From contig NC_002689.2 in the NCBI RefSeq assembly GCF_000011185.1, forward strand, positions 1,054,001 to 1,118,000: DNA of 64,000 bases, in the 5' to 3' direction. Shown piece after piece: positions 1 through 64,000 of the stretch. A program made the translations under genes and the position numbers. The stretch is from Thermoplasma volcanium GSS1 (lineage in GTDB: Archaea; Thermoplasmatota; Thermoplasmata; Thermoplasmatales; Thermoplasmataceae). Positions within the stretch are counted from its first letter, which is position 1. Each line of letters begins with the position of its first letter. The notes under the pieces were generated by a model. That model had not been told where the DNA came from. It searched no databases and was given only the letters and a program-made list of their open reading frames with translations.

Positions 1-513
1 TTCACCACCTTCGCCACTTATATTTATACCATACCTTTTCTCCAACGATTTGAGATGATCTAAGTAAGGCAAGTTTATCTCCTTTCCTAGATCTTGCTCA
101 CCTAACCCTTCGGCAGATACTGAGACTATCATCGCCCTTATCCCTGCGTTTATTATTTCCCTGATTATTCGTTCTTGATCAATCTTCCAGAGTGGTGTGA
201 ATGAAACTATTTTGTTTGCAGTGCATAGCCTTTCGATCCTTGTCTTCTGGTATTCAGAAGCGATAGCTCCAGATACGATAGCGTTAAGACCTTCTCCAGC
301 AAGTTCGGAGATCTTCCTTTCGAAGTGAGCCTCGTCGACAAATTCATATTCCAGGTCAAGAAGTGAGGCAGTTTCTGTTGCGTATAACACGTTTGGAAAG
401 TGAAACATGTACGAATACTCACTTGGCTTCACAATAAGGGCTTTTTCTAATTCAAGACCCTGTTCTATGGCTATAACGGCCGACAAGAATGAATCTTTTC
501 CGCCAGACATCAA
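1..513 (-). CDS. Dph6-type diphthine-ammonia ligase / PP-loop ATPase (3' end beyond window)
   Basis: N-terminal part of an adenine-alpha-hydrolase (PP-loop) protein. The SGGKDS pyrophosphate-binding motif lies at the very start, and the rest resembles the MJ0570/Dph6 family that makes the final amide of diphthamide on elongation factor 2. The C-terminus runs off the left edge. The start is a problem. In the frame of SGGKDS the only start codons after the thiL stop are TTG 513 and ATG 510, which remove the usual first beta-strand. A GTG at 538-536 overlaps the thiL stop in the common GTGA manner and would give a normal N-terminus if one base were removed within positions 526-534. EF-2, the presumed substrate, is encoded at 50527-52725. 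Family assignment fairly sure; exact substrate inferred. Confidence 0.75.
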   Translation of the reverse strand, partial: MMSGGKDSFLSAVIAIEQGLELEKALIVKPSEYSYMFHFPNVLYATETASLLDLEYEFVDEAHFERKISELAGEGLNAIVSGAIASEYQKTRIERLCTANKIVSFTPLWKIDQERIIREIINAGIRAMIVSVSAEGLGEQDLGKEINLPYLDHLKSLEKRYGINISGEGGE

Positions 514-534
514 CGCAACTGCCCTCGTAACCTC

Positions 535-1517
535 TCACCTTATTTCGCCAAGCTGTGGTTTTGGCCTGAAATGTTCGTAGCCTTCATCCTTCATCTTCGT
601 CCAAGTCTTCCCATCGAATACAATGTTTTCTCCTTCCCAAGTCTCACCTATAAAATGCACTTCTATGTTGTTTGATTCCATAGCTTGGGCGAAATCCCTG
701 TAATTTTCTTCAGGAACTGTGAATAAAAGTTCATAATCGCCTCCATAGCCGCATGCAATATCATATACACTCGCACCGGAAATCTCGGCAGCCTTCCTAG
801 CACTATCATCGTAAACAACCTCATCTTCCACGATTTTGAAGCCTACACCGTAATCTGCCTTCATCTGGTTCAACGATGAATAGAGGCCGTCTGAGAGATC
901 CATCATAAATTTGGCTCCATATTCGCTTATAATCCTGGCTTCCTCTAGCCGTGGAGTGATGCCAAGCATCATGTTTATCCCTTCCACACTGTCGTATCCG
1001 CTTTTGTAGAATATATAGCCACTGGCAGCCCTTCCAAGCTTATTAGTATAGGCAACCATCTGTTTCCTTCCTATGTCAGATCTCTTCCTAGTAAGCGTTT
1101 TTTTCTGTTTTCCTATAGCTATACCAGTCAATATCAAGTCCATGCCTTCCTTGAGGTCTCCGCCTATGAAATCCACGTCGTACATCTTCAATACCTTCAT
1201 AATTCCAGATTCTATATCCTCCAAAAAGGATATTTCAATTTCTGGGGAAATCGAATAAGCTGTCATAAATGAAATAGGTATGCCAGCCATAGCTGCAACA
1301 TCACTAAGATTTATGGATGCAAAGAATTTCCCTATCAGTTCGCCGGCGGGCCTGACGGCATGTGTGTTTTCCTGCCTATAACATCTGTGGTTATGAGTAT
1401 GTATTCATCACCGTTATCAATGTACGAGCAATCATCCTTGTAAGATAATCCTGTGATGCTGTTGAGCCTGTTTATTATTGCCCTCTCTCCAAGTTCCTTT
1501 AACTTCATCTTTACCAT
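535..1517 (-). pseudogene. thiL: thiL, thiamine-monophosphate kinase, interrupted by a frameshift
   Basis: ThiL phosphorylates thiamine monophosphate to TPP. The first 60 codons (1517-1335) carry the family N-terminus with the DDCSYI and TTDVIG segments, then hit a TGA. The sequence continues in the -1 frame with INLSDVAAMAGIP, the DLSDGL motif and GYGGDYELL to the stop at 535. Adding one C to the CCC run at about 1348-1350 restores one ORF of about 327 codons, a normal ThiL length. The start may be ATG 1517 or ATG 1508, the latter better spaced from a GGAG. I infer a real single-base loss, a programmed -1 shift or a sequencing error; the sequence alone cannot decide. Confidence 0.87.
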
Positions 1518-1577
1518 TCTCCGGCAGTCCCGTACTTTAATCCAGAACGTTATTTCATTAATGACTGTTTCCAGTGG

Positions 1578-3059
1578 CTAGTTACGGATTCTCGAAGTTT
1601 TCTCCTGCACTTCAATTGAGTGGCCAATTTCTTCATCTATGAATTTGAGGAAATCGCCCATCCTGTCCGCAGGTATATTTGCACCCGCTGCCAGGTCGTG
1701 ACCTCCGCCAACACCACCTGTCTTGACTGCTGCCCTTCTAAACAGATCCGCTAGATCGATCCCAGAACTAAGAAAGCTTTTGCCTGCCCGTACACTTATC
1801 TTTATAGTGCCTGGATCCGAATCTGCCATTGTTACAAGTGGCCTCATTGTTTCGCCGGTCTTGGCTAGCACCATGTTTGCTATTATGCCAACTATATTCT
1901 CATTTATATCTTTGCCTGCGTAAAAATAATCAACGTTTTTAAGCGACTTCAAGCCCTTTGACAATATCTGGTTATAACCATTTACCAAGTTCTTTCTGTG
2001 GTTAGCCATCAACGAAATTGCCTTTTTATAAAATTCGGCGCGATCACCTGCAGCTACCATCAATCCAACAATACCCTGATCATATCTGCCACATGAATTA
2101 AGCAGCGTGGCAAACTCCTTAGCATCCCAAGTGGGTGAATTTTTATCTTCATCTGGAAAGATATAAGTCTCTCCAATCAGCTTCGAAATATCATTGTTTC
2201 CTGCTATTATGAACCTACCTACCACTTCGGTCCTAAGCTTCCTCTTTTCTTCTTCAGATAAATCGTTGTATACCCTGTATTTTTCCCCATCCTTTACCGG
2301 AATGCCAAGAAAGTTCAGCAGCCTTCCAGCACCGCTGTAGAAGTTCGATATGCCTGGAATGCCGTCAGAACCGAGCTCCAAGAACCTCTTAAGTGGACGG
2401 GATGTACGCCCAAAGAACTTGAGATCTTCAAGAACAGAGACCTTTCTGGCATCTTGGCCAATCCTTAAGAATACTCTGTTCAATCCTTCGAGAACTCCTG
2501 AATTGGCATCTTGGACGTCACCAACAGATCCAACTATAGCAGGCTTTACCAGGTCTAAGTTCTTTTCGGAAAAAGCCAATGATACTAAGAATGTACAGCC
2601 TGATCCACTTATATCGTATGATCCGTTTAATCCAACAAGATGCGGGTTAACCTGGTATATTTTTGAGAAATCTGAAAATTCAAGAAAAGAAAGAATATCT
2701 CTCTTATGATCCTCGTCTACATCAAACTGATCAGGCACGTGGTGATCCGTTATTAGGCATTCGATGCCTGAGTCCCTGATCATGTGCATCGATCCTGATC
2801 CAAGATCAACAAACCACTTGAATCCTGAAGGCAAGCTTTTAAGTACATCTCTATCTAAGTTTTTTACAAAGATCACTTCGTTCGATATGCCTGCTCTATC
2901 AAGAGTGACTTTCGCAATCGCTGACGAAGAGAGTCCATCCGCATCATTATGGGATACAATTACAACCTTTTCTTGGTCTCTAAGTATTTCTCTGGCAGCT
3001 ACTGCCATCTCGTAGAGATCCCTGTGTTTCTTTTCCAAAAAATATTCTTGTAGCTTCAT
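1578..3059 (-). CDS. DHH-family phosphoesterase, archaeal RecJ-like nuclease
   Basis: A 493-residue DHH/DHHA1 protein. Metal-binding motifs are visible: HNDADG at residues 37-42, a DLGSG motif, and TDHHVP near residue 105. A C-terminal DHHA1 domain contains the glycine-rich GGGHDLAAG signature. Archaeal members of this length are single-strand-specific exonucleases, related to GAN/RecJ partners of the CMG-like replisome, or oligonucleotide hydrolases. The start ATG overlaps the stop of the upstream RaSEA gene by four bases (ATGA), so the two are probably translated together. Which RecJ-like paralogue this is (GAN or another) cannot be told from the sequence. Confidence 0.85.
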   Translation of the reverse strand: MKLQEYFLEKKHRDLYEMAVAAREILRDQEKVVIVSHNDADGLSSSAIAKVTLDRAGISNEVIFVKNLDRDVLKSLPSGFKWFVDLGSGSMHMIRDSGIECLITDHHVPDQFDVDEDHKRDILSFLEFSDFSKIYQVNPHLVGLNGSYDISGSGCTFLVSLAFSEKNLDLVKPAIVGSVGDVQDANSGVLEGLNRVFLRIGQDARKVSVLEDLKFFGRTSRPLKRFLELGSDGIPGISNFYSGAGRLLNFLGIPVKDGEKYRVYNDLSEEEKRKLRTEVVGRFIIAGNNDISKLIGETYIFPDEDKNSPTWDAKEFATLLNSCGRYDQGIVGLMVAAGDRAEFYKKAISLMANHRKNLVNGYNQILSKGLKSLKNVDYFYAGKDINENIVGIIANMVLAKTGETMRPLVTMADSDPGTIKISVRAGKSFLSSGIDLADLFRRAAVKTGGVGGGHDLAAGANIPADRMGDFLKFIDEEIGHSIEVQEKTSRIRN

Positions 3060-4108
3060 ATATATGCTACGGAGTTAAGCGATTGATCTATTAACTTGCC
3101 AAAATCACATTGAAATAAAGAGCGGTCTTCTATCTCAAGCTCTTCCATATACTTCGATAAGTCCTGAGACTTCATATATCTTTCCAGTTCCGTTGTGTCC
3201 TGGTTAAGCGAACTCTTTACTATCAAATCCAGAAGATCGTAGTCAAACTCATCGTTGTGTATTCCTCTCTCCTTATTTCCTCCTGTTGGGTATGATATAA
3301 CTTCAGGTCCTATCTTCATCCCGTCTATCAATACACGGGCAAGCGACCATAATCTGGGTGGTCTGTAAAGGCCGCGTTTCCATAGGTACTCAACGAGTGT
3401 ATTCTTTTGCACATTTGTTGGATTTATGGAGACATCATTGGTTAGGTCTTTTACAGCCCTTATGGAATCTAGTACATCCTTTATTGCCGATTTCTCAGAT
3501 ATGAATGGAGGCTTGAGCAAGAGATACGTCCTCAGTTCTAAACCATTATTTCTTATCCGTTTTGCGGCATCAACATACTTTGTGAAACTTGATCCTTTGT
3601 TTATTGAATTTTCCACTATATAATCATTGGCGGACTCTAGACCAATTGCTATCCTAGTTTCGAACCCATATTTCTTAATTTCTTCTAGCCTTTCATCTCT
3701 TATATATTCCGTTCTGGATTCTATAAGGAGTTTTTCTACCTTGTTAGATATGGAATCGTAGAAATAAGCTCTTACTTCGTCTGGAACTTCAATAGGGTCC
3801 AGGAAACTGCCAGAAGTGAATACCTTCAATACCTCAGTATTTAGAACAGAAGAGAGATGGTCAATCTGCTTGAACAGGTTTTCATTTGAAACGTCAGCTG
3901 TATCATTGAAATATCCGCACATGCTGCACGCGGAAAAACGATACCAGGAACAACCTCTAGTTCTTAAAATCGCAACTGTGCTTTTTTCTGGATATCCGCG
4001 TAGCCGATCCATTTCGTTCCATATTGATACTGGCTTATCCTTTTCTACTTTACTTGAATATGAAGGCATAAGACTCTTAATGAACAGAGCCAGTTCCCTA
4101 TTAACCAT
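3056..4108 (-). CDS. Archaeosine biosynthesis radical SAM protein RaSEA
   Basis: A 350-residue radical SAM protein of the TIGR01210 type. Residues 51-67 hold an unusual cluster-binding motif with cysteines 53, 61 and 64 (CX7CxxC) instead of the usual CX3CX2C, which is typical of RaSEA. RaSEA converts the ArcS product (preQ0-lysine adduct at tRNA position 15) to archaeosine. It is the first gene of a minus-strand group with the RecJ-like gene, which overlaps its stop. The ArcS partner is not in this window. The divergent aspartate aminotransferase starts 88 bp away. Confidence 0.85.
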   Translation of the reverse strand: MVNRELALFIKSLMPSYSSKVEKDKPVSIWNEMDRLRGYPEKSTVAILRTRGCSWYRFSACSMCGYFNDTADVSNENLFKQIDHLSSVLNTEVLKVFTSGSFLDPIEVPDEVRAYFYDSISNKVEKLLIESRTEYIRDERLEEIKKYGFETRIAIGLESANDYIVENSINKGSSFTKYVDAAKRIRNNGLELRTYLLLKPPFISEKSAIKDVLDSIRAVKDLTNDVSINPTNVQKNTLVEYLWKRGLYRPPRLWSLARVLIDGMKIGPEVISYPTGGNKERGIHNDEFDYDLLDLIVKSSLNQDTTELERYMKSQDLSKYMEELEIEDRSLFQCDFGKLIDQSLNSVAYI

Positions 4109-4195
4109 GCTTAGCTTATGCTATGTTAAATAAAATCTTTCTGATTTTCTATTGCCTAATGGAAAACTTTTATCCTTATCATCGATTACTTAAAA

Positions 4196-5341
4196 ATGCT
4201 TTCTCAAAGGCTACAATATGTCAATGAATCAGCCACCGTTTCCGCCAGCAACTATGTTGAAAAGCTCAAGAAACAGGGGATAAAGGTATACAACTTTGGT
4301 ATAGGGGAGCCGGATTTCACAACCCCACAGCACATAATAGAATATGCGTTCGAAATGGCAAAAGAAGGAAAAACGCATTATACACCGTCAAACGGCATAC
4401 ACGAATTGAGGGAAAAAGTTTCTGAAAAGCTCAAAAATAGGAATAATATAAATGCATCGCCAGACGAAGTCCTGATTACGCCAACAAAATTTGGCATAAA
4501 TCTCGCTATGATGGTCATCCTTAACCCTGGCGATGAAGTGCTCATTCCAGAACCTTACTATGTTTCGTATCCGGACATCGTAAGGCTCGCAGGAGGAAAG
4601 CCCGTAACTGTTAGTACATTGGAAGATTACAGCCTGGATTTTGATCTAATGCGAAAGTACGTTACGCCTAAGACAAAGGCAATAATATTCAACAACCCGA
4701 CAAATCCCACGGGAAAGGTTTACGATGAGAAGGAGATAAAGAGCCTTGTCGATTTTGCACTTGAATACGGCCTCTACATAGTATCAGATGAAATATACGA
4801 AGACCTCATCTATAATGGCAAGTTAATTTCGCCTGCCTCTTATAGCGAGATGTGGGGAAAGAGTATAACACTGAACGGTTTTTCAAAAGGATATGCAATG
4901 ACTGGATGGCGCATAGGTTACATGGCGGCACCCAGGGAGATTGTGGAAGCAGCAAACGTAATACAGCAACAGACTATAACCTGCGTTTCCTCTATATCGC
5001 AGTATGCCGCGTTACGGGCACTCGACGATACTGAAAGCCCGAAAAAGATGAAAGACGAATTCAAAAGGAGGAGAGATCTCATACTTTCCATACTCGATTC
5101 TTCTGATAAGCTAAATGTAACAGAACCAGATGGAGCTTTCTATGTATTTCCGGAATACAACAGCGATATTTCTTCTAATAAAGTATCAGAGGATCTGCTT
5201 GAAAAATACCAGGTCGTTGTAACCCCTGGTTCTGCATTCGGGAGGCAAGGAGAACATCACTTTAGAATATCGTTCGCAACCTCTGAAGACATTATTAAGG
5301 AAGGGGCTGAAAGGATTATTAAATTCTTTGCATCAGTTTAA
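4196..5341 (+). CDS. Class I/II aminotransferase, aspartate aminotransferase type
   Basis: A 381-residue fold-type I PLP enzyme that transfers amino groups between aspartate (or aromatic amino acids) and 2-oxoglutarate. Visible features: GEPDF near residue 37, NNPTNPTG at 166-173, SDEIYEDL, and the PLP lysine in NGFSKGYAMTGWRIGY (K231). The length fits the archaeal AspAT family. The ATG follows an AT-rich promoter-like stretch closely, so the mRNA may be leaderless. It precedes homoserine kinase and cystathionine gamma-synthase, which fits a role in the aspartate family of amino acids. Specificity within the family is inferred. Confidence 0.88.
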   Translation: MLSQRLQYVNESATVSASNYVEKLKKQGIKVYNFGIGEPDFTTPQHIIEYAFEMAKEGKTHYTPSNGIHELREKVSEKLKNRNNINASPDEVLITPTKFGINLAMMVILNPGDEVLIPEPYYVSYPDIVRLAGGKPVTVSTLEDYSLDFDLMRKYVTPKTKAIIFNNPTNPTGKVYDEKEIKSLVDFALEYGLYIVSDEIYEDLIYNGKLISPASYSEMWGKSITLNGFSKGYAMTGWRIGYMAAPREIVEAANVIQQQTITCVSSISQYAALRALDDTESPKKMKDEFKRRRDLILSILDSSDKLNVTEPDGAFYVFPEYNSDISSNKVSEDLLEKYQVVVTPGSAFGRQGEHHFRISFATSEDIIKEGAERIIKFFASV

Positions 5342-5399
5342 TTACTAGCAGTAATTTCCTATAACAAAATTATTAACATATTGTCATTAATTGCCATCC

Positions 5400-6320
5400 A
5401 TGGAACTTTCCGTGATATCTCCTTGTTCTTCTGCTAACTTAGGGCCTGGTTACGATGTCCTTGCCATCGCATTCGATGCTTTCTACGATCAAGTAAATGT
5501 AATGTTATCCGATAAGTTGCGTATATTGGCCGATGAAATACCAGTTCAGCCAGATAAAAATACAGCAGGCCTTACCGCCTTGAAGATGATTGAAGATTTT
5601 GGAATTAAAGATGGCATCAAGATCTCAATTAAGAAGGGAATACCTTACGGGCTTGGGCTTGGCAGTAGTGGTTCAAGTGCAGCTGCAGCTGCATACGCAA
5701 TTAATAACCTTTTTGCGCTCGGCTTGGAGAGGAAGGATTTAATCAAGTATGCTGCAGTTGGCGAGCTTGCTTCGTCAGGGTCTCCGCACCCTGATAACGT
5801 ATCTGCATCTATTCTAGGTGGTCTCGTCATAGTATCACCCGAAGGCATTTCCGCGAAAAGGATAGAGGTATCTGATCAATTCAAGTTCTTGCTAGTGATT
5901 GCTGACCTTAAGATAAGAGACAAGACAAAGTACGCAAGATCCCTTGTCCCATCTGGTGTGAGTATGGGCGACCACAAGAGAAACACAAGCCGCGTAGCAT
6001 CTCTAATAGCTGGATTAATGAGCGGGGATAGAGAACTAGTTAGTACAGGAATGAATGATGATATTGTCGAAGCGGCAAGGGAACCCATTTTTCCATACTA
6101 TCGAAGAGTAAAGGACACCGCAATAGAATCAGGAGCGGTAGGCGCGGTTGTAAGCGGTGCCGGACCATCAATTCTTGTAGTATACGATAACAAGACAGAA
6201 ACGAAACAAATGATCCGAAAAATATCCAGGATATACGAGGGCATGGGAATAAGTGTAAACTTCGCAACTCCTAATGTAGCAGATGGGGTGAGAGAGGTTG
6301 CCAACCCGCTTGCCGATTAA
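5400..6320 (+). CDS. thrB: Homoserine kinase
   Basis: GHMP-family kinase that phosphorylates homoserine to O-phosphohomoserine. The N-terminus has the ThrB signature SSANLGPGYD, followed by the ATP-binding loop GLGLGSSGSSAAAAA. The C-terminal GAVVSGAGPS motif is present. ATG 5400 gives the canonical N-terminus (MELSVISP); the in-frame TTG at 5391 would add three residues. An AT-rich box around 5368-5378 fits a nearly leaderless start. The 3' end overlaps the cystathionine gamma-synthase ORF by 23 bases, which suggests direct supply of O-phosphohomoserine to that enzyme. Confidence 0.92.
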   Translation: MELSVISPCSSANLGPGYDVLAIAFDAFYDQVNVMLSDKLRILADEIPVQPDKNTAGLTALKMIEDFGIKDGIKISIKKGIPYGLGLGSSGSSAAAAAYAINNLFALGLERKDLIKYAAVGELASSGSPHPDNVSASILGGLVIVSPEGISAKRIEVSDQFKFLLVIADLKIRDKTKYARSLVPSGVSMGDHKRNTSRVASLIAGLMSGDRELVSTGMNDDIVEAAREPIFPYYRRVKDTAIESGAVGAVVSGAGPSILVVYDNKTETKQMIRKISRIYEGMGISVNFATPNVADGVREVANPLAD

Positions 6321-7416
6321 GGACCGTTTTGACGATCATGCACATTCACTATCTTTCCCTGTCTTTTTTACAAGTTCCTATGATTCGAGAAAGGACCGTA
6401 AATATAGGTATAGCAGGGAGTTAAACCCAACTGTAGAAGAGTTATCTAGACAACTGAGTTTGCTCGAAAATACAGAGAGATCCATATGCTTTAGTTCTGG
6501 AATGGGCGCAATTACAGGCACTATCCTCGCTCTTGCAAAACCTGGAGATAAGTTAGTTATGCCAACAGATGTGTTTGGGAGAACGTATCTCTTTGCAAAG
6601 AATTTCCTTACTAAGTTCGGGATAAACGTTAAATTTGTAGAACCAGGGACGGACTCTCTCCTAGGTGCTGTTGAAGAACATGCGGACATTGTATTCTTTG
6701 AGAGCCTTTCCAATCCATTACTGAGATTGTACGACGTAGATAGGATCTGCAGAAAAGCCTCAGATATAGGGGCTATTACCATAGTAGACAACACCCTAGC
6801 CACACCTATTTTGCTGAAGCCTTCTCTTTACGGATGCGACATAATAATAGAGAGCCTTTCTAAGTTTATTGGTGGTCATAACAATGCTATTGGCGGTTCA
6901 GCTTCTGGATCGCTAATGATGGATACCATTGATGAAAATAGGAGAAGCCTTGGATCTTCCATGGACCCAATGTCAGCATACCTCTTTATTCTTGGACTAA
7001 AAACCATCGATCTCCGCATAAAGAGATCTTCAGAAACAGCTAAAGCTATAGCGAGATTCTTAAATGAAAACAATTTTGTATCTAAAGTCTATTATCCAGG
7101 TTTGAGCGATAATTCGGACAACATATCTGCAAAAACACTGTTAAATGGTTCTCCCCCTATAGTCTCCTTTTTATTAGATGAAGGAAAAGATGTGCAGAAG
7201 TTCATGGAATCCTTACGAATAATTACGCCAGCAAACACCATGGGTGGTTCTAATTCTACAATTTCGAATCCATACACTATGTCTCACAGAAACCTTAGTG
7301 AAGATGAAAAATTAAGGCTAGGAATAACGAAGAATCTCATGCGGTTGTCTGTTGGCCTCGAAGACCTAGATCAAATAATTCAAGATTTAGAACAGGCAAT
7401 TAAATATGCACAGTAA
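6298..7416 (+). CDS. metB: Cystathionine gamma-synthase family PLP enzyme
   Basis: Cys/Met-metabolism PLP enzyme of 372 residues. It shows the SSGMGAI segment near 66-72, the DNTLATP motif at 164-170, and the PLP lysine in ESLSKFIGGH (K189). A TTG start at 6298 is chosen because GGTGA lies just upstream and the next ATG would lose conserved sequence. The overlap with thrB suggests a plant-like reaction joining cysteine to O-phosphohomoserine rather than O-acyl-homoserine. Alternatives are cystathionine gamma-lyase or methionine gamma-lyase; the gene context favours the synthase. Confidence 0.82.
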   Translation: MPTRLPIKDRFDDHAHSLSFPVFFTSSYDSRKDRKYRYSRELNPTVEELSRQLSLLENTERSICFSSGMGAITGTILALAKPGDKLVMPTDVFGRTYLFAKNFLTKFGINVKFVEPGTDSLLGAVEEHADIVFFESLSNPLLRLYDVDRICRKASDIGAITIVDNTLATPILLKPSLYGCDIIIESLSKFIGGHNNAIGGSASGSLMMDTIDENRRSLGSSMDPMSAYLFILGLKTIDLRIKRSSETAKAIARFLNENNFVSKVYYPGLSDNSDNISAKTLLNGSPPIVSFLLDEGKDVQKFMESLRIITPANTMGGSNSTISNPYTMSHRNLSEDEKLRLGITKNLMRLSVGLEDLDQIIQDLEQAIKYAQ

Positions 7417-7496
7417 TTAAGGATATGAGCGGTATTATAGGTTCCTTTACAAGCTAATTTCCAATTGCGCTATAAGATCCAACCATAAAATGAAGA

Positions 7497-7594
7497 TCCC
7501 GGCTTCCGGATTCGAACCAGAGACCTGCGGATTACGGCGAATTCACCGTTGAACCCTCTACAGTCCGCCGCTCTACCAGCTGAGCTAAGCCGGG
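7497..7594 (-). tRNA. tRNA-Tyr (GTA) with a 25-nt intron
   Basis: The minus strand folds as a tRNA with acceptor CCCGGCT/AGCCGGG (7594-7588 with 7504-7498), a C1-G72 pair typical of archaeal tRNA-Tyr, D-arm, anticodon stem GCGGA/TCCGC and T-loop TTCGAAT. The anticodon GTA is followed by G37 at 7558, an intron at 7557-7533, and exon 2 from 7532. The intron forms an ACGG/CCGT stem, consistent with the bulge-helix-bulge cut by the archaeal splicing endonuclease. The mature length is 73 nt; CCA is not encoded. Confidence 0.95.
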
Positions 7595-7680
7595 TTGCAA
7601 CCTGATTTTCGTAATTTCATTTTATCATTTAAAACTATCTCTAGTCACAATCTATGCCATAAAGACATCTCGATCTTCTT

Positions 7681-8076
7681 CTAAATATCTTTTATAGCTT
7701 CTTCTATTTCCTTTTCGTACTTAACTGCGACATTCCCATCTTGCCCCATATAATCGTTTATCTGTGTAGACACGTACTGCATGGAAATGGTGACTTTGTC
7801 TCCTTCGCCTTTTAGAACTATCTTGCAAGGAAGGAACAGGCCATAATCCCGAGATACAGAAAGTATTTCATCTGCAGCCGACGGTTTGCACACATTCAGT
7901 ATGTAATAGGGATCAACATCCTTTTTCAGAGCATTTTTCAATATCTGCGCAACATCTATGTACGATAAAACAACGTATCCTCTCTTCTTGAGCTCCGTAA
8001 ATAGTTTTCCATACACTTCCTCAACAGTCCCATTTACCTTCCTTTCATACTTATACATAAAGCTTGATTTTTGCAT
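7681..8076 (-). CDS. DUF302 domain protein
   Basis: Small protein of the DUF302 fold, about 131 residues from ATG 8076. An alternative ATG lies at 8058 (MYKYERKV, the usual domain start), and a TTG at 8109 sits directly behind the stop of the GTPase gene. The pattern of an N-terminal helix followed by RGYVVLSYIDV, a central NVCKPSAADEIL segment and a strand with Met-Gln-Tyr is what assigns the family. Function unknown; some relatives bind metals or small ligands. Co-directional with the YchF gene and probably co-transcribed. Confidence 0.72.
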   Translation of the reverse strand: MQKSSFMYKYERKVNGTVEEVYGKLFTELKKRGYVVLSYIDVAQILKNALKKDVDPYYILNVCKPSAADEILSVSRDYGLFLPCKIVLKGEGDKVTISMQYVSTQINDYMGQDGNVAVKYEKEIEEAIKDI

Positions 8077-8109
8077 CTTTCTTAATGGTGGCGGTATGTG
8101 CAAAGCCAA

Positions 8110-9258
8110 TTATTTTTTGGAGATTATCTTTATTACGTCTCCATCCTTTAAAATGTAGTCTTTACCCAAAACCATCCTGGTTCTAGCGTTGACAGCTCTT
8201 ATAAAGCCCTCCCCTATATCTGTATGAATTTTGTATGCTAGGTCAAGCGATGTTGATCCGTATGGCATGACGAAAGCATCAGGAAGCACGTTACCGGACT
8301 TATCCGTCCATTTGCTCTCATCGTATACAGGATATACAATTATGTAATGCAGGTAATCTCTTACAACTTTTTGCAAGAGATCGTGTATTCTTATTATGCC
8401 AGGCGTATTAAACCAATCCCTTATTTTTGCGAGGACTTCTTTCTGTTTTTCATTTCCACCTAAGATTGCGAAATCATTGAGAGTCGTTGAAACGAGGCCG
8501 GACTTTCTAGCTCTTTTCAGCGCAAGTTCGTATTCAGCAGAAACAAAGTATGAATCTCCTAAGGCGTTTTTCATCTCAGACAAAGTATTCGGGCTAACAA
8601 GGTCAGACTTATTTCCAACTAGCAGGAGAGGTTTTGCGTATTTTATTATTGAAAGAGCGAGCTTGTCTGCGTCTTCCCTTGTCCATATGCTTAGTTTTGC
8701 TGGAAAAAAATCTTTTTCCATCATCTCTGATATCTGGTGCTCGCTTATACCAAATAATGAAAGTTTTCTTTTAAGAGCAATGTCTCTCCGTTCTCCAGAT
8801 GCCTCACTCTTTCTGCTGAAATGATCCCAATCAGAATATATCCTTTGTGAGATCCATTTTAGAAGCTCGGATTTAACCATTTCAATGCTTTTCCTAACAG
8901 TGGCTATATCTCCAGCCGAGGCATCGAAGAGGAGGAGTATAGAATCAACATCCCTTATATTGTCCAGAAACTCATTTCCCATCCCTTTGCCTTCACTTGC
9001 ACCTTCAATTAATCCGGGAACATCAATAATTTGAACCGGGATGTGCCTGTTACCATTTTCGCAGTAGCCCTCACGCGGATTACACTTTCCCGATATTTCT
9101 ACTTCCGGGCATTTGACAACAAAGTAGGTCATGCCAAGATTAGGCTTTATAGTTGTAAAAGGGAAGTTGTTTATTTCAGCCTCATTTTCAGTTGCAGCAG
9201 AAAAAAAAGTCGACTTTCCAACGTTTGGTTCTCCTATGAGGCCTATACGTATCGACAT
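8110..9258 (-). CDS. YchF/OLA1-like Obg-family GTPase with TGS domain
   Basis: A 382-residue translation-associated GTPase. G1 GEPNVGKST is at residues 9-17, G3 DVPG near residue 80, and G4 NKSD in the second half. The C-terminal TGS domain ends in DYILKDGDVIKII. Members bind ribosomes or tRNA and hydrolyse ATP and/or GTP; the archaeal type has a long insertion between G3 and G4, as here. Two cysteines in the Switch region (CNPREGYC) are characteristic of the archaeal branch. The gene precedes the DUF302 gene. Confidence 0.9.
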   Translation of the reverse strand: MSIRIGLIGEPNVGKSTFFSAATENEAEINNFPFTTIKPNLGMTYFVVKCPEVEISGKCNPREGYCENGNRHIPVQIIDVPGLIEGASEGKGMGNEFLDNIRDVDSILLLFDASAGDIATVRKSIEMVKSELLKWISQRIYSDWDHFSRKSEASGERRDIALKRKLSLFGISEHQISEMMEKDFFPAKLSIWTREDADKLALSIIKYAKPLLLVGNKSDLVSPNTLSEMKNALGDSYFVSAEYELALKRARKSGLVSTTLNDFAILGGNEKQKEVLAKIRDWFNTPGIIRIHDLLQKVVRDYLHYIIVYPVYDESKWTDKSGNVLPDAFVMPYGSTSLDLAYKIHTDIGEGFIRAVNARTRMVLGKDYILKDGDVIKIISKK

Positions 9259-9292
9259 GCGAGGTGATTACAGAAATAAAAATAAATATTCC

Positions 9293-10915
9293 TCAGTAGG
9301 CGTTTCCTGTCGACACTGGAGACTTAGCCAATCTCCTGCTTTTAAGGCCTAGGGTAGCAAGGTAGTATAGTGTCTTCACCGTACCAGTAAAGGAGTCGAA
9401 TTCCACTTTTCCATACTCCTCTGAGACTTTCCCTTTTGTCTCTGCAAGCTCCTTGAATACCTTTTCAACTCCAGAGAAGACTCTGTCGTTCATGCTTCTA
9501 ACAACCCATTGTATGATAGGATTGCGCATCTCGCTAGTAAGGTACGGGAATAAGTCCTTTGTTACCTTTATTGAATGCTTCCAGGAGAGATAAAGTATGT
9601 CCCAGTACTTCGTTGGTATCGTATCTATCCACGGGAATTCGTTGCCCTTCAACCTGCTAGCAGTCATTGGTATGACTGGAAGCGGGAATATCCATGCCTT
9701 AAGATCAGCATCTATCATCCTCTGCACTAATTTAATGCTCTCCTCAATATCCTCATCCGTCTCATCAGGGTAACCTATAGTCATTGTGTAGCATGGATGT
9801 ATATTGTTGTCGACCATTATGCCTGTGGCATCAATAATTACATCGCCCCAATCGTGCGGAGTCCAAGGAAATGGCTTTCCCCTCATATACTTCGAGATTA
9901 TTCTCTCACTACCACTCTCAAGCCCTACTACTGGAGCTTCGGCCGTGTATTTGTCATATTCGGCAATCTCTGCAATTGCCTGAACAGTCTTAGGGCTGGA
10001 TTTTGCACCAGGAGCAGATATGTGTGGGAAATATATGTGAGTAGCGCCGAGTTTCTTAACTGTAGTAAAAAGATTAACAAGAGCTTCGTGGTTGACCTGA
10101 AGTTTCTTAGAACCGTAAAGCATTATGTCGTCCGTAAGAAGCTCTATCCCCCTTATTCCATGATCTATGTTCAGTTTGACTTCCTTAATAATGTCATCCA
10201 TAGGTATTGATCTGAAGGTTTCGGGAGTTATCGAACAAAATTGGCAGCCACGTGGGCATCCCCTTGTTATCTGAACTTCTCCAAAGCGTGACGGTTTTAT
10301 TATTGTGGGGATTTCCTCAACCTTTGGCATTCTTCCATAAGTAACCTTAGGAACCTGTTCGCCATTCTCTATTTTTTTAACTAGATCTGGGAAATCTATC
10401 TCTGCTTCCCCATCCAGAACTGCGTCAACCCAATCCGGTATATCAAGTGCTATCTGCCATGCAGCTGGACCACCTATTATGACCTTGAAACCATACTTTA
10501 GCTTAAGTGATTTCACTTTTTCTCCGAGTTCTTTGAAAAACTTAGACGTCCATGAGTCTCCGCCTCCGAATATCATGGTAAGTTTCGTTGTAACTGGGCT
10601 AAGTGCATACGGATCGTGTACATTTATCCCCAAGACCTTTGTGTTTCTATCTATTGCCTTTTCTAAGTGTTCGGGTGGGGATACGACAACCGATATGCCA
10701 TTTTTGGCGAGGATCGCTTCTACCTTCCTCAATCCATAGGGAGCAACAAAAGCTTCCCCTGTATCATAAGCCTTTATTGGAGGTGTAAAAAATTTATCCA
10801 TGAAATACCGAGGAACAAGCCTAGAAGGGAGGCAAGCTACGTATCCAAGAGGAGATGATCCGTTATAGTCAGTAAAAGTTCCTCTGTCAGCCGTTAAAAC
10901 TACTTCCCAGGACAT
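9293..10915 (-). CDS. B12-binding-type radical SAM protein, candidate GDGT ring synthase relative
   Basis: A 540-residue protein with an N-terminal Rossmann-like half (residues 1-200) of the cobalamin-binding type and a radical SAM domain whose cluster motif is RGCPRGCQFC (C220, C224, C227). The N-terminal segments YFMDKFFTPP and APYGLRKVEA and the NVHDPYALSP segment recall archaeal enzymes that include the tetraether cyclopentane ring synthases GrsA/GrsB. Thermoplasma lipids do contain cyclopentane rings. The link to Grs rests on memory of the family, not a search; another C-alkylating radical SAM role is possible. The ATG follows an AT-rich promoter directly, so it is probably leaderless. 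Confidence 0.7.
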   Translation of the reverse strand: MSWEVVLTADRGTFTDYNGSSPLGYVACLPSRLVPRYFMDKFFTPPIKAYDTGEAFVAPYGLRKVEAILAKNGISVVVSPPEHLEKAIDRNTKVLGINVHDPYALSPVTTKLTMIFGGGDSWTSKFFKELGEKVKSLKLKYGFKVIIGGPAAWQIALDIPDWVDAVLDGEAEIDFPDLVKKIENGEQVPKVTYGRMPKVEEIPTIIKPSRFGEVQITRGCPRGCQFCSITPETFRSIPMDDIIKEVKLNIDHGIRGIELLTDDIMLYGSKKLQVNHEALVNLFTTVKKLGATHIYFPHISAPGAKSSPKTVQAIAEIAEYDKYTAEAPVVGLESGSERIISKYMRGKPFPWTPHDWGDVIIDATGIMVDNNIHPCYTMTIGYPDETDEDIEESIKLVQRMIDADLKAWIFPLPVIPMTASRLKGNEFPWIDTIPTKYWDILYLSWKHSIKVTKDLFPYLTSEMRNPIIQWVVRSMNDRVFSGVEKVFKELAETKGKVSEEYGKVEFDSFTGTVKTLYYLATLGLKSRRLAKSPVSTGNAY

Positions 10916-11075
10916 AATTTAATAATACTTTATAATATTTAAATATTGCTTACTTTTTTAGCTACATTATAACTTAATTCAAATATGATAACAAGCTAAA
11001 TGGCAATAGCTAAAAATGAATTTCCGTAGGACTAATAAATATTTCGCTAACCAACTTTAAACTACTTAACTATTA

Positions 11076-11993
11076 TTAACTACTATCCTGGAGCTTATCA
11101 AGCAGCCTTATCCTTTTAGCAGGATGAGGATGATCAGAAAATAGATCCGAAAGTATTCCGACCCTCATAGTTCTCCATTTATCTATCAGCGTTTCAACGT
11201 CCTCACGATCCATATCGTAATTAGCGAATAAAAGCATTGAAGCCGCCGTGTTTTTTGCGCTCGATCCGTAACGTACTATCTTTGCCAGGGCAGTCTGCAA
11301 ATTTCTAGCACCGTTTGGTATTGTTAATGCTGCGTTCGCATCTGCATAAGATTCACGCAATCTATTCACCGACAGTACCATTATGTTGAAGAGGAAACTG
11401 ACGACCATCAAAACTAAGGCTAAGATAATTGCTGAGCCGCCGTTTCTCCTATCACCAGCGAATAGAGTTGTATAAGCAAAATAGAATATTAATGTAGGTA
11501 TAAGACCTATGGCCATGATTACAGCCGAATCATGGTGTTTAAGATGCCCGATTTCGTGACCTATCACTGCCCGAAGTTCATCTTCATTCAATATGCCTAG
11601 AAGTGGCCGAGTTATTGCTATCCGCCTTCCAGCTATAGGAGATTCATAGGCAAAAGCATTGGGAAAAGACACTTCTGAAATGTAGAGCGTAGGTGGCCTG
11701 ATGCCATTTAGCTTTGCGACTTCTTCAACAATAGCTATTATGTTTCCGTACCTGTTGGGATCAGCTTTTTTAGCCCTATAGACCATATCTACTATATATG
11801 GGCCGATAAACCACTGAAGTAAATCCATCATCAGTACTAATACAAAAACACCAAAGATTATACCAATACTGTATATGCCGAAAAGATAGTAGGCGACAGC
11901 GTAGATTATTAAGCTTGCAAGAGCCGCTATCCCTAACCCTACCAGCAAGGAGAGAAGCCGCAGCTTAATGTAAGCTAAATTATTTGAAGCCAT
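11076..11993 (-). CDS. htpX: HtpX-like zinc metalloprotease (M48)
   Basis: Integral membrane protease for damaged membrane proteins. Two N-terminal membrane segments are followed by the zinc motif HEIGHLKHHD (about residue 146 from this start), two more hydrophobic segments and ESYADANAA, which supplies the third ligand. ATG 11993 is preferred over GTG 12002 because a GGTGG sits at proper distance upstream. The length of about 305 residues is usual. It is divergent from the secretion operon starting at 12138. Confidence 0.9.
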   Translation of the reverse strand: MASNNLAYIKLRLLSLLVGLGIAALASLIIYAVAYYLFGIYSIGIIFGVFVLVLMMDLLQWFIGPYIVDMVYRAKKADPNRYGNIIAIVEEVAKLNGIRPPTLYISEVSFPNAFAYESPIAGRRIAITRPLLGILNEDELRAVIGHEIGHLKHHDSAVIMAIGLIPTLIFYFAYTTLFAGDRRNGGSAIILALVLMVVSFLFNIMVLSVNRLRESYADANAALTIPNGARNLQTALAKIVRYGSSAKNTAASMLLFANYDMDREDVETLIDKWRTMRVGILSDLFSDHPHPAKRIRLLDKLQDSS

Positions 11994-12137
11994 AGGTACC
12001 ACCTTGCTTCTATCCTTTTATACATATACTATTAATATTTCTGTCACCCAAATTCAAGATCAATATTTAAATCAAGAGGCATGCGAAAAATAACACAAAC
12101 GCAACAAGATTAAAATGTCAATACAGAGTAAGTTATC

Positions 12138-13415
12138 GTGTTTAGCCATCACCAGACGTATCACACAATAAGTATTATGGTAGATTCCGATTCCCACGTG
12201 ACCGTAGTTGAACCTAATTCTGACCAAAAACTAGATACGGCTGTAGCTACTGTACTTCATGAAATATCTAGTTTCCAGAGCTTTGCTGTAGAAAGGGACT
12301 TAGAAGATGTTATAGAGAGGATCTCCAAAGTATTTAGAATATCGGATATAGATGCCTTCAGGTATTACATTAATAAATCGATTTCCGGCCTTGGCAAGAT
12401 ATATCCACTCTTTAATTTAGAAGAGGTAAAGGAAATAGATGTTAATGGCTACGACGAACCTGTGATAGTCAAACTTTCCGACGACAATTATTATACAACC
12501 AACATAAAGCTTCTCGCAAATGAAGTGGATTCAATAGCAATAAGATTGGCCCAGCTAATGGGAAAAAAGATATCAACAAGCGATCCGCTGGCAAGGGGGA
12601 CACTTAATAACCGCGAGGTTTCTATAACTTTCGGCACTGAAATATCGCCTAAAGGCTCCTCTATACGAATAGCAAGAAATGATTCCGGCTACGATTTGAA
12701 AAAATTCGTAGAATCAAATGGTTTTTCGCTGGAATCTATATCGTACCTAAAAATTGCTATTGAGAATTCAAAATCCATTGTAATAATAGGGCCTCATACA
12801 GAGTTAAAATACTCTGCCCTCCTCTTCTTGATGGACTTGGTAGATAAAGAAAAAAAGATTACTTACATAGGAGAGAAAATACCATCCAGATCGCCAGGAA
12901 ACTACATATTTATGAAGACGAAAGAAAAATCCATATTTAGCAGCCAAATAGATCGAGTATCGCTTATAAATACGGCAATGAGGCAACGACCTGATTATAT
13001 AGTTATAGATACAATCGAAGTTGTCGATTTGCCATCCGTTATACAGGCCATAACTACAGGACATCCCACATTTACTAGTATTGATATTGATTCGGTCTCT
13101 GCACTAGTTTCCGCATTCTCTGATTCAGCTCTAGATCTTGGGAGAGACATGGTATCTGTGATAGATATAGTCATAGAAATATCCGAGTCTTCAGACCGTA
13201 TCAGCAGCATCTATGAATTCGATAGGTTTGAGCACAATGATGTGCTTTATGACCTCGTGTTCAGCATTGACAAAACTACAGAAAAGCTTCGATACAATGG
13301 ATTTAGCCCAATGTTCCGGAGCATGTCAAATGCCATGGGCAAAGATGATTTCCATAGATATTTGGAGAACGTCCGCAAAATAACCTCAGAGCTTATAGAA
13401 AACGGGCTTTCGTGA
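12138..13415 (+). CDS. Catalytically dead GspE/TadA-like secretion ATPase paralogue
   Basis: A 425-residue protein with the layout of type II/IV secretion ATPases. The N-terminal part has the family segment around KEIDVNG (98-104) and the conserved SIRIAR (175-180). Every catalytic motif is altered. The P-loop position reads GPHTELKYSA (218-227) instead of GxxxxGK[ST]. The Walker B GE is DT (291-292), and the histidine box reads SIDIDS (314-319). The neighbouring QAITTGH is kept, so the fold is conserved. I infer a structural or regulatory subunit pairing with the active ATPase at 14996. The start is either GTG 12138 or ATG 12177; neither has a clear ribosome site. Confidence 0.82.
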   Translation: MFSHHQTYHTISIMVDSDSHVTVVEPNSDQKLDTAVATVLHEISSFQSFAVERDLEDVIERISKVFRISDIDAFRYYINKSISGLGKIYPLFNLEEVKEIDVNGYDEPVIVKLSDDNYYTTNIKLLANEVDSIAIRLAQLMGKKISTSDPLARGTLNNREVSITFGTEISPKGSSIRIARNDSGYDLKKFVESNGFSLESISYLKIAIENSKSIVIIGPHTELKYSALLFLMDLVDKEKKITYIGEKIPSRSPGNYIFMKTKEKSIFSSQIDRVSLINTAMRQRPDYIVIDTIEVVDLPSVIQAITTGHPTFTSIDIDSVSALVSAFSDSALDLGRDMVSVIDIVIEISESSDRISSIYEFDRFEHNDVLYDLVFSIDKTTEKLRYNGFSPMFRSMSNAMGKDDFHRYLENVRKITSELIENGLS

Positions 13416-13416
13416 G

Positions 13417-14265
13417 GTGTTGAAATTGCCAAGGAAGATATTCTTGTTCCTGCAGAGCCAAGTTGCCAGATACGTTCCAAGGAAGACCATTGATAAGCTG
13501 CAGGATCAACTCATAAAATCTCAAATTGAATTAAATGCTGTAAGTTACCTCACGCTCTCGATAATCGTTACCTTTATCTTCTTCATCTTGTTTGCAGCAA
13601 CATCTATATTTACATACTATTTTGATAGGCGGTACTTTTTCCTAGTGTCTGCAGTGTTTTTCCTGCTTGCAGCCCTAGTCCTGTACTACTCATCCTCTTA
13701 CCCGGAGATTAGGCAGAAGTGGATCGCTAGGCAGGTCAGCTTGAGAATTACGGATTTTCTTGCGATAACCTACTCCCTTTCGCTTTCAGGAATACCAGTA
13801 GATAGAATACTCAGGGATATTTCGAATATGGATAGCCTGGGGGAAATAGCGAAGGAATCTAAGAGGATAGTTGTGATGATGGATCGCCTAGGATACGACT
13901 TTTTAACGGCTTTAGAAAAAGCTGAAAAGATTACAGCTTCAGATGATCTTTCAAGGATATGGGCAGGTCTTCGCCTATCCATACTCCTAGATACTGATAT
14001 AGTTGCGTACTTCAGGGATCGGATAGACTATTATAGCAGAGTACAGGAGAACAAATCCAAGCTGTCTTTAGATTCACTTGGCTTAGCATCAGAGAGCTTT
14101 GTTGCCCTAGTAATTGCCTTTCCCCTTCTCATCTTTATGACAGGTTCCATAATATCCATAAAGAACCTTAGCACGATTTTCTTTGTAATATCCCTGATCA
14201 TAGTTTTAGGTGCTTCGGCTGTGATGTTCTATTTTACATCCAAAATAACGGGTGATCTTTCATGA
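13417..14265 (+). CDS. TadB/GspF-type inner-membrane assembly protein
   Basis: A 282-residue membrane protein with two hydrophobic segments at about residues 43-70 and 72-92, a cytosolic T2SSF domain in the middle, and two more at about 208-275. This is the topology of GspF/TadB/TadC platform proteins. A GAGG lies just before the start region. GTG 13417 is used here, though TTG 13420 or 13426 are equally possible. It starts one base after the stop of the dead ATPase and ends with an ATGA overlap into the next platform gene, so the operon is translationally coupled. Confidence 0.82.
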   Translation: MLKLPRKIFLFLQSQVARYVPRKTIDKLQDQLIKSQIELNAVSYLTLSIIVTFIFFILFAATSIFTYYFDRRYFFLVSAVFFLLAALVLYYSSSYPEIRQKWIARQVSLRITDFLAITYSLSLSGIPVDRILRDISNMDSLGEIAKESKRIVVMMDRLGYDFLTALEKAEKITASDDLSRIWAGLRLSILLDTDIVAYFRDRIDYYSRVQENKSKLSLDSLGLASESFVALVIAFPLLIFMTGSIISIKNLSTIFFVISLIIVLGASAVMFYFTSKITGDLS

Positions 14266-14999
14266 AGCCAATATACGGGGCTGTACCTGCACTCCTTGCG
14301 GTTGTGCTTTATCTGATTTACAGAAACCCAGCTGTAATCCTAGCTCTAATCGCATCGGGTATTGCAATAGCATTCGGATCTGAATACATCGATTTACGCA
14401 GAAACGAAGAAAAGAGAAACATGATGGTTCCATCATTTCTCAGGGATCTGTCCAGTTTTTCTTCATATGGTATGTCCATGTATAATATACTTCACTTGAT
14501 ATTATCCGAGGACCTAGGCCCTCTCAACGAGGACGTGAGAAACGCCCGTGCGATATTGGATAATGGGAATACAATAGAGGAAGTTTCAGCCTATCTAAGA
14601 AGCAGAAACTCGCGGGACTTAGACATAGTAGCAGAGGTGATGAAGAATGCAGATAGGGCTGGTAGGCCTGGCACTACCCTACAGTTTCTCTCAACTTACA
14701 TGAACGAAAGGATGAGCCAAAGGAAGAATGCCACCCAGACCGCAGAAAACTACGTAGGATTGATAATAGCTTCCTTTATGATATTCCTTCTTGTGATGAT
14801 AGTTGTGGATTATTATTTTATCCAGAGATCCGGCTTTCTGCTTATAGATTACATATCCGCTATTCTTATCATACAGTCCATTTTTACTGGATTCTATACT
14901 GGCCTAGTTAGATACTCTTCAATCAGATCAGGGCTCTTCTATTCAGGCATGCTTGTTACCATAACGGTTACTCTGTTGACGGTGGCGAGGTTGATATGA
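14262..14999 (+). CDS. TadC/GspF-type inner-membrane assembly protein
   Basis: The second platform protein, 245 residues. Two N-terminal hydrophobic segments are followed by a soluble helical T2SSF domain containing FLRDLSSFSSYGMSMYNIL, and two or three C-terminal membrane segments. Two separate GspF-like subunits are a trait of Tad-type and archaeal Epd/T4P machines. Both ends overlap neighbours by four bases (ATGA at 14262 and 14996), indicating fixed stoichiometry with the first platform protein and the ATPase. Confidence 0.82.
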   Translation: MKPIYGAVPALLAVVLYLIYRNPAVILALIASGIAIAFGSEYIDLRRNEEKRNMMVPSFLRDLSSFSSYGMSMYNILHLILSEDLGPLNEDVRNARAILDNGNTIEEVSAYLRSRNSRDLDIVAEVMKNADRAGRPGTTLQFLSTYMNERMSQRKNATQTAENYVGLIIASFMIFLLVMIVVDYYFIQRSGFLLIDYISAILIIQSIFTGFYTGLVRYSSIRSGLFYSGMLVTITVTLLTVARLI

Positions 15000-16228
15000 G
15001 GGTATACACTGTAGACAACAAGTTCAATGAAGAAACCGTAAAGTTGGGCTTACTTTATTTGTCACAAGCCCACGAGGTATCCATGGAAAACTTCGTAAAA
15101 CAATATGCCCTAGATCAAAGAATGGCCAGTTCCGTTTCAGAATTCGCCGAAGCCTACCGGATAGGCATGGGTAAGGTCGAACCGATCATAAACGACCCTA
15201 TGGTAGAGGATATAACCATAACAAGTGAAAACTACGTTTACATTTACCATTCAAAGCTTGGCCCAATGAGGACAGACGTATTTTTCACTGAGGACGAAAC
15301 TAGGAAGTTTGCACAGCACATTGCACAGAGGTCAGGAAAAACAGTTTCTGTCTATAATCCTGTTGTCGACGTATCATATAAGAATTACAGGATAAACATA
15401 GTTTACGAAGACGTTGGAAAGCCGTCTATATCTATCAGGAAGCTAAGGGCTGCAGCCTTCACACCCTTCGATCTTATACAAAGCGGTGCGGCCACTCCTA
15501 AAGTTATGGCCTACCTCTGGCTGGCAATAGAACACAGATCCAACATTATAATAACTGGATCAACTTCTTCCGGTAAGACCACGCTTCTCAATGCCATTCT
15601 GTCATTCGTACCGAGGGCATCTAGGATCGTAAGTATAGAGGATGCCCGAGAACTAAATATAATGAACGAGAACGTTGTCAGCCTTCAGTCAAAGATAAGT
15701 TTAACACAATCTGGTGGAATTTCAGTGAACGATCTTATAGAATTCTCAAAATATGACGGCGCAGACTATTTGGTCCTCGGCGAGGCCAGGGGAGATGTCA
15801 TAAGGTCTTATTTTAGGTACATCACTTCAGGCAGAAATGCGATCACAACTATACATGGGGGGTCATCGTCTGCCTTGATTAGGAGGCTTAAATCATTGCC
15901 GCTTTATCTTCCTATCTCGAACATACTGGCTATAGACGCAATAGTGGAAGTCAAAAACTCTGGCCGGAGATACATAAATAAAATATCTGAACCTTTTTAC
16001 GAAGGATCTCTTTCATTGAACAACGTTTTTGACTATTCTTCAGGCCACTATGAAGAATCAGGGGTTAGCTATCTACTGGAGAATATTGCCTCAAAAACCG
16101 GTATGGACAGAGAATACATTATTAAGGATTTAGACAGGAAGGCAAAAATCCTTGAAAATATGCAAAAACCTGCAGACTACATGGATTTCGTTAGAAAGGT
16201 AAGGGACGAAGCCAACAAAATTACTTAG
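14996..16228 (+). CDS. Active TadA/GspE-like type IV pilus secretion ATPase
   Basis: A 410-residue hexameric motor ATPase. Walker A GSTSSGKTT lies at residues 188-196, the Asp box in SIEDARELN, Walker B LGEARGD at 261-267 and the His box TTIHGGS at 284-290. All residues lost in the paralogue at 12138 are intact here. It closes the four-gene operon. No class III signal-peptide pilin or prepilin peptidase gene is seen in this window, so the extruded substrate is unknown. The 3' end overlaps the convergent antiporter gene by eight bases. Confidence 0.9.
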   Translation: MRVYTVDNKFNEETVKLGLLYLSQAHEVSMENFVKQYALDQRMASSVSEFAEAYRIGMGKVEPIINDPMVEDITITSENYVYIYHSKLGPMRTDVFFTEDETRKFAQHIAQRSGKTVSVYNPVVDVSYKNYRINIVYEDVGKPSISIRKLRAAAFTPFDLIQSGAATPKVMAYLWLAIEHRSNIIITGSTSSGKTTLLNAILSFVPRASRIVSIEDARELNIMNENVVSLQSKISLTQSGGISVNDLIEFSKYDGADYLVLGEARGDVIRSYFRYITSGRNAITTIHGGSSSALIRRLKSLPLYLPISNILAIDAIVEVKNSGRRYINKISEPFYEGSLSLNNVFDYSSGHYEESGVSYLLENIASKTGMDREYIIKDLDRKAKILENMQKPADYMDFVRKVRDEANKIT

Positions 16229-17519
16229 AGTTCCCATTGCCTTGATCCGGTATAAATATATTCTTCATTATAGGTGTATAAATCGTTTGAAATACGATCG
16301 AAAATAAGACTATAAATAAAGCTGATACGCCTATAACCGGCCCCCATGTGATGAGTATAGGTATGTTGTAAGATAATCCTACAACATATGGAAGTGTGGA
16401 TAGAACGACCGGTACTACTCCTCTAGGCCCAACTAAGGATATAAAAGCAACAATTTTATAGTAGCCTTTCATCTTTATTTTTCCAAGATCGGCTATCAAG
16501 ATGCTGGGAAAGACAGCAGCTGGCCTTACAACAAATATAAGTATTGTGGTTAGCATTATCCCTAGCAATATATACTGTTCTATTTCGTTTATGGTAAAAG
16601 ACGAACCTATCAACAAAAATATTATAGAAGTACTTAAGTATGATAAATTTTCCTGGAAGTTTTTCTCCCTCTGCCAGAATATTCCCTTGTCTGAAAAATT
16701 CCCCACTATTGCCCCCGTCGCAATTATTGCTGGGAATGGGGTTATAGATATGCCTTCAAATATAGTAAATTCAAATATAACCACACCAAGTAGTATTGCA
16801 GTCAGGTAATTTTCAAAGTTTATTTCTTTGTTGAGGTAAATTATTGCAAATCCTATAGCTACACCGACAACAGAGGGCACAGCTACCTGTATTAGGAAAT
16901 ATGCAACAATCCCAGGATAGAAAGATATGCTATTCGCTATGCTTGAGAATAGAGAGACGTATACGGAGTGCGGTGCTAGTATAGCAATTCCCACCGATAC
17001 CAGTATTATACCTACAGGATCGTTGAAGAGACTTTCACCAATCAGTACTTCAGATATATCTTCGCTGATCTTCATCCTCCTAAACAGCGGAATAAGTGTA
17101 ACTGGATCCGTAGGCGATATTATAGCTCCAAACAAAAACCCTATAATAAGCGGAGCTCCAGTAAAGAGGGAAAATAAACCGGCTGCTACAAGAGCGGTTA
17201 TTATCACACCTATGGTGTCGAGAGATGCAATTCTATAGAACGAAGATTTGAGAACCTTTATGTTCATGTTGTGGCTCTCGCTGTAGAGTATTATTACAAG
17301 GCCTATCATTCCTATGCCTACGCCGGCGAATGAGGAAAACAGGTACACAGAAAATGCAGGCGAGATTAATCTTAAAAATGGCCCAACTATGAGTCCTATA
17401 AATATGAGAATTGGTATTTCAACAACCGACATTTTCCTGGCTATAGGTATGGCTACAGCACTGAGCACAAGCAATAAGCTCACATCAAGATACTCACCAA
17501 AGGGAAATATTCCAGCCAT
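16221..17519 (-). CDS. CPA1-family Na+/H+ (or K+/H+) antiporter
   Basis: A 432-residue polytopic carrier with about 12 hydrophobic segments. It carries the CPA1 signatures SPTDP (135-139) and ESLFNDP (162-168), which hold the ion-binding aspartates, and a conserved GPRGVVP near the C-terminus. It probably helps hold near-neutral internal pH in an acid-living cell, but ion choice cannot be read from the sequence. ATG 17519 lies two bases after the nadE stop, so the two are one transcription unit. Confidence 0.88.
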   Translation of the reverse strand: MAGIFPFGEYLDVSLLLVLSAVAIPIARKMSVVEIPILIFIGLIVGPFLRLISPAFSVYLFSSFAGVGIGMIGLVIILYSESHNMNIKVLKSSFYRIASLDTIGVIITALVAAGLFSLFTGAPLIIGFLFGAIISPTDPVTLIPLFRRMKISEDISEVLIGESLFNDPVGIILVSVGIAILAPHSVYVSLFSSIANSISFYPGIVAYFLIQVAVPSVVGVAIGFAIIYLNKEINFENYLTAILLGVVIFEFTIFEGISITPFPAIIATGAIVGNFSDKGIFWQREKNFQENLSYLSTSIIFLLIGSSFTINEIEQYILLGIMLTTILIFVVRPAAVFPSILIADLGKIKMKGYYKIVAFISLVGPRGVVPVVLSTLPYVVGLSYNIPILITWGPVIGVSALFIVLFSIVFQTIYTPIMKNIFIPDQGNGNSK

Positions 17520-17521
17520 TT

Positions 17522-18250
17522 TTAATCAGGACTAAGGCTGTACGGCAACCTCCTCTTATGGTCTGACTTGGAGTGCAAATCCAATATTTTTTTGAAGTCT
17601 GGGTCTTCGCGGAGTTCTCCCTTGTCAAAGATCGATGACAAAATATCATCGATCTTAGAATATGGCATACCTATTTCGTCCTCGTCGGTTTGGCCCTGCC
17701 ATAGGCCTGCAGTAGGCTTCTTTTTTATAATAGATTCCGGAACCCCAAGCAACCTCGCTATCTCATAAATATCTCTCTTATACAGATGCTCTATCGGTTC
17801 TACATCGCAGCCACCATCTCCATACTTCGTGTAATAACCAAGCAACAGCTCGGTCCGGTTAGTTGTCCCTACGACGATTCCATTGTATATATTTGCAAAA
17901 TAGTATAGGACAATCATTCTTATCCTTGACTTAATGTTACCTATCGCTCCCTTGTCCACGGCGGATAGTGTTTTTGAAAAAGTATCCACTATATTCTGAA
18001 TATTTACGGTTGAATATTTTACGCCGAATGTGGATGCAAGTACATCCACATCATCATAATCTGATTTAGGCGTAGTGGCATCAGGCATAAACACTGCTTT
18101 TATGTTCTCATGTAAAAAAAACTTGGATAGAATGCCTAGAGTAACTGAACTATCTATCCCTCCGCTGATGCCTATCACTGCCTTCCGATCGGCAATGATT
18201 TTCCGCAAAAATTCCCCTATTCTTTCGATTTCCTTCTGGTAATCAGGCAT
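17522..18250 (-). CDS. nadE: NH3-dependent NAD+ synthetase
   Basis: Converts deamido-NAD+ to NAD+ with ATP and ammonia. The PP-loop SGGIDSS is at residues 29-35. Motifs for deamido-NAD binding (GTTNRTELLLGY and YGDGGCDVEPI) are present, as is the C-terminal KxxxPTAGLWQGQTDEDE segment. At 242 residues there is no glutaminase domain. It is the first gene of the pair with the antiporter. Confidence 0.93.
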   Translation of the reverse strand: MPDYQKEIERIGEFLRKIIADRKAVIGISGGIDSSVTLGILSKFFLHENIKAVFMPDATTPKSDYDDVDVLASTFGVKYSTVNIQNIVDTFSKTLSAVDKGAIGNIKSRIRMIVLYYFANIYNGIVVGTTNRTELLLGYYTKYGDGGCDVEPIEHLYKRDIYEIARLLGVPESIIKKKPTAGLWQGQTDEDEIGMPYSKIDDILSSIFDKGELREDPDFKKILDLHSKSDHKRRLPYSLSPD

Positions 18251-18455
18251 ATGTACTTACATATTGCAAATTAATTATAAAACTTCGTGAGCTTAGGGAC
18301 AAATTTCATTCGTTGGGAAATTCGATGATGCCGAAAAACAATAAATGGTTAATCATAAGTAAATTAAGATATTAAAATTTATAAATGTCAAGGGACCGCG
18401 TTGATCAATAAGAACCGAGTAATCCTTTTTACTTATTGCCTCTTCTTTCAAAATA

Positions 18456-19301
18456 TCAACGCCCAATATTAGTATTAGACTGATACTCGGCTGCCTTTAC
18501 CAGGTTAGAGAGTATATTTGTCGCAGTTATTGGGCCGACACCGCCTGGTACTGGCGTCACTGCCTCTACTTTTTCTGAAACCTTATCAAAATCAATGTCC
18601 CCTATAACCTTATCTTGGACATAGTTAATACCGACATCTATAACTACTGAACTCTCTGTTACGTACGTGTCATCAAGGAAACCTGGTCTTCCTACTGCAA
18701 CTACTATAATTTTGGAGGCTTTCGCTATAGACCTAATATCAGGCGTCTTACTGTGGCATATCGATACGGTATAATCTCTGTTCAACATCATCATGCTCAA
18801 TGGTCTTCCCACGACTGGTGATCTGTTTATTATGGTGGCAGTAGTCTTTTCATATCCGTAGTATTTAAGTATATCAACTACGGCCATAGCCGTAGCGGGG
18901 ACAAGAAATTCTCTGTTAATCGCAATAGATCCTTGATTGTACGGTGAGAGTGCATCAACATCTTTATAGTATGGAATTGATTTTACAATGTCGTAGTAGT
19001 CTATGGTCTTCGGAAGTGGGTTCTCAACCATTATTCCATTTACGTCTTTATCAGCCGAAAGCTCTTCTATTCTCCTTACTAATTCCTGCTTAGTAAGATC
19101 CTCGTACTTTTCGAGGACGACATCCGCCCCTATCTTTTTCCCTCTCTTTATCTTTGCACGTGCGTATATTGTAGCTGCGCTGTAATTCCCGACCTGAAGT
19201 AGGACAAGCCTTGGTGAAACACCCATTTTTTCGATTCTTTCTTTTAATTCTTCTGCCTTTTTTTCCGCTATCTCCTCTCCCTTAAGGAGCTTTACGGCCA
19301 T
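18456..19301 (-). CDS. folD: Methylene-tetrahydrofolate dehydrogenase / cyclohydrolase FolD
   Basis: A 281-residue bifunctional one-carbon enzyme. It has the YARAK motif with the catalytic lysine K50, the [10 protein letters not shown] motif for the nucleotide site and the C-terminal signature [14 protein letters not shown]. Its start overlaps the glucose dehydrogenase stop by ten bases, so both are made from one message although their pathways differ. The 205 bp downstream (18251-18455) up to nadE contain no gene. Confidence 0.93.
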
Positions 19302-20377
19302 TTTATCACCGTCTTTATTTCACCTTTTGGCTTTTGGAAGAATATATTTGTCTCCTCAGGCTTGGCCTCGTACGTTATGATATCTTTAATCGTCTGCGGA
19401 TGCCTATGATACCAGTTGCTGAGAGAATCAAGTGCTTGTACATAATGTATCTTCGCGGCGTCCACTGATCCAGCTATCGTTATATTCCTCTCCACGATAT
19501 AATCAATGTCCTCGCCATTTACAGGATATCCCGGGGCTTTTCCGTTTGTTCCAAACAGTATCACTACACCGTTATTGTTTACCTTCTTTACAAATTTGAA
19601 TATAGTCGAAGGATCGCCGCTCGTATCTACCAGTAGATCGATCTTATCCGGCATATCCTTAAGATAGTTGGAAAAACCTACACCAAAGTCGTCCATCATC
19701 TTCATTTTGTTTTCAGTCTCGTCATGTCTATTTACCATCGTAACATCGAATCCCCTATCCTTCCCAACAAACGAATAAAGAAAAGCCTCGCTGCCAGATC
19801 CTATTACCACCATTTTCTTTCCTATAAAGGTAGAATCATCGTTCTGGAATATTGATCTCTTAGAGACCACATCGAAAACTTCGAACGCTTTCATAACGTT
19901 TTTAAGGGGCTCAGTAAGTACGGCTATCTTTCCAAGATCAGGATCATTAACCTTCACGAGATTCTGAATATCATCGTATATAACGTCCCTCATAAATCCG
20001 TGCAGTCCAGTTATTCCGGCTTCGTGCTTATCAGGATCTCCTATGGAGCAATTATCCTGCCTTCCTATCCTGCAGTTGACGCACTTGCCCGGCCTCCTGA
20101 CGAGAGGTACTACGAAATCACCTCTCTTTATATAGTTATTGTCTGATACATCTAGAACTTGTAATAGGGCTTCATGACCAAGGACCAGAAAATTTTCACC
20201 TTCCGGATTATATGTAAAAGAAAGAGCTCCAGCCACTTCCCCCCTGTCAGTGCCACATATACCTATATATACAGGTTTGAGTTTGGCTTCATATTTTTCG
20301 GGTTCTGGCATATCGATTTTCGTATATTTAACCCCACCTTTCGGTGCATCAGTTACTATGGCGTTTATAGTGGACAT
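19292..20377 (-). CDS. gdh: Glucose 1-dehydrogenase (medium-chain, zinc)
   Basis: A 361-residue zinc alcohol-dehydrogenase-superfamily enzyme. Catalytic zinc ligands are seen at C41 (GICGTD) and H68-E69 (GHE). A cysteine cluster near residues 93-104 binds the structural zinc. The Rossmann motif VVIGSGSEA precedes the NADP region. It closely resembles the structurally known T. acidophilum glucose dehydrogenase that opens the non-phosphorylating Entner-Doudoroff pathway. Galactose may also be used. It is divergent from pyruvate kinase, about 105 bp apart. Confidence 0.9.
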
Positions 20378-20482
20378 ATAGCAGATAACGTCAATTGATA
20401 TTAATTAGTTTTGAAACTATGTTCGATCCCGTCATAGAATTTTCAATGAACATTAATATGTCTCCTATATCTAACGTAAATT

Positions 20483-22108
20483 ATGAAGACCAAGATCGTA
20501 GCAACGGTAGGACCTGCAAGTGAAGATCCGTCGATACTTAAGCAAATGGTAAAAAATGGATTATCCTTAATCAGAATCAACTCCGCACACGCTGAAATTT
20601 CCTATGTAGCAAAAATAGTAAAAGAGATGCGCGATATAAATCCAGATGTAGGTGTAATGGTCGATCTCAAGGGCCCAGAGCTTAGGACTGGAACCTTTCC
20701 TGGCGGTTCACTGCGCATATCTAAAGGAAATAAATACACCATAGGAAAAGAAATCACGCTGAATAATGAAAAAGCCATTGGAAATATTCAGACTGGCGAC
20801 AAAGTCCTGATGAGCGATGGTGAGGTGGAATTTACCGTTGATAGCACTTCGCCTATAGTGCTAATAGCAGAAAATGATGGTGTTCTACGAGACAGGAGCA
20901 GAGTGAATGTCCCTGGGAGATACGTTGAAATTGGGTCCATAACCGAAAGAGATAAGAGTTTCGTAATTGAGGGTATAAAACAAGGCGTAGACTTCTTTGC
21001 CTTATCTTTCGTACAAAATGCTGAAAATGTGAACAGCCTTAGGGATTTCATAATAGAGAATGGCGGTAACCAGTACATAATAGCGAAAATTGAGACAAAG
21101 AGCGGCCTTGATAACATTGAGAGCATAGTTCAGGCATCAGACGGAATAATGGTAGCGAGAGGCGATCTCGGAGTCGAACTCCCCCTGAAAGAAGTTGTTA
21201 TGGCGCAGAAGAAGATAATAAAGATCTCTCATGAGGATGGGGATTTCACAATAGTCGCTACACAGGTACTGGAGTCTATGGTTAACAATGCATTTCCAAC
21301 AAGGGCGGAGATATCAGATATAACCAATGCTATAATAGACAATGCCGATGCCCTCATGCTGTCTGAAGAGAGTGCGATAGGCAAATACCCAGCACTTGCT
21401 GTACAGACACTGCGTGACGTATCCGATTATGTGGAAAATCTCGTTGATTTTCAATCGTCTTACACCTTTAAAGGCAACAAAATAGCTTATTCAGTCGCGA
21501 AGGCAGCAAAAGTGCTTTCCGATGATATAAACAGCAATGGAATTGTTGCACTGACACACACCGGATCGACTGTAAAAATGATCTCTTCGCTTAGGCCAAA
21601 GGCGCTGGTCTATGCTGGGACTGTTGATGACTCGCTGTCTAGGAAGCTTAATATTTACTTCGGAGTTGTTCCTCTGCATCTAAAAAGAGATTCAGAATCT
21701 CTCAGTTTTGCCGATCTGACAGAATACATCTTAAAATCTGCATTTTTCAAGAGTGGGGATAAGATCGTAGTAACAAGCGGCGATCCGTATTTTACCTTTG
21801 GCGGCACGAATGACGTCCGTGTTATGGCTATAGGTGAATTCCTGGGCCGTGGATATCCTCAAGGCAAAGATGCCTTCGGAACAGCAACATACGGGAAAAA
21901 TGGAAATATTCTAATTTCAAATAGCAAGGATGTACCTGACGGGAACTTCGACGCGTATATATTTACGGCTGATGTAAAGCCATCAGAAGTTAAAAAGATC
22001 AACGGTAAAACTGCGGTTTTTAAAACGAGGCTTGCAAGGACCATCAACGAAGGTGAGAGGATCTATATAGATGGAAATACAGGTATAATATTAAAATATG
22101 AAAAATAA
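20483..22108 (+). CDS. pyk: Pyruvate kinase with C-terminal extension
   Basis: Makes pyruvate and ATP from phosphoenolpyruvate. It shows the N-terminal ATVGPAS, the catalytic lysine region VDLKGPELR, the EVV-type motif IAKIETKSG and the MVARGDLGVELP signature. The core ends near residue 460. About 75 further residues, including GFGTATYGKNGN-like and INEGERIYIDGNTG sequences, resemble a shortened PEP-utiliser swivel domain without its phosphohistidine; such tails exist in some bacterial pyruvate kinases. Start at ATG 20483. It faces glyceraldehyde dehydrogenase tail to tail. Confidence 0.92.
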   Translation: MKTKIVATVGPASEDPSILKQMVKNGLSLIRINSAHAEISYVAKIVKEMRDINPDVGVMVDLKGPELRTGTFPGGSLRISKGNKYTIGKEITLNNEKAIGNIQTGDKVLMSDGEVEFTVDSTSPIVLIAENDGVLRDRSRVNVPGRYVEIGSITERDKSFVIEGIKQGVDFFALSFVQNAENVNSLRDFIIENGGNQYIIAKIETKSGLDNIESIVQASDGIMVARGDLGVELPLKEVVMAQKKIIKISHEDGDFTIVATQVLESMVNNAFPTRAEISDITNAIIDNADALMLSEESAIGKYPALAVQTLRDVSDYVENLVDFQSSYTFKGNKIAYSVAKAAKVLSDDINSNGIVALTHTGSTVKMISSLRPKALVYAGTVDDSLSRKLNIYFGVVPLHLKRDSESLSFADLTEYILKSAFFKSGDKIVVTSGDPYFTFGGTNDVRVMAIGEFLGRGYPQGKDAFGTATYGKNGNILISNSKDVPDGNFDAYIFTADVKPSEVKKINGKTAVFKTRLARTINEGERIYIDGNTGIILKYEK

Positions 22109-22123
22109 TATTTTTATAGAATC

Positions 22124-23605
22124 TTACTGAAATAGATCATCTCTTACAGTATTTATTTGCAACGGCTTTCCTGAGTAGTCTACGTATATGTTCTTTATTT
22201 TAAGGTACTCAAGTATGCCGTATCTGCTTCCTTCCCCTGCTTGACCAGTAAGCCTGAAACCTGTGTGGTATCCTTGCGATGCCTCTGGGCCTGGCATGTT
22301 TATGTAGAGTTCGCCAAACCTTATGCGTTCTGCGGCTTCGAATATAAGGTTCGGATCTTTAGTAAACAAGTACGATGCAAGCCCGTACTTGGAATCATTG
22401 GCAAGGCTGTACATTTCCTCTACGTCAGACACCTTTCTTGCGCCTATTACTGGTGCAAATATCTCCTCCTGGAATATCTTTGATTTCTGATCGACATTGT
22501 CAATTATCGTAGGCAGGAAGAAGTATCCATTCTTGTATGGACCAGAAAGATCGGGTTTGGATCCGCCATATAGTATGCGTGCACCGCTTTCTTTAGCCTC
22601 TTCAACGACCTCTTCTGTTCCCTTCAATGCAGTAGTATTTATCAACGGGCCCATGTCTGCCCTTGACGGGTCGCCGACTACAATCTTCTTGCTCAGTTCC
22701 ACGAACTTGTTAATGAACGTGTCGTATATATCCTCGTGTACGTAGAGCCTTTCCGCCGCTATGCAGGACTGGCCGGCGTTCCAGTACTTTGCCCAGAGCA
22801 GGGTTTTAAGCGCATTGTTTATGTCGGCGTCCTTCCAAACCATAAAGGGGGCCTTTCCTCCCAATTCGAGCATAAGTTTTGCCATGTTAGCAGAAGCTTT
22901 CTGCATTATCCTTTGGCCGGTGCTGGTAGAGCCAGTCATGGTGATTAATGCAACTTTCTTATGCTCTACTATATAATCACCGATAACCGAACCCCTGCCT
23001 GTTATATAATTGAGAGCGCCCTTTGGAACGCCAGCCTGGATAAACTTTTTCACTATCCATTCAGCGCTTCCTGGTGTATCACTGCTTGGCTTCAATATGA
23101 CCGTATTGCCTGTGAGGAGTGCCGGAGCAAGCTTCCTCGCAACCATACCTGCTGGGAAATTCCACGGAGTAAGGGCAACTACAGTACCGTACGGGACTTT
23201 ATATTGGAATATCTTGCGGTGGTTAGTAGTCCCTTCAACGACCTCTCCGTTCAGCTTTCTGGCCCATTCCGCATAGTATTGCATTTGATCGAGCACACCA
23301 TCGACTTCTTCAGCGGCTTCTTTAACAGGTTTTCCATTCTCTTGTATTATTATATTTTCAAGTTCCTTCCGGTTTTCCTCTATGAGCTCCTTCGCTTTGT
23401 ATATGATTTTTGAACGCTCGACTGACCCAAGATCCATCCACTTTTGGAAGGCGTCCTCGGCTGCATCAAATGCTCTATCAACATCATCCCTTGATGCTGC
23501 TGCAAATTTCCCAATGACTTCGCCAGTAACCGGGTTGTATTTCGTTAAAGTATCACCATTGGACGAATCAACCCATTGTCCATCTATGTACAGTTTTCCA
23601 TCCAT
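22124..23605 (-). CDS. NADP-dependent glyceraldehyde dehydrogenase (ALDH superfamily)
   Basis: A 493-residue aldehyde dehydrogenase. The cofactor/oxyanion segment TPWNFPAG, the general base in LELGGKAPF and the nucleophile in WNAGQSCIAAERL are present. From memory, the sequence matches the T. acidophilum enzyme Ta0809 (characterised as D-glyceraldehyde dehydrogenase) along nearly its whole length. It oxidises glyceraldehyde to glycerate in the non-phosphorylating Entner-Doudoroff route, the same pathway as the nearby glucose dehydrogenase and pyruvate kinase. Confidence 0.9.
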   Translation of the reverse strand: MDGKLYIDGQWVDSSNGDTLTKYNPVTGEVIGKFAAASRDDVDRAFDAAEDAFQKWMDLGSVERSKIIYKAKELIEENRKELENIIIQENGKPVKEAAEEVDGVLDQMQYYAEWARKLNGEVVEGTTNHRKIFQYKVPYGTVVALTPWNFPAGMVARKLAPALLTGNTVILKPSSDTPGSAEWIVKKFIQAGVPKGALNYITGRGSVIGDYIVEHKKVALITMTGSTSTGQRIMQKASANMAKLMLELGGKAPFMVWKDADINNALKTLLWAKYWNAGQSCIAAERLYVHEDIYDTFINKFVELSKKIVVGDPSRADMGPLINTTALKGTEEVVEEAKESGARILYGGSKPDLSGPYKNGYFFLPTIIDNVDQKSKIFQEEIFAPVIGARKVSDVEEMYSLANDSKYGLASYLFTKDPNLIFEAAERIRFGELYINMPGPEASQGYHTGFRLTGQAGEGSRYGILEYLKIKNIYVDYSGKPLQINTVRDDLFQ

Positions 23606-23941
23606 GTTTAGGCTATTGCAATAAACTAATTTAAGATTTTTCTAATAACATATATATTAAATATATTGTAATAAAATAAAAGCAGCAATCTTTATACTCA
23701 ATATCGAAACTGCGTTTGAATTTCCCTAATTCTAGTTGCGGTTTATAGTTCTTGTAATAGGCTAGTTTCTTAAAGAGAGCCTATGTTTCAATTATTTAAA
23801 GAAACATAGGCCAGCACCAGGGACAATGAACATTCAGGGTTTCATTCTGCTTAATCTTTTCGAATGCTTGTGGCTGAAAGTAAATAGAAAATCCATTTAC
23901 ATAGTATATAGATCTCATTCCGAGCAGATATTGCTTACTCT
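23606..23941. other. Gene-free stretch upstream of glyceraldehyde dehydrogenase
   Basis: No convincing ORF. The strip nearest the GADH start (23630-23690) is extremely AT-rich and holds TATA-like sequences. A perfect inverted repeat lies at 23779-23811 (listed separately). The minus strand at 23854-23839 reads TTAAGCAGAATGAAAC, which resembles the CRISPR-like sequence at 43924-43954 at its 3' end (13 of 16 bases) but could be chance. Confidence 0.6.
23779..23811. promoter_or_regulatory. Perfect 11-bp inverted repeat between trp operon and GADH gene
   Basis: The arms GCCTATGTTTC (23779-23789) and GAAACATAGGC (23801-23811) are exactly complementary with an 11-nt AT-rich spacer. The site is about 130 bp past the end of trpC and 175 bp upstream of the GADH start. 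It could be an operator or, transcribed, a hairpin that ends the trp message. No T-run follows the hairpin on the minus strand, so an intrinsic terminator is not obvious. Confidence 0.5.
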
Positions 23942-24655
23942 CTAGATTATGCCCTCCATCTCGAGATATTCCAGTGTACCATCCTTTTTCAGGATAGAGG
24001 TACCGATGAGATACCCTTGGAACTTTAGGTCAAGATTTTTTACATTATCTATAGATATACCGCTCTCAAGTATTCTAACTTCTCCGCTAAAATCTGGGAT
24101 CTTTTCGTCCATTAAAAGATTTGTGAGATCTCTCCTGTTATAGCCAATCATTACGTTATCCCTTATATATTGCCTTTTCAAGGCATCTTGGTTATGGAAC
24201 TCTTCCAACACATCCATACCCAGATCCGCTGCCCTCTCTACTATCCGCTTTATTGATTCGTAATCTAGGAAATCAAGTATAACTAGGACTGCATCACCTC
24301 CGGCATTGAATCCATAATCCACGAACTCACTATCAGGGACAAAGTCCTTTACTAGTATAGGTATGTTGTACCTATGGGCTACAACGACATCCTGGAAGGA
24401 ACCATTAAAAAATGAAGGTTCTGTAAGTATGCTTAAGCCTGCTATTCTGTGTTCCATTACGTACGATAGATAGTCTTCGATGGAATAATCCACCTTTAAA
24501 CCTGATGGAGATCTCCTTTTATATTCCGCTATAACGCCCCTTTTCCCGGATCTATTAAGTTCGATTATCCTTTCCTTTAAACTTATTATGCCTCGCCTTC
24601 TTGAATAAGGAAAGCTCCTAAGTTTATTCGATTTGTAAACACTATCGTAATTCAT
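23942..24655 (-). CDS. trpC: Indole-3-glycerol phosphate synthase
   Basis: TIM-barrel enzyme of 237 residues, slightly short for the family. It shows VIAEYKRRSPSG (substrate-binding lysine), LSILTEPSFF, LVKDFV, DAVLVIL and GYNRRDL motifs in the TrpC order, and ILESGIS near the end. It catalyses ring closure of CdRP to indole-3-glycerol phosphate. Last gene of the trp operon, overlapping trpG by four bases. Confidence 0.92.
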   Translation of the reverse strand: MNYDSVYKSNKLRSFPYSRRRGIISLKERIIELNRSGKRGVIAEYKRRSPSGLKVDYSIEDYLSYVMEHRIAGLSILTEPSFFNGSFQDVVVAHRYNIPILVKDFVPDSEFVDYGFNAGGDAVLVILDFLDYESIKRIVERAADLGMDVLEEFHNQDALKRQYIRDNVMIGYNRRDLTNLLMDEKIPDFSGEVRILESGISIDNVKNLDLKFQGYLIGTSILKKDGTLEYLEMEGII

Positions 24656-25203
24656 AACATCACAAAATTTTTGAGGATCTGTTTTCCAACTGAAGTAAAA
24701 TAGCTCTCCGGATGGAACTGAATACCGTATATCCTACCATCTACAGAATGGAATCCCATTATATTTCCGTCTGTTTCCGACACGGCATCTACCTCTATGT
24801 TCTTATTTGGGCTTATGACCAGGGAATGATATCTGATCGCGTCAAACGAATCTGGTATCCCTAAGTACAAACTGCTTCCGTTGTGCTTTATCCGGTCTAT
24901 TTCACCATGGTAAGGCCTTCTAGCAACTGAAATCTGCGAGCCTAGATGATAGGCCAGCAGCTGATGACCAAAGCATATGCCAAGGACAGGGCCATCGAAT
25001 TTATCGACCACATCTAATGTCCTGCCTCTATCCCTAGCGTTCAGTGGACTGCCTGGGCCAGGAGATATTATTATTTTGTCGTAGCCCGATGCATCAACTA
25101 ATTTGTCATTCTCTACGACATCCACTTCTATGTTCATCTCTCTAAGGTAATAATAGAGGTTATAGACGAAAGAATCGTGATTATCGACGACCAACATCTT
25201 CAT
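24652..25203 (-). CDS. trpG: Anthranilate synthase glutamine amidotransferase subunit
   Basis: Class I glutamine amidotransferase of 183 residues. The triad is visible as Cys in GICFGHQLL and His-Glu in FHPES; the NHDSFVYNL start and SPGPGSP oxyanion loop are typical of TrpG. It supplies ammonia to TrpE. It overlaps trpE by four bases upstream and trpC by four bases downstream. Confidence 0.94.
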   Translation of the reverse strand: MKMLVVDNHDSFVYNLYYYLREMNIEVDVVENDKLVDASGYDKIIISPGPGSPLNARDRGRTLDVVDKFDGPVLGICFGHQLLAYHLGSQISVARRPYHGEIDRIKHNGSSLYLGIPDSFDAIRYHSLVISPNKNIEVDAVSETDGNIMGFHSVDGRIYGIQFHPESYFTSVGKQILKNFVML

Positions 25204-26255
25204 AGAACTGACCTCGCCTTGTTATATATCTCATTGACCTCAGAAGAGGGATCGGAATCCTTGACTATGCCTGCACCTGCACGCACCCTAAAACCATTTC
25301 CAGAAGAATAGGCCATGCGTATGGCAAGCCCCATATCAAATATACCTGAACCGACTATTCCTACAGCTCCGCCGTAAGGGCCCCTAGGCGTTTCTTCGAA
25401 CTTGTCTATGATCTCAATAGCCCTCTCCTTTGGCGATCCCGTTACGGTGCCGGCAGGAAACATTGCCCTTAGAATGTCCACATAATTCTTGTTTGAGAAC
25501 GTAGCCTTTACCTGGCTTACAAGGTGCTTTACACTTGAAAATTCCTCAATTTCCATCACCTTAGGAACTTCTAGGCTGCCAATGTCAGCAAATTTGCTTA
25601 CATCGTTCCTAGCCAGGTCAAGAAGCATCCTATGCTCACATCTATCCTTTTCACTTCTATAGAGTGTATCGGAGCTAAATGAATGTGATATTGTCCCAGC
25701 GATAGGATCGACATAAATTCTGTTCCCTATAACCGTAAATATATTCTCCGGGGAACTTCCAACCACTTCGTACTTGCCGAACCTATAGTAAAAGACGTAT
25801 CTTGACCGATCCTTCGTGAGGAATTCATGAATCTTTTCGTTAACATTTACGTTAGCCTCAAATTCCCGGGAAATTACTACCTGCAAAACTTCCCCGTTCC
25901 TTATTAGATTCACTATTTTCCTAATCTTTCCCTCCAACGCTTCATCCTTTAAGCTACCTGAGTTCTTCTTTTTAAAGGCAGAAGTACGCATTATTGGACG
26001 TTTTTCAATAGTTTCCGCATCCATAGATAGAAAGTATGGCCATCCAGAACTCTTAACCTTCGTATCGAAGATCTCGTTTACATAATCGTATGTTACTAGA
26101 ATTGGCCTAAGAGCGCCATCGAATATCTTAGAAGGATCATTTTGGAAGGTATCTGATGCAAATACGTACTCATATCCATTTACCCTGTCAGGGAAAGAGG
26201 CAAAATATGCAAAATTACTATAGGTCCTAAACTCATCTATCTGATCAGCTAACAT
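25200..26255 (-). CDS. trpE: Anthranilate synthase component I
   Basis: A 351-residue chorismate-utilising enzyme, short at the N-terminus compared with bacterial TrpE. C-terminal signatures include DPIAGTISH, LLDLARNDV, VMEIEEFSSVKHLVS, FPAGTVTGSPKERA and RAGAGIVKDS. ATG 26255 lies inside the trpF stop overlap and is preferred; ATG 26267 would add four residues. It works with TrpG on chorismate. Confidence 0.92.
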   Translation of the reverse strand: MLADQIDEFRTYSNFAYFASFPDRVNGYEYVFASDTFQNDPSKIFDGALRPILVTYDYVNEIFDTKVKSSGWPYFLSMDAETIEKRPIMRTSAFKKKNSGSLKDEALEGKIRKIVNLIRNGEVLQVVISREFEANVNVNEKIHEFLTKDRSRYVFYYRFGKYEVVGSSPENIFTVIGNRIYVDPIAGTISHSFSSDTLYRSEKDRCEHRMLLDLARNDVSKFADIGSLEVPKVMEIEEFSSVKHLVSQVKATFSNKNYVDILRAMFPAGTVTGSPKERAIEIIDKFEETPRGPYGGAVGIVGSGIFDMGLAIRMAYSSGNGFRVRAGAGIVKDSDPSSEVNEIYNKARSVL

Positions 26256-26832
26256 AATCCATCGCATCTCTAATTTTCTTGAAAAATGACATTACTTTGC
26301 CGGGATGTTTGATGCCTGGACTTGATTCCAGAGAACTGCTAACGTCTATAATCGAGGGTTTAGCTGCAATGATATTCTCAATATCCCGATCGCTTATGCC
26401 TCCCGCATAGCCTACATTCAAACCGAGTGGTGCTATCTGAGAAACAATCGATGAAACACCTTTCTTGTACTCTACTAGTATTATATCTGCTTCCCTATAC
26501 GCATTGTACTTTATTTTGAGGTCTCTTATCCCATTAAAATTAATCACAGAGATAACCTTCCTTCCAAGCTCATGAATGGATCTTATTAGCTCAGGATCGT
26601 GATCAAAATGCAGTTGCACATAATCTTCGAACAATGGCGACGATAGCACGGTTTGTTCAGATGTGTAAACACCAGCTACGGTTATACCTGCTTCTGCTAT
26701 TTCCCTTATTGTATTGTGTGACGCATGGCGAGGGCTCAGCTCATCAAGCACAACGCCCACAATAGATGCACCGAGTTCCGTTACCATAGCAGCATCTTCA
26801 AGCCTAGTTATGCCGCAAACCTTTATTTTCAT
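26245..26832 (-). CDS. trpF: Phosphoribosylanthranilate isomerase
   Basis: A 195-residue TIM-barrel isomerase. It starts with KVCGITR (catalytic Cys) and contains the GVYTSE and VQLHFD segments with [10 protein letters not shown] near the end. The catalytic Asp region is [15 protein letters not shown]. It is placed between trpD and trpE and overlaps both (about 29 bases with trpD). Confidence 0.92.
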
Positions 26833-27796
26833 GCATTATCGCCTCCAATTTTTCATAGGCCTGGCCAGATTTTATTGCTTCTAAAGCCAGACGATAGGCA
26901 TCTTCATAGTTTCCAGCTTTCTTGTTCAAGATCAGCACAGGGGCTGTGTTGAGCGCTATGAACTTTGCTGCATCTTCATTTTCCCCCTTAAGCCCCATAA
27001 AATTGAATTTTCTTATCAGCGATGGATCCTGGGACGATATTTTATCGTACCTTACGTCGTTGGAGATGGATCTGCCATCTACAACGTATTTTTCTACAGA
27101 TCCGTCTACGTATATCACGTCTGTAAAATTGAAGGGGGTGATCTCGTCCATGCCATCCTGACCCCTGATAATAATAGCTTGATAGCCCAATTCATTCAGA
27201 ATATAGGAATACACATCCATCATTTCTGTACTAGCCGAACCTATTACACGTTTTTTCGGAGCTAGAGGATTCAGGACAGGGCCTAAGTAGTTAAATAAGG
27301 TAGGGAACCCTAAACGTTTCCTAACAGTTGAGAAGATTTTGAATTCTGGAATGAAGGTTGGTGCAAGCATGAATACGAAGTTGTTACTTTTAAGCCGATG
27401 CAAAGCAGCTTCCACATCTCTTGGAAAACTATAGCCTGCATCGGCCATAAAGTCTGCTGAACCGTAAGCACCAGTAGACGACCGGTTTCCGAATTTTGCG
27501 ACTGGGATTCCCAAAGAAGCTGCAACTATAGCAGATGCAGTGCTCACATTTATTGTATTTTTCTTATCACCTCCTGTTCCTACTATATCCGTAGCGTCTA
27601 CACTTACAGTAGGCTTATAAATTGCATCTAGAAATCCCATGAATTCTTCCCTAGTCACACCTTTGAAGTGAAATGCAGTTAGAACTGCGGCCCTGCATAC
27701 GTCTGAACAGTCTTCCTTTGATATGATCTCGTATAGACGCTTCGCTGATTCTCTATCTACGTTCAATCCAAGAACAATGTCTTCTATACCCATCAT
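26804..27796 (-). CDS. trpD: Anthranilate phosphoribosyltransferase
   Basis: Transfers phosphoribosyl to anthranilate. The PRPP-binding signature [14 protein letters not shown], the [15 protein letters not shown] segment and the substrate-site arginine context are present. ATG 27796 overlaps the trpA stop and fits the family N-terminus; an upstream ATG at 27820 would place eight extra residues inside trpA. About 330 residues, usual size. Confidence 0.92.
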
Positions 27797-27797
27797 A

Positions 27798-28511
27798 TTA
27801 GGATGCCCCCAAAATATCATTGATCAGCTGCCTGTAGGCCTTCACATTGCCATCGTCCAGCATTTCTACAACAGCTGTACCTACCGCTATTCCGAACCCA
27901 CCGTACTTGGCGATCTTAGCTATCGTACACTTGTTACGTATGCCAAATCCGTAAACTATACGCTTTCCAGATGTAAAATCCCTGATGTGCCCATAAATAG
28001 TCCCTATATCATAAGGCAGCTGAATGCCGGTTGCTGGCATCATCCCTTGATAGACGATCTCCCCGCTTACTTTCATCTGCCTTTCCATTATCTTGAATGG
28101 AGTGACGGGAGTGACGAACGGTACGTAATCCATTCCATGATCCGCTATTGCCTTGGCTACTTGTTCTATTCTATCCGGATAGTCTATGCCAACGTCAGGC
28201 ACCATAACCCCGTCAAATCTTGATGACGATAAGTAATCCAGGATTCCCTTCTTCCCTGAAAAGACAGAATAGTACAGGAGGGCATACTTTTTAATGCCCA
28301 TAGATTCTGCAAGCTTGAATATTTCTGCATTATCATCATGGCTAAATTTGTTGACTGCAAAACTATGTGTAGCTTTTATTTTCTTCCCGTCATAGAGTGG
28401 ATTCTCAGTTGGAAAGCCAAATTCAAAGGCATATACTCCATCTGAATTCTTTATGAATTTTTTTACCTCATTGTATTTGTAACCGAGAGTGAAATATACA
28501 AATGGCTTCAT
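27798..28511 (-). CDS. trpA: Tryptophan synthase alpha chain
   Basis: A 237-residue TIM-barrel protein. The catalytic glutamate lies in [15 protein letters not shown] (the E-x-G-x-P motif), and the second acidic residue in [19 protein letters not shown] is the phosphate-binding segment. It splits indole-3-glycerol phosphate and normally needs TrpB, which is absent from this cluster. Its ATG overlaps the stop of the unknown gene at 28508-29317 by four bases. Confidence 0.92.
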
Positions 28512-29317
28512 TCAATCACATCCAGCGAAAGAACGGTATTGCCTGGTATCCTGCCAGAAGAAACTTTCAACTTTCCTGACTTATAAAACTTTGTTAAGTA
28601 AGGGGATGGAAATGGTTTTCTTCCTATCTTTATGCCTGATACATTCATCATCCCAGATAAGATATCGATATTATCGGCTTCTACCGACGGATCGCCATCG
28701 ATTACGATCCGGATTTCTTCCGGATCTCCGAAAGCAGAAATGAAACCGTCTAGCACCAGCGGATCGAAATTTCCATTAGCTTTTATGCTATACCTATTGT
28801 GAGTTTTTCTTACAGACCTTGATACGATGACTGAATTATAGAAAGAATTTGAATTTGGAAGCTCCGGTGTGATAAAATGGTATCCCTTTGAGAATGCCGT
28901 TCTTATGGATTCCTTTGGATCCTCAGAGATATCATCTACTACAATAACTCTATCGAAAACGTCTGCAGCTTCTTTCACAGCATCTTCCCATAATTTTCCG
29001 TACGGAAAAGTCTGTACATCTTTTCCTGAGAAATAAATCTGAAACAACGCGCTGAATATATACGGATTACCCAATAGCTCGATAGATATACCTTTTCCTC
29101 TTTCCACTATTCTAATTATTTCCTTATGATCTTCAATGGCATAGGCAAGTTCCGGGGGAATACTCCGATCCTGAAACAGGAATTCGTCAAGGAGTACTCT
29201 TCTTGGAAGAACTCGGCCAAGCATGTTAACGAAGTCGTCGCTAGTCGACTTATGGAGAAATATTGGCCTCTCCTCATTTACGATGAACTCATAGTTTATG
29301 TGGCCATTGACCTCCAT
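28508..29317 (-). CDS. Unknown protein, first gene of the trp operon
   Basis: A 269-residue soluble protein that I do not recognise. It has no clear P-loop, PLP-lysine or metal motif. Regions rich in short hydrophobic strands (VFDRVIVVDD, EIRIVIDGDP) suggest an alpha/beta fold, and the C-terminus [19 protein letters not shown] looks like a small beta unit. Its stop overlaps the trpA start, and it sits where trpB would be expected, but it is too short and lacks TrpB motifs. The first ATG (29317) is directly followed by GGAGGT, and a TATA-like TATATA lies only about 15 bp upstream, so the true start is uncertain. Confidence 0.75.
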   Translation of the reverse strand: MEVNGHINYEFIVNEERPIFLHKSTSDDFVNMLGRVLPRRVLLDEFLFQDRSIPPELAYAIEDHKEIIRIVERGKGISIELLGNPYIFSALFQIYFSGKDVQTFPYGKLWEDAVKEAADVFDRVIVVDDISEDPKESIRTAFSKGYHFITPELPNSNSFYNSVIVSRSVRKTHNRYSIKANGNFDPLVLDGFISAFGDPEEIRIVIDGDPSVEADNIDILSGMMNVSGIKIGRKPFPSPYLTKFYKSGKLKVSSGRIPGNTVLSLDVIE

Positions 29318-29342
29318 AAATAATGGTATATATGCACATTAT

Positions 29343-29726
29343 TTAAGCATTATTGTATTTTATTTTTGCACATACAACAATAACATAATTTAAGAATATA
29401 GGCATGTCCGTGATTCTAAAAAGTCTCGGTACATTAGGATCATCCGAATTTCCGAAGCTTTTTACGTGTTCTAAGTTTGAAAGTGCAACTCCCATTTCAT
29501 GTTCCGGACAATCGAATATAATGGCTGATAGAGGTTCGCAATCAAGATAATCAACGTGCCATCTCTTTTTGGAAATAGACCGGATCATATGCCTGCTTAT
29601 CCTAGATGCGCAGGCCTTGCCGCAAGAACCAAGGTATGCATAAAGTCCGCTGTCTATATCAAAAGTCTTGGACGACAATTTTATAACTTGGCTCTTGCAG
29701 AGAAAAAATACTATGTAGGACTTCAT
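29343..29726 (-). CDS. DUF123 (GIY-YIG-like) protein
   Basis: A 127-residue protein with the DUF123 pattern: YAYLGSCGKACASRISRH, then a basic RWHVDYL segment, a CPEHEMG segment and FGNSDDPNVPRLF at the C-terminal third. DUF123 is found alone or joined to endonuclease III in archaea and is a likely nuclease of the GIY-YIG class. The usual cysteines of the SDC-C-SHL motif are replaced here (SDDPNVPRL). The stop of the UbiE gene overlaps its start by four bases. Confidence 0.8.
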   Translation of the reverse strand: MKSYIVFFLCKSQVIKLSSKTFDIDSGLYAYLGSCGKACASRISRHMIRSISKKRWHVDYLDCEPLSAIIFDCPEHEMGVALSNLEHVKSFGNSDDPNVPRLFRITDMPIFLNYVIVVCAKIKYNNA

Positions 29727-30394
29727 TTCTTTTGCGCTATGTGCATAAATACAGAACCAAAAAACAGATCTTTGGGTTCAACGATAAAGCCTTTAGATTC
29801 AAGCTTTTTGCTAAGTATGAATGGACTATAGAAAAACTTTACTGAGTTAGCTAGATATGAGTAATTCCTAGAGTGAGTTGCATGGTTCCCAAAGAACGGT
29901 ACCATTCTGTAGAAATAGAGTGAAAAGAACTGAGAAAAAACTGGCTTAGTAGGGTTGAATATATCTAGATTTACAAATATCCCACCTGGCTTGAGCACCC
30001 TATAGACTTCGGAAAAATACTTGTCAACATCTGCCAGGTTTCTCGTTAGGAAAGCTGATGAAACCCGATCAAAAGTCTCATCACTAAAGGGGAGGCTTTC
30101 AGCAGGAGAGACAACGAATTTGCAGCGTTTCGTTAATTCTGGGTTGAACATAGAATCGGTTATATCCAAAGCTGTTACACTGCAGCTATCGCAAGACTCC
30201 ATTATTAGCTCCGTAACCTTTCCGCTTCCAGCCCCGCAATCGAGGCACTGCAGTCCTGGCATCAGCTTAAGGTTAGAGATGAGAGAACGCCTCCACCTTT
30301 GGTCCAAGCCAAGACTTATTATAGTATCTATTAAATCGTATTTGTCTGATATCTGATCGAAGATTTTCTTAACAGCCTGATGTTTGCTTATCAT
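29723..30394 (-). CDS. menG: UbiE/MenG-type quinone C-methyltransferase
   Basis: SAM-dependent methyltransferase of 223 residues. KYDLIDTIISLGLDQRWR is the UbiE N-terminal pattern. The SAM motif LDCGAGSGKVTEL, and PAESLPFSDETFDRV followed by RVLKPGG, are present. It most likely methylates the demethylmenaquinone or thermoplasmaquinone ring used in the Thermoplasma respiratory chain. It overlaps the DUF424 gene upstream and DUF123 downstream. Confidence 0.85.
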   Translation of the reverse strand: MISKHQAVKKIFDQISDKYDLIDTIISLGLDQRWRRSLISNLKLMPGLQCLDCGAGSGKVTELIMESCDSCSVTALDITDSMFNPELTKRCKFVVSPAESLPFSDETFDRVSSAFLTRNLADVDKYFSEVYRVLKPGGIFVNLDIFNPTKPVFSQFFSLYFYRMVPFFGNHATHSRNYSYLANSVKFFYSPFILSKKLESKGFIVEPKDLFFGSVFMHIAQKK

Positions 30395-30681
30395 TGGAAC
30401 ATCTTCGCGTACTGGGCATATGGAACGCCATCAATATACAGCACGTTATCCTTATCGATATAACCATTTTCAATGGCAAGCTCTACCGTATGCTTCCCAA
30501 CCAGATTAGCTATTGTACACATATTTAGCGAAGAAATGAACATTTCATCCGTTACCTTAACTTCGCCATAAAATGACGGGAAGACCTCTATGTGTAGATT
30601 CTTTTCCCTGAATTTTTTGCCAAGTATGTCTGAATCGGCAGCGGCTAGGAGTATTTCTCCCCTGATCTCGGTAATCTTCAT
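30391..30681 (-). CDS. DUF424 protein
   Basis: A small protein of about 96 residues of the archaeal DUF424 family, shown by KITEIRGEILLAAADSDILGKKF, the central FYGEVKV strand, ANLVGKHTVELAI and the C-terminal GVPYAQ. Relatives occur next to translation genes but the function is not established. ATG 30681 matches the family start; GTG 30693, which overlaps the MCM stop, would add four residues. Confidence 0.8.
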   Translation of the reverse strand: MKITEIRGEILLAAADSDILGKKFREKNLHIEVFPSFYGEVKVTDEMFISSLNMCTIANLVGKHTVELAIENGYIDKDNVLYIDGVPYAQYAKMFQ

Positions 30682-30689
30682 CACTATGT

Positions 30690-32789
30690 TCACTTGATCA
30701 CATCTAATTTACCGTATGACCTCTCGAATATCTGGCCAGCATTTTTCAACTTCAATATAGCCTCCTCAGCTTTCTTAGCAGTTATACCTTTACTCTCCGC
30801 CACTCCAATCACATCCGATACCTCAGCAATACCTTTTTCTTCCTTTATCTCTTTAATTATATCAAGCACGGTCTCCATTTCATTTCTCTGCTTGGAACTT
30901 GAGCCTGTATAAATTATATCGATATCCATCTTTCCATTTTCGGTTGACACATCAGTTAAGTAATAATCAACTATTTTCTTTGCCAGCATTGCGTCTTCGA
31001 CCGTAACTATAGTTGAAAGCCTGGCCCTCGCCGCTGCTTCAGCTAATCTTATTGTGGATTCTAGCTGCCTTACCGTTATGGGGATAGAATCTCTGGAACC
31101 CGTCCTTGTTCTTACGTACTGATCCTGCAGTATGGCAATGGCCTCATCGCTCAACCTCGGAAATACGTTATTTTTAGCATAAGCAACATACTTTCTGAGC
31201 AGATCCTTGTCTATATCTGGTTCATACTTGGCTTCATCTGGCACATCTATCTCTATGTCATTTTTTTCCATGCTCTTGTATATTTCACCGAGCCTGTGAG
31301 CCTTAAGGACGTGTTCAGCAAGCTGGCTGTCTGTATCCTTATTAGGCTGATCTACCATCTTGAATATAACGTCAAACCTTGACAGCAATGGTAATGGAAA
31401 ATTTATCTGTTCGGCCAAGTTTCGATTAAGATCGTACCTGCCAAACTTAGGATTCGCTGCAGCCAAAACGGATGCCCTTGCTCTAAGGGTAGCCATGATG
31501 CCAGCCTTTGATATAGTAACAGTCTGCTGCTCCATTGCTTCATGCATAGCGGCGGTGTCGTGCTCGTCCATCTTGTCGAGTTCATCTATTGCCACGAAAC
31601 CGTTGTCTGCAAGCACCAAAGCCCCTGCTTCAAGCGTCCAGCGCCCTTCTCCAAACTCATCCCTAACTGCTGCTGCAGTCAGTCCAGCAGCGCTTGATCC
31701 TCTACCAAATGTAAAAATTCCTCGAGGCGATACTTCTGCCATGTATTTTAAAAGCTGAGATTTTGCAGTACCTGGGTCACCAACCATAAGTATGTGGATG
31801 TCACCCCTCATCGTTGTTCCATCTTTCATGGTTTTCCTGACACCTCCGAACATTTGGAGCGCCAGGGCCTTCTTTATCATATCAAGCCCATGTATAGTCG
31901 GCGCTATTGATTTTGCTATTACGTCTATTACGTTCGGCCTCTTCGAAATCTCAATTATCTTTTGCTTATCTTCTTCAGTGATCTTTACGCTTTCAATCTC
32001 TTTAACATCTTTTCTTATGTTAACGGCATATAGAAAGGTGTAAAACTCTGTTAAAGGTACATTTCCCTGCCGCCTTTGTTCTGCCTGCAGTATGCCATCA
32101 ACGACAACACGGTTGCCTGGAAATAGCAGCCCTGCAAGGTCATCTTCCACAATAATTATCAACCTCTGGGGCTGCGCTCCACCTTCTAGAGTTTCCGGAT
32201 CCTCCTGTATCTCTATCTTCTGGACATCTATGAACTCGGAGAGATTGGGCCTAAGTTTGAATGATATCTTGTCCTTCACCTTAGACTGTCCGCAATTAGC
32301 ACAGTAAAGCGGTTCTGTCAATCTTGATTCGTTTTGTTCAACGTAATTTAACTCGTGGCAATTGCTGCATTCAAAGGCAGCGTTTTTTAATTTTGGAAAT
32401 ACCTCTGTATTCTTTCGAACTATTCCTGAAACGCTTATTAAAGTGCCTATGTTTGCACTTCTTATGTCCCTTATATTATAGGATGTGTTTCTATCTTCGA
32501 GATCCTTTATCCTTAAATGGAATATTCTGAACCTCCTCGAAACTTTGTCTAGGAGATAATCTTCCATCACTATCTCTTCCCCAGTCTTGAGGTATATTTC
32601 TGGAGAAGCCAGGATAGAAGCTGCAAATTGCCTGTCGTAATCCTCAATGTCCTTAAAGGACACATAGAGTGTTCTTACTTCAGGATAGTCCTGATGTATG
32701 CTATTTATCTTATCGCTGTAGCCGTAAGTCCTAAAGAAGTCCCGCCAGAGGTCCTTTATCCTCTCAACGGGCATCTCCTGTGAGATCAT
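30690..32789 (-). CDS. mcm: Replicative helicase MCM
   Basis: A 699-residue hexameric AAA+ DNA helicase. The N-terminal domain has a zinc-binding CxxC...CxxC pair (CSNC near 145 and CANC near 170). The ATPase domain has Walker A GDPGTAKSQ, Walker B FVAIDELDKM and the arginine finger LSRFD. A C-terminal winged-helix region follows after residue 620. It is the first gene of a minus-strand run (MCM, DUF424, UbiE, DUF123) that may continue into the trp operon. Confidence 0.96.
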   Translation of the reverse strand: MISQEMPVERIKDLWRDFFRTYGYSDKINSIHQDYPEVRTLYVSFKDIEDYDRQFAASILASPEIYLKTGEEIVMEDYLLDKVSRRFRIFHLRIKDLEDRNTSYNIRDIRSANIGTLISVSGIVRKNTEVFPKLKNAAFECSNCHELNYVEQNESRLTEPLYCANCGQSKVKDKISFKLRPNLSEFIDVQKIEIQEDPETLEGGAQPQRLIIIVEDDLAGLLFPGNRVVVDGILQAEQRRQGNVPLTEFYTFLYAVNIRKDVKEIESVKITEEDKQKIIEISKRPNVIDVIAKSIAPTIHGLDMIKKALALQMFGGVRKTMKDGTTMRGDIHILMVGDPGTAKSQLLKYMAEVSPRGIFTFGRGSSAAGLTAAAVRDEFGEGRWTLEAGALVLADNGFVAIDELDKMDEHDTAAMHEAMEQQTVTISKAGIMATLRARASVLAAANPKFGRYDLNRNLAEQINFPLPLLSRFDVIFKMVDQPNKDTDSQLAEHVLKAHRLGEIYKSMEKNDIEIDVPDEAKYEPDIDKDLLRKYVAYAKNNVFPRLSDEAIAILQDQYVRTRTGSRDSIPITVRQLESTIRLAEAAARARLSTIVTVEDAMLAKKIVDYYLTDVSTENGKMDIDIIYTGSSSKQRNEMETVLDIIKEIKEEKGIAEVSDVIGVAESKGITAKKAEEAILKLKNAGQIFERSYGKLDVIK

Positions 32790-32876
32790 TTGAAAACGTA
32801 TTCTATGATCAGTACTTATGGTTTTTCATATGAGATTATAAAACAAAAAGTGGTAAAAAATTACAGTAAAATTAGA

Positions 32877-33473
32877 TTAATGGGCTTCTATTGTCGGTCC
32901 ACCTACATTCTTTTCGTTTTGGAACAGAAGTCTGTTGAGAGCATCAGCTGCCTTACCAGCAGATTCAGACTGTATTATGATCCATACCTCCCTACTAAGC
33001 CTATATATATTAACTACAGATATTCCGTTTATCTCAAGGAATTCCGTTATCAGCAGCGTTATTCCGGCTGTAGTGCATGATCCTGCAGGAAGATGTATCT
33101 TAGCAATTACAAGCGAATTTGATTTTGCGGACTTTGCTAGCGTACTATATCCGTTCTGATCCTTTATGATTAGTATGGCAGACTTCGGGATCTCCTCTGG
33201 ATTTTCAAAGTGCTGTTCTTCGTAGTTATATTCAAGCGTTAATGTAGATTGCTTCAATATTTCGAGTGCATTCGAGTTTTTACCCTTAACTTCGATGTTG
33301 GTCAACGCTTTGACTATGGTGTTTATCTTTATTTTTTTCCCAGTAAGGAAATCAACCTGCCCCTTTATCTCACGGGCAAGTTTTGTGTAATTCACAAGGC
33401 CTGTATTTATCAGTAAAGAGTAAACGTTATTATTCGAGACGATGGTCTTTACCGCCTCAGATGCCTTTGTCAT
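32877..33473 (-). CDS. ACT-like domain protein with N-terminal helical region
   Basis: A 198-residue archaeal protein. Residues 1-75 are helical with a winged-helix flavour (NTGLVNYTKLAREIKG). Residues 90-185 look like two ACT-type beta-alpha-beta units (SLVIAKIHLPAGSCTTAGITL, EINGISVVNIYRLSREVWIII). Such a protein may sense an amino acid and act as regulator, but I cannot name it. A perfect inverted repeat lies 40-65 bp upstream (33513-33538). Confidence 0.65.
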   Translation of the reverse strand: MTKASEAVKTIVSNNNVYSLLINTGLVNYTKLAREIKGQVDFLTGKKIKINTIVKALTNIEVKGKNSNALEILKQSTLTLEYNYEEQHFENPEEIPKSAILIIKDQNGYSTLAKSAKSNSLVIAKIHLPAGSCTTAGITLLITEFLEINGISVVNIYRLSREVWIIIQSESAGKAADALNRLLFQNEKNVGGPTIEAH

Positions 33474-33951
33474 AATATATTATTTAAAATTAATAGATAA
33501 ATTTTTCCTTTTTATGATATCTTTTTACAAATATCATACCTGTGATATATAAGTTGGAGATCAAAAACAAATAGGAACTACGTTATCAATCTATTCTATT
33601 AAAGTGATGCTATAATCTTATTATTTTCAGCAATGCTGAGTAGAATTAAGCCAAATACTGATAAAAAATATGCAAAAATTGGAGAAAACACCTTCTAGCT
33701 ATAAACTGATTCTTTAACAGCAATTTCGATCCAACTTTTCTTAACCCCGTTAACACTATTTTTTTCGGAATAGCTCCTGTGCTGATCGGATAATCTTATC
33801 TTCCACTCCAATCTCCTCCTTACCGGACTTTAATTATAACTCTGTTTTACAGAGGCGCATTTATAATTGTTTCAATAGAAAAACGTAATAGCATATATTT
33901 AATACGAAGTCAGGTTCTCAGGGTTGTGCCTAGAATATAAGAGGTTAGAGC
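33474..33951. other. 478-bp gene-free divergent region
   Basis: Lies between the ACT-like gene (minus) and NAD kinase (plus) and contains no ORF with coding character. It holds the inverted repeat at 33513-33538. TATA-like stretches at about 33893-33905 would serve nadK. A few CTGA and GTGATG strings around 33601-33665 recall C/D-box guide RNA boxes, but spacing and box quality are poor. Confidence 0.55.
33513..33538. promoter_or_regulatory. Perfect 8-bp inverted repeat upstream of the ACT-like gene
   Basis: Arms TATGATAT (33513-33520) and ATATCATA (33531-33538) with a 10-nt spacer. A third half-site, GTGATATATAA, follows closely. The position, about 40-65 bp ahead of the ATG at 33473, suggests an operator overlapping or next to the promoter; the ACT-like protein itself could be the binder (inference). 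Confidence 0.45.
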
Positions 33952-34770
33952 ATGAAGGTCGCCTTCGTGATTAGAAAAGACTGTAAAAGATGTGCAACAA
34001 TAGCGAAGAGTATAATTGAACTGATCCCTCCGGACTGGGAAAAAATATACGACACGGAGGCCGCCAAATTTCTGGGTGGAGTTGGAAAGGACATAACTGA
34101 AATATCTGCAGACATAATAATAGCGATTGGTGGTGACGGTACTGTTTTAAGGATTCTTCAAAATGCCAAAGGCCCTGTCTTAGGCATAAACATGGGCGGC
34201 CTTGGCTTCCTCACTGAAATCGAGATAGATGAGGTGGGAAGTTCAACCTATAAATTAATAAGGGGTGAATACAAAATTAACGAAGCCATGAAGTTGAAGG
34301 TATACATAAACGGCAGGCGTCTCGAGGACTGCACAAACGAAGCCGTTGTACATACAGATCGCATAGCTAGGATAAGGCAGTTCAAAATTTATGTTGATGG
34401 GCATTTCTTGACTACGATAAAATCTGATGGGGTGATCGTAGCCACGCCAACAGGTTCATCTTCATATTCATCCTCCGCGGGTGGCCCCTTACTTCTGCCA
34501 ACGGTAAGGGGAATGGTGATATCATACTTAGCACCATATTCATCAAGAATCAAGCCAGTAGTGGTGCCTTCAGAATCTACCGTTGAAATAAAAATAGCTG
34601 GAAATGACCAGGACTCCCTTCTTATCCTGGATGGGCAAAAGGAGTATAAGATTAAGAGCGGAGACACTGTTTCTATTTCAATGTCAGAGGAAAAAGCCAG
34701 ATTCGTGTCTTTTCGTGAATCGATATACGACAGGCTTAGGGATAAGGTAATAAAGCATGTGGTTAATTAA
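33952..34770 (+). CDS. nadK: NAD(+)/NADH kinase
   Basis: A 272-residue kinase making NADP+. The catalytic GGDGT motif is at residues 60-64, followed by GINMGGLGFL and the SDGVIVATPTGSSSYSSSAGG segment typical of NADK. It may supply NADP+ for the NADP-linked sugar dehydrogenases of this genome. The last codons overlap the start of the JAMM protease gene, so the two are co-translated. Confidence 0.93.
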   Translation: MKVAFVIRKDCKRCATIAKSIIELIPPDWEKIYDTEAAKFLGGVGKDITEISADIIIAIGGDGTVLRILQNAKGPVLGINMGGLGFLTEIEIDEVGSSTYKLIRGEYKINEAMKLKVYINGRRLEDCTNEAVVHTDRIARIRQFKIYVDGHFLTTIKSDGVIVATPTGSSSYSSSAGGPLLLPTVRGMVISYLAPYSSRIKPVVVPSESTVEIKIAGNDQDSLLILDGQKEYKIKSGDTVSISMSEEKARFVSFRESIYDRLRDKVIKHVVN

Positions 34771-35125
34771 AAAAGATACCCTGCAAATGATAATGGAGGC
34801 TTCAAAAGACTCCTATCCTAGGGAATTTGGCGCACTACTAAGGGCAGAAGACAACGTCATCTACGAGATAGCCTTAGTTCCCGGGACGATACAAAGCGAT
34901 AGGTATACTCTCTTTTATATGTACAGCAAGCCAATTGATTTCTCACTAGTTGGGTCGGTTCATTCCCATCCATCTGGCATAACGAAACCATCAGATGAAG
35001 ATTTACGTATGTTTTCACTTACTGGGAAGATCCATATCATAGTTGGGTATCCATACAACCTAAAGGATTACTCAGCTTACGACAGAAGTGGAAATAAGGT
35101 TCCGCTTGAAATTATCGGCGATTAG
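34757..35125 (+). CDS. JAMM/MPN+ zinc metalloprotease
   Basis: A 122-residue stand-alone JAB1/MPN domain. The complete JAMM motif is present: E23, then H69-x-H71-x7-S79-x2-D82. Archaeal proteins of this type remove ubiquitin-like SAMP modifiers or process sulfur-carrier proteins such as MoaD/ThiS. It overlaps NAD kinase by 14 bases. The size and intact zinc ligands suggest an active enzyme; the substrate is unknown. Confidence 0.87.
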   Translation: MWLIKKDTLQMIMEASKDSYPREFGALLRAEDNVIYEIALVPGTIQSDRYTLFYMYSKPIDFSLVGSVHSHPSGITKPSDEDLRMFSLTGKIHIIVGYPYNLKDYSAYDRSGNKVPLEIIGD

Positions 35126-35193
35126 TTAATAAGAATGCGTCGTATCTTTATAATTGAAACTTACCATAATATTATATTTACAGGACATTTTAA

Positions 35194-35277
35194 TGCGGAG
35201 GGAGGGATTTGAACCCTCGAACCCTGCGGGAATGGACCCTGAATCCATCGCCTTTGGCCAGTCTCGACAACCTCCGC
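35194..35277 (-). tRNA. tRNA-Leu (CAG)
   Basis: Minus-strand type II tRNA with acceptor GCGGAGG/CCTCCGC, anticodon stem ATGGA/TCCAT, loop TTCAGGG giving anticodon CAG, a long variable arm and T-stem GAGGG/CCCTC. Discriminator A at 35194; CCA not encoded. Nearly identical to the tRNA-Leu(TAG) at 44092-44176. Confidence 0.95.
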
Positions 35278-35345
35278 GGACTAGAGAGAATAGAATACTT
35301 GTATATTAGAATGTTTTTATGTAAAATAAAAATAATAGAGTACGA

Positions 35346-37037
35346 TTAAACGTACTGGTCCTCATTCGCTATCATAGCTGCTATCTCTTCCGTCTTTATT
35401 CCAGATTTTATTGCCCAAACGTATATTATTGCGCTGGCTATAGCAACAACTATTAGATCCAATGGGAAGTGCAGAACATTTATGCCGCCATATTCTCCCA
35501 GATACGATAGAATAGTCAGTATAACTATAAAGACAGGCACCCAAAGGCCAGCCTTGACGTTCTTCTTATCGAAGGTTTGTTCAATCTTGTGCAGCCCAAC
35601 AAGAGCTCCATAAAGAACTAGGCCTAGGAATATAGCTATTGCTAAGTACAACGTAGTAGGCCAGCCTGTCCAGTAAACTGCCTCTGACGCAAGTATGAAT
35701 GCGATCGGAGCCAAAACGTTTGCGGACCACAGCTTGAACGGCCTCTTGAGTTCTGGGGCCTGCTTCCTTAGGTTCATAAGTGCGGCACCGCCAACTATGT
35801 AGGTGAAAACCGTCGCTCCACTGATGAAACCGACCATTTTGTACCAGCTTGGAAACGGAAGGAAGAACAGGAAACCTACGAGCAGTGTAGTAATAAGTGG
35901 AATGACAGGTATTTTGTTCCTATCAGCAACTTTTGCGAATATCTTTGGAAGATGGCCGTTAACTGCCATTCCATAGAGAGTCCTCGTAGATGTGCCTAGG
36001 TATACGTTAAGGGTTCCCGAAGGAGCTATGTAAGCACTTGCATACAATGTGTATGTCAACCATACAAGCCCAGCGGAGAGAGCTATTGTAGCAAATGGTG
36101 CATTCATAAGCTGGTAAGCAAGGGGGTGTTCAGTAGACGCGTGTGCTGCGGTTGCATAGGCGTTGAGAAGAGTCCACTGTCCAGGTTCAAGGCCCATTTT
36201 GCTCCAGTCTATTCCACCCACGAACACTACCTGAAGCAAACTATATAGCAGTATTCCAATGAGCACCGAGCCAATAGTCGCTATTGGTATAGACCTCTGC
36301 GGATTCTTTGCCTCCCCGCCATAGTCTATAGCCTGCCTGAAACCAAAATACGAGAAGACTATGCCTGTACTGGATATAGCCGCAAATACAGGAGCCCAGC
36401 CATATGGCAGGAAGCCATTAGGCGGTACTATCTCTGATGGATTGAAATGTACTGCTATAAGTACTATAACTGTTATCACAGGTATTATAACCTTTATCCA
36501 GGTTATACCCTGATTTGTCTTTCCCATTAAGTGTATTCCTGCATAGTTCAGGAAAAAGAAGGCTATCATCAATAGCATCGCTATAAGAGTTCCGAATACT
36601 GTCATAATGCCATTGGCGATTAGAGCCGGCTTTGTAACATAACTAGCAGCATAGGTAACGACAGCTTCAGCTTCTATCGCTGGCACCGATACGGCGCTGA
36701 GGAAATATGCCCAACCGAATAGAAAGCCTGCAAAGCTCCCATGTGAGAGGTGGCCGTACCTTACTATTGCACCGCTCCTTGGAATCATCGCACCTAGTTC
36801 CGCGTATACCAAAGCGATAAAGATGACGATAATTCCGCCAAGCACCCATGCGAGTATGGAGGCAGGGCCTGACAGAACTGAAGCTGCATAGGCTGCAAAC
36901 AGCCATCCCGATCCGATTATGCCTCCTACACTCAGCATAAGGAGGTCCCATGTTGACAGAGCTTTCCTAAGCTTCCTGTCCTGATTTTCGCTATAGGATA
37001 TGTTAGCATCAGTCGAGGCACTATTTAAATCTCCCAT
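35346..37037 (-). CDS. APC-superfamily amino acid permease
   Basis: A polytopic carrier with about 14 hydrophobic segments. The first segment carries the APC substrate-binding motif GGIIGSGWLF. Further family features are YAELGAMIPRSGA and FGFRQAIDYGGEAKNPQR. At about 563 residues it belongs to the longer archaeal/spore-former type permeases. ATG 37037 (MGDLNSAST) is preferred; a GTG at 37082 would add 15 residues that do not look membrane related. Probably imports amino acids from decomposing matter; specificity unknown. Confidence 0.85.
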   Translation of the reverse strand: MGDLNSASTDANISYSENQDRKLRKALSTWDLLMLSVGGIIGSGWLFAAYAASVLSGPASILAWVLGGIIVIFIALVYAELGAMIPRSGAIVRYGHLSHGSFAGFLFGWAYFLSAVSVPAIEAEAVVTYAASYVTKPALIANGIMTVFGTLIAMLLMIAFFFLNYAGIHLMGKTNQGITWIKVIIPVITVIVLIAVHFNPSEIVPPNGFLPYGWAPVFAAISSTGIVFSYFGFRQAIDYGGEAKNPQRSIPIATIGSVLIGILLYSLLQVVFVGGIDWSKMGLEPGQWTLLNAYATAAHASTEHPLAYQLMNAPFATIALSAGLVWLTYTLYASAYIAPSGTLNVYLGTSTRTLYGMAVNGHLPKIFAKVADRNKIPVIPLITTLLVGFLFFLPFPSWYKMVGFISGATVFTYIVGGAALMNLRKQAPELKRPFKLWSANVLAPIAFILASEAVYWTGWPTTLYLAIAIFLGLVLYGALVGLHKIEQTFDKKNVKAGLWVPVFIVILTILSYLGEYGGINVLHFPLDLIVVAIASAIIYVWAIKSGIKTEEIAAMIANEDQYV

Positions 37038-37234
37038 ACTATAGTTTACGACATGGTCATATATTTTGTTTTCGTGTATCACGATAACAATGTACTGATG
37101 GTACTTTGTAAAAATCAGAGGAAATATTGAACTTGTATCATTTCAATCAAACATTATGTATATAATTATAATGTATTATATAGAGGAAATACTGGAACCT
37201 CCAAATATTAATACAAACATGATATCTCCAAGAA

Positions 37235-45679: not shown

Positions 45680-46789
45680 GTGGTTATATTACTAAACCCC
45701 AACATATTGGAATCTTCATTCATACCAGAAAGACTAAGGGCAAGGGACTCCGAGATAAGCAAGATAATGGAGGTCGTCATTAAGCCTGCTTTAAACAATA
45801 TAACTACGAACCTTATCATATACGGGGATTCCGGTACTGGGAAGACTGTAACAATGAGATTCCTTGCAAGAGAGGTAAGGAACCCTAAGATATTTTATAT
45901 TAATGCAATATCCTATAGATCCGTTAAAAACGTATTGGTTGAGCTTCTTTCCCACGAAGGCGTAATAATTTCTGAGAGAGCTTCCTACGCAAACATATAC
46001 ACGAGGCTAGAGAAGGCCATTGAAAAATACGACAAAACGGTAATACTAGTAATTGACGAAGCTGCGAATATACTTAGGACAGATGAGGAAGGCCTCTATT
46101 ATCTATTTAGATCAAAGGATTCTTTTGATGTAAACATATCAGCCATATTCATAGCAATGGACGATCCGGCCCTCCTCCTTAATCAGAGGATAAAGAGGTC
46201 ATACGGGCTATTTAATGAGCTAAAGTTCAAGAGGTATTCCAAGGATGAGATACTGGAAATAGTGAGAGATAGGGCGAGGATGTCATTGAACACTACGAGT
46301 TACGATGATACAATTATTGACTATATTGCCGAGATATCATCGGAGTTCGGAAGTGCAAGGGTTGCAATAGACATACTTGCTAAAGCAGCCCACATAGCTG
46401 AGTACAGGCGATCGGAGAATATCTCCTATGACGATGTTAGGGCTGCCAAATCGATGATAAGCCCATACGTTACAGAAAGCAAACTGGCATCTCTAGACAA
46501 ATACGAGCTCGCCGCTCTATTAGCTATATGCGGATGCCTATCGCATTCAGTCAGCACGGACATAGCGTGTGTGTCAGAACAGCTGAAGATACTCCGAGAG
46601 CAGTATTCCCTCGATCCAGAGATGGACATATATGAGATCCTAAGAAAGCTTGAGGGGCTAGGCATAATCAACAGCTATGTTGAAAGTAGTGGGAAATCCT
46701 CCGGAGTAAGGAAAAAGATATCAATTCACGATGTACCAGTCAGCGTTCTAGCTGAAAAGATAGGAAATCTTCTAAACGGGATGGCATGA
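45680..46789 (+). CDS. cdc6: Orc1/Cdc6 origin-binding AAA+ protein
   Basis: A 369-residue archaeal initiator. Walker A GDSGTGKTV is at residues 49-57, Walker B VILVIDEAANIL near 120, sensor 1 in SAIFIAMDD, and a C-terminal winged-helix region from about 275. It is shorter than most main initiators (about 400). Only 44 bp separate it from the MFS pseudogene, so no large origin region lies directly upstream. Its end overlaps the convergent PolB2 gene by 50 bp. Confidence 0.92.
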   Translation: MVILLNPNILESSFIPERLRARDSEISKIMEVVIKPALNNITTNLIIYGDSGTGKTVTMRFLAREVRNPKIFYINAISYRSVKNVLVELLSHEGVIISERASYANIYTRLEKAIEKYDKTVILVIDEAANILRTDEEGLYYLFRSKDSFDVNISAIFIAMDDPALLLNQRIKRSYGLFNELKFKRYSKDEILEIVRDRARMSLNTTSYDDTIIDYIAEISSEFGSARVAIDILAKAAHIAEYRRSENISYDDVRAAKSMISPYVTESKLASLDKYELAALLAICGCLSHSVSTDIACVSEQLKILREQYSLDPEMDIYEILRKLEGLGIINSYVESSGKSSGVRKKISIHDVPVSVLAEKIGNLLNGMA

Positions 46790-48599
46790 AATTAGTTGAG
46801 AATATAAAATCGAACGGCTGGAACGCACGGCGGAGACATCTCTCATAATATCTATAGTCTATGGTGCCGTCATCATCAAGATTCACTATCTTTCTACTCT
46901 CATCCGAGACAGTATACTTTATTATTTGTCCTAAGCTCACCTTACCAAAGGTCTCAGCGGCCTTTAATGCAGATCTTGTTACCGTATTCACAGAATACTC
47001 ACTGCTATGCCTTGTAATTTTCTTTGAAATCGTGAAGTAATTCAATGGAAATCGCCTTATGTTCTTAATGTATCTGTGCTCAAGAGCTTCTATTTTCGCC
47101 TTAGAAGACATAACATCTTCCACTGTACGGCACTCTCGCAATACTTCTAGTGCCTCAACCTGGAACCTCTTGCATATCTCTGGAGCATCCGCCCTCCGAA
47201 GTTCTATTCCTCTCACCTTATACGATCCGTTGTAGTCTAGGCCATAATAACGCGATGGCGAACCGCTCCCATCATTTTCTGGCAAAAATACTATCCATCT
47301 GTAGTGGCCGCTAACAACTATATCGACCATTGTTCTTTCTCTGATCTCCCTTATAACCTCCTCTATGTCACCGTTTCCGCTGATCCACAGAGAATCCACT
47401 ATACCATGTATCATTTCAAATCCATGGTCATGGGCTATACTTATGGCATCTGCCAGCAGCTTTCTACCTATTTCTGTTATGTCTTCATGCACCTCAATCT
47501 TCCCAAACTTTGCATTCTTATACCCGGTGTACCCGAAAGAAGTCAGCAATAACCATTTCAGTGCAGCGTTCCTATTGCTATAAACTTCAGAAGATGCAGA
47601 TATCCTCTTGTAAAAAAGCCTTCTTTCAAGCAAGCCGTTTAGTGCTTCTGGAAGAAACTTTACGTTGCCCGGAGAAAGATTATACTTCACTATTATGCTT
47701 GGGTACATTGAAGAAAAGTCTATTTCATAGACATCTCTATATATCCCAGGTACAGGTTGGAACACTAGGCCACCCCTATCCCTCTTTATAAGTTCCTCTG
47801 GGCTCTTTTGGCCTTCATGGTCGTCCTTTTTCATCGGAACTAGAAGGCCCCTATTAACGGCAAGCGCCACTTCCATAGAGGAAACTGCAGTTCCAGGAGT
47901 TACTATAGAAACTGATACAGGATTAAGGTATGATACTCTTGATACTTCAAATATACCGCTTAACCCACTTTCGCTGTAGAGAAAGGATGAGGCAGGTATG
48001 GCAATCCTATCCTGTATATCGATGTATGCATCCCTGAAATATATTTGCCCATATGAAGTAAAAGAACGGCCTGGGTAATATCTAGCTGGCACACCTATCA
48101 TGGAGAGCTTCCTGTAGAAATATTCTGGCCCATCGTATACTACTACATGCGAATCAAATAACATATCCTCAAGTGCCTGGTCATTTACGGCCTTTCCGTT
48201 TACTTTACAAGAACTGCTGGTGCAAGATACGTAAATAACATTCAAATCAGGGTCTTCGTCATAAAATGTCCTTAGCTGGAAAAACTCTAGGCCGTTTGAG
48301 GCCATAAACCTCAGGACAGGATCTATGTCCGCATTGTAGACGCGAAAGCGCCTCCCATACCCAAGCTTAGCGTAAATTAGGTTTCCGAGCCTGTAAGCAG
48401 ACGAAGGGCGGGTATATATTTTTAGGCCCAATATATACCCGTAAACATCAGGCATCTCTGCCCATTCATACCTCAAACTTGATTGATCAAGATCCCTAGC
48501 AAGGTTGTCAAGATCGTACCTATCACCAGAAACAAATATCCAAGTGCTATTTCTGTACCTCTTCTTCTTTATCTTATTATTTCCTGTATATTCATACAC
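46740..48599 (-). CDS. polB2: Family B DNA polymerase PolB2 with altered active site
   Basis: A 619-residue shortened family B polymerase. Motif A is [10 protein letters not shown] (294-303), with the first catalytic aspartate. Motif B is [13 protein letters not shown] (348-360). Motif C reads VDSLW (401-405) instead of YxDTDS, so the second aspartate of the pair is missing. The N-terminal exonuclease region lacks recognisable Exo motifs. This matches the archaeal PolB2 (Dpo2) group, thought to be weak or inactive and linked to DNA damage in Sulfolobus. Two small genes precede it as an operon. Confidence 0.88.
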
Positions 48600-48601
48600 A
48601 G

Positions 48602-48850
48602 TTATTTCGTCTGATCCTCTTGCATTGATAATCGTTTCATCACCTCGATCAGCACTGAAATGATGAAACCCGTCTCTGCATCAAGGCCAGAAAACAAAAC
48701 TTCTGCCGCATGGGATTTGCCATAGGATAGGAGTCTCTGTAAGACCTCTGCATCTGATCTACGCATGACTTTCTCCATCTCAGCTATCTTAGACGATAGG
48801 TCAGAGAGGCTCTGTCTCGTACTCGGTATGCTCCTTCCCATAAAAGCCAC
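48602..48850 (-). CDS. Small protein in PolB2 operon
   Basis: An 82-residue protein that is mostly helical (SDLSSKIAEMEKVMRRSDAE, then VLQRLLSYGK). It stands two bases before polB2. The start overlaps the preceding gene by 50 bases if ATG 48850 is used; ATG 48778 would remove most of the overlap. No family recognised. In Sulfolobales the PolB2 gene is also accompanied by small genes, so a helper role in DNA repair is a plausible inference. Confidence 0.7.
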   Translation of the reverse strand: MAFMGRSIPSTRQSLSDLSSKIAEMEKVMRRSDAEVLQRLLSYGKSHAAEVLFSGLDAETGFIISVLIEVMKRLSMQEDQTK

Positions 48851-49214
48851 CCAACATCATGAAGTTGAAAATATTTGTACCACCTAAAACAACGAAGTAT
48901 ATGTCGCAGTTTCTGTAATAGCTTTTAATTCGCATAACATCGTACAGATTCTCTATGTCTTCGTTATTCCATCCATTAACAACATCATGTCTAATCAATA
49001 TTATGTATGGATCCTCATCCTGATCTACAAGTATCCTTACTAGCTGGTGCACTGTGAGTATCCTTTGTATCCTTGCCCCATCATTTATCTTGTCTTCGTC
49101 TATAACTATGCCATCAGACAGTAGAAGGTGAAAACTGCTGTATTGGTGTAGCAAATCCTCTATGATTGGATATTCCATATCCATATTGTCCATTATTATC
49201 AAATTACCAGGCAT
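48801..49214 (-). CDS. Small RecA-fold-like protein in PolB2 operon
   Basis: A 137-residue protein without a P-loop. The sequence alternates strands and helices (LIIMDNMD, PYIILIRHDVV, CDIYFVVLGG), like a truncated, inactive RecA/RadA-type core. The first gene of the PolB2 operon. The first ATG (49214) directly follows a TATA-like GGATATATA, so the actual start may be a later ATG (49193 or 49184). Confidence 0.65.
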   Translation of the reverse strand: MPGNLIIMDNMDMEYPIIEDLLHQYSSFHLLLSDGIVIDEDKINDGARIQRILTVHQLVRILVDQDEDPYIILIRHDVVNGWNNEDIENLYDVMRIKSYYRNCDIYFVVLGGTNIFNFMMLGGFYGKEHTEYETEPL

Positions 49215-49734
49215 ATATATCCATTAAGTGCCTATGGAAAATGATTCCTGAAAACTCTAGAGATGAGAAATAATCTAGAAGTTACTGGCTGCGTAATTCG
49301 GTGATACTGTTATACTGCCCTTAAAAAATTAAAACGGAATATCTACATAATTGCTGCCATTGCTCAATGAATTGCAATGGATGTGGAATTAAAATATTTA
49401 ACAAAGACTATCGCCTTTATCTTCCATAACGTAATGGATACGTAAAATCACAACTGCATTTTTTTGTTCAATTTTTTCTCGCAAAACATGGTTCTAGAGC
49501 TTAAAAGTTTAAGGCGATGCCACATATATAACCTCAGACTGAAAAATCAATTTTTACAAAAAATATGTGTACACGTAAGTTAACCAATAACAAATAAATC
49601 CAGAAAATCATCTCTTATCCATAGCCATAAACGTTTCTTGTAATAGTTTTTCTGCAACTATTGCAAAATGGAAAAAGGAAAAATGTTAAAATGGCTATTG
49701 CAAACCTTAAACAAAAAGCTTAAGATACTAGAGT
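49215..49734. other. 520-bp gene-free AT-rich divergent region with ATTGC repeats
   Basis: Separates the PolB2 operon (minus) from the BtuF-like gene (plus). It contains an inverted repeat CCATTGC (49357-49363) and GCAATGG (49374-49380), and a direct repeat CTATTGCAAA at 49658-49667 and 49695-49704. The core ATTGC is common to all. No ORF of coding quality. It may hold regulatory sites; its closeness to cdc6 raises the idea of origin sites, but no classical ORB motif is seen. Confidence 0.5.
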
Positions 49735-50505
49735 ATGCCTAGATACGAACGTATAGTATCATTAAGCCCTGCGATCACAGAGATACTATTCATGATAGGG
49801 CTGGGTGAATACGTGATCGGAGACTCCGCTTTCTGCGTAAGGCCAGATAAAGCTAGAAGAATACGCAAGGTCGGGAGTTACGGAACGGTAAGGATGGAGA
49901 TCCTTGAGGAGATAGACCCAGACGTAATATTTACTATTTCAGGGTTCCCCCACAATCTCTCGACTTTGCTCTCTGAAAAATTCAATGTAAAGGAGCTAAA
50001 GCTTCCGTCCAATGTGGCAGGGATACTAAACTTGGTAATGGAAGTTGGCTATGAAACTGATGCTGTAGAAGAAGCAAGGGAACTTTACCGTAATTTAGTA
50101 GAGCAAATAGGAAAGATAAACTATAAAGTTGGAACGGTTTACATAGAGCTTGACCTGGGCGGCCCCGTATCATTTGGCGCATACAGCTACATAACCGATG
50201 CTCTTTACCTGAAGGGCTTAAACAGCATATATCAGGGAGAAAGAAGAGAATGGCTAACTCCAGACTTTAGTTATGTTAAAAAAATGGACCCAGACATTAT
50301 TATATTCGAACCAAAGATGTTCAGATCCATTGATGAGGATAAAATAGTAAATGAAAGGGGCTGGTCTGATTTAAAAGCAGTCAAAAACGATAACGTATTC
50401 GTTACGCCTGGAAACTACGACTTCTTTGCACACCATGGACCATCTTTTATTACCGAGGTTCTGCCATGGATCGATACAATTATAGAGAAATCTAAAAATA
50501 AATAA
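49735..50505 (+). CDS. BtuF-like substrate-binding-fold protein without signal peptide
   Basis: A 256-residue class III periplasmic-binding-protein fold of the BtuF/FhuD type. RIVSLSPAITEILFMIG is the family start, PDVIFTISG and PDIIIFEPKMF mark the two lobes, and the helix linker lies around residues 95-125. No signal peptide or lipobox precedes the domain, so it is probably cytosolic. No ABC transporter genes are adjacent. It may bind cobalamin or another corrinoid inside the cell (inference). Confidence 0.82.
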   Translation: MPRYERIVSLSPAITEILFMIGLGEYVIGDSAFCVRPDKARRIRKVGSYGTVRMEILEEIDPDVIFTISGFPHNLSTLLSEKFNVKELKLPSNVAGILNLVMEVGYETDAVEEARELYRNLVEQIGKINYKVGTVYIELDLGGPVSFGAYSYITDALYLKGLNSIYQGERREWLTPDFSYVKKMDPDIIIFEPKMFRSIDEDKIVNERGWSDLKAVKNDNVFVTPGNYDFFAHHGPSFITEVLPWIDTIIEKSKNK

Positions 50506-50526
50506 AAATTAAAAAAATTTATACGA

Positions 50527-52725
50527 TTACATCGAGGCGTAATAGTCAGCATCATAGGGTTCCGGCCTAAGGCCCTTTCTCTCACGTATAGACCTGACCA
50601 CAGAATCTTGAAGCTCTGGGGGAACCTTCTGATAGCCTGCATTTTCAAAGCTCCAGAGAACTTTACCTCCGGTAGCGCTCCTGATGGCTGATGCGAAACC
50701 AAACATGCCTGAAACCGGTATTCTTGCAACTAAAGATACTTCCTCGCCTTCCTGAGTCATGTCCTCTATAACACCGCGCCTCTGCTGGACTTCATTTATT
50801 GCTGATCCCATTTCTTCCTGTGGTACGTTAATAAACACCTTTTGGACTGGTTCGAGGAGTATCCTCTTTGCTTCGCACATTGCACCGTATATTGAGTTCC
50901 TTCCTGCAGGTATAACCTGTGCAGGGCCTCTGTGTATGCTATCCTCGTGCAGCTTCGCATCAACAAGCCTTGCCTTAACTCCGAAGACTTTTTCATTGGC
51001 TAACGGGCCACGGTTCATGACCTCCGTGAAGGCTTCTATCAGCAGTTCCATTGTTTCATCAAGGTACTGTATTCCCCTGGTTACATCAAACATTATATTT
51101 GTTCCCTCTACACACACAAGTCCCCTAGCTTCTTCCCTGTCTATCCCTTTGCTCACAAGAGTCTCAATAATGGTTTTCTTATCCTTAAACTTGGATCCCT
51201 GTGGTATGTCACCATCTTCTATGGCCTGTATAACCTCTGGCTTCAAAGGTTCGACCTCAAAATAGAACCTGTTGTGCTTGTTTGGAGATTTTCCCTCGAA
51301 TGGCCCTCCCTTCTTTTCTACAGTCTCACGGTATACCACTATAGGCTCTGACGTCTCAACTTCAATCTTGTAATCATTCTTTATCCTGTAAAGCGTCACA
51401 TCCAGGTGCAATTCTCCCATACCAGAAATCAGGTGTTCTCCTGTCTCCTGGTTAATATCCACCTGTATGGATGGATCTGCCTTCGAAATATCCCTTAAAA
51501 CATCTATTAATCTGGGAAGATCCGCAGTATGTTTGGCTTCTATGGCTAACGTCACGACTGGTTCTGAGTAGTGTATCATGGGTTCAAATGGTTCCATATT
51601 CTCTATTGACGAAACGGTTGAACCTGCTATAGCGCCCTTAAGGCCTACTATCGCAGCTATGTTACCAGCCGTTACCTCCTCAACTGGTATCCTATCAGGG
51701 CCGACCATCATCGCCAAGGTCTGAACCTTGCCCTTTCCGTCGCCCGAAATATAAAGGTCAGTTCCCTTCTTAACTGTACCGCTAAAAAGACGGCCTATAG
51801 CTATTTCTCCTGCGTGCGGATCAATTATTATCTTGGTTACCATCATTGCTACTGGGCCCTTGAAGTCGCAGCTAACCATCGATTTACCGACTTCAGTTTC
51901 AAGATCGCCCTTCCATATCTGTTTTATCCTATAGGACTGCGCTGTTTTTGGATCTGGAAGATGCCGTATAACCATGTTCAGTATAATTTTGTGCAGCTGG
52001 TTTTTCTGTGCCAGTTCCTTCTGTTTTCCGTTCTTCACATACTCTACTATATCTTTGAATGTAATTTTGGTCTCTGCCATTGATGGTACTGATATAGCCC
52101 AGTTATTATAGGCAGAACCAAAGGCAACCTTCCCATCTTGAACTGAAACTTGCCATTCCTTTGTAAACTCTTTTGGAGCGTACTTTGAGATGAGCTTGTT
52201 GACATCTGAAATGATCTTCGTGAATCTCTTTTGCATCTCGTCGCTGTTTAGCCTCAATTCATTTATCAGGCGGTCTATCTTATTAATAAACAGGACGGGC
52301 TTTACATATTCCCTGAGGGCCTGCCTGATAACCGTTTCAGTCTGTGGCATCACGCCTTCTACCGAATCTACAACTACTATGACCCCGTCAACTGCTCTCA
52401 TTGCCCTTGTTACGTCGCCGCCAAAGTCCACGTGCCCAGGGGTATCGATTAAGTTAATTAAGTATTCCTTCCCCTGAAAGGCGTGCACCATTGAGGCTAC
52501 GGCGGCATTTATCGTTATGCCTCTAGCCTGCTCCTGTTCATCATAATCAAGTACGAGCTGCTTACCAGCAAGCTCTTCACTCATCATTCCTGCCCCTGCA
52601 ATAAGGTTGTCGCTAAGGGTCGTTTTACCGTGATCAATATGGGCAACTATACCTATATTCCTTACCAGTTCCGTATGCTCAACAATTCTTAGTGCCTTCT
52701 CAATATTATCTTCTTTTCGTCCCAT
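50527..52725 (-). CDS. fusA: Translation elongation factor EF-2
   Basis: A 732-residue translocase GTPase. G1 AHIDHGKTT is at residues 28-36, the switch II DTPGHVDF and NKIDR follow, and domain IV carries the diphthamide loop IHRGPAQVIPAGRN with the modified histidine near residue 600. Complete C-terminal domain. Its diphthamide is presumably completed by the Dph6-type protein encoded at the left edge. It follows rps10 by 36 bp. Confidence 0.97.
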   Translation of the reverse strand: MGRKEDNIEKALRIVEHTELVRNIGIVAHIDHGKTTLSDNLIAGAGMMSEELAGKQLVLDYDEQEQARGITINAAVASMVHAFQGKEYLINLIDTPGHVDFGGDVTRAMRAVDGVIVVVDSVEGVMPQTETVIRQALREYVKPVLFINKIDRLINELRLNSDEMQKRFTKIISDVNKLISKYAPKEFTKEWQVSVQDGKVAFGSAYNNWAISVPSMAETKITFKDIVEYVKNGKQKELAQKNQLHKIILNMVIRHLPDPKTAQSYRIKQIWKGDLETEVGKSMVSCDFKGPVAMMVTKIIIDPHAGEIAIGRLFSGTVKKGTDLYISGDGKGKVQTLAMMVGPDRIPVEEVTAGNIAAIVGLKGAIAGSTVSSIENMEPFEPMIHYSEPVVTLAIEAKHTADLPRLIDVLRDISKADPSIQVDINQETGEHLISGMGELHLDVTLYRIKNDYKIEVETSEPIVVYRETVEKKGGPFEGKSPNKHNRFYFEVEPLKPEVIQAIEDGDIPQGSKFKDKKTIIETLVSKGIDREEARGLVCVEGTNIMFDVTRGIQYLDETMELLIEAFTEVMNRGPLANEKVFGVKARLVDAKLHEDSIHRGPAQVIPAGRNSIYGAMCEAKRILLEPVQKVFINVPQEEMGSAINEVQQRRGVIEDMTQEGEEVSLVARIPVSGMFGFASAIRSATGGKVLWSFENAGYQKVPPELQDSVVRSIRERKGLRPEPYDADYYASM

Positions 52726-52761
52726 AAATAAACACCTAGTTTAATATAATATTAAAAAAAA

Positions 52762-53076
52762 TTAACTCTTTATCTGTATCTCTATTTGCACACCGTCGGG
52801 TATCGGTATCCTCATAAGTTGACGCAACGTCCTCTCATCAGCATCCACATCTATGAGTCTTTTATGTATTCTCATCTCCCAATGATCCCACGTATTTGTT
52901 CCTTCCCCGTCTGGACTCTTTCTGACAGGGACAACTAATTTTTTTGTTGGGAGCGGCATAGGCCCATGAATTTCCACTCCCGTCCTGCTGGCGATCTCTT
53001 TGATCTCGCTGCATACCATGTCAACTATTTTGTGCTCAGTGCCACTCAGTGAAATCCTTGCCTTATAGGAAGCCAT
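52762..53076 (-). CDS. rps10: Ribosomal protein S10 (uS10)
   Basis: A 104-residue 30S head protein with [20 protein letters not shown] and the conserved loop [20 protein letters not shown], followed by [13 protein letters not shown]. It is five bp behind the EF-1alpha stop and ahead of EF-2, the usual archaeal EF-1alpha/S10 arrangement. Confidence 0.96.
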
Positions 53077-53081
53077 AAAGA

Positions 53082-54356
53082 TTACCTCTTTTCCAGATCA
53101 ATACACTGACCCGCAGCTACAGTTTGGCCCATATCACGGACCGCAAACCTTCCAAGCTGCGGTATCTCGGATACCTTTTCAATCACCAATGGCTTGTCCG
53201 GTATGACTTTAACTATAGCTATATCCCCAGTCTTTATGAAGTCTGGCTTATCCTTCAACGTCGTACCATCCTTCGGGTTTAGAGTCCTGACTATCTCATC
53301 TATCTTGCAAGCTACCTGTGCTGTGTGTACGTGGAAAACGGGCTTGTAACCAGGGGCAATAACGCTGGGGTGGTTGAGAACCACTATCTGAGCAGTGAAT
53401 GCCCTTACGACTGTCGGTGGAGAATCAAGGTGACCGCATACGTCGCCACGCTTTATGTCATTCTTTGCGATACCTCTGACGTTGAAACCTATGTTGTCGC
53501 CTGGCTCAGCCTGCTGAAGAGGTTCGTGGTGCATCTCTATGGACTTAACATCGCCTTGCTTGTCTGCAGGCAGGAATATTACCTTGTCACCTGGTTTCAA
53601 AACTCCGGTCTCAACTCTGCCCACTGGAACTGTTCCAATACCAGTTATAGAATAAACATCCTCAACAGGCACTCTGAGTGGTTTGTTTATTGGTTTTTCT
53701 GGCACCTTAAATGCATCCAATGCCTGAAGAAGAGATGGCCCCTTGTACCATGGCATATTTGGGCTAGGCTTTGTTACGTTGTCTCCCTTATAACCGCTTA
53801 TAGGCACGAACGTAGCATCCTTGTATCCAATGGTCTTGAGCAGCTTCTCAGCATCAGCTTTAACTTCATTGAACCTCTTTTCACTGAATGGAGGCTCAGT
53901 AGCATCCATTTTGTTTATTGCGACAACTATCTGAGGTACACCCAGTGTCCTCGCAAGGAAAGCATGTTCCCTGGTTTGTTCCATTACACCCTCTCCTTCC
54001 CTGGCAGATATAACCAATATGGCAGCATCTGCTTGGCTTGTACCTGTAATCATGTTTTTGACAAAGTCCCTGTGACCAGGAGCATCGATAAGTGTAAAGT
54101 AGTACTTATCTGTTTCAAACTTCCTGTGTGCCAGGTCTATTGTAACTCCTCTCTCTCTTTCCTCCTTGAACCGGTCCATGACCCAAGCAAACTCGAACGT
54201 TGCCTTACCCTTCTGCTCAGCTTCCTTTCTGTATTCCTCTATAATATGTGCCGGGATCTCTCCGTGCTCAAAGAGGAGCCTTCCTACTAGCGTAGACTTT
54301 CCATGATCTACGTGACCTATCGTTATCAGATTTAGGTGTGGTTTCTGACTTGCCAT
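53082..54356 (-). CDS. tuf: Translation elongation factor EF-1alpha
   Basis: A 424-residue GTPase that brings aminoacyl-tRNA to the ribosome. G1 [24 protein letters not shown] and NKMD are intact, as are the beta-barrel domains 2 and 3. ATG 54356 gives the canonical [11 protein letters not shown] and has GGTGA at good spacing; an upstream ATG at 54365 is less likely. First gene of the EF-1alpha, S10, EF-2 set. Confidence 0.97.
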
Positions 54357-54541
54357 TATTTTCACCTTTTTATCAATACCTGGAGAATATTTACTCTCTC
54401 GCAGTTTGAACCCTAATATGTTGATCCTTATTTAGCTTTTTCGTGAAAAAGGAGACATACAGCGATCCGATGTAAGTCAAGTTTTGTCGGTATTTACTGT
54501 TAGATAATGTTAATAAGGATAAATGCTTAATCTATTCAGCT

Positions 54542-55522
54542 ATGGTTTTAACAGATCTATACGGCAGACCCGTTTTAAGCCTTAGGATACAGCTCAATAC
54601 GACGTGCAATTTTAACTGCTTCTTCTGCCATATGGAAGGTACAGAGATCAGTGGAGAAGCGCTTAAACCTGAAGAAATCGAAAGAGTAGTAAAGATAGCC
54701 CACAAATTTGGGGTAAATAAGATAAAGCTTACCGGTGGGGAACCTACACTTCGAAGAGATCTAATCGATATAGTGAAGAGAATAAGGAAGTACATAACTG
54801 GCAACATATCAATGACAACTAACGGTGTTATGCTTCCAATTCTAGCATACGAACTTAAGAAGGCTGGGCTAGACAGGGTGAATATATCAATGCATGCCTT
54901 TGATGAAGACACTTTTCAAGCTATAACTGGAGTCAATTCGCGGGACAGGATAATTAAAGCTATAGATGCAGCAAACGAAGCTGGCCTTACTCCTGTTAAG
55001 ATTAACTTTGTAGTTCTCCGAGATCTAAACGTGGATCAGATACCTGACATGATAGAATTGGCGGCAGAGAAACATGCGATACTGCAGCTTATAGAATACG
55101 AGACGACTAGGGAAGGAGAATCATCAAAAGAATACTTAAAGTACCATATGCCCCTTGACAGTCTGGAAAAAGAAATCGCAGACAAGGCGCTATCAATAGA
55201 AAGAAACGAGCTGCATAATAGACCAAGGTATATTATAAGAACACAGGCAGGCGAAGTGAAAGTTGAATTCGTAAAACCACAACGTAATCCAGACTTTTGT
55301 GCCCACTGCACACGTTTGCGCATTACATCAGAAGGCGAGTTCAAGACGTGCCTCATGCGTTCAGATACAAACGTAAAGTTCAAAGGCATAAATGACGAAA
55401 AAACTATCTCCGAACTATTCCGCCAAGCAGTGCTAAGAAGAGAACCGTATTGGAGGCCTGGCGATGAAGTTAGACAGAACGAGGTTCTAGCTAAAAGCAT
55501 TATTCAAAATAAGAGAAAATAA
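54542..55522 (+). CDS. moaA: GTP 3',8-cyclase MoaA
   Basis: First enzyme of molybdopterin synthesis. The N-terminal radical SAM cluster CNFNCFFC (C22, C26, C29) and the C-terminal cluster cysteines in [13 protein letters not shown] and KTC are all present. [12 protein letters not shown] is the SAM-binding motif. At 326 residues it is typical. Thermoplasma needs molybdo- or tungstopterin for oxidoreductases. Divergent from EF-1alpha; a palindrome CTTTTTC-GT-GAAAAAG at 54436-54451 lies in the shared promoter region. Confidence 0.94.
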
Positions 55523-55585
55523 AATCGAAATTCACATTTCTTGACACATGAACTATTTATTTATGATATAAATAAGAGGACGATA

Positions 55586-55666
55586 AGGGGAGCTTCGTAA
55601 GAGGCTGAGAGGATCCGAGAAGGATCGACCCTTTGAACCTGATCCGGGTAATGCCGGCGGAGGGAA
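55586..55666 (+). promoter_or_regulatory. TPP riboswitch (THI element)
   Basis: All conserved parts of the TPP aptamer are present: GGGGAGC (55587-55593), a P3 stem CUUC/GAGG, GGCUGAGA (55603-55610), an extra stem GAUCC/GGAUC, ACCC (55628-55631), AACCUGAUCCGGGUAAU, and the P5 partner GCCGGCGGAGGGA ending at 55666. The Shine-Dalgarno GGAGGG (55659-55664) is itself the 3' strand of P4, pairing with ACCU. Ligand binding should therefore hide the ribosome site of the transporter whose ATG follows at 55669. TATA-like DNA at about 55556-55577 sets a start just before the aptamer. Confidence 0.95.
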
Positions 55667-55668
55667 GT

Positions 55669-56889
55669 ATGTTGTTTGATTATAGTTTTCGGGATTACGA
55701 CGAAGTAAGAAAATTTCTTGACACAGCTGAGTGGAATAGAATACACACATCAATGGCGCTAACAATGATAGCAAGCTTCTTTGTATGGGGCCTTCTTCTT
55801 GTTACAGCACCATTAGTCACGGAATGGCCAATCGTACCCTCATGGGGCTATATGTACGTACTGCTTTCTTCACCAGCAGGCCTTCTGATTGGAAATGTTG
55901 TCCTTGGGAGAACATCAGATTTGCTTGGCAGAAAATCTCTTTTTATGGCCACGCTTGCTCTAGGAATCGCAGGTATCCTTGGTATAATCTTTTCTAGAAA
56001 TTTCTTTGAGATCCTTGCCTCCATATTCATAGCTGAATTTGGATTTGGAGGTGAAGAGACCGTATCACTTGCATTTCTTGCAGAGCAATTTCCACTGAAG
56101 TATAGAGGTAAAGTACTTGTATTGGTTTCAAACTCTGCAAACGTAGGCGTTGCAGCCATATCCGGAATATTTATAGCATTTGGGTACTCAATTGCTATTG
56201 AGAAGCTTATTTTTGGGGTAATGGCCATAGGCGGGATCACTATTGCTCTCTATACGCGGAGTCGTATCCCAGAAAGCCTAAGATGGTTCTACACCAAGAA
56301 TAGCGATACCTTAATAGAGAAGCCCCAGATGCATGTGATTCCATTCATCGTCCTTTCAATGTTCGCCATAACAATTGTTCTCACATTTGCCCTGGTTGCA
56401 GATATACTTGGCCCATACGAATATCCGAAATATACATCAATTATACCTTTTATATACGGGCTTGGAGAAGCAATATCTGGATTTGCAATAATAGCCTTTA
56501 TTGACAGAATAGGAAGAAGGTTAACTTCAGTCATCGCATATATGGGTGGTTTTCTCTCCATGGCTGTCTTTCTTCTATACCTGATAAGCAGCTTACCCTT
56601 CTTCGTTTTCCTAGTATTGCTCGTCATAAATTCATTCTTTGGAGAACTCGGCTGGGCCGTTAGAGAAATCCTTCAGCCTGAGCTGTTCACTACAATTAGG
56701 AGAGGTTCCGGCATAGCAGCTGTTAGAGGAATAGCATATGCCCTGTACATAGTATCCATCTTTGTTTTGAATGGTATAAGTGTATTCGAATACATGGTAT
56801 TCGCAACCATTATATGGGTCATTGGTTCCATAGGATCAATACTGTGGTATTCGAAGGGTTATGAAACATTAAACAAAAGCTTAATATAA
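55669..56889 (+). CDS. MFS transporter under TPP riboswitch control, probable thiamine-related uptake
   Basis: A 406-residue carrier with 12 membrane segments and MFS signatures (LGRTSDLLGRKSLFM in loop 2-3, DRIGRRLTS in loop 8-9). ATG 55669 is set by the riboswitch and its SD; a TTG at 55633 in the same frame lies within the aptamer and is not the start. Rodionov and colleagues described such THI-regulated carriers in Thermoplasma as ThiT1/ThiT2. It probably imports thiamine, TMP or a precursor, which gains weight from the broken thiL in this window. Confidence 0.9.
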   Translation: MLFDYSFRDYDEVRKFLDTAEWNRIHTSMALTMIASFFVWGLLLVTAPLVTEWPIVPSWGYMYVLLSSPAGLLIGNVVLGRTSDLLGRKSLFMATLALGIAGILGIIFSRNFFEILASIFIAEFGFGGEETVSLAFLAEQFPLKYRGKVLVLVSNSANVGVAAISGIFIAFGYSIAIEKLIFGVMAIGGITIALYTRSRIPESLRWFYTKNSDTLIEKPQMHVIPFIVLSMFAITIVLTFALVADILGPYEYPKYTSIIPFIYGLGEAISGFAIIAFIDRIGRRLTSVIAYMGGFLSMAVFLLYLISSLPFFVFLVLLVINSFFGELGWAVREILQPELFTTIRRGSGIAAVRGIAYALYIVSIFVLNGISVFEYMVFATIIWVIGSIGSILWYSKGYETLNKSLI

Positions 56890-56902
56890 TGTAATAAAAA
56901 AT

Positions 56903-58441
56903 TTAGAAATCAAATACCACATCCTGGGCAAGCGGCAGAGTCTGCCCCCAGTTCTTGGTCACCGTCTGCCTTCTCATGTAAAACTTCCAGGCATCGCTGC
57001 CGCTCTCTCTTCCACCGCCAGTATCTTTTTCTCCTCCGAATGCTCCGCCGATCTCTGCACCGGCAGTGCTAGTATTGACGTTCGCAAGGCCGCAATCCGA
57101 TCCGTAGGGCGAGAGAAAAGCTTCTTCCTCGCGCAGATCAGTGGTAAATATGGATGACGAAAGACCCTGTGGGACGCTGTTATGTATTTCCAATGCTTCT
57201 TCGATAGTCTTATACTTCATTACGTAAAGTATTGGAGCAAACGTTTCTTCCTTGACTATTGGCATGTTGGGATTTGCCTCTATTATTGTGGGTTCGACAT
57301 AATGCCCTTTCTCGTAACCCTTAAGACTTATTTTCTTTCCGCCATATAAGACTTTTCCACCCTGTTTCACGGCTTCGCTGATTGCCCCTTCATAGTCACG
57401 AACTGCATCCTCGTCTATGAGAGGGCCGACTAGTACACCCTTCTCCCTGGGGTCGCCTACCTTTACTTTGGAATAGGCATTGACAAGCTTCTTAACGAAT
57501 TCATCGTATATCTTTTCGCTCACAATGACACGGCGGGTAGTAGTACATCTCTGACCTGCTGTAGCTAGTGCACCGAATACAACTCCACGAAGGGCTAGAT
57601 CGATATCTGCTTTATCAGACACAATTGCACCATTGTTTCCGCCTAGTTCCAGTATGGATTTGCCTAATCTCTTTGCTACATTTTCTGATATCTTCCTACC
57701 AACTGGAACTGATCCGGTAAATGAGACGAGAGGTATTCTCGGATCATTTGTTATCCAATCCCCACCTTCACTTCCAGAACTGACCATAAGGTAGAATATG
57801 TTAGGTACATTATTCCTCTTCAATACCCGCTCAATAACCTTCATGACGGCTACTGCTGTGAGCGCTGCCTTTGAAGATGGCTTCCAAATAACGACATCAC
57901 CAGTTACGGCTGCTATAAAAGAATTCCATGACCATACAGAAGCTGGGAAGTTGAAAGAAGTTATAACGGCAATTGGGCCAAGTGGAACCCATTGTTCATA
58001 CATCCTATGATAAGGCCTTTCACTGGCTATGGTAAGTCCGTAAAGTTGCCTTGAAAGACCAAGAGCGAGATCGGAGATATCTATCATCTCCTGTATCTCC
58101 CCCTCCCCTTCGCTCGGAGTCTTTCCTGCCTCTATCGTAACTATCCTGCCAAGGTTTCTCTTCTCTTTCCTTAATTCATCCCCTATATCCTTAATTATCA
58201 GGCCACGTTTTGGGGCTGGGATCATTCTCCACTTCTTGAACTCCTCTTGGGCTTTTTTGACCATTTCATCATAATCTTCCCGGGTAGCCATAGAAATCTT
58301 TGCTATCTCGCTTCCATCAATTGGGCTATAGACTGTAAGCATCTTGCCAGCTGGCTTCTTCCATTCTCCGTCGTATATCCCAGAGTTAACCCTCTCAAGA
58401 CCTAGAATAGAAAGAGCGTCTTCTTCTAATACTGCTGCCAT
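56903..58441 (-). CDS. ALDH7/antiquitin-type aldehyde dehydrogenase
   Basis: About 512 residues. The TSFNFPASVWSWN segment, the general base in LELGGNNGA and the nucleophile in ATAGQRCTTTRR are typical. The C-terminal GGEKDTGGGRESGSDAWK identifies the ALDH7 branch, which oxidises 2-aminoadipate semialdehyde in lysine breakdown. The second ATG (58441, MAAVLEE) is the likely start; ATG 58447 adds two residues. No other lysine-pathway gene is adjacent, so the substrate is uncertain. Confidence 0.85.
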   Translation of the reverse strand: MAAVLEEDALSILGLERVNSGIYDGEWKKPAGKMLTVYSPIDGSEIAKISMATREDYDEMVKKAQEEFKKWRMIPAPKRGLIIKDIGDELRKEKRNLGRIVTIEAGKTPSEGEGEIQEMIDISDLALGLSRQLYGLTIASERPYHRMYEQWVPLGPIAVITSFNFPASVWSWNSFIAAVTGDVVIWKPSSKAALTAVAVMKVIERVLKRNNVPNIFYLMVSSGSEGGDWITNDPRIPLVSFTGSVPVGRKISENVAKRLGKSILELGGNNGAIVSDKADIDLALRGVVFGALATAGQRCTTTRRVIVSEKIYDEFVKKLVNAYSKVKVGDPREKGVLVGPLIDEDAVRDYEGAISEAVKQGGKVLYGGKKISLKGYEKGHYVEPTIIEANPNMPIVKEETFAPILYVMKYKTIEEALEIHNSVPQGLSSSIFTTDLREEEAFLSPYGSDCGLANVNTSTAGAEIGGAFGGEKDTGGGRESGSDAWKFYMRRQTVTKNWGQTLPLAQDVVFDF

Positions 58442-58500
58442 ATGCATTGTAGTGAAAAAATGTATATTAATTTTGATCTTTATTCACGAATGATGAAAAC

Positions 58501-58677
58501 TTATTTTATTTCAATTTTTCTGAATTTATCCTTCTCGCTTTCAGACTTAGGCTTGCTTGCTTCTCTTATCTCTCTCTGTAATTTAGCAAAGTTTTCTGGC
58601 AAAGTAGCAAGGTAAAACAGCCTCTCAAGCCTTTCATAAGTCTTTTTGGATAGTTTGATAGTTATCTCTATGTCCAT
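58501..58677 (-). CDS. Small ribbon-helix-helix-like protein after ArsA
   Basis: A 58-residue protein from ATG 58677. The N-terminal strand MDIEITIKLSKKTYERLERL followed by helices is reminiscent of ribbon-helix-helix DNA-binding proteins, and the C-terminus is highly charged. It begins eight bases past the ArsA stop. An ATG at 58701 exists inside arsA. Function unknown. Confidence 0.55.
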   Translation of the reverse strand: MDIEITIKLSKKTYERLERLFYLATLPENFAKLQREIREASKPKSESEKDKFRKIEIK

Positions 58678-58684
58678 ACTTGCA

Positions 58685-59848
58685 TCACTCAAGTACAACA
58701 TTCAAATATCCATTTGAATATTCCGCCGATACCGGCCTCCTATCAGAGATGGATTCTGGTAGATAAAACACCCGCTTCCAATTCTCTATCTCTATAGTAA
58801 GTTCACCCCCATGGTTGAAAAGGTTTATGTTCTCCTTTGCGGCGAACGGCATCTTTATCTTTAGTATGTATTTTTCGCCGCTTTTCGAATACTTTATCGG
58901 TGTGCCTTTATAGAATATCTTGTATGGATCTTCGTCTCCATAGATAAGTTTTCCTAATTCAACTAATTTTTCATGGCCTATAGGCTCTTCCTGAAGAAGT
59001 TTTACTTTGAAAACCTTGACATCAACAAATGAGTGCTCCATTTCATCTATTATGTCCTGCTGATTCACCCTCATCTTCTCAAAGAAGCCGCCAGTTTCGT
59101 CTGAAAGTATCTTGTTTATTACTACGGCGTCAACAGGATAACCATACAGAAGTAAATAGGTATAGGCTCTCTTCGTTTCACTGAAAGACATATTATCAGG
59201 ATTAGTAACTAACCGAATGGATGTCACTTCATTGTTTGTGAGGATCTTTCTAATGTCTGTAAGCTGTTTATAAAGCAAATCAATATTTTCGAATACCTCA
59301 TCGTCCGGCAACGGTATGTCTACAAATGGCTTTAGTATAGGCCTAGCGACACGCGCAGTTTTCCTACCAAGGGGGAAAAGCTTGTCCATGTACCATGTCA
59401 TAACCTCTGGGAAGGATAGCAGCTGGAGGGCAGCTCCAGTTGGCGCGCTATCCATAACTATGGTATCATACTCTTCATCGTAATAGTAGTTCCTGAGGTA
59501 TAGTAGTTCCGAGGCTTCCTCGAAGCCGGGCAATGTAGCTATCTCATCTGCAGAAACTGGATCCAGCCCCTGTGATAAAAATAAGGAGCGGAGATAATCT
59601 TTTAGCTCGCCCCAATGCTCATTAATCGATTGGACTACGCTTACTTCCTGCCCATAAAGGTTTTCTCCTAGCTTCTTAATGTTATGCCCAATTTCCATCC
59701 CGAACGCATCCCCAAGACTGTGGGCTGGATCTGTTGATATTATAAGCGTTTTCTTTCCTTCCGCAGCCAATAGCGAACCTGTTGCAGCTGCTATTGATGT
59801 CTTTCCAACACCGCCTTTTCCAGTATAAAGCAATATTCTAGGTTTCAT
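58685..59848 (-). CDS. ArsA/Get3-family ATPase with C-terminal Hsp20-like domain
   Basis: A 387-residue deviant-Walker ATPase. P-loop GKGGVGKTS is at residues 10-18, Switch I STDPAHSLGDAF, and Switch II DSAPTGAALQLL. No CxxC dimerisation pair of Get3 is present. Residues from about 310 form a small beta domain like the ArsA_HSP20 family (LTIEIENWKRVFYLP, NGYLNVVLE). The likely role is tail-anchored protein targeting or chaperone work rather than arsenite export. It stands nine bp behind the prenyl synthase. Confidence 0.88.
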   Translation of the reverse strand: MKPRILLYTGKGGVGKTSIAAATGSLLAAEGKKTLIISTDPAHSLGDAFGMEIGHNIKKLGENLYGQEVSVVQSINEHWGELKDYLRSLFLSQGLDPVSADEIATLPGFEEASELLYLRNYYYDEEYDTIVMDSAPTGAALQLLSFPEVMTWYMDKLFPLGRKTARVARPILKPFVDIPLPDDEVFENIDLLYKQLTDIRKILTNNEVTSIRLVTNPDNMSFSETKRAYTYLLLYGYPVDAVVINKILSDETGGFFEKMRVNQQDIIDEMEHSFVDVKVFKVKLLQEEPIGHEKLVELGKLIYGDEDPYKIFYKGTPIKYSKSGEKYILKIKMPFAAKENINLFNHGGELTIEIENWKRVFYLPESISDRRPVSAEYSNGYLNVVLE

Positions 59849-59857
59849 ATTTTCACC

Positions 59858-60838
59858 TCATTGGAATATTTCAATTCTATCAATTACTATGAAGGCTAAC
59901 TCCATTAACAGATCTATGTCTGGAGACTTCTTTGCTTTTTTCAGATAGTCCATAGATTTCGTAATGTACTGCTTAGCCACAGAGAAAGAATAGTCTATAG
60001 ATCCGCTCTTCAGAAATATGTCCTTAAGCAAGGATTTGTTAATTTCCCTCCTTCCGTTGATCATGTCTATGATCGCCCTTCTATCGTTATCATTGGAGTT
60101 TCTCAATGCGTAAATAATAGGCAGAGTTAGTGCATCGTGTTTTATATCCACAAAAGTGGGTTTGCCTGTGTACCTATCATCTCCTACTATGTCCAGTATG
60201 TCATCCGTCACTTGGAAAGCCATGCCGAGGTTGAATGCAAAATTTGATAGTATTTCCCTTGTTGGACGATCTGCTTCGGCTACTATTGTTGCACCAAGGG
60301 CGCAAGCTTCAAAGAAATGTGCCGTTTTGTTCTCTATAATCTTATAGTATGTATCTTCTGTTATATCAAGATTTCCCAAGTTAACGGCTTCAAGTATTTG
60401 CCCTTCGGCTAACCGGCTTGATGCATCCGCCATGACCTTCGAAACAAGAGGGCCGTACCTAGATCCTAACTCATAGGCTTTTGCAAACAAGTAATCAGCA
60501 ACAACTATTGCATTATTTATTCCTTCTTTATAACTTAAGGTTGGCCTTCCCCTCCGCATAGGTGAATCATCGATTATATCGTCGTGGATCAAACTCGCAG
60601 TGTGTATTAGTTCGTAACCAGCTGCGAGGTCTAATATCTTAAAATAAGGATCATCTGTGCTGGATTCAAAGGCCAGGATCGTAAGGAGGGGCCTGAACCT
60701 CTTGCCGCCGGCTTCTATGGTATATTTTGCCATTCGGTCAAGATCAGGTTCTTCGCTTTTAACCACTTCAAAGAGCCTTTCGTTGACTTCCTCAATCTTG
60801 CTGTGGAGGGCTAGTTCCCATTCATAGAAGCTTTTCAT
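59858..60838 (-). CDS. idsA: Trans-polyprenyl diphosphate synthase (GGPP synthase type)
   Basis: A 326-residue head-to-tail prenyltransferase. GGKRFRP binds IPP, the first aspartate motif is HDDIIDD (85-91) followed by RRGRPT, and the second is QVTDDILDIVGD near 210. It makes geranylgeranyl diphosphate for archaeal lipids, or possibly a longer chain for the quinone tail. The residue five before the first motif is Ser/Leu rather than a bulky aromatic, so a longer product cannot be excluded. Confidence 0.9.
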   Translation of the reverse strand: MKSFYEWELALHSKIEEVNERLFEVVKSEEPDLDRMAKYTIEAGGKRFRPLLTILAFESSTDDPYFKILDLAAGYELIHTASLIHDDIIDDSPMRRGRPTLSYKEGINNAIVVADYLFAKAYELGSRYGPLVSKVMADASSRLAEGQILEAVNLGNLDITEDTYYKIIENKTAHFFEACALGATIVAEADRPTREILSNFAFNLGMAFQVTDDILDIVGDDRYTGKPTFVDIKHDALTLPIIYALRNSNDNDRRAIIDMINGRREINKSLLKDIFLKSGSIDYSFSVAKQYITKSMDYLKKAKKSPDIDLLMELAFIVIDRIEIFQ

Positions 60839-61433
60839 GAACTCAGTTCTATCCTCATATCGTATTAAAAGTTTTAACCGTTTCGAACCAGTTAACCAAT
60901 AATCTATCTCTTTATGTTCTTATCTTCCGAATAAGTTATAGTATAATTATGTGCATTCGCACATAACCTGACATTCTTTCCTAGCTAAAGCTTCGGATGT
61001 CCTGGGATCACAGTCGTCCTAAGCGTGGTCAACGTGTCCACGAGCTGTACACTCGGATAATTTACTATCACTAATCACCATGCATCCATACCTAGAGTAC
61101 TCTTTCGATGTTATTTCTAGTATCCGCATAGGTTACGAAAATAAATTAAATATATCGATACACGCCTTTCGAACTTCATCTCCTCAAGACCGCAGCTTTC
61201 TTGCTATATTCCCTTGTAAATTCATTATAGAAGGATATAGAAACAAAAGACGAATGTTGTAAGGTGGTATTAAAAGGAAATACAATTTGCATTATGCCTG
61301 ATATCAGAAGATATTAAATGGTGTAGCAATATTGCAATCGATTCAATAACGTGTTATTTTTATACAGCTCCAAGCCAATAAACTATAATTATATCCAAGA
61401 ACATAAATTATAAAACTTATCTGCCACGCCTCA
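60839..61433. other. 595-bp intergenic region with three consecutive hairpins
   Basis: No ORF of coding quality; a 60-codon ORF at 61080-61262 has no recognisable features. The stretch 60947-61042 is unusually rich in perfect stems and less AT-rich than its surroundings (listed separately). Downstream, 61150-61430 is AT-rich with TATA-like strings that may serve transcripts on either strand. Confidence 0.55.
60947..61042. ncRNA. Candidate structured RNA (three hairpins in a row)
   Basis: Hairpin 1: TTATGTGC (60947-60954), loop ATTC, GCACATAA (60959-60966). Hairpin 2: GCTT-C-GGATG (60990-60999) pairs with CGTCC-T-AAGC (61015-61024), with an inner CTG/CAG stem, giving 12 pairs around a six-base loop. 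Hairpin 3: CGTGG (61024-61028) with CCACG (61038-61042). An ACA follows at 61049-61051, as in H/ACA guides, but no K-turn is clear. Strand unknown. It could be a small RNA, an RNA leader or protein-binding DNA. Confidence 0.35.
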
Positions 61434-61703
61434 TCAGCGCGACAGAGTTATTTCAATGGAAGAAACATTAGAGCTGCCCCTCTCTCCCTGAAGGGTCTCT
61501 GTATCAAGTCTTATCTCTTCGTACTTTGCGTCTGGTATGAACTTGTGTCTTGTTATTTCAGCTACATCGACTGCTTTGCTTATTGTTTTTCCACGCGCTT
61601 TAATTATTATCTTGTTGGCGTTGTTGTTAAACTGCGTAACCACTGCAAGGACGTAGTTCATCGTTGGTTTTTTTCCTACAAAGATTATATTTTCCTCTGC
61701 CAT
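61434..61703 (-). CDS. alba: Chromatin protein Alba
   Basis: An 89-residue DNA/RNA-binding protein. NIIFVGKKPTMNYVLAV is the family signature, with the lysine pair K11-K12 that is acetylated or methylated in relatives. KIIIKARGKTISKAVDVAE follows. Usual length for Alba. It lies alone between the structured intergenic region and a further 336-bp gap. Confidence 0.95.
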   Translation of the reverse strand: MAEENIIFVGKKPTMNYVLAVVTQFNNNANKIIIKARGKTISKAVDVAEITRHKFIPDAKYEEIRLDTETLQGERGSSNVSSIEITLSR

Positions 61704-62039
61704 TTTTGATCACTACCGCAATGGATTTCTCATTAATATATAATTGTATCGCAAAGCTGTAACAAATATTAATATTAATTATGAATTATATAGAAACGTG
61801 CATTCCGCAATGATATCATCTTTCTTAAGTGCAAGCTATTCCTAGCAAACCTATTCAGGATAAGCTATTGCGTTTTATACAAGCATCCGGCTTGCGACAA
61901 CAACGAAAGAGCGGGTTTCTATGTGCAACATTTCATTTCAAACAAAAAGTACATCTTAATGACAATTTCGAAAACTATCATAGTTTTTGTAATATGCTAT
62001 CATACATAATATCTATATTCTCCAGCGTTCTGAATTTTC
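61704..62039. other. 336-bp gap between Alba and the SDR gene
   Basis: An 82-codon ORF on the plus strand (61829-62077) runs into the SDR gene in another frame and has no recognisable family. A repeated AAGCTATT (about 61827 and 61862) and a small stem CAAGC/GCTTG are visible. A TATA-like AATATAT near 61735 fits the alba promoter. Otherwise I see nothing. Confidence 0.5.
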
Positions 62040-62741
62040 ATGGCAACAGAGAGAGTATTAATAGCAGGTACTGGTGAAAACCTAGGCTACTTTACTGCAC
62101 TAAACTTACTTAAGTCTGGGTTCAAAGTTAGTATTATTGCTAGAAATAAAGAGAAGCTTGAAAATATGGGTTCTGAACTCAGAAAATACGGTGACATCGA
62201 GTATTTCGCAGTGGATTTATCTAAAAGAGAAGGACTTGCATCACTTAAGAAGCATTTTTCATCCTTAAATTACCAAATAAAAGGCGTAGTAGTTGAAGTT
62301 GGTGGTTATGCTTCGGATTCCTTAGATTCTATAACTGCATTTGACCAAATGATCGAGGCAAATCTCAAAATTCCCATACTTGTGCTTAGTGCTATCAGTG
62401 GAATGTTGGATAAAGGATCCTCAATTGTTTTCATCACCAGCGTTTTTGCTTCTAGGAAGATCGCAGAATCTTCAGTTTCGTATAGCCTTTCGAAAGCTGG
62501 ATTAAATAGGCTAGTTGAAATTTCAGCGAAAATATTGAGGCAGAAAGGCATCAGGGTTAACGGTATTTCTACCTCAATCATATCCCAGAAGCCTCACGAT
62601 AAAGATAAGATAGAATGGCAACCTGGAACACAAAATGTGGATCCGGAGCTTATTTCAAACGTGGTAGTATTCCTCATGAGCGATCTATCTCTTGGAGTAA
62701 CAGGCAACATAATATACGTTGACAAGGGTTCATCCCTTTAA
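62040..62741 (+). CDS. Short-chain dehydrogenase/reductase
   Basis: A 233-residue Rossmann enzyme. The cofactor motif reads AGTGENLG (9-16), a variant of TGxxxGxG. The catalytic serine lies in VFITSVFASR and the YxxxK pair in SYSLSKAG. The C-terminal VTGNIIYVDKG is typical of classical FabG-like members. Substrate unknown. ATG 62040 is close behind AT-rich DNA, so probably leaderless. Confidence 0.87.
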   Translation: MATERVLIAGTGENLGYFTALNLLKSGFKVSIIARNKEKLENMGSELRKYGDIEYFAVDLSKREGLASLKKHFSSLNYQIKGVVVEVGGYASDSLDSITAFDQMIEANLKIPILVLSAISGMLDKGSSIVFITSVFASRKIAESSVSYSLSKAGLNRLVEISAKILRQKGIRVNGISTSIISQKPHDKDKIEWQPGTQNVDPELISNVVVFLMSDLSLGVTGNIIYVDKGSSL

Positions 62742-62775
62742 GATCGTATTTCGTTTTTCCATCGAATTTCGAAGA

Positions 62776-63951
62776 TCATGATGGCTTGTATTTGAGAGTA
62801 AAAGCAAGGACTGCCGATACGAATTCCATAGCCAAAACGATAGAGACGCCCAGAATTAAAGTTGACTGCCTGAGAAAAGCAGTACCCAAAAATACTGGGA
62901 TTACGGCAACGCCAGCGTTGCTTGCAACACTAAACATAGCAGTTGAAAGACCTGCCTTATCCGGACTACTTGCATAATACGTAACGGATGTCATGGCCAT
63001 TGACCAGTATGCATTTCCGAAGAACCCAAAAATGAAGTACGAAACGGCTATTGCCGAAAGTAATCTTGTTAGCGATATCAATATTGCAAGGATAGATATG
63101 GAAAAGAAGGAAAGAAGACCAGAAACTATCAAACCAATTTTCAAACCTCCGTATTTACCAAAAATAAGGGGGAGAAGAACGGCTCCAAACGCTGATCCAA
63201 CGAACGCAAGTCCGCCGAAGATGCCTGCATAGTTCAGGGCCTGCAAATGGTTTATATTGTGCATTATTAGCACCGATGCGGCTATGCTTGAGAACATAAC
63301 CGACATAGAAGCTATGCTAAGTCCAACGTACCAGTTCTTCACCATCCCAACACTGAAAGATCCTTTAAGGCTCCTGGCCCTATAGTACCTAGGGAACGAA
63401 GAGTGCATGGAAGCGATCAATACAAGGGATATGGCGGACAAAATAGCTGGAACTATCAAAGTAAACTTTAGACCAAAATGTTCCTCAAGCCCTGGTGCGG
63501 TGAATGATCCCACCGCCATACCGAAGAACAATAATCCGACACTGATCCCTATCACAGTATGTGCACTTTTTGGAGATATAGAATCAGCAACGCTGCCAAC
63601 GGGAGCCATAGCAAGGGGATAGCCAACAGCAGCAATGACTGAAAAAGAGAAGAAAAGATCGAATCTGTTGACAAATGCACGTACTGTTAAGCCCACAAAA
63701 GTTAGAATTGCAGAAGCTAATAAAGAATTGTAAACATTTCGAACTGCTGATATGTATCCTGCAACAAGACCGAATATAACCATCGCATATCCATAGAGCG
63801 TAATTATAAATATTACGAGAGATGTCTGGACATTAAGGGATTGTACAATTGATGGGACGAGTGGAGAAAGAATAAACCAGCCCATACCTATTGCAAATAG
63901 CATAATCCAGTATGAGACAAGTGGAGCATAGGCCTTTGTCGAGGATGCCAT
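62776..63951 (-). CDS. MFS transporter, CynX/NimT-like
   Basis: A 391-residue carrier with 12 hydrophobic segments. The first cytosolic loop is short (GYISAVRNVYN) and lacks the usual GxxxDRxGRR. It is convergent with the SDR gene and 34 bp apart at the 3' ends. Substrate unknown; the absence of polar motifs makes family-level naming tentative. Confidence 0.8.
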   Translation of the reverse strand: MASSTKAYAPLVSYWIMLFAIGMGWFILSPLVPSIVQSLNVQTSLVIFIITLYGYAMVIFGLVAGYISAVRNVYNSLLASAILTFVGLTVRAFVNRFDLFFSFSVIAAVGYPLAMAPVGSVADSISPKSAHTVIGISVGLLFFGMAVGSFTAPGLEEHFGLKFTLIVPAILSAISLVLIASMHSSFPRYYRARSLKGSFSVGMVKNWYVGLSIASMSVMFSSIAASVLIMHNINHLQALNYAGIFGGLAFVGSAFGAVLLPLIFGKYGGLKIGLIVSGLLSFFSISILAILISLTRLLSAIAVSYFIFGFFGNAYWSMAMTSVTYYASSPDKAGLSTAMFSVASNAGVAVIPVFLGTAFLRQSTLILGVSIVLAMEFVSAVLAFTLKYKPS

Positions 63952-64000
63952 TCTTTCATAATCGTCTCATTGTATATTTATAGATTGTGACGTATATTGT

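Follow-up and report, generated by a model that had tools for sequence, protein, structure and literature searches.

A compact operon of four genes in Thermoplasma volcanium GSS1 raises the question of which machine it serves and why that machine should carry a pair of ATPases. The operon lies in a 64,000-nucleotide stretch of NC_002689.2 (positions 1,054,001 to 1,118,000; hereafter the window), where ORF calling places E1, Fa, Fb and E2, all on the + strand, at window positions 12138-16228. E1 (12138..13415, GTG start, 425 aa) is followed after a 1-base gap by Fa (13417..14265, 282 aa), and Fb (14262..14999, 245 aa) and E2 (14996..16228, 410 aa) each begin in an ATGA overlap with the preceding gene, confirming the tight packing reported in an earlier note on this DNA. 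That note proposed looking for the same gene order in Thermoplasmatales. We found E1-Fa-Fb-E2 in all five Thermoplasma genomes examined and in the majority of Thermoplasmatales loci inspected, and in the rest of the class Thermoplasmata the order is complete in 39 of 40 loci, the 40th running off the sequence examined. Conservation across the class is far beyond chance. An ATPase pair per locus is the norm across Thermoplasmata, in contrast to the results of a scan for related loci, most of which were euryarchaeal loci with one ATPase.

With Pfam T2SSF, Fa scores 36.1 bits and Fb 40.1, each above the cut-off of 25.2. With T2SSE (cut-off 24.9), E2 passes at 73.2 bits and E1 falls below at 19.3. 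Despite this score the homology of E1 to secretion ATPases is secure: it matches the archaeal GspE structure 2oap with E=9e-32, and its AlphaFold model, which aligns with 2oap and FlaI at TM 0.78, indicates that the ATPase fold is retained. The earlier claim of two ATPases thus holds for the fold and fails for catalysis by E1, whose motifs are gone. Fa aligns to positions 4-242 of 555 in ArlJ and 12-220 of 484 in UpsF, and Fb to positions 266-447 of 484 in UpsF. Because they match opposite halves of these proteins, we rejected the view that Fa and Fb are two independent platforms, as the earlier note had them; they correspond to the N- and C-terminal halves, respectively, of a single TadC/ArlJ-like platform.

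The highest NCBIfam matches of the operon proteins are ArlI/FlaI, ArlJ and UpsF, which might point to a motor of the archaellum, Ups or Tad kind. All scores, however, are far under the curated cut-offs: 201 and 108 bits for FlaI/ArlI against an equivalog cut-off of 550, 42 against 550 for the ArlJ equivalog, 27.5 against 400 for UpsF of the UV pilus, and 139.8 against 373.15 for TIGR03819 of the Tad pilus (TadA/CpaF). Moreover, the genome has its own ArlI-like gene, distinct from the operon, at 601.8 kb, and the nearest gene order is that of the CdiP machinery, leaving an archaellum, Ups or Tad assignment scarcely credible. Nor is this a system yet to be described, as had been supposed, since the same four-gene set is the CdiPE1-Fa-Fb-E2 type IV pilus machinery of Cuniculiplasma divulgatum, described in 2016/2025 (PMC12448462) and listed earlier as CSP5_0712-0715 (PMC5155288). 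By its sequence, the operon is identified as the motor of this known Thermoplasmata-type archaeal type IV pilus.

The T. volcanium locus shares with CdiP its four orthologous genes, their order, the split platform and distant pilins. It departs from CdiP in its ATPases: E1 and E2 of C. divulgatum are both catalytically complete and both have an arginine finger, whereas Thermoplasma has an E1 without an active site and an E2 without a finger, each ~100 aa shorter than its relatives, those of C. divulgatum included. Two catalytically intact ATPases, as in CdiP, are therefore not found in Thermoplasma, where E1 lacks the catalytic motifs. Aciduliprofundum boonei, of the same class, likewise has two distinct ATPases in one type IV pilus locus, as noted in 2016 (PMC4858521). 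The motors of the Aap pilus and the archaellum (AapE/AapF and ArlI/ArlJ) have homologous ATPase and platform folds but a single ATPase and an unsplit platform (PMC12448462).

Orthology was called from HMM scores and a 62-row tree. The window's E1 scores 172 bits with the E1 model against 111 with the E2 model, E2 scores 262 bits with the E2 model against 228 with the E1 model, and the preference runs in the same direction in all five Thermoplasma species. In the tree, 31 of 31 E1 sequences fall on one side of a branch with SH-aLRT 85 (not starred), and both Thermoplasma ATPases have very long branches. An 80-row tree with an ArlI outgroup, in which the long-branched Thermoplasma sequences were scattered, was left out of the calls. 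These comparisons identify the window's E1 and E2 as orthologs of CdiPE1 and CdiPE2. Fa and Fb are the orthologs of CdiPFa and CdiPFb.

Where, then, are the pilins? A whole-genome profile search found Pilin_N matches at 767.9, 999.3, 1194.9, 209.3 and 1003.1 kb and none inside the window (1054001-1118000), in keeping with the earlier remark that no pilin adjoins the operon. Two of these, at 999.3 and 767.9 kb, are PilA-like class III pilins with N-termini (M)KLNRQDEAVSPIIATILLIAITIVL and MEDKAVSPIIATILLIAITVAL. A putative prepilin peptidase, a GxGD-type homolog of 229 aa (SDVKKR...GIGD) at 1412.5 kb, was reached through a T. acidophilum-like genome; searches of the window's genome with Pfam Peptidase_A24 and Arc_PepC_II, or directly with the C. 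divulgatum prepilin peptidase, returned no prepilin peptidase. Among genomes of the order Thermoplasmatales of at least 85% completeness, counted by hand, Pilin_N pilins occur in 51 of the 58 that bear the operon and in 0 of the 15 that lack it, the co-conservation of class III signal-peptide proteins that the earlier note had suggested checking. Its idea of a motor module serving substrates encoded elsewhere is thus supported by the two distant pilins and the remote peptidase homolog. Its alternative, export of some other cargo, is not needed because pilins are found in trans and co-occur with the operon.

The ATPase pair itself has diverged in an unusual way. E1 lacks Walker A, Asp box, catalytic Glu and His box in all five Thermoplasma genomes examined, whereas the motifs are intact in all 35 non-Thermoplasma sequences of the order and P-loop and catalytic Glu are present in all 40 E1 sequences from the rest of the class, which brings the tally of intact E1 proteins beyond Thermoplasma to 75 of 75. 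In the window, the former Walker A reads GPHTELKYS (aa 218-226; 12789..12815, + strand), having lost the Gly and Thr of GKT and retained the Lys, and the former Walker B, GE[VI]RG in relatives, reads IDTIEV (13005..13022, +), its catalytic Glu and Arg gone. RQRP (aa 282-285; 12981..12992, +) is retained and is the sole four-residue run invariant across 40 of 40 E1 sequences. Its first Arg aligns with the interchain arginine finger, which gapless alignments place at CdE1 R346, ArlI R326 and CpaF R347. The reading frame is open in all five species, with neither frameshift nor stop, and a dN/dS of 0.05-0.10, near the values for neighboring genes, indicates that E1 is under purifying selection. 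We accordingly rejected an assembly error or a pseudogene as the source of this E1.

E2 presents the converse. Its cis catalytic set is complete, with intact Walker A (GSTSSGKTT, aa 188-196; 15557..15583), Asp box (SIEDAREL, aa 213-220; 15632..15655), Walker B/catalytic Glu (LGEARG, aa 261-266; 15776..15793) and His box (TIHGG, aa 285-289; 15848..15862), all on the + strand. The arginine-finger position is occupied by Tyr253 (15752..15754, +); all five Thermoplasma E2 proteins have Tyr there, whereas each of the 230 other homologs with an intact P-loop has Arg. The earlier note overlooked both the dead E1 active site and the missing E2 finger, a state of the Thermoplasma ATPases that appears to be unreported so far.

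We then compared the two proteins at the 65 columns that are at least 95% conserved across 68 relatives. Of these, 23 are retained in Thermoplasma E2 and not in E1, among them T281, E305, E356, R358, H380 and D207, the equivalent of CpaF D215; seven are retained in Thermoplasma E1 and not in E2 (Y129, G228, K296, R346, R348, Q367 and A368). To our knowledge no role has been assigned to Y129, G228, K296 or A368. From the column counts alone, the chance of a conserved site landing in the E1-only class is ~7/65, and the pattern counts only once because it goes back to a single ancestral event common to all five species. Cis and trans roles were taken from published structures: CpaF R347 binds the γ-phosphate of the ATP in the adjacent chain and is stabilized by D215 of the NTD, R347 is conserved in every type IV filament ATPase, and mutation of its PilT equivalent abolishes twitching (PMC12019362, PMC11300603). 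An E1 that lost its site and kept its finger, paired with an E2 that lost its finger, suggests that neither protein can now function except in a ring that contains both.

We consider it probable that this is a CdiP-type motor in which E2 hydrolyzes ATP and E1 lends the finger in an obligate mixed ring. The operon would supply both the motor in the cytoplasm and the platform in the membrane for a type IV pilus of the Thermoplasmata type, with Fa and Fb forming one platform that inserts the remotely encoded PilA-like pilins once these are cleaved by a prepilin peptidase from a separate gene; we infer that Thermoplasma makes CdiP-type pili. In the proposed division of labor, E2 would bind and hydrolyze ATP, which E1 cannot, and E1 would be the neighboring subunit whose RQRP arginine reaches into the E2 site. 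From the sequences we also infer that E1 and E2 physically co-assemble and in what ratio, the simplest ring having E2 and E1 in alternate positions, three copies of each, and one live site at every E2(n)/E1(n+1) contact, three in all. Homologous catalytic and non-catalytic subunits likewise alternate in the F1-ATPase α/β ring, where the non-catalytic one donates an arginine finger; that ring belongs to another ATPase lineage with another function, and the likeness is offered as analogy, not homology. We lean only slightly toward the fuller proposal, that Thermoplasma has an obligate heterohexamer of three E2 and three finger-donating E1 and that, by extension, the intact E1/E2 pairs across the class co-assemble too.

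Against a mixed ring, E1 retains its P-loop Lys and may bind nucleotide weakly. PilT and PilU, the retraction ATPases of bacterial type IVa pili and the most thoroughly studied pair of pilus ATPases, also argue against it: this one pair that has been tested came out as separate, independent homohexamers (PMC6821130). They resemble E1 and E2 in being paralogous pilus ATPases, one dependent on the other, whose function survives when one is ATP-dead: Vibrio cholerae PilU retracts only with PilT present, and ATPase-dead PilT suffices (PMC6762196). Their natural motifs, however, are both intact, and they are not orthologous to E1 and E2. On this precedent E1 could be a separate non-hydrolyzing ring or adaptor needed by an E2 homohexamer, in which an adjacent basic residue replaces the finger. 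Indeed, an Arg lies one residue past the lost finger in four of five Thermoplasma E2 proteins (YRNP or YRSP) and a Lys one residue ahead of it in the window's E2 (SKYDGA), and E2 might therefore own a substitute finger. Yet a helix position at +1 or -1 would be expected to face elsewhere, the finger has moved in 0 of the 230 other intact homologs, and a separate adaptor gives no grounds to expect the trans finger to persist in E1 and its Asp partner in E2; we regard it as unlikely.

More doubtful still is that E1 is an ATPase-derived regulator, whether brake, assembly factor or platform sensor, with E2 the sole motor. Full loss of catalytic motifs at low dN/dS is typical of pseudoenzymes turned regulators, but such a role leaves the complementary loss in E2, and the unique invariance of RQRP in the 40 E1 sequences, without a reason. 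Decay of the whole Thermoplasma system, in which E1 would be on its way to being lost and E2 would be a remnant, is disfavored and very improbable. The operon was not detected in four genera of the same family (g2, g5, g11 and g14), and the very long branches and shortened ATPases of Thermoplasma fit such decay, but the open frames and low dN/dS of E1 do not, and gene order, pilins and peptidase homolog are all retained.

For type IV filament ATPases, mixed rings have been proposed and are still open (PMC6711533), and the requirement for a second ATPase has been termed enigmatic in C. divulgatum (PMC12448462). Thermoplasma amounts to a natural experiment, in which one paralog carries the part of the active site that acts in cis and the other the part that acts in trans, and its pair makes both questions testable. 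Class-wide co-assembly, if true, would explain the second ATPase of Thermoplasmata, and a mixed ring, if true, would limit the motor to three active sites, contrary to two-fold (C2) rotary models for CpaF and PilB.

The four tightly packed genes described in the earlier note are present as stated: ORFs E1 (12138-13415), Fa (13417-14265), Fb (14262-14999) and E2 (14996-16228) all lie on the + strand of the 1,584,804-bp Thermoplasma volcanium chromosome (window G000:C1:1054001-1118000; a genome of the same genus, G098, has 1,564,906 bp) and are joined by one 1-base gap and two ATGA overlaps. E1 and E2 are secretion ATPases of the archaeal GspE/ArlI type. The two GspF-type platform proteins of the note do each carry one T2SSF domain, but Fa matches the N-terminal half of ArlJ/UpsF and Fb the C-terminal half of UpsF, so that by sequence the pair is a single platform in two pieces rather than two platforms. 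In several genera (loci L049, L050, L052, L053, L057 and L058) Fa is 480-660 aa long versus about 280-350 elsewhere, so that the first platform half has an extra region there. A predicted membrane antiporter-like ORF (16221-17519, − strand) lies in convergent orientation to E2, with an 8-base overlap at the 3' end of E2.

This machinery has already been described. According to the main text of PMC12448462, the CdiP pilus of Cuniculiplasma divulgatum, whose structure has been solved, has two ATPases, a split platform and pilins about 500 kb away; its cluster, given as CSP5_0712-0715 in 2016 (PMC5155288), matches the window operon gene for gene, in identical order. The known system is CdiP, and not literally the archaellum or UV-pilus operon that the earlier note had set against its own reading. 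In genome G048 (1,938,699 bp) the four-gene machinery lies at 676-681 kb, and its pilins map to 1213.9 and 1215.2 kb. A single locus with two ATPases is also on record for Aciduliprofundum boonei (PMC4858521). The E1-Fa-Fb-E2 order, which the note proposed to look for in Thermoplasmatales, recurs across that order, and 39 of 40 loci taken in other families of class Thermoplasmata have it in full, a count that is not an unbiased rate because the loci were picked from genomes with a strong ATPase match, about half of which had both matches listed. Given this spread, two ATPases are the rule in the class and not a peculiarity of C. divulgatum. In named euryarchaea outside the class, a lone ATPase mostly precedes a platform that is either fused or split. 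L136:5572-9698 and L174:3-4502 show a tandem E-E-Fa-Fb order, and two ATPases adjoin at L186:2-3116; these pairs are apparently lineage-specific duplications separate from E1/E2.

The Walker A motif, Asp box, catalytic Glu and His box of E1 are present in 35/35 non-Thermoplasma sequences of the order, and the P-loop and catalytic Glu in 40/40 from the rest of the class, but all four motifs are gone in the five Thermoplasma genomes examined. Judged by these motifs, it is only in Thermoplasma that E1 has become a pseudoenzyme; it keeps its P-loop Lys there. Position still identifies the protein as the E1 orthologue, as do its HMM score (172 bits with the E1 model versus 111 with the E2 model for the window's protein, with a like trend in all five Thermoplasma) and the tree, one branch of which has all 31 E1 on the same side (SH-aLRT 85, not starred). 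Purifying selection on the protein is strong (dN/dS 0.05-0.10), and its predicted structure (pLDDT 82.9; TM 0.78 to AfGspE) retains the secretion-ATPase fold. We found no published report of Walker loss in Thermoplasma E1 in a search that covered the main text of the CdiP paper, where Walker motifs are not mentioned (PMC12448462).

In the CpaF and ArlI structures the ATP site draws mostly on cis residues (CpaF R223, K287, T288, E312, E357, R359 and H382) and is finished by an arginine finger of the next subunit (CpaF R347, ArlI R326), which is conserved in all type IV filament ATPases and in CpaF is stabilised by NTD residue D215 (PMC11300603, PMC12019362). By gapless alignment, R346 of the C. 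divulgatum E1 (CdiPE1), the first Arg of RQRP, is equivalent to both fingers, and D207, R215, E305, E356, R358 and H380 are equivalent to CpaF D215, R223, E312, E357, R359 and H382; RQRP is the sole four-residue run invariant in all 40 E1 sequences. In 68 other E1/E2 sequences, 65 columns reach at least 95% conservation; Thermoplasma E2 alone retains 23 of them (including D207, T281, E305, E356, R358 and H380), Thermoplasma E1 alone retains seven (Y129, G228, K296, R346, R348, Q367 and A368), and both retain nine. The finger position is Arg in 230/230 other P-loop-intact homologues and Tyr in 5/5 Thermoplasma E2, and by these counts the only fingerless ATPases seen are those whose partner is dead yet finger-bearing. 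It is E2, the would-be recipient of the finger, that keeps the finger-holding Asp (D207); which chain supplies CpaF D215 is our own reading of the packing-unit description.

In the simplest reading, E2 and E1 would alternate in one ring on the Fa/Fb platform, with three live ATP sites at E2(n)/E1(n+1) and the other three, at E1(n)/E2(n+1), dead. As in homologous motors, E2 would set the ring in motion and power pilin insertion by turning over ATP; co-assembly of the two ATPases, their stoichiometry and the coupling are inferred. Because the cis/trans residue pattern reflects one ancestral event, and the chance of a given conserved site landing in the E1-only class is about 0.11 from column counts alone, its weight comes from the known residue roles and the 230/230 conservation and not from a p-value. 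A basic residue beside the lost finger of E2 (an Arg at +1 in four of the species and, in the window's own E2, a Lys at −1) makes a shifted finger in Thermoplasma E2 possible. Mixed rings such as the alternating E1/E2 arrangement have been proposed for the type IV filament ATPase family (PMC6711533); PilT and PilU, unlike the ring envisaged here, are reported as separate homohexamers (PMC6821130).

The substrates are encoded elsewhere, as the earlier note had supposed: the genome holds two proteins with PilA-like class III N-termini, together with a 229-aa prepilin-peptidase homologue bearing a GxGD motif. By hand count among genomes of the order at at least 85% completeness, Pilin_N proteins occur in 51/58 operon-bearing and 0/15 operon-lacking genomes, the latter confined to five genera and so representing few independent losses. 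Both operon and Pilin_N pilins were undetected in genera g2, g5, g11 and g14 of the window's family (e.g. G041, G060, G088, G095). The locus L245:936-7436 (+) encodes a 2,166-aa protein with a class III signal-peptide-like N-terminus KGVSEVLGSILILLITVML and, by appearance, a vWA-like segment (FVIDTSGSMNS), which appears to be a giant pilin-like surface protein. Similar Pilin_N matches lie at or in very long frames in six genomes (G001, G004, G007, G021, G038 and G040).
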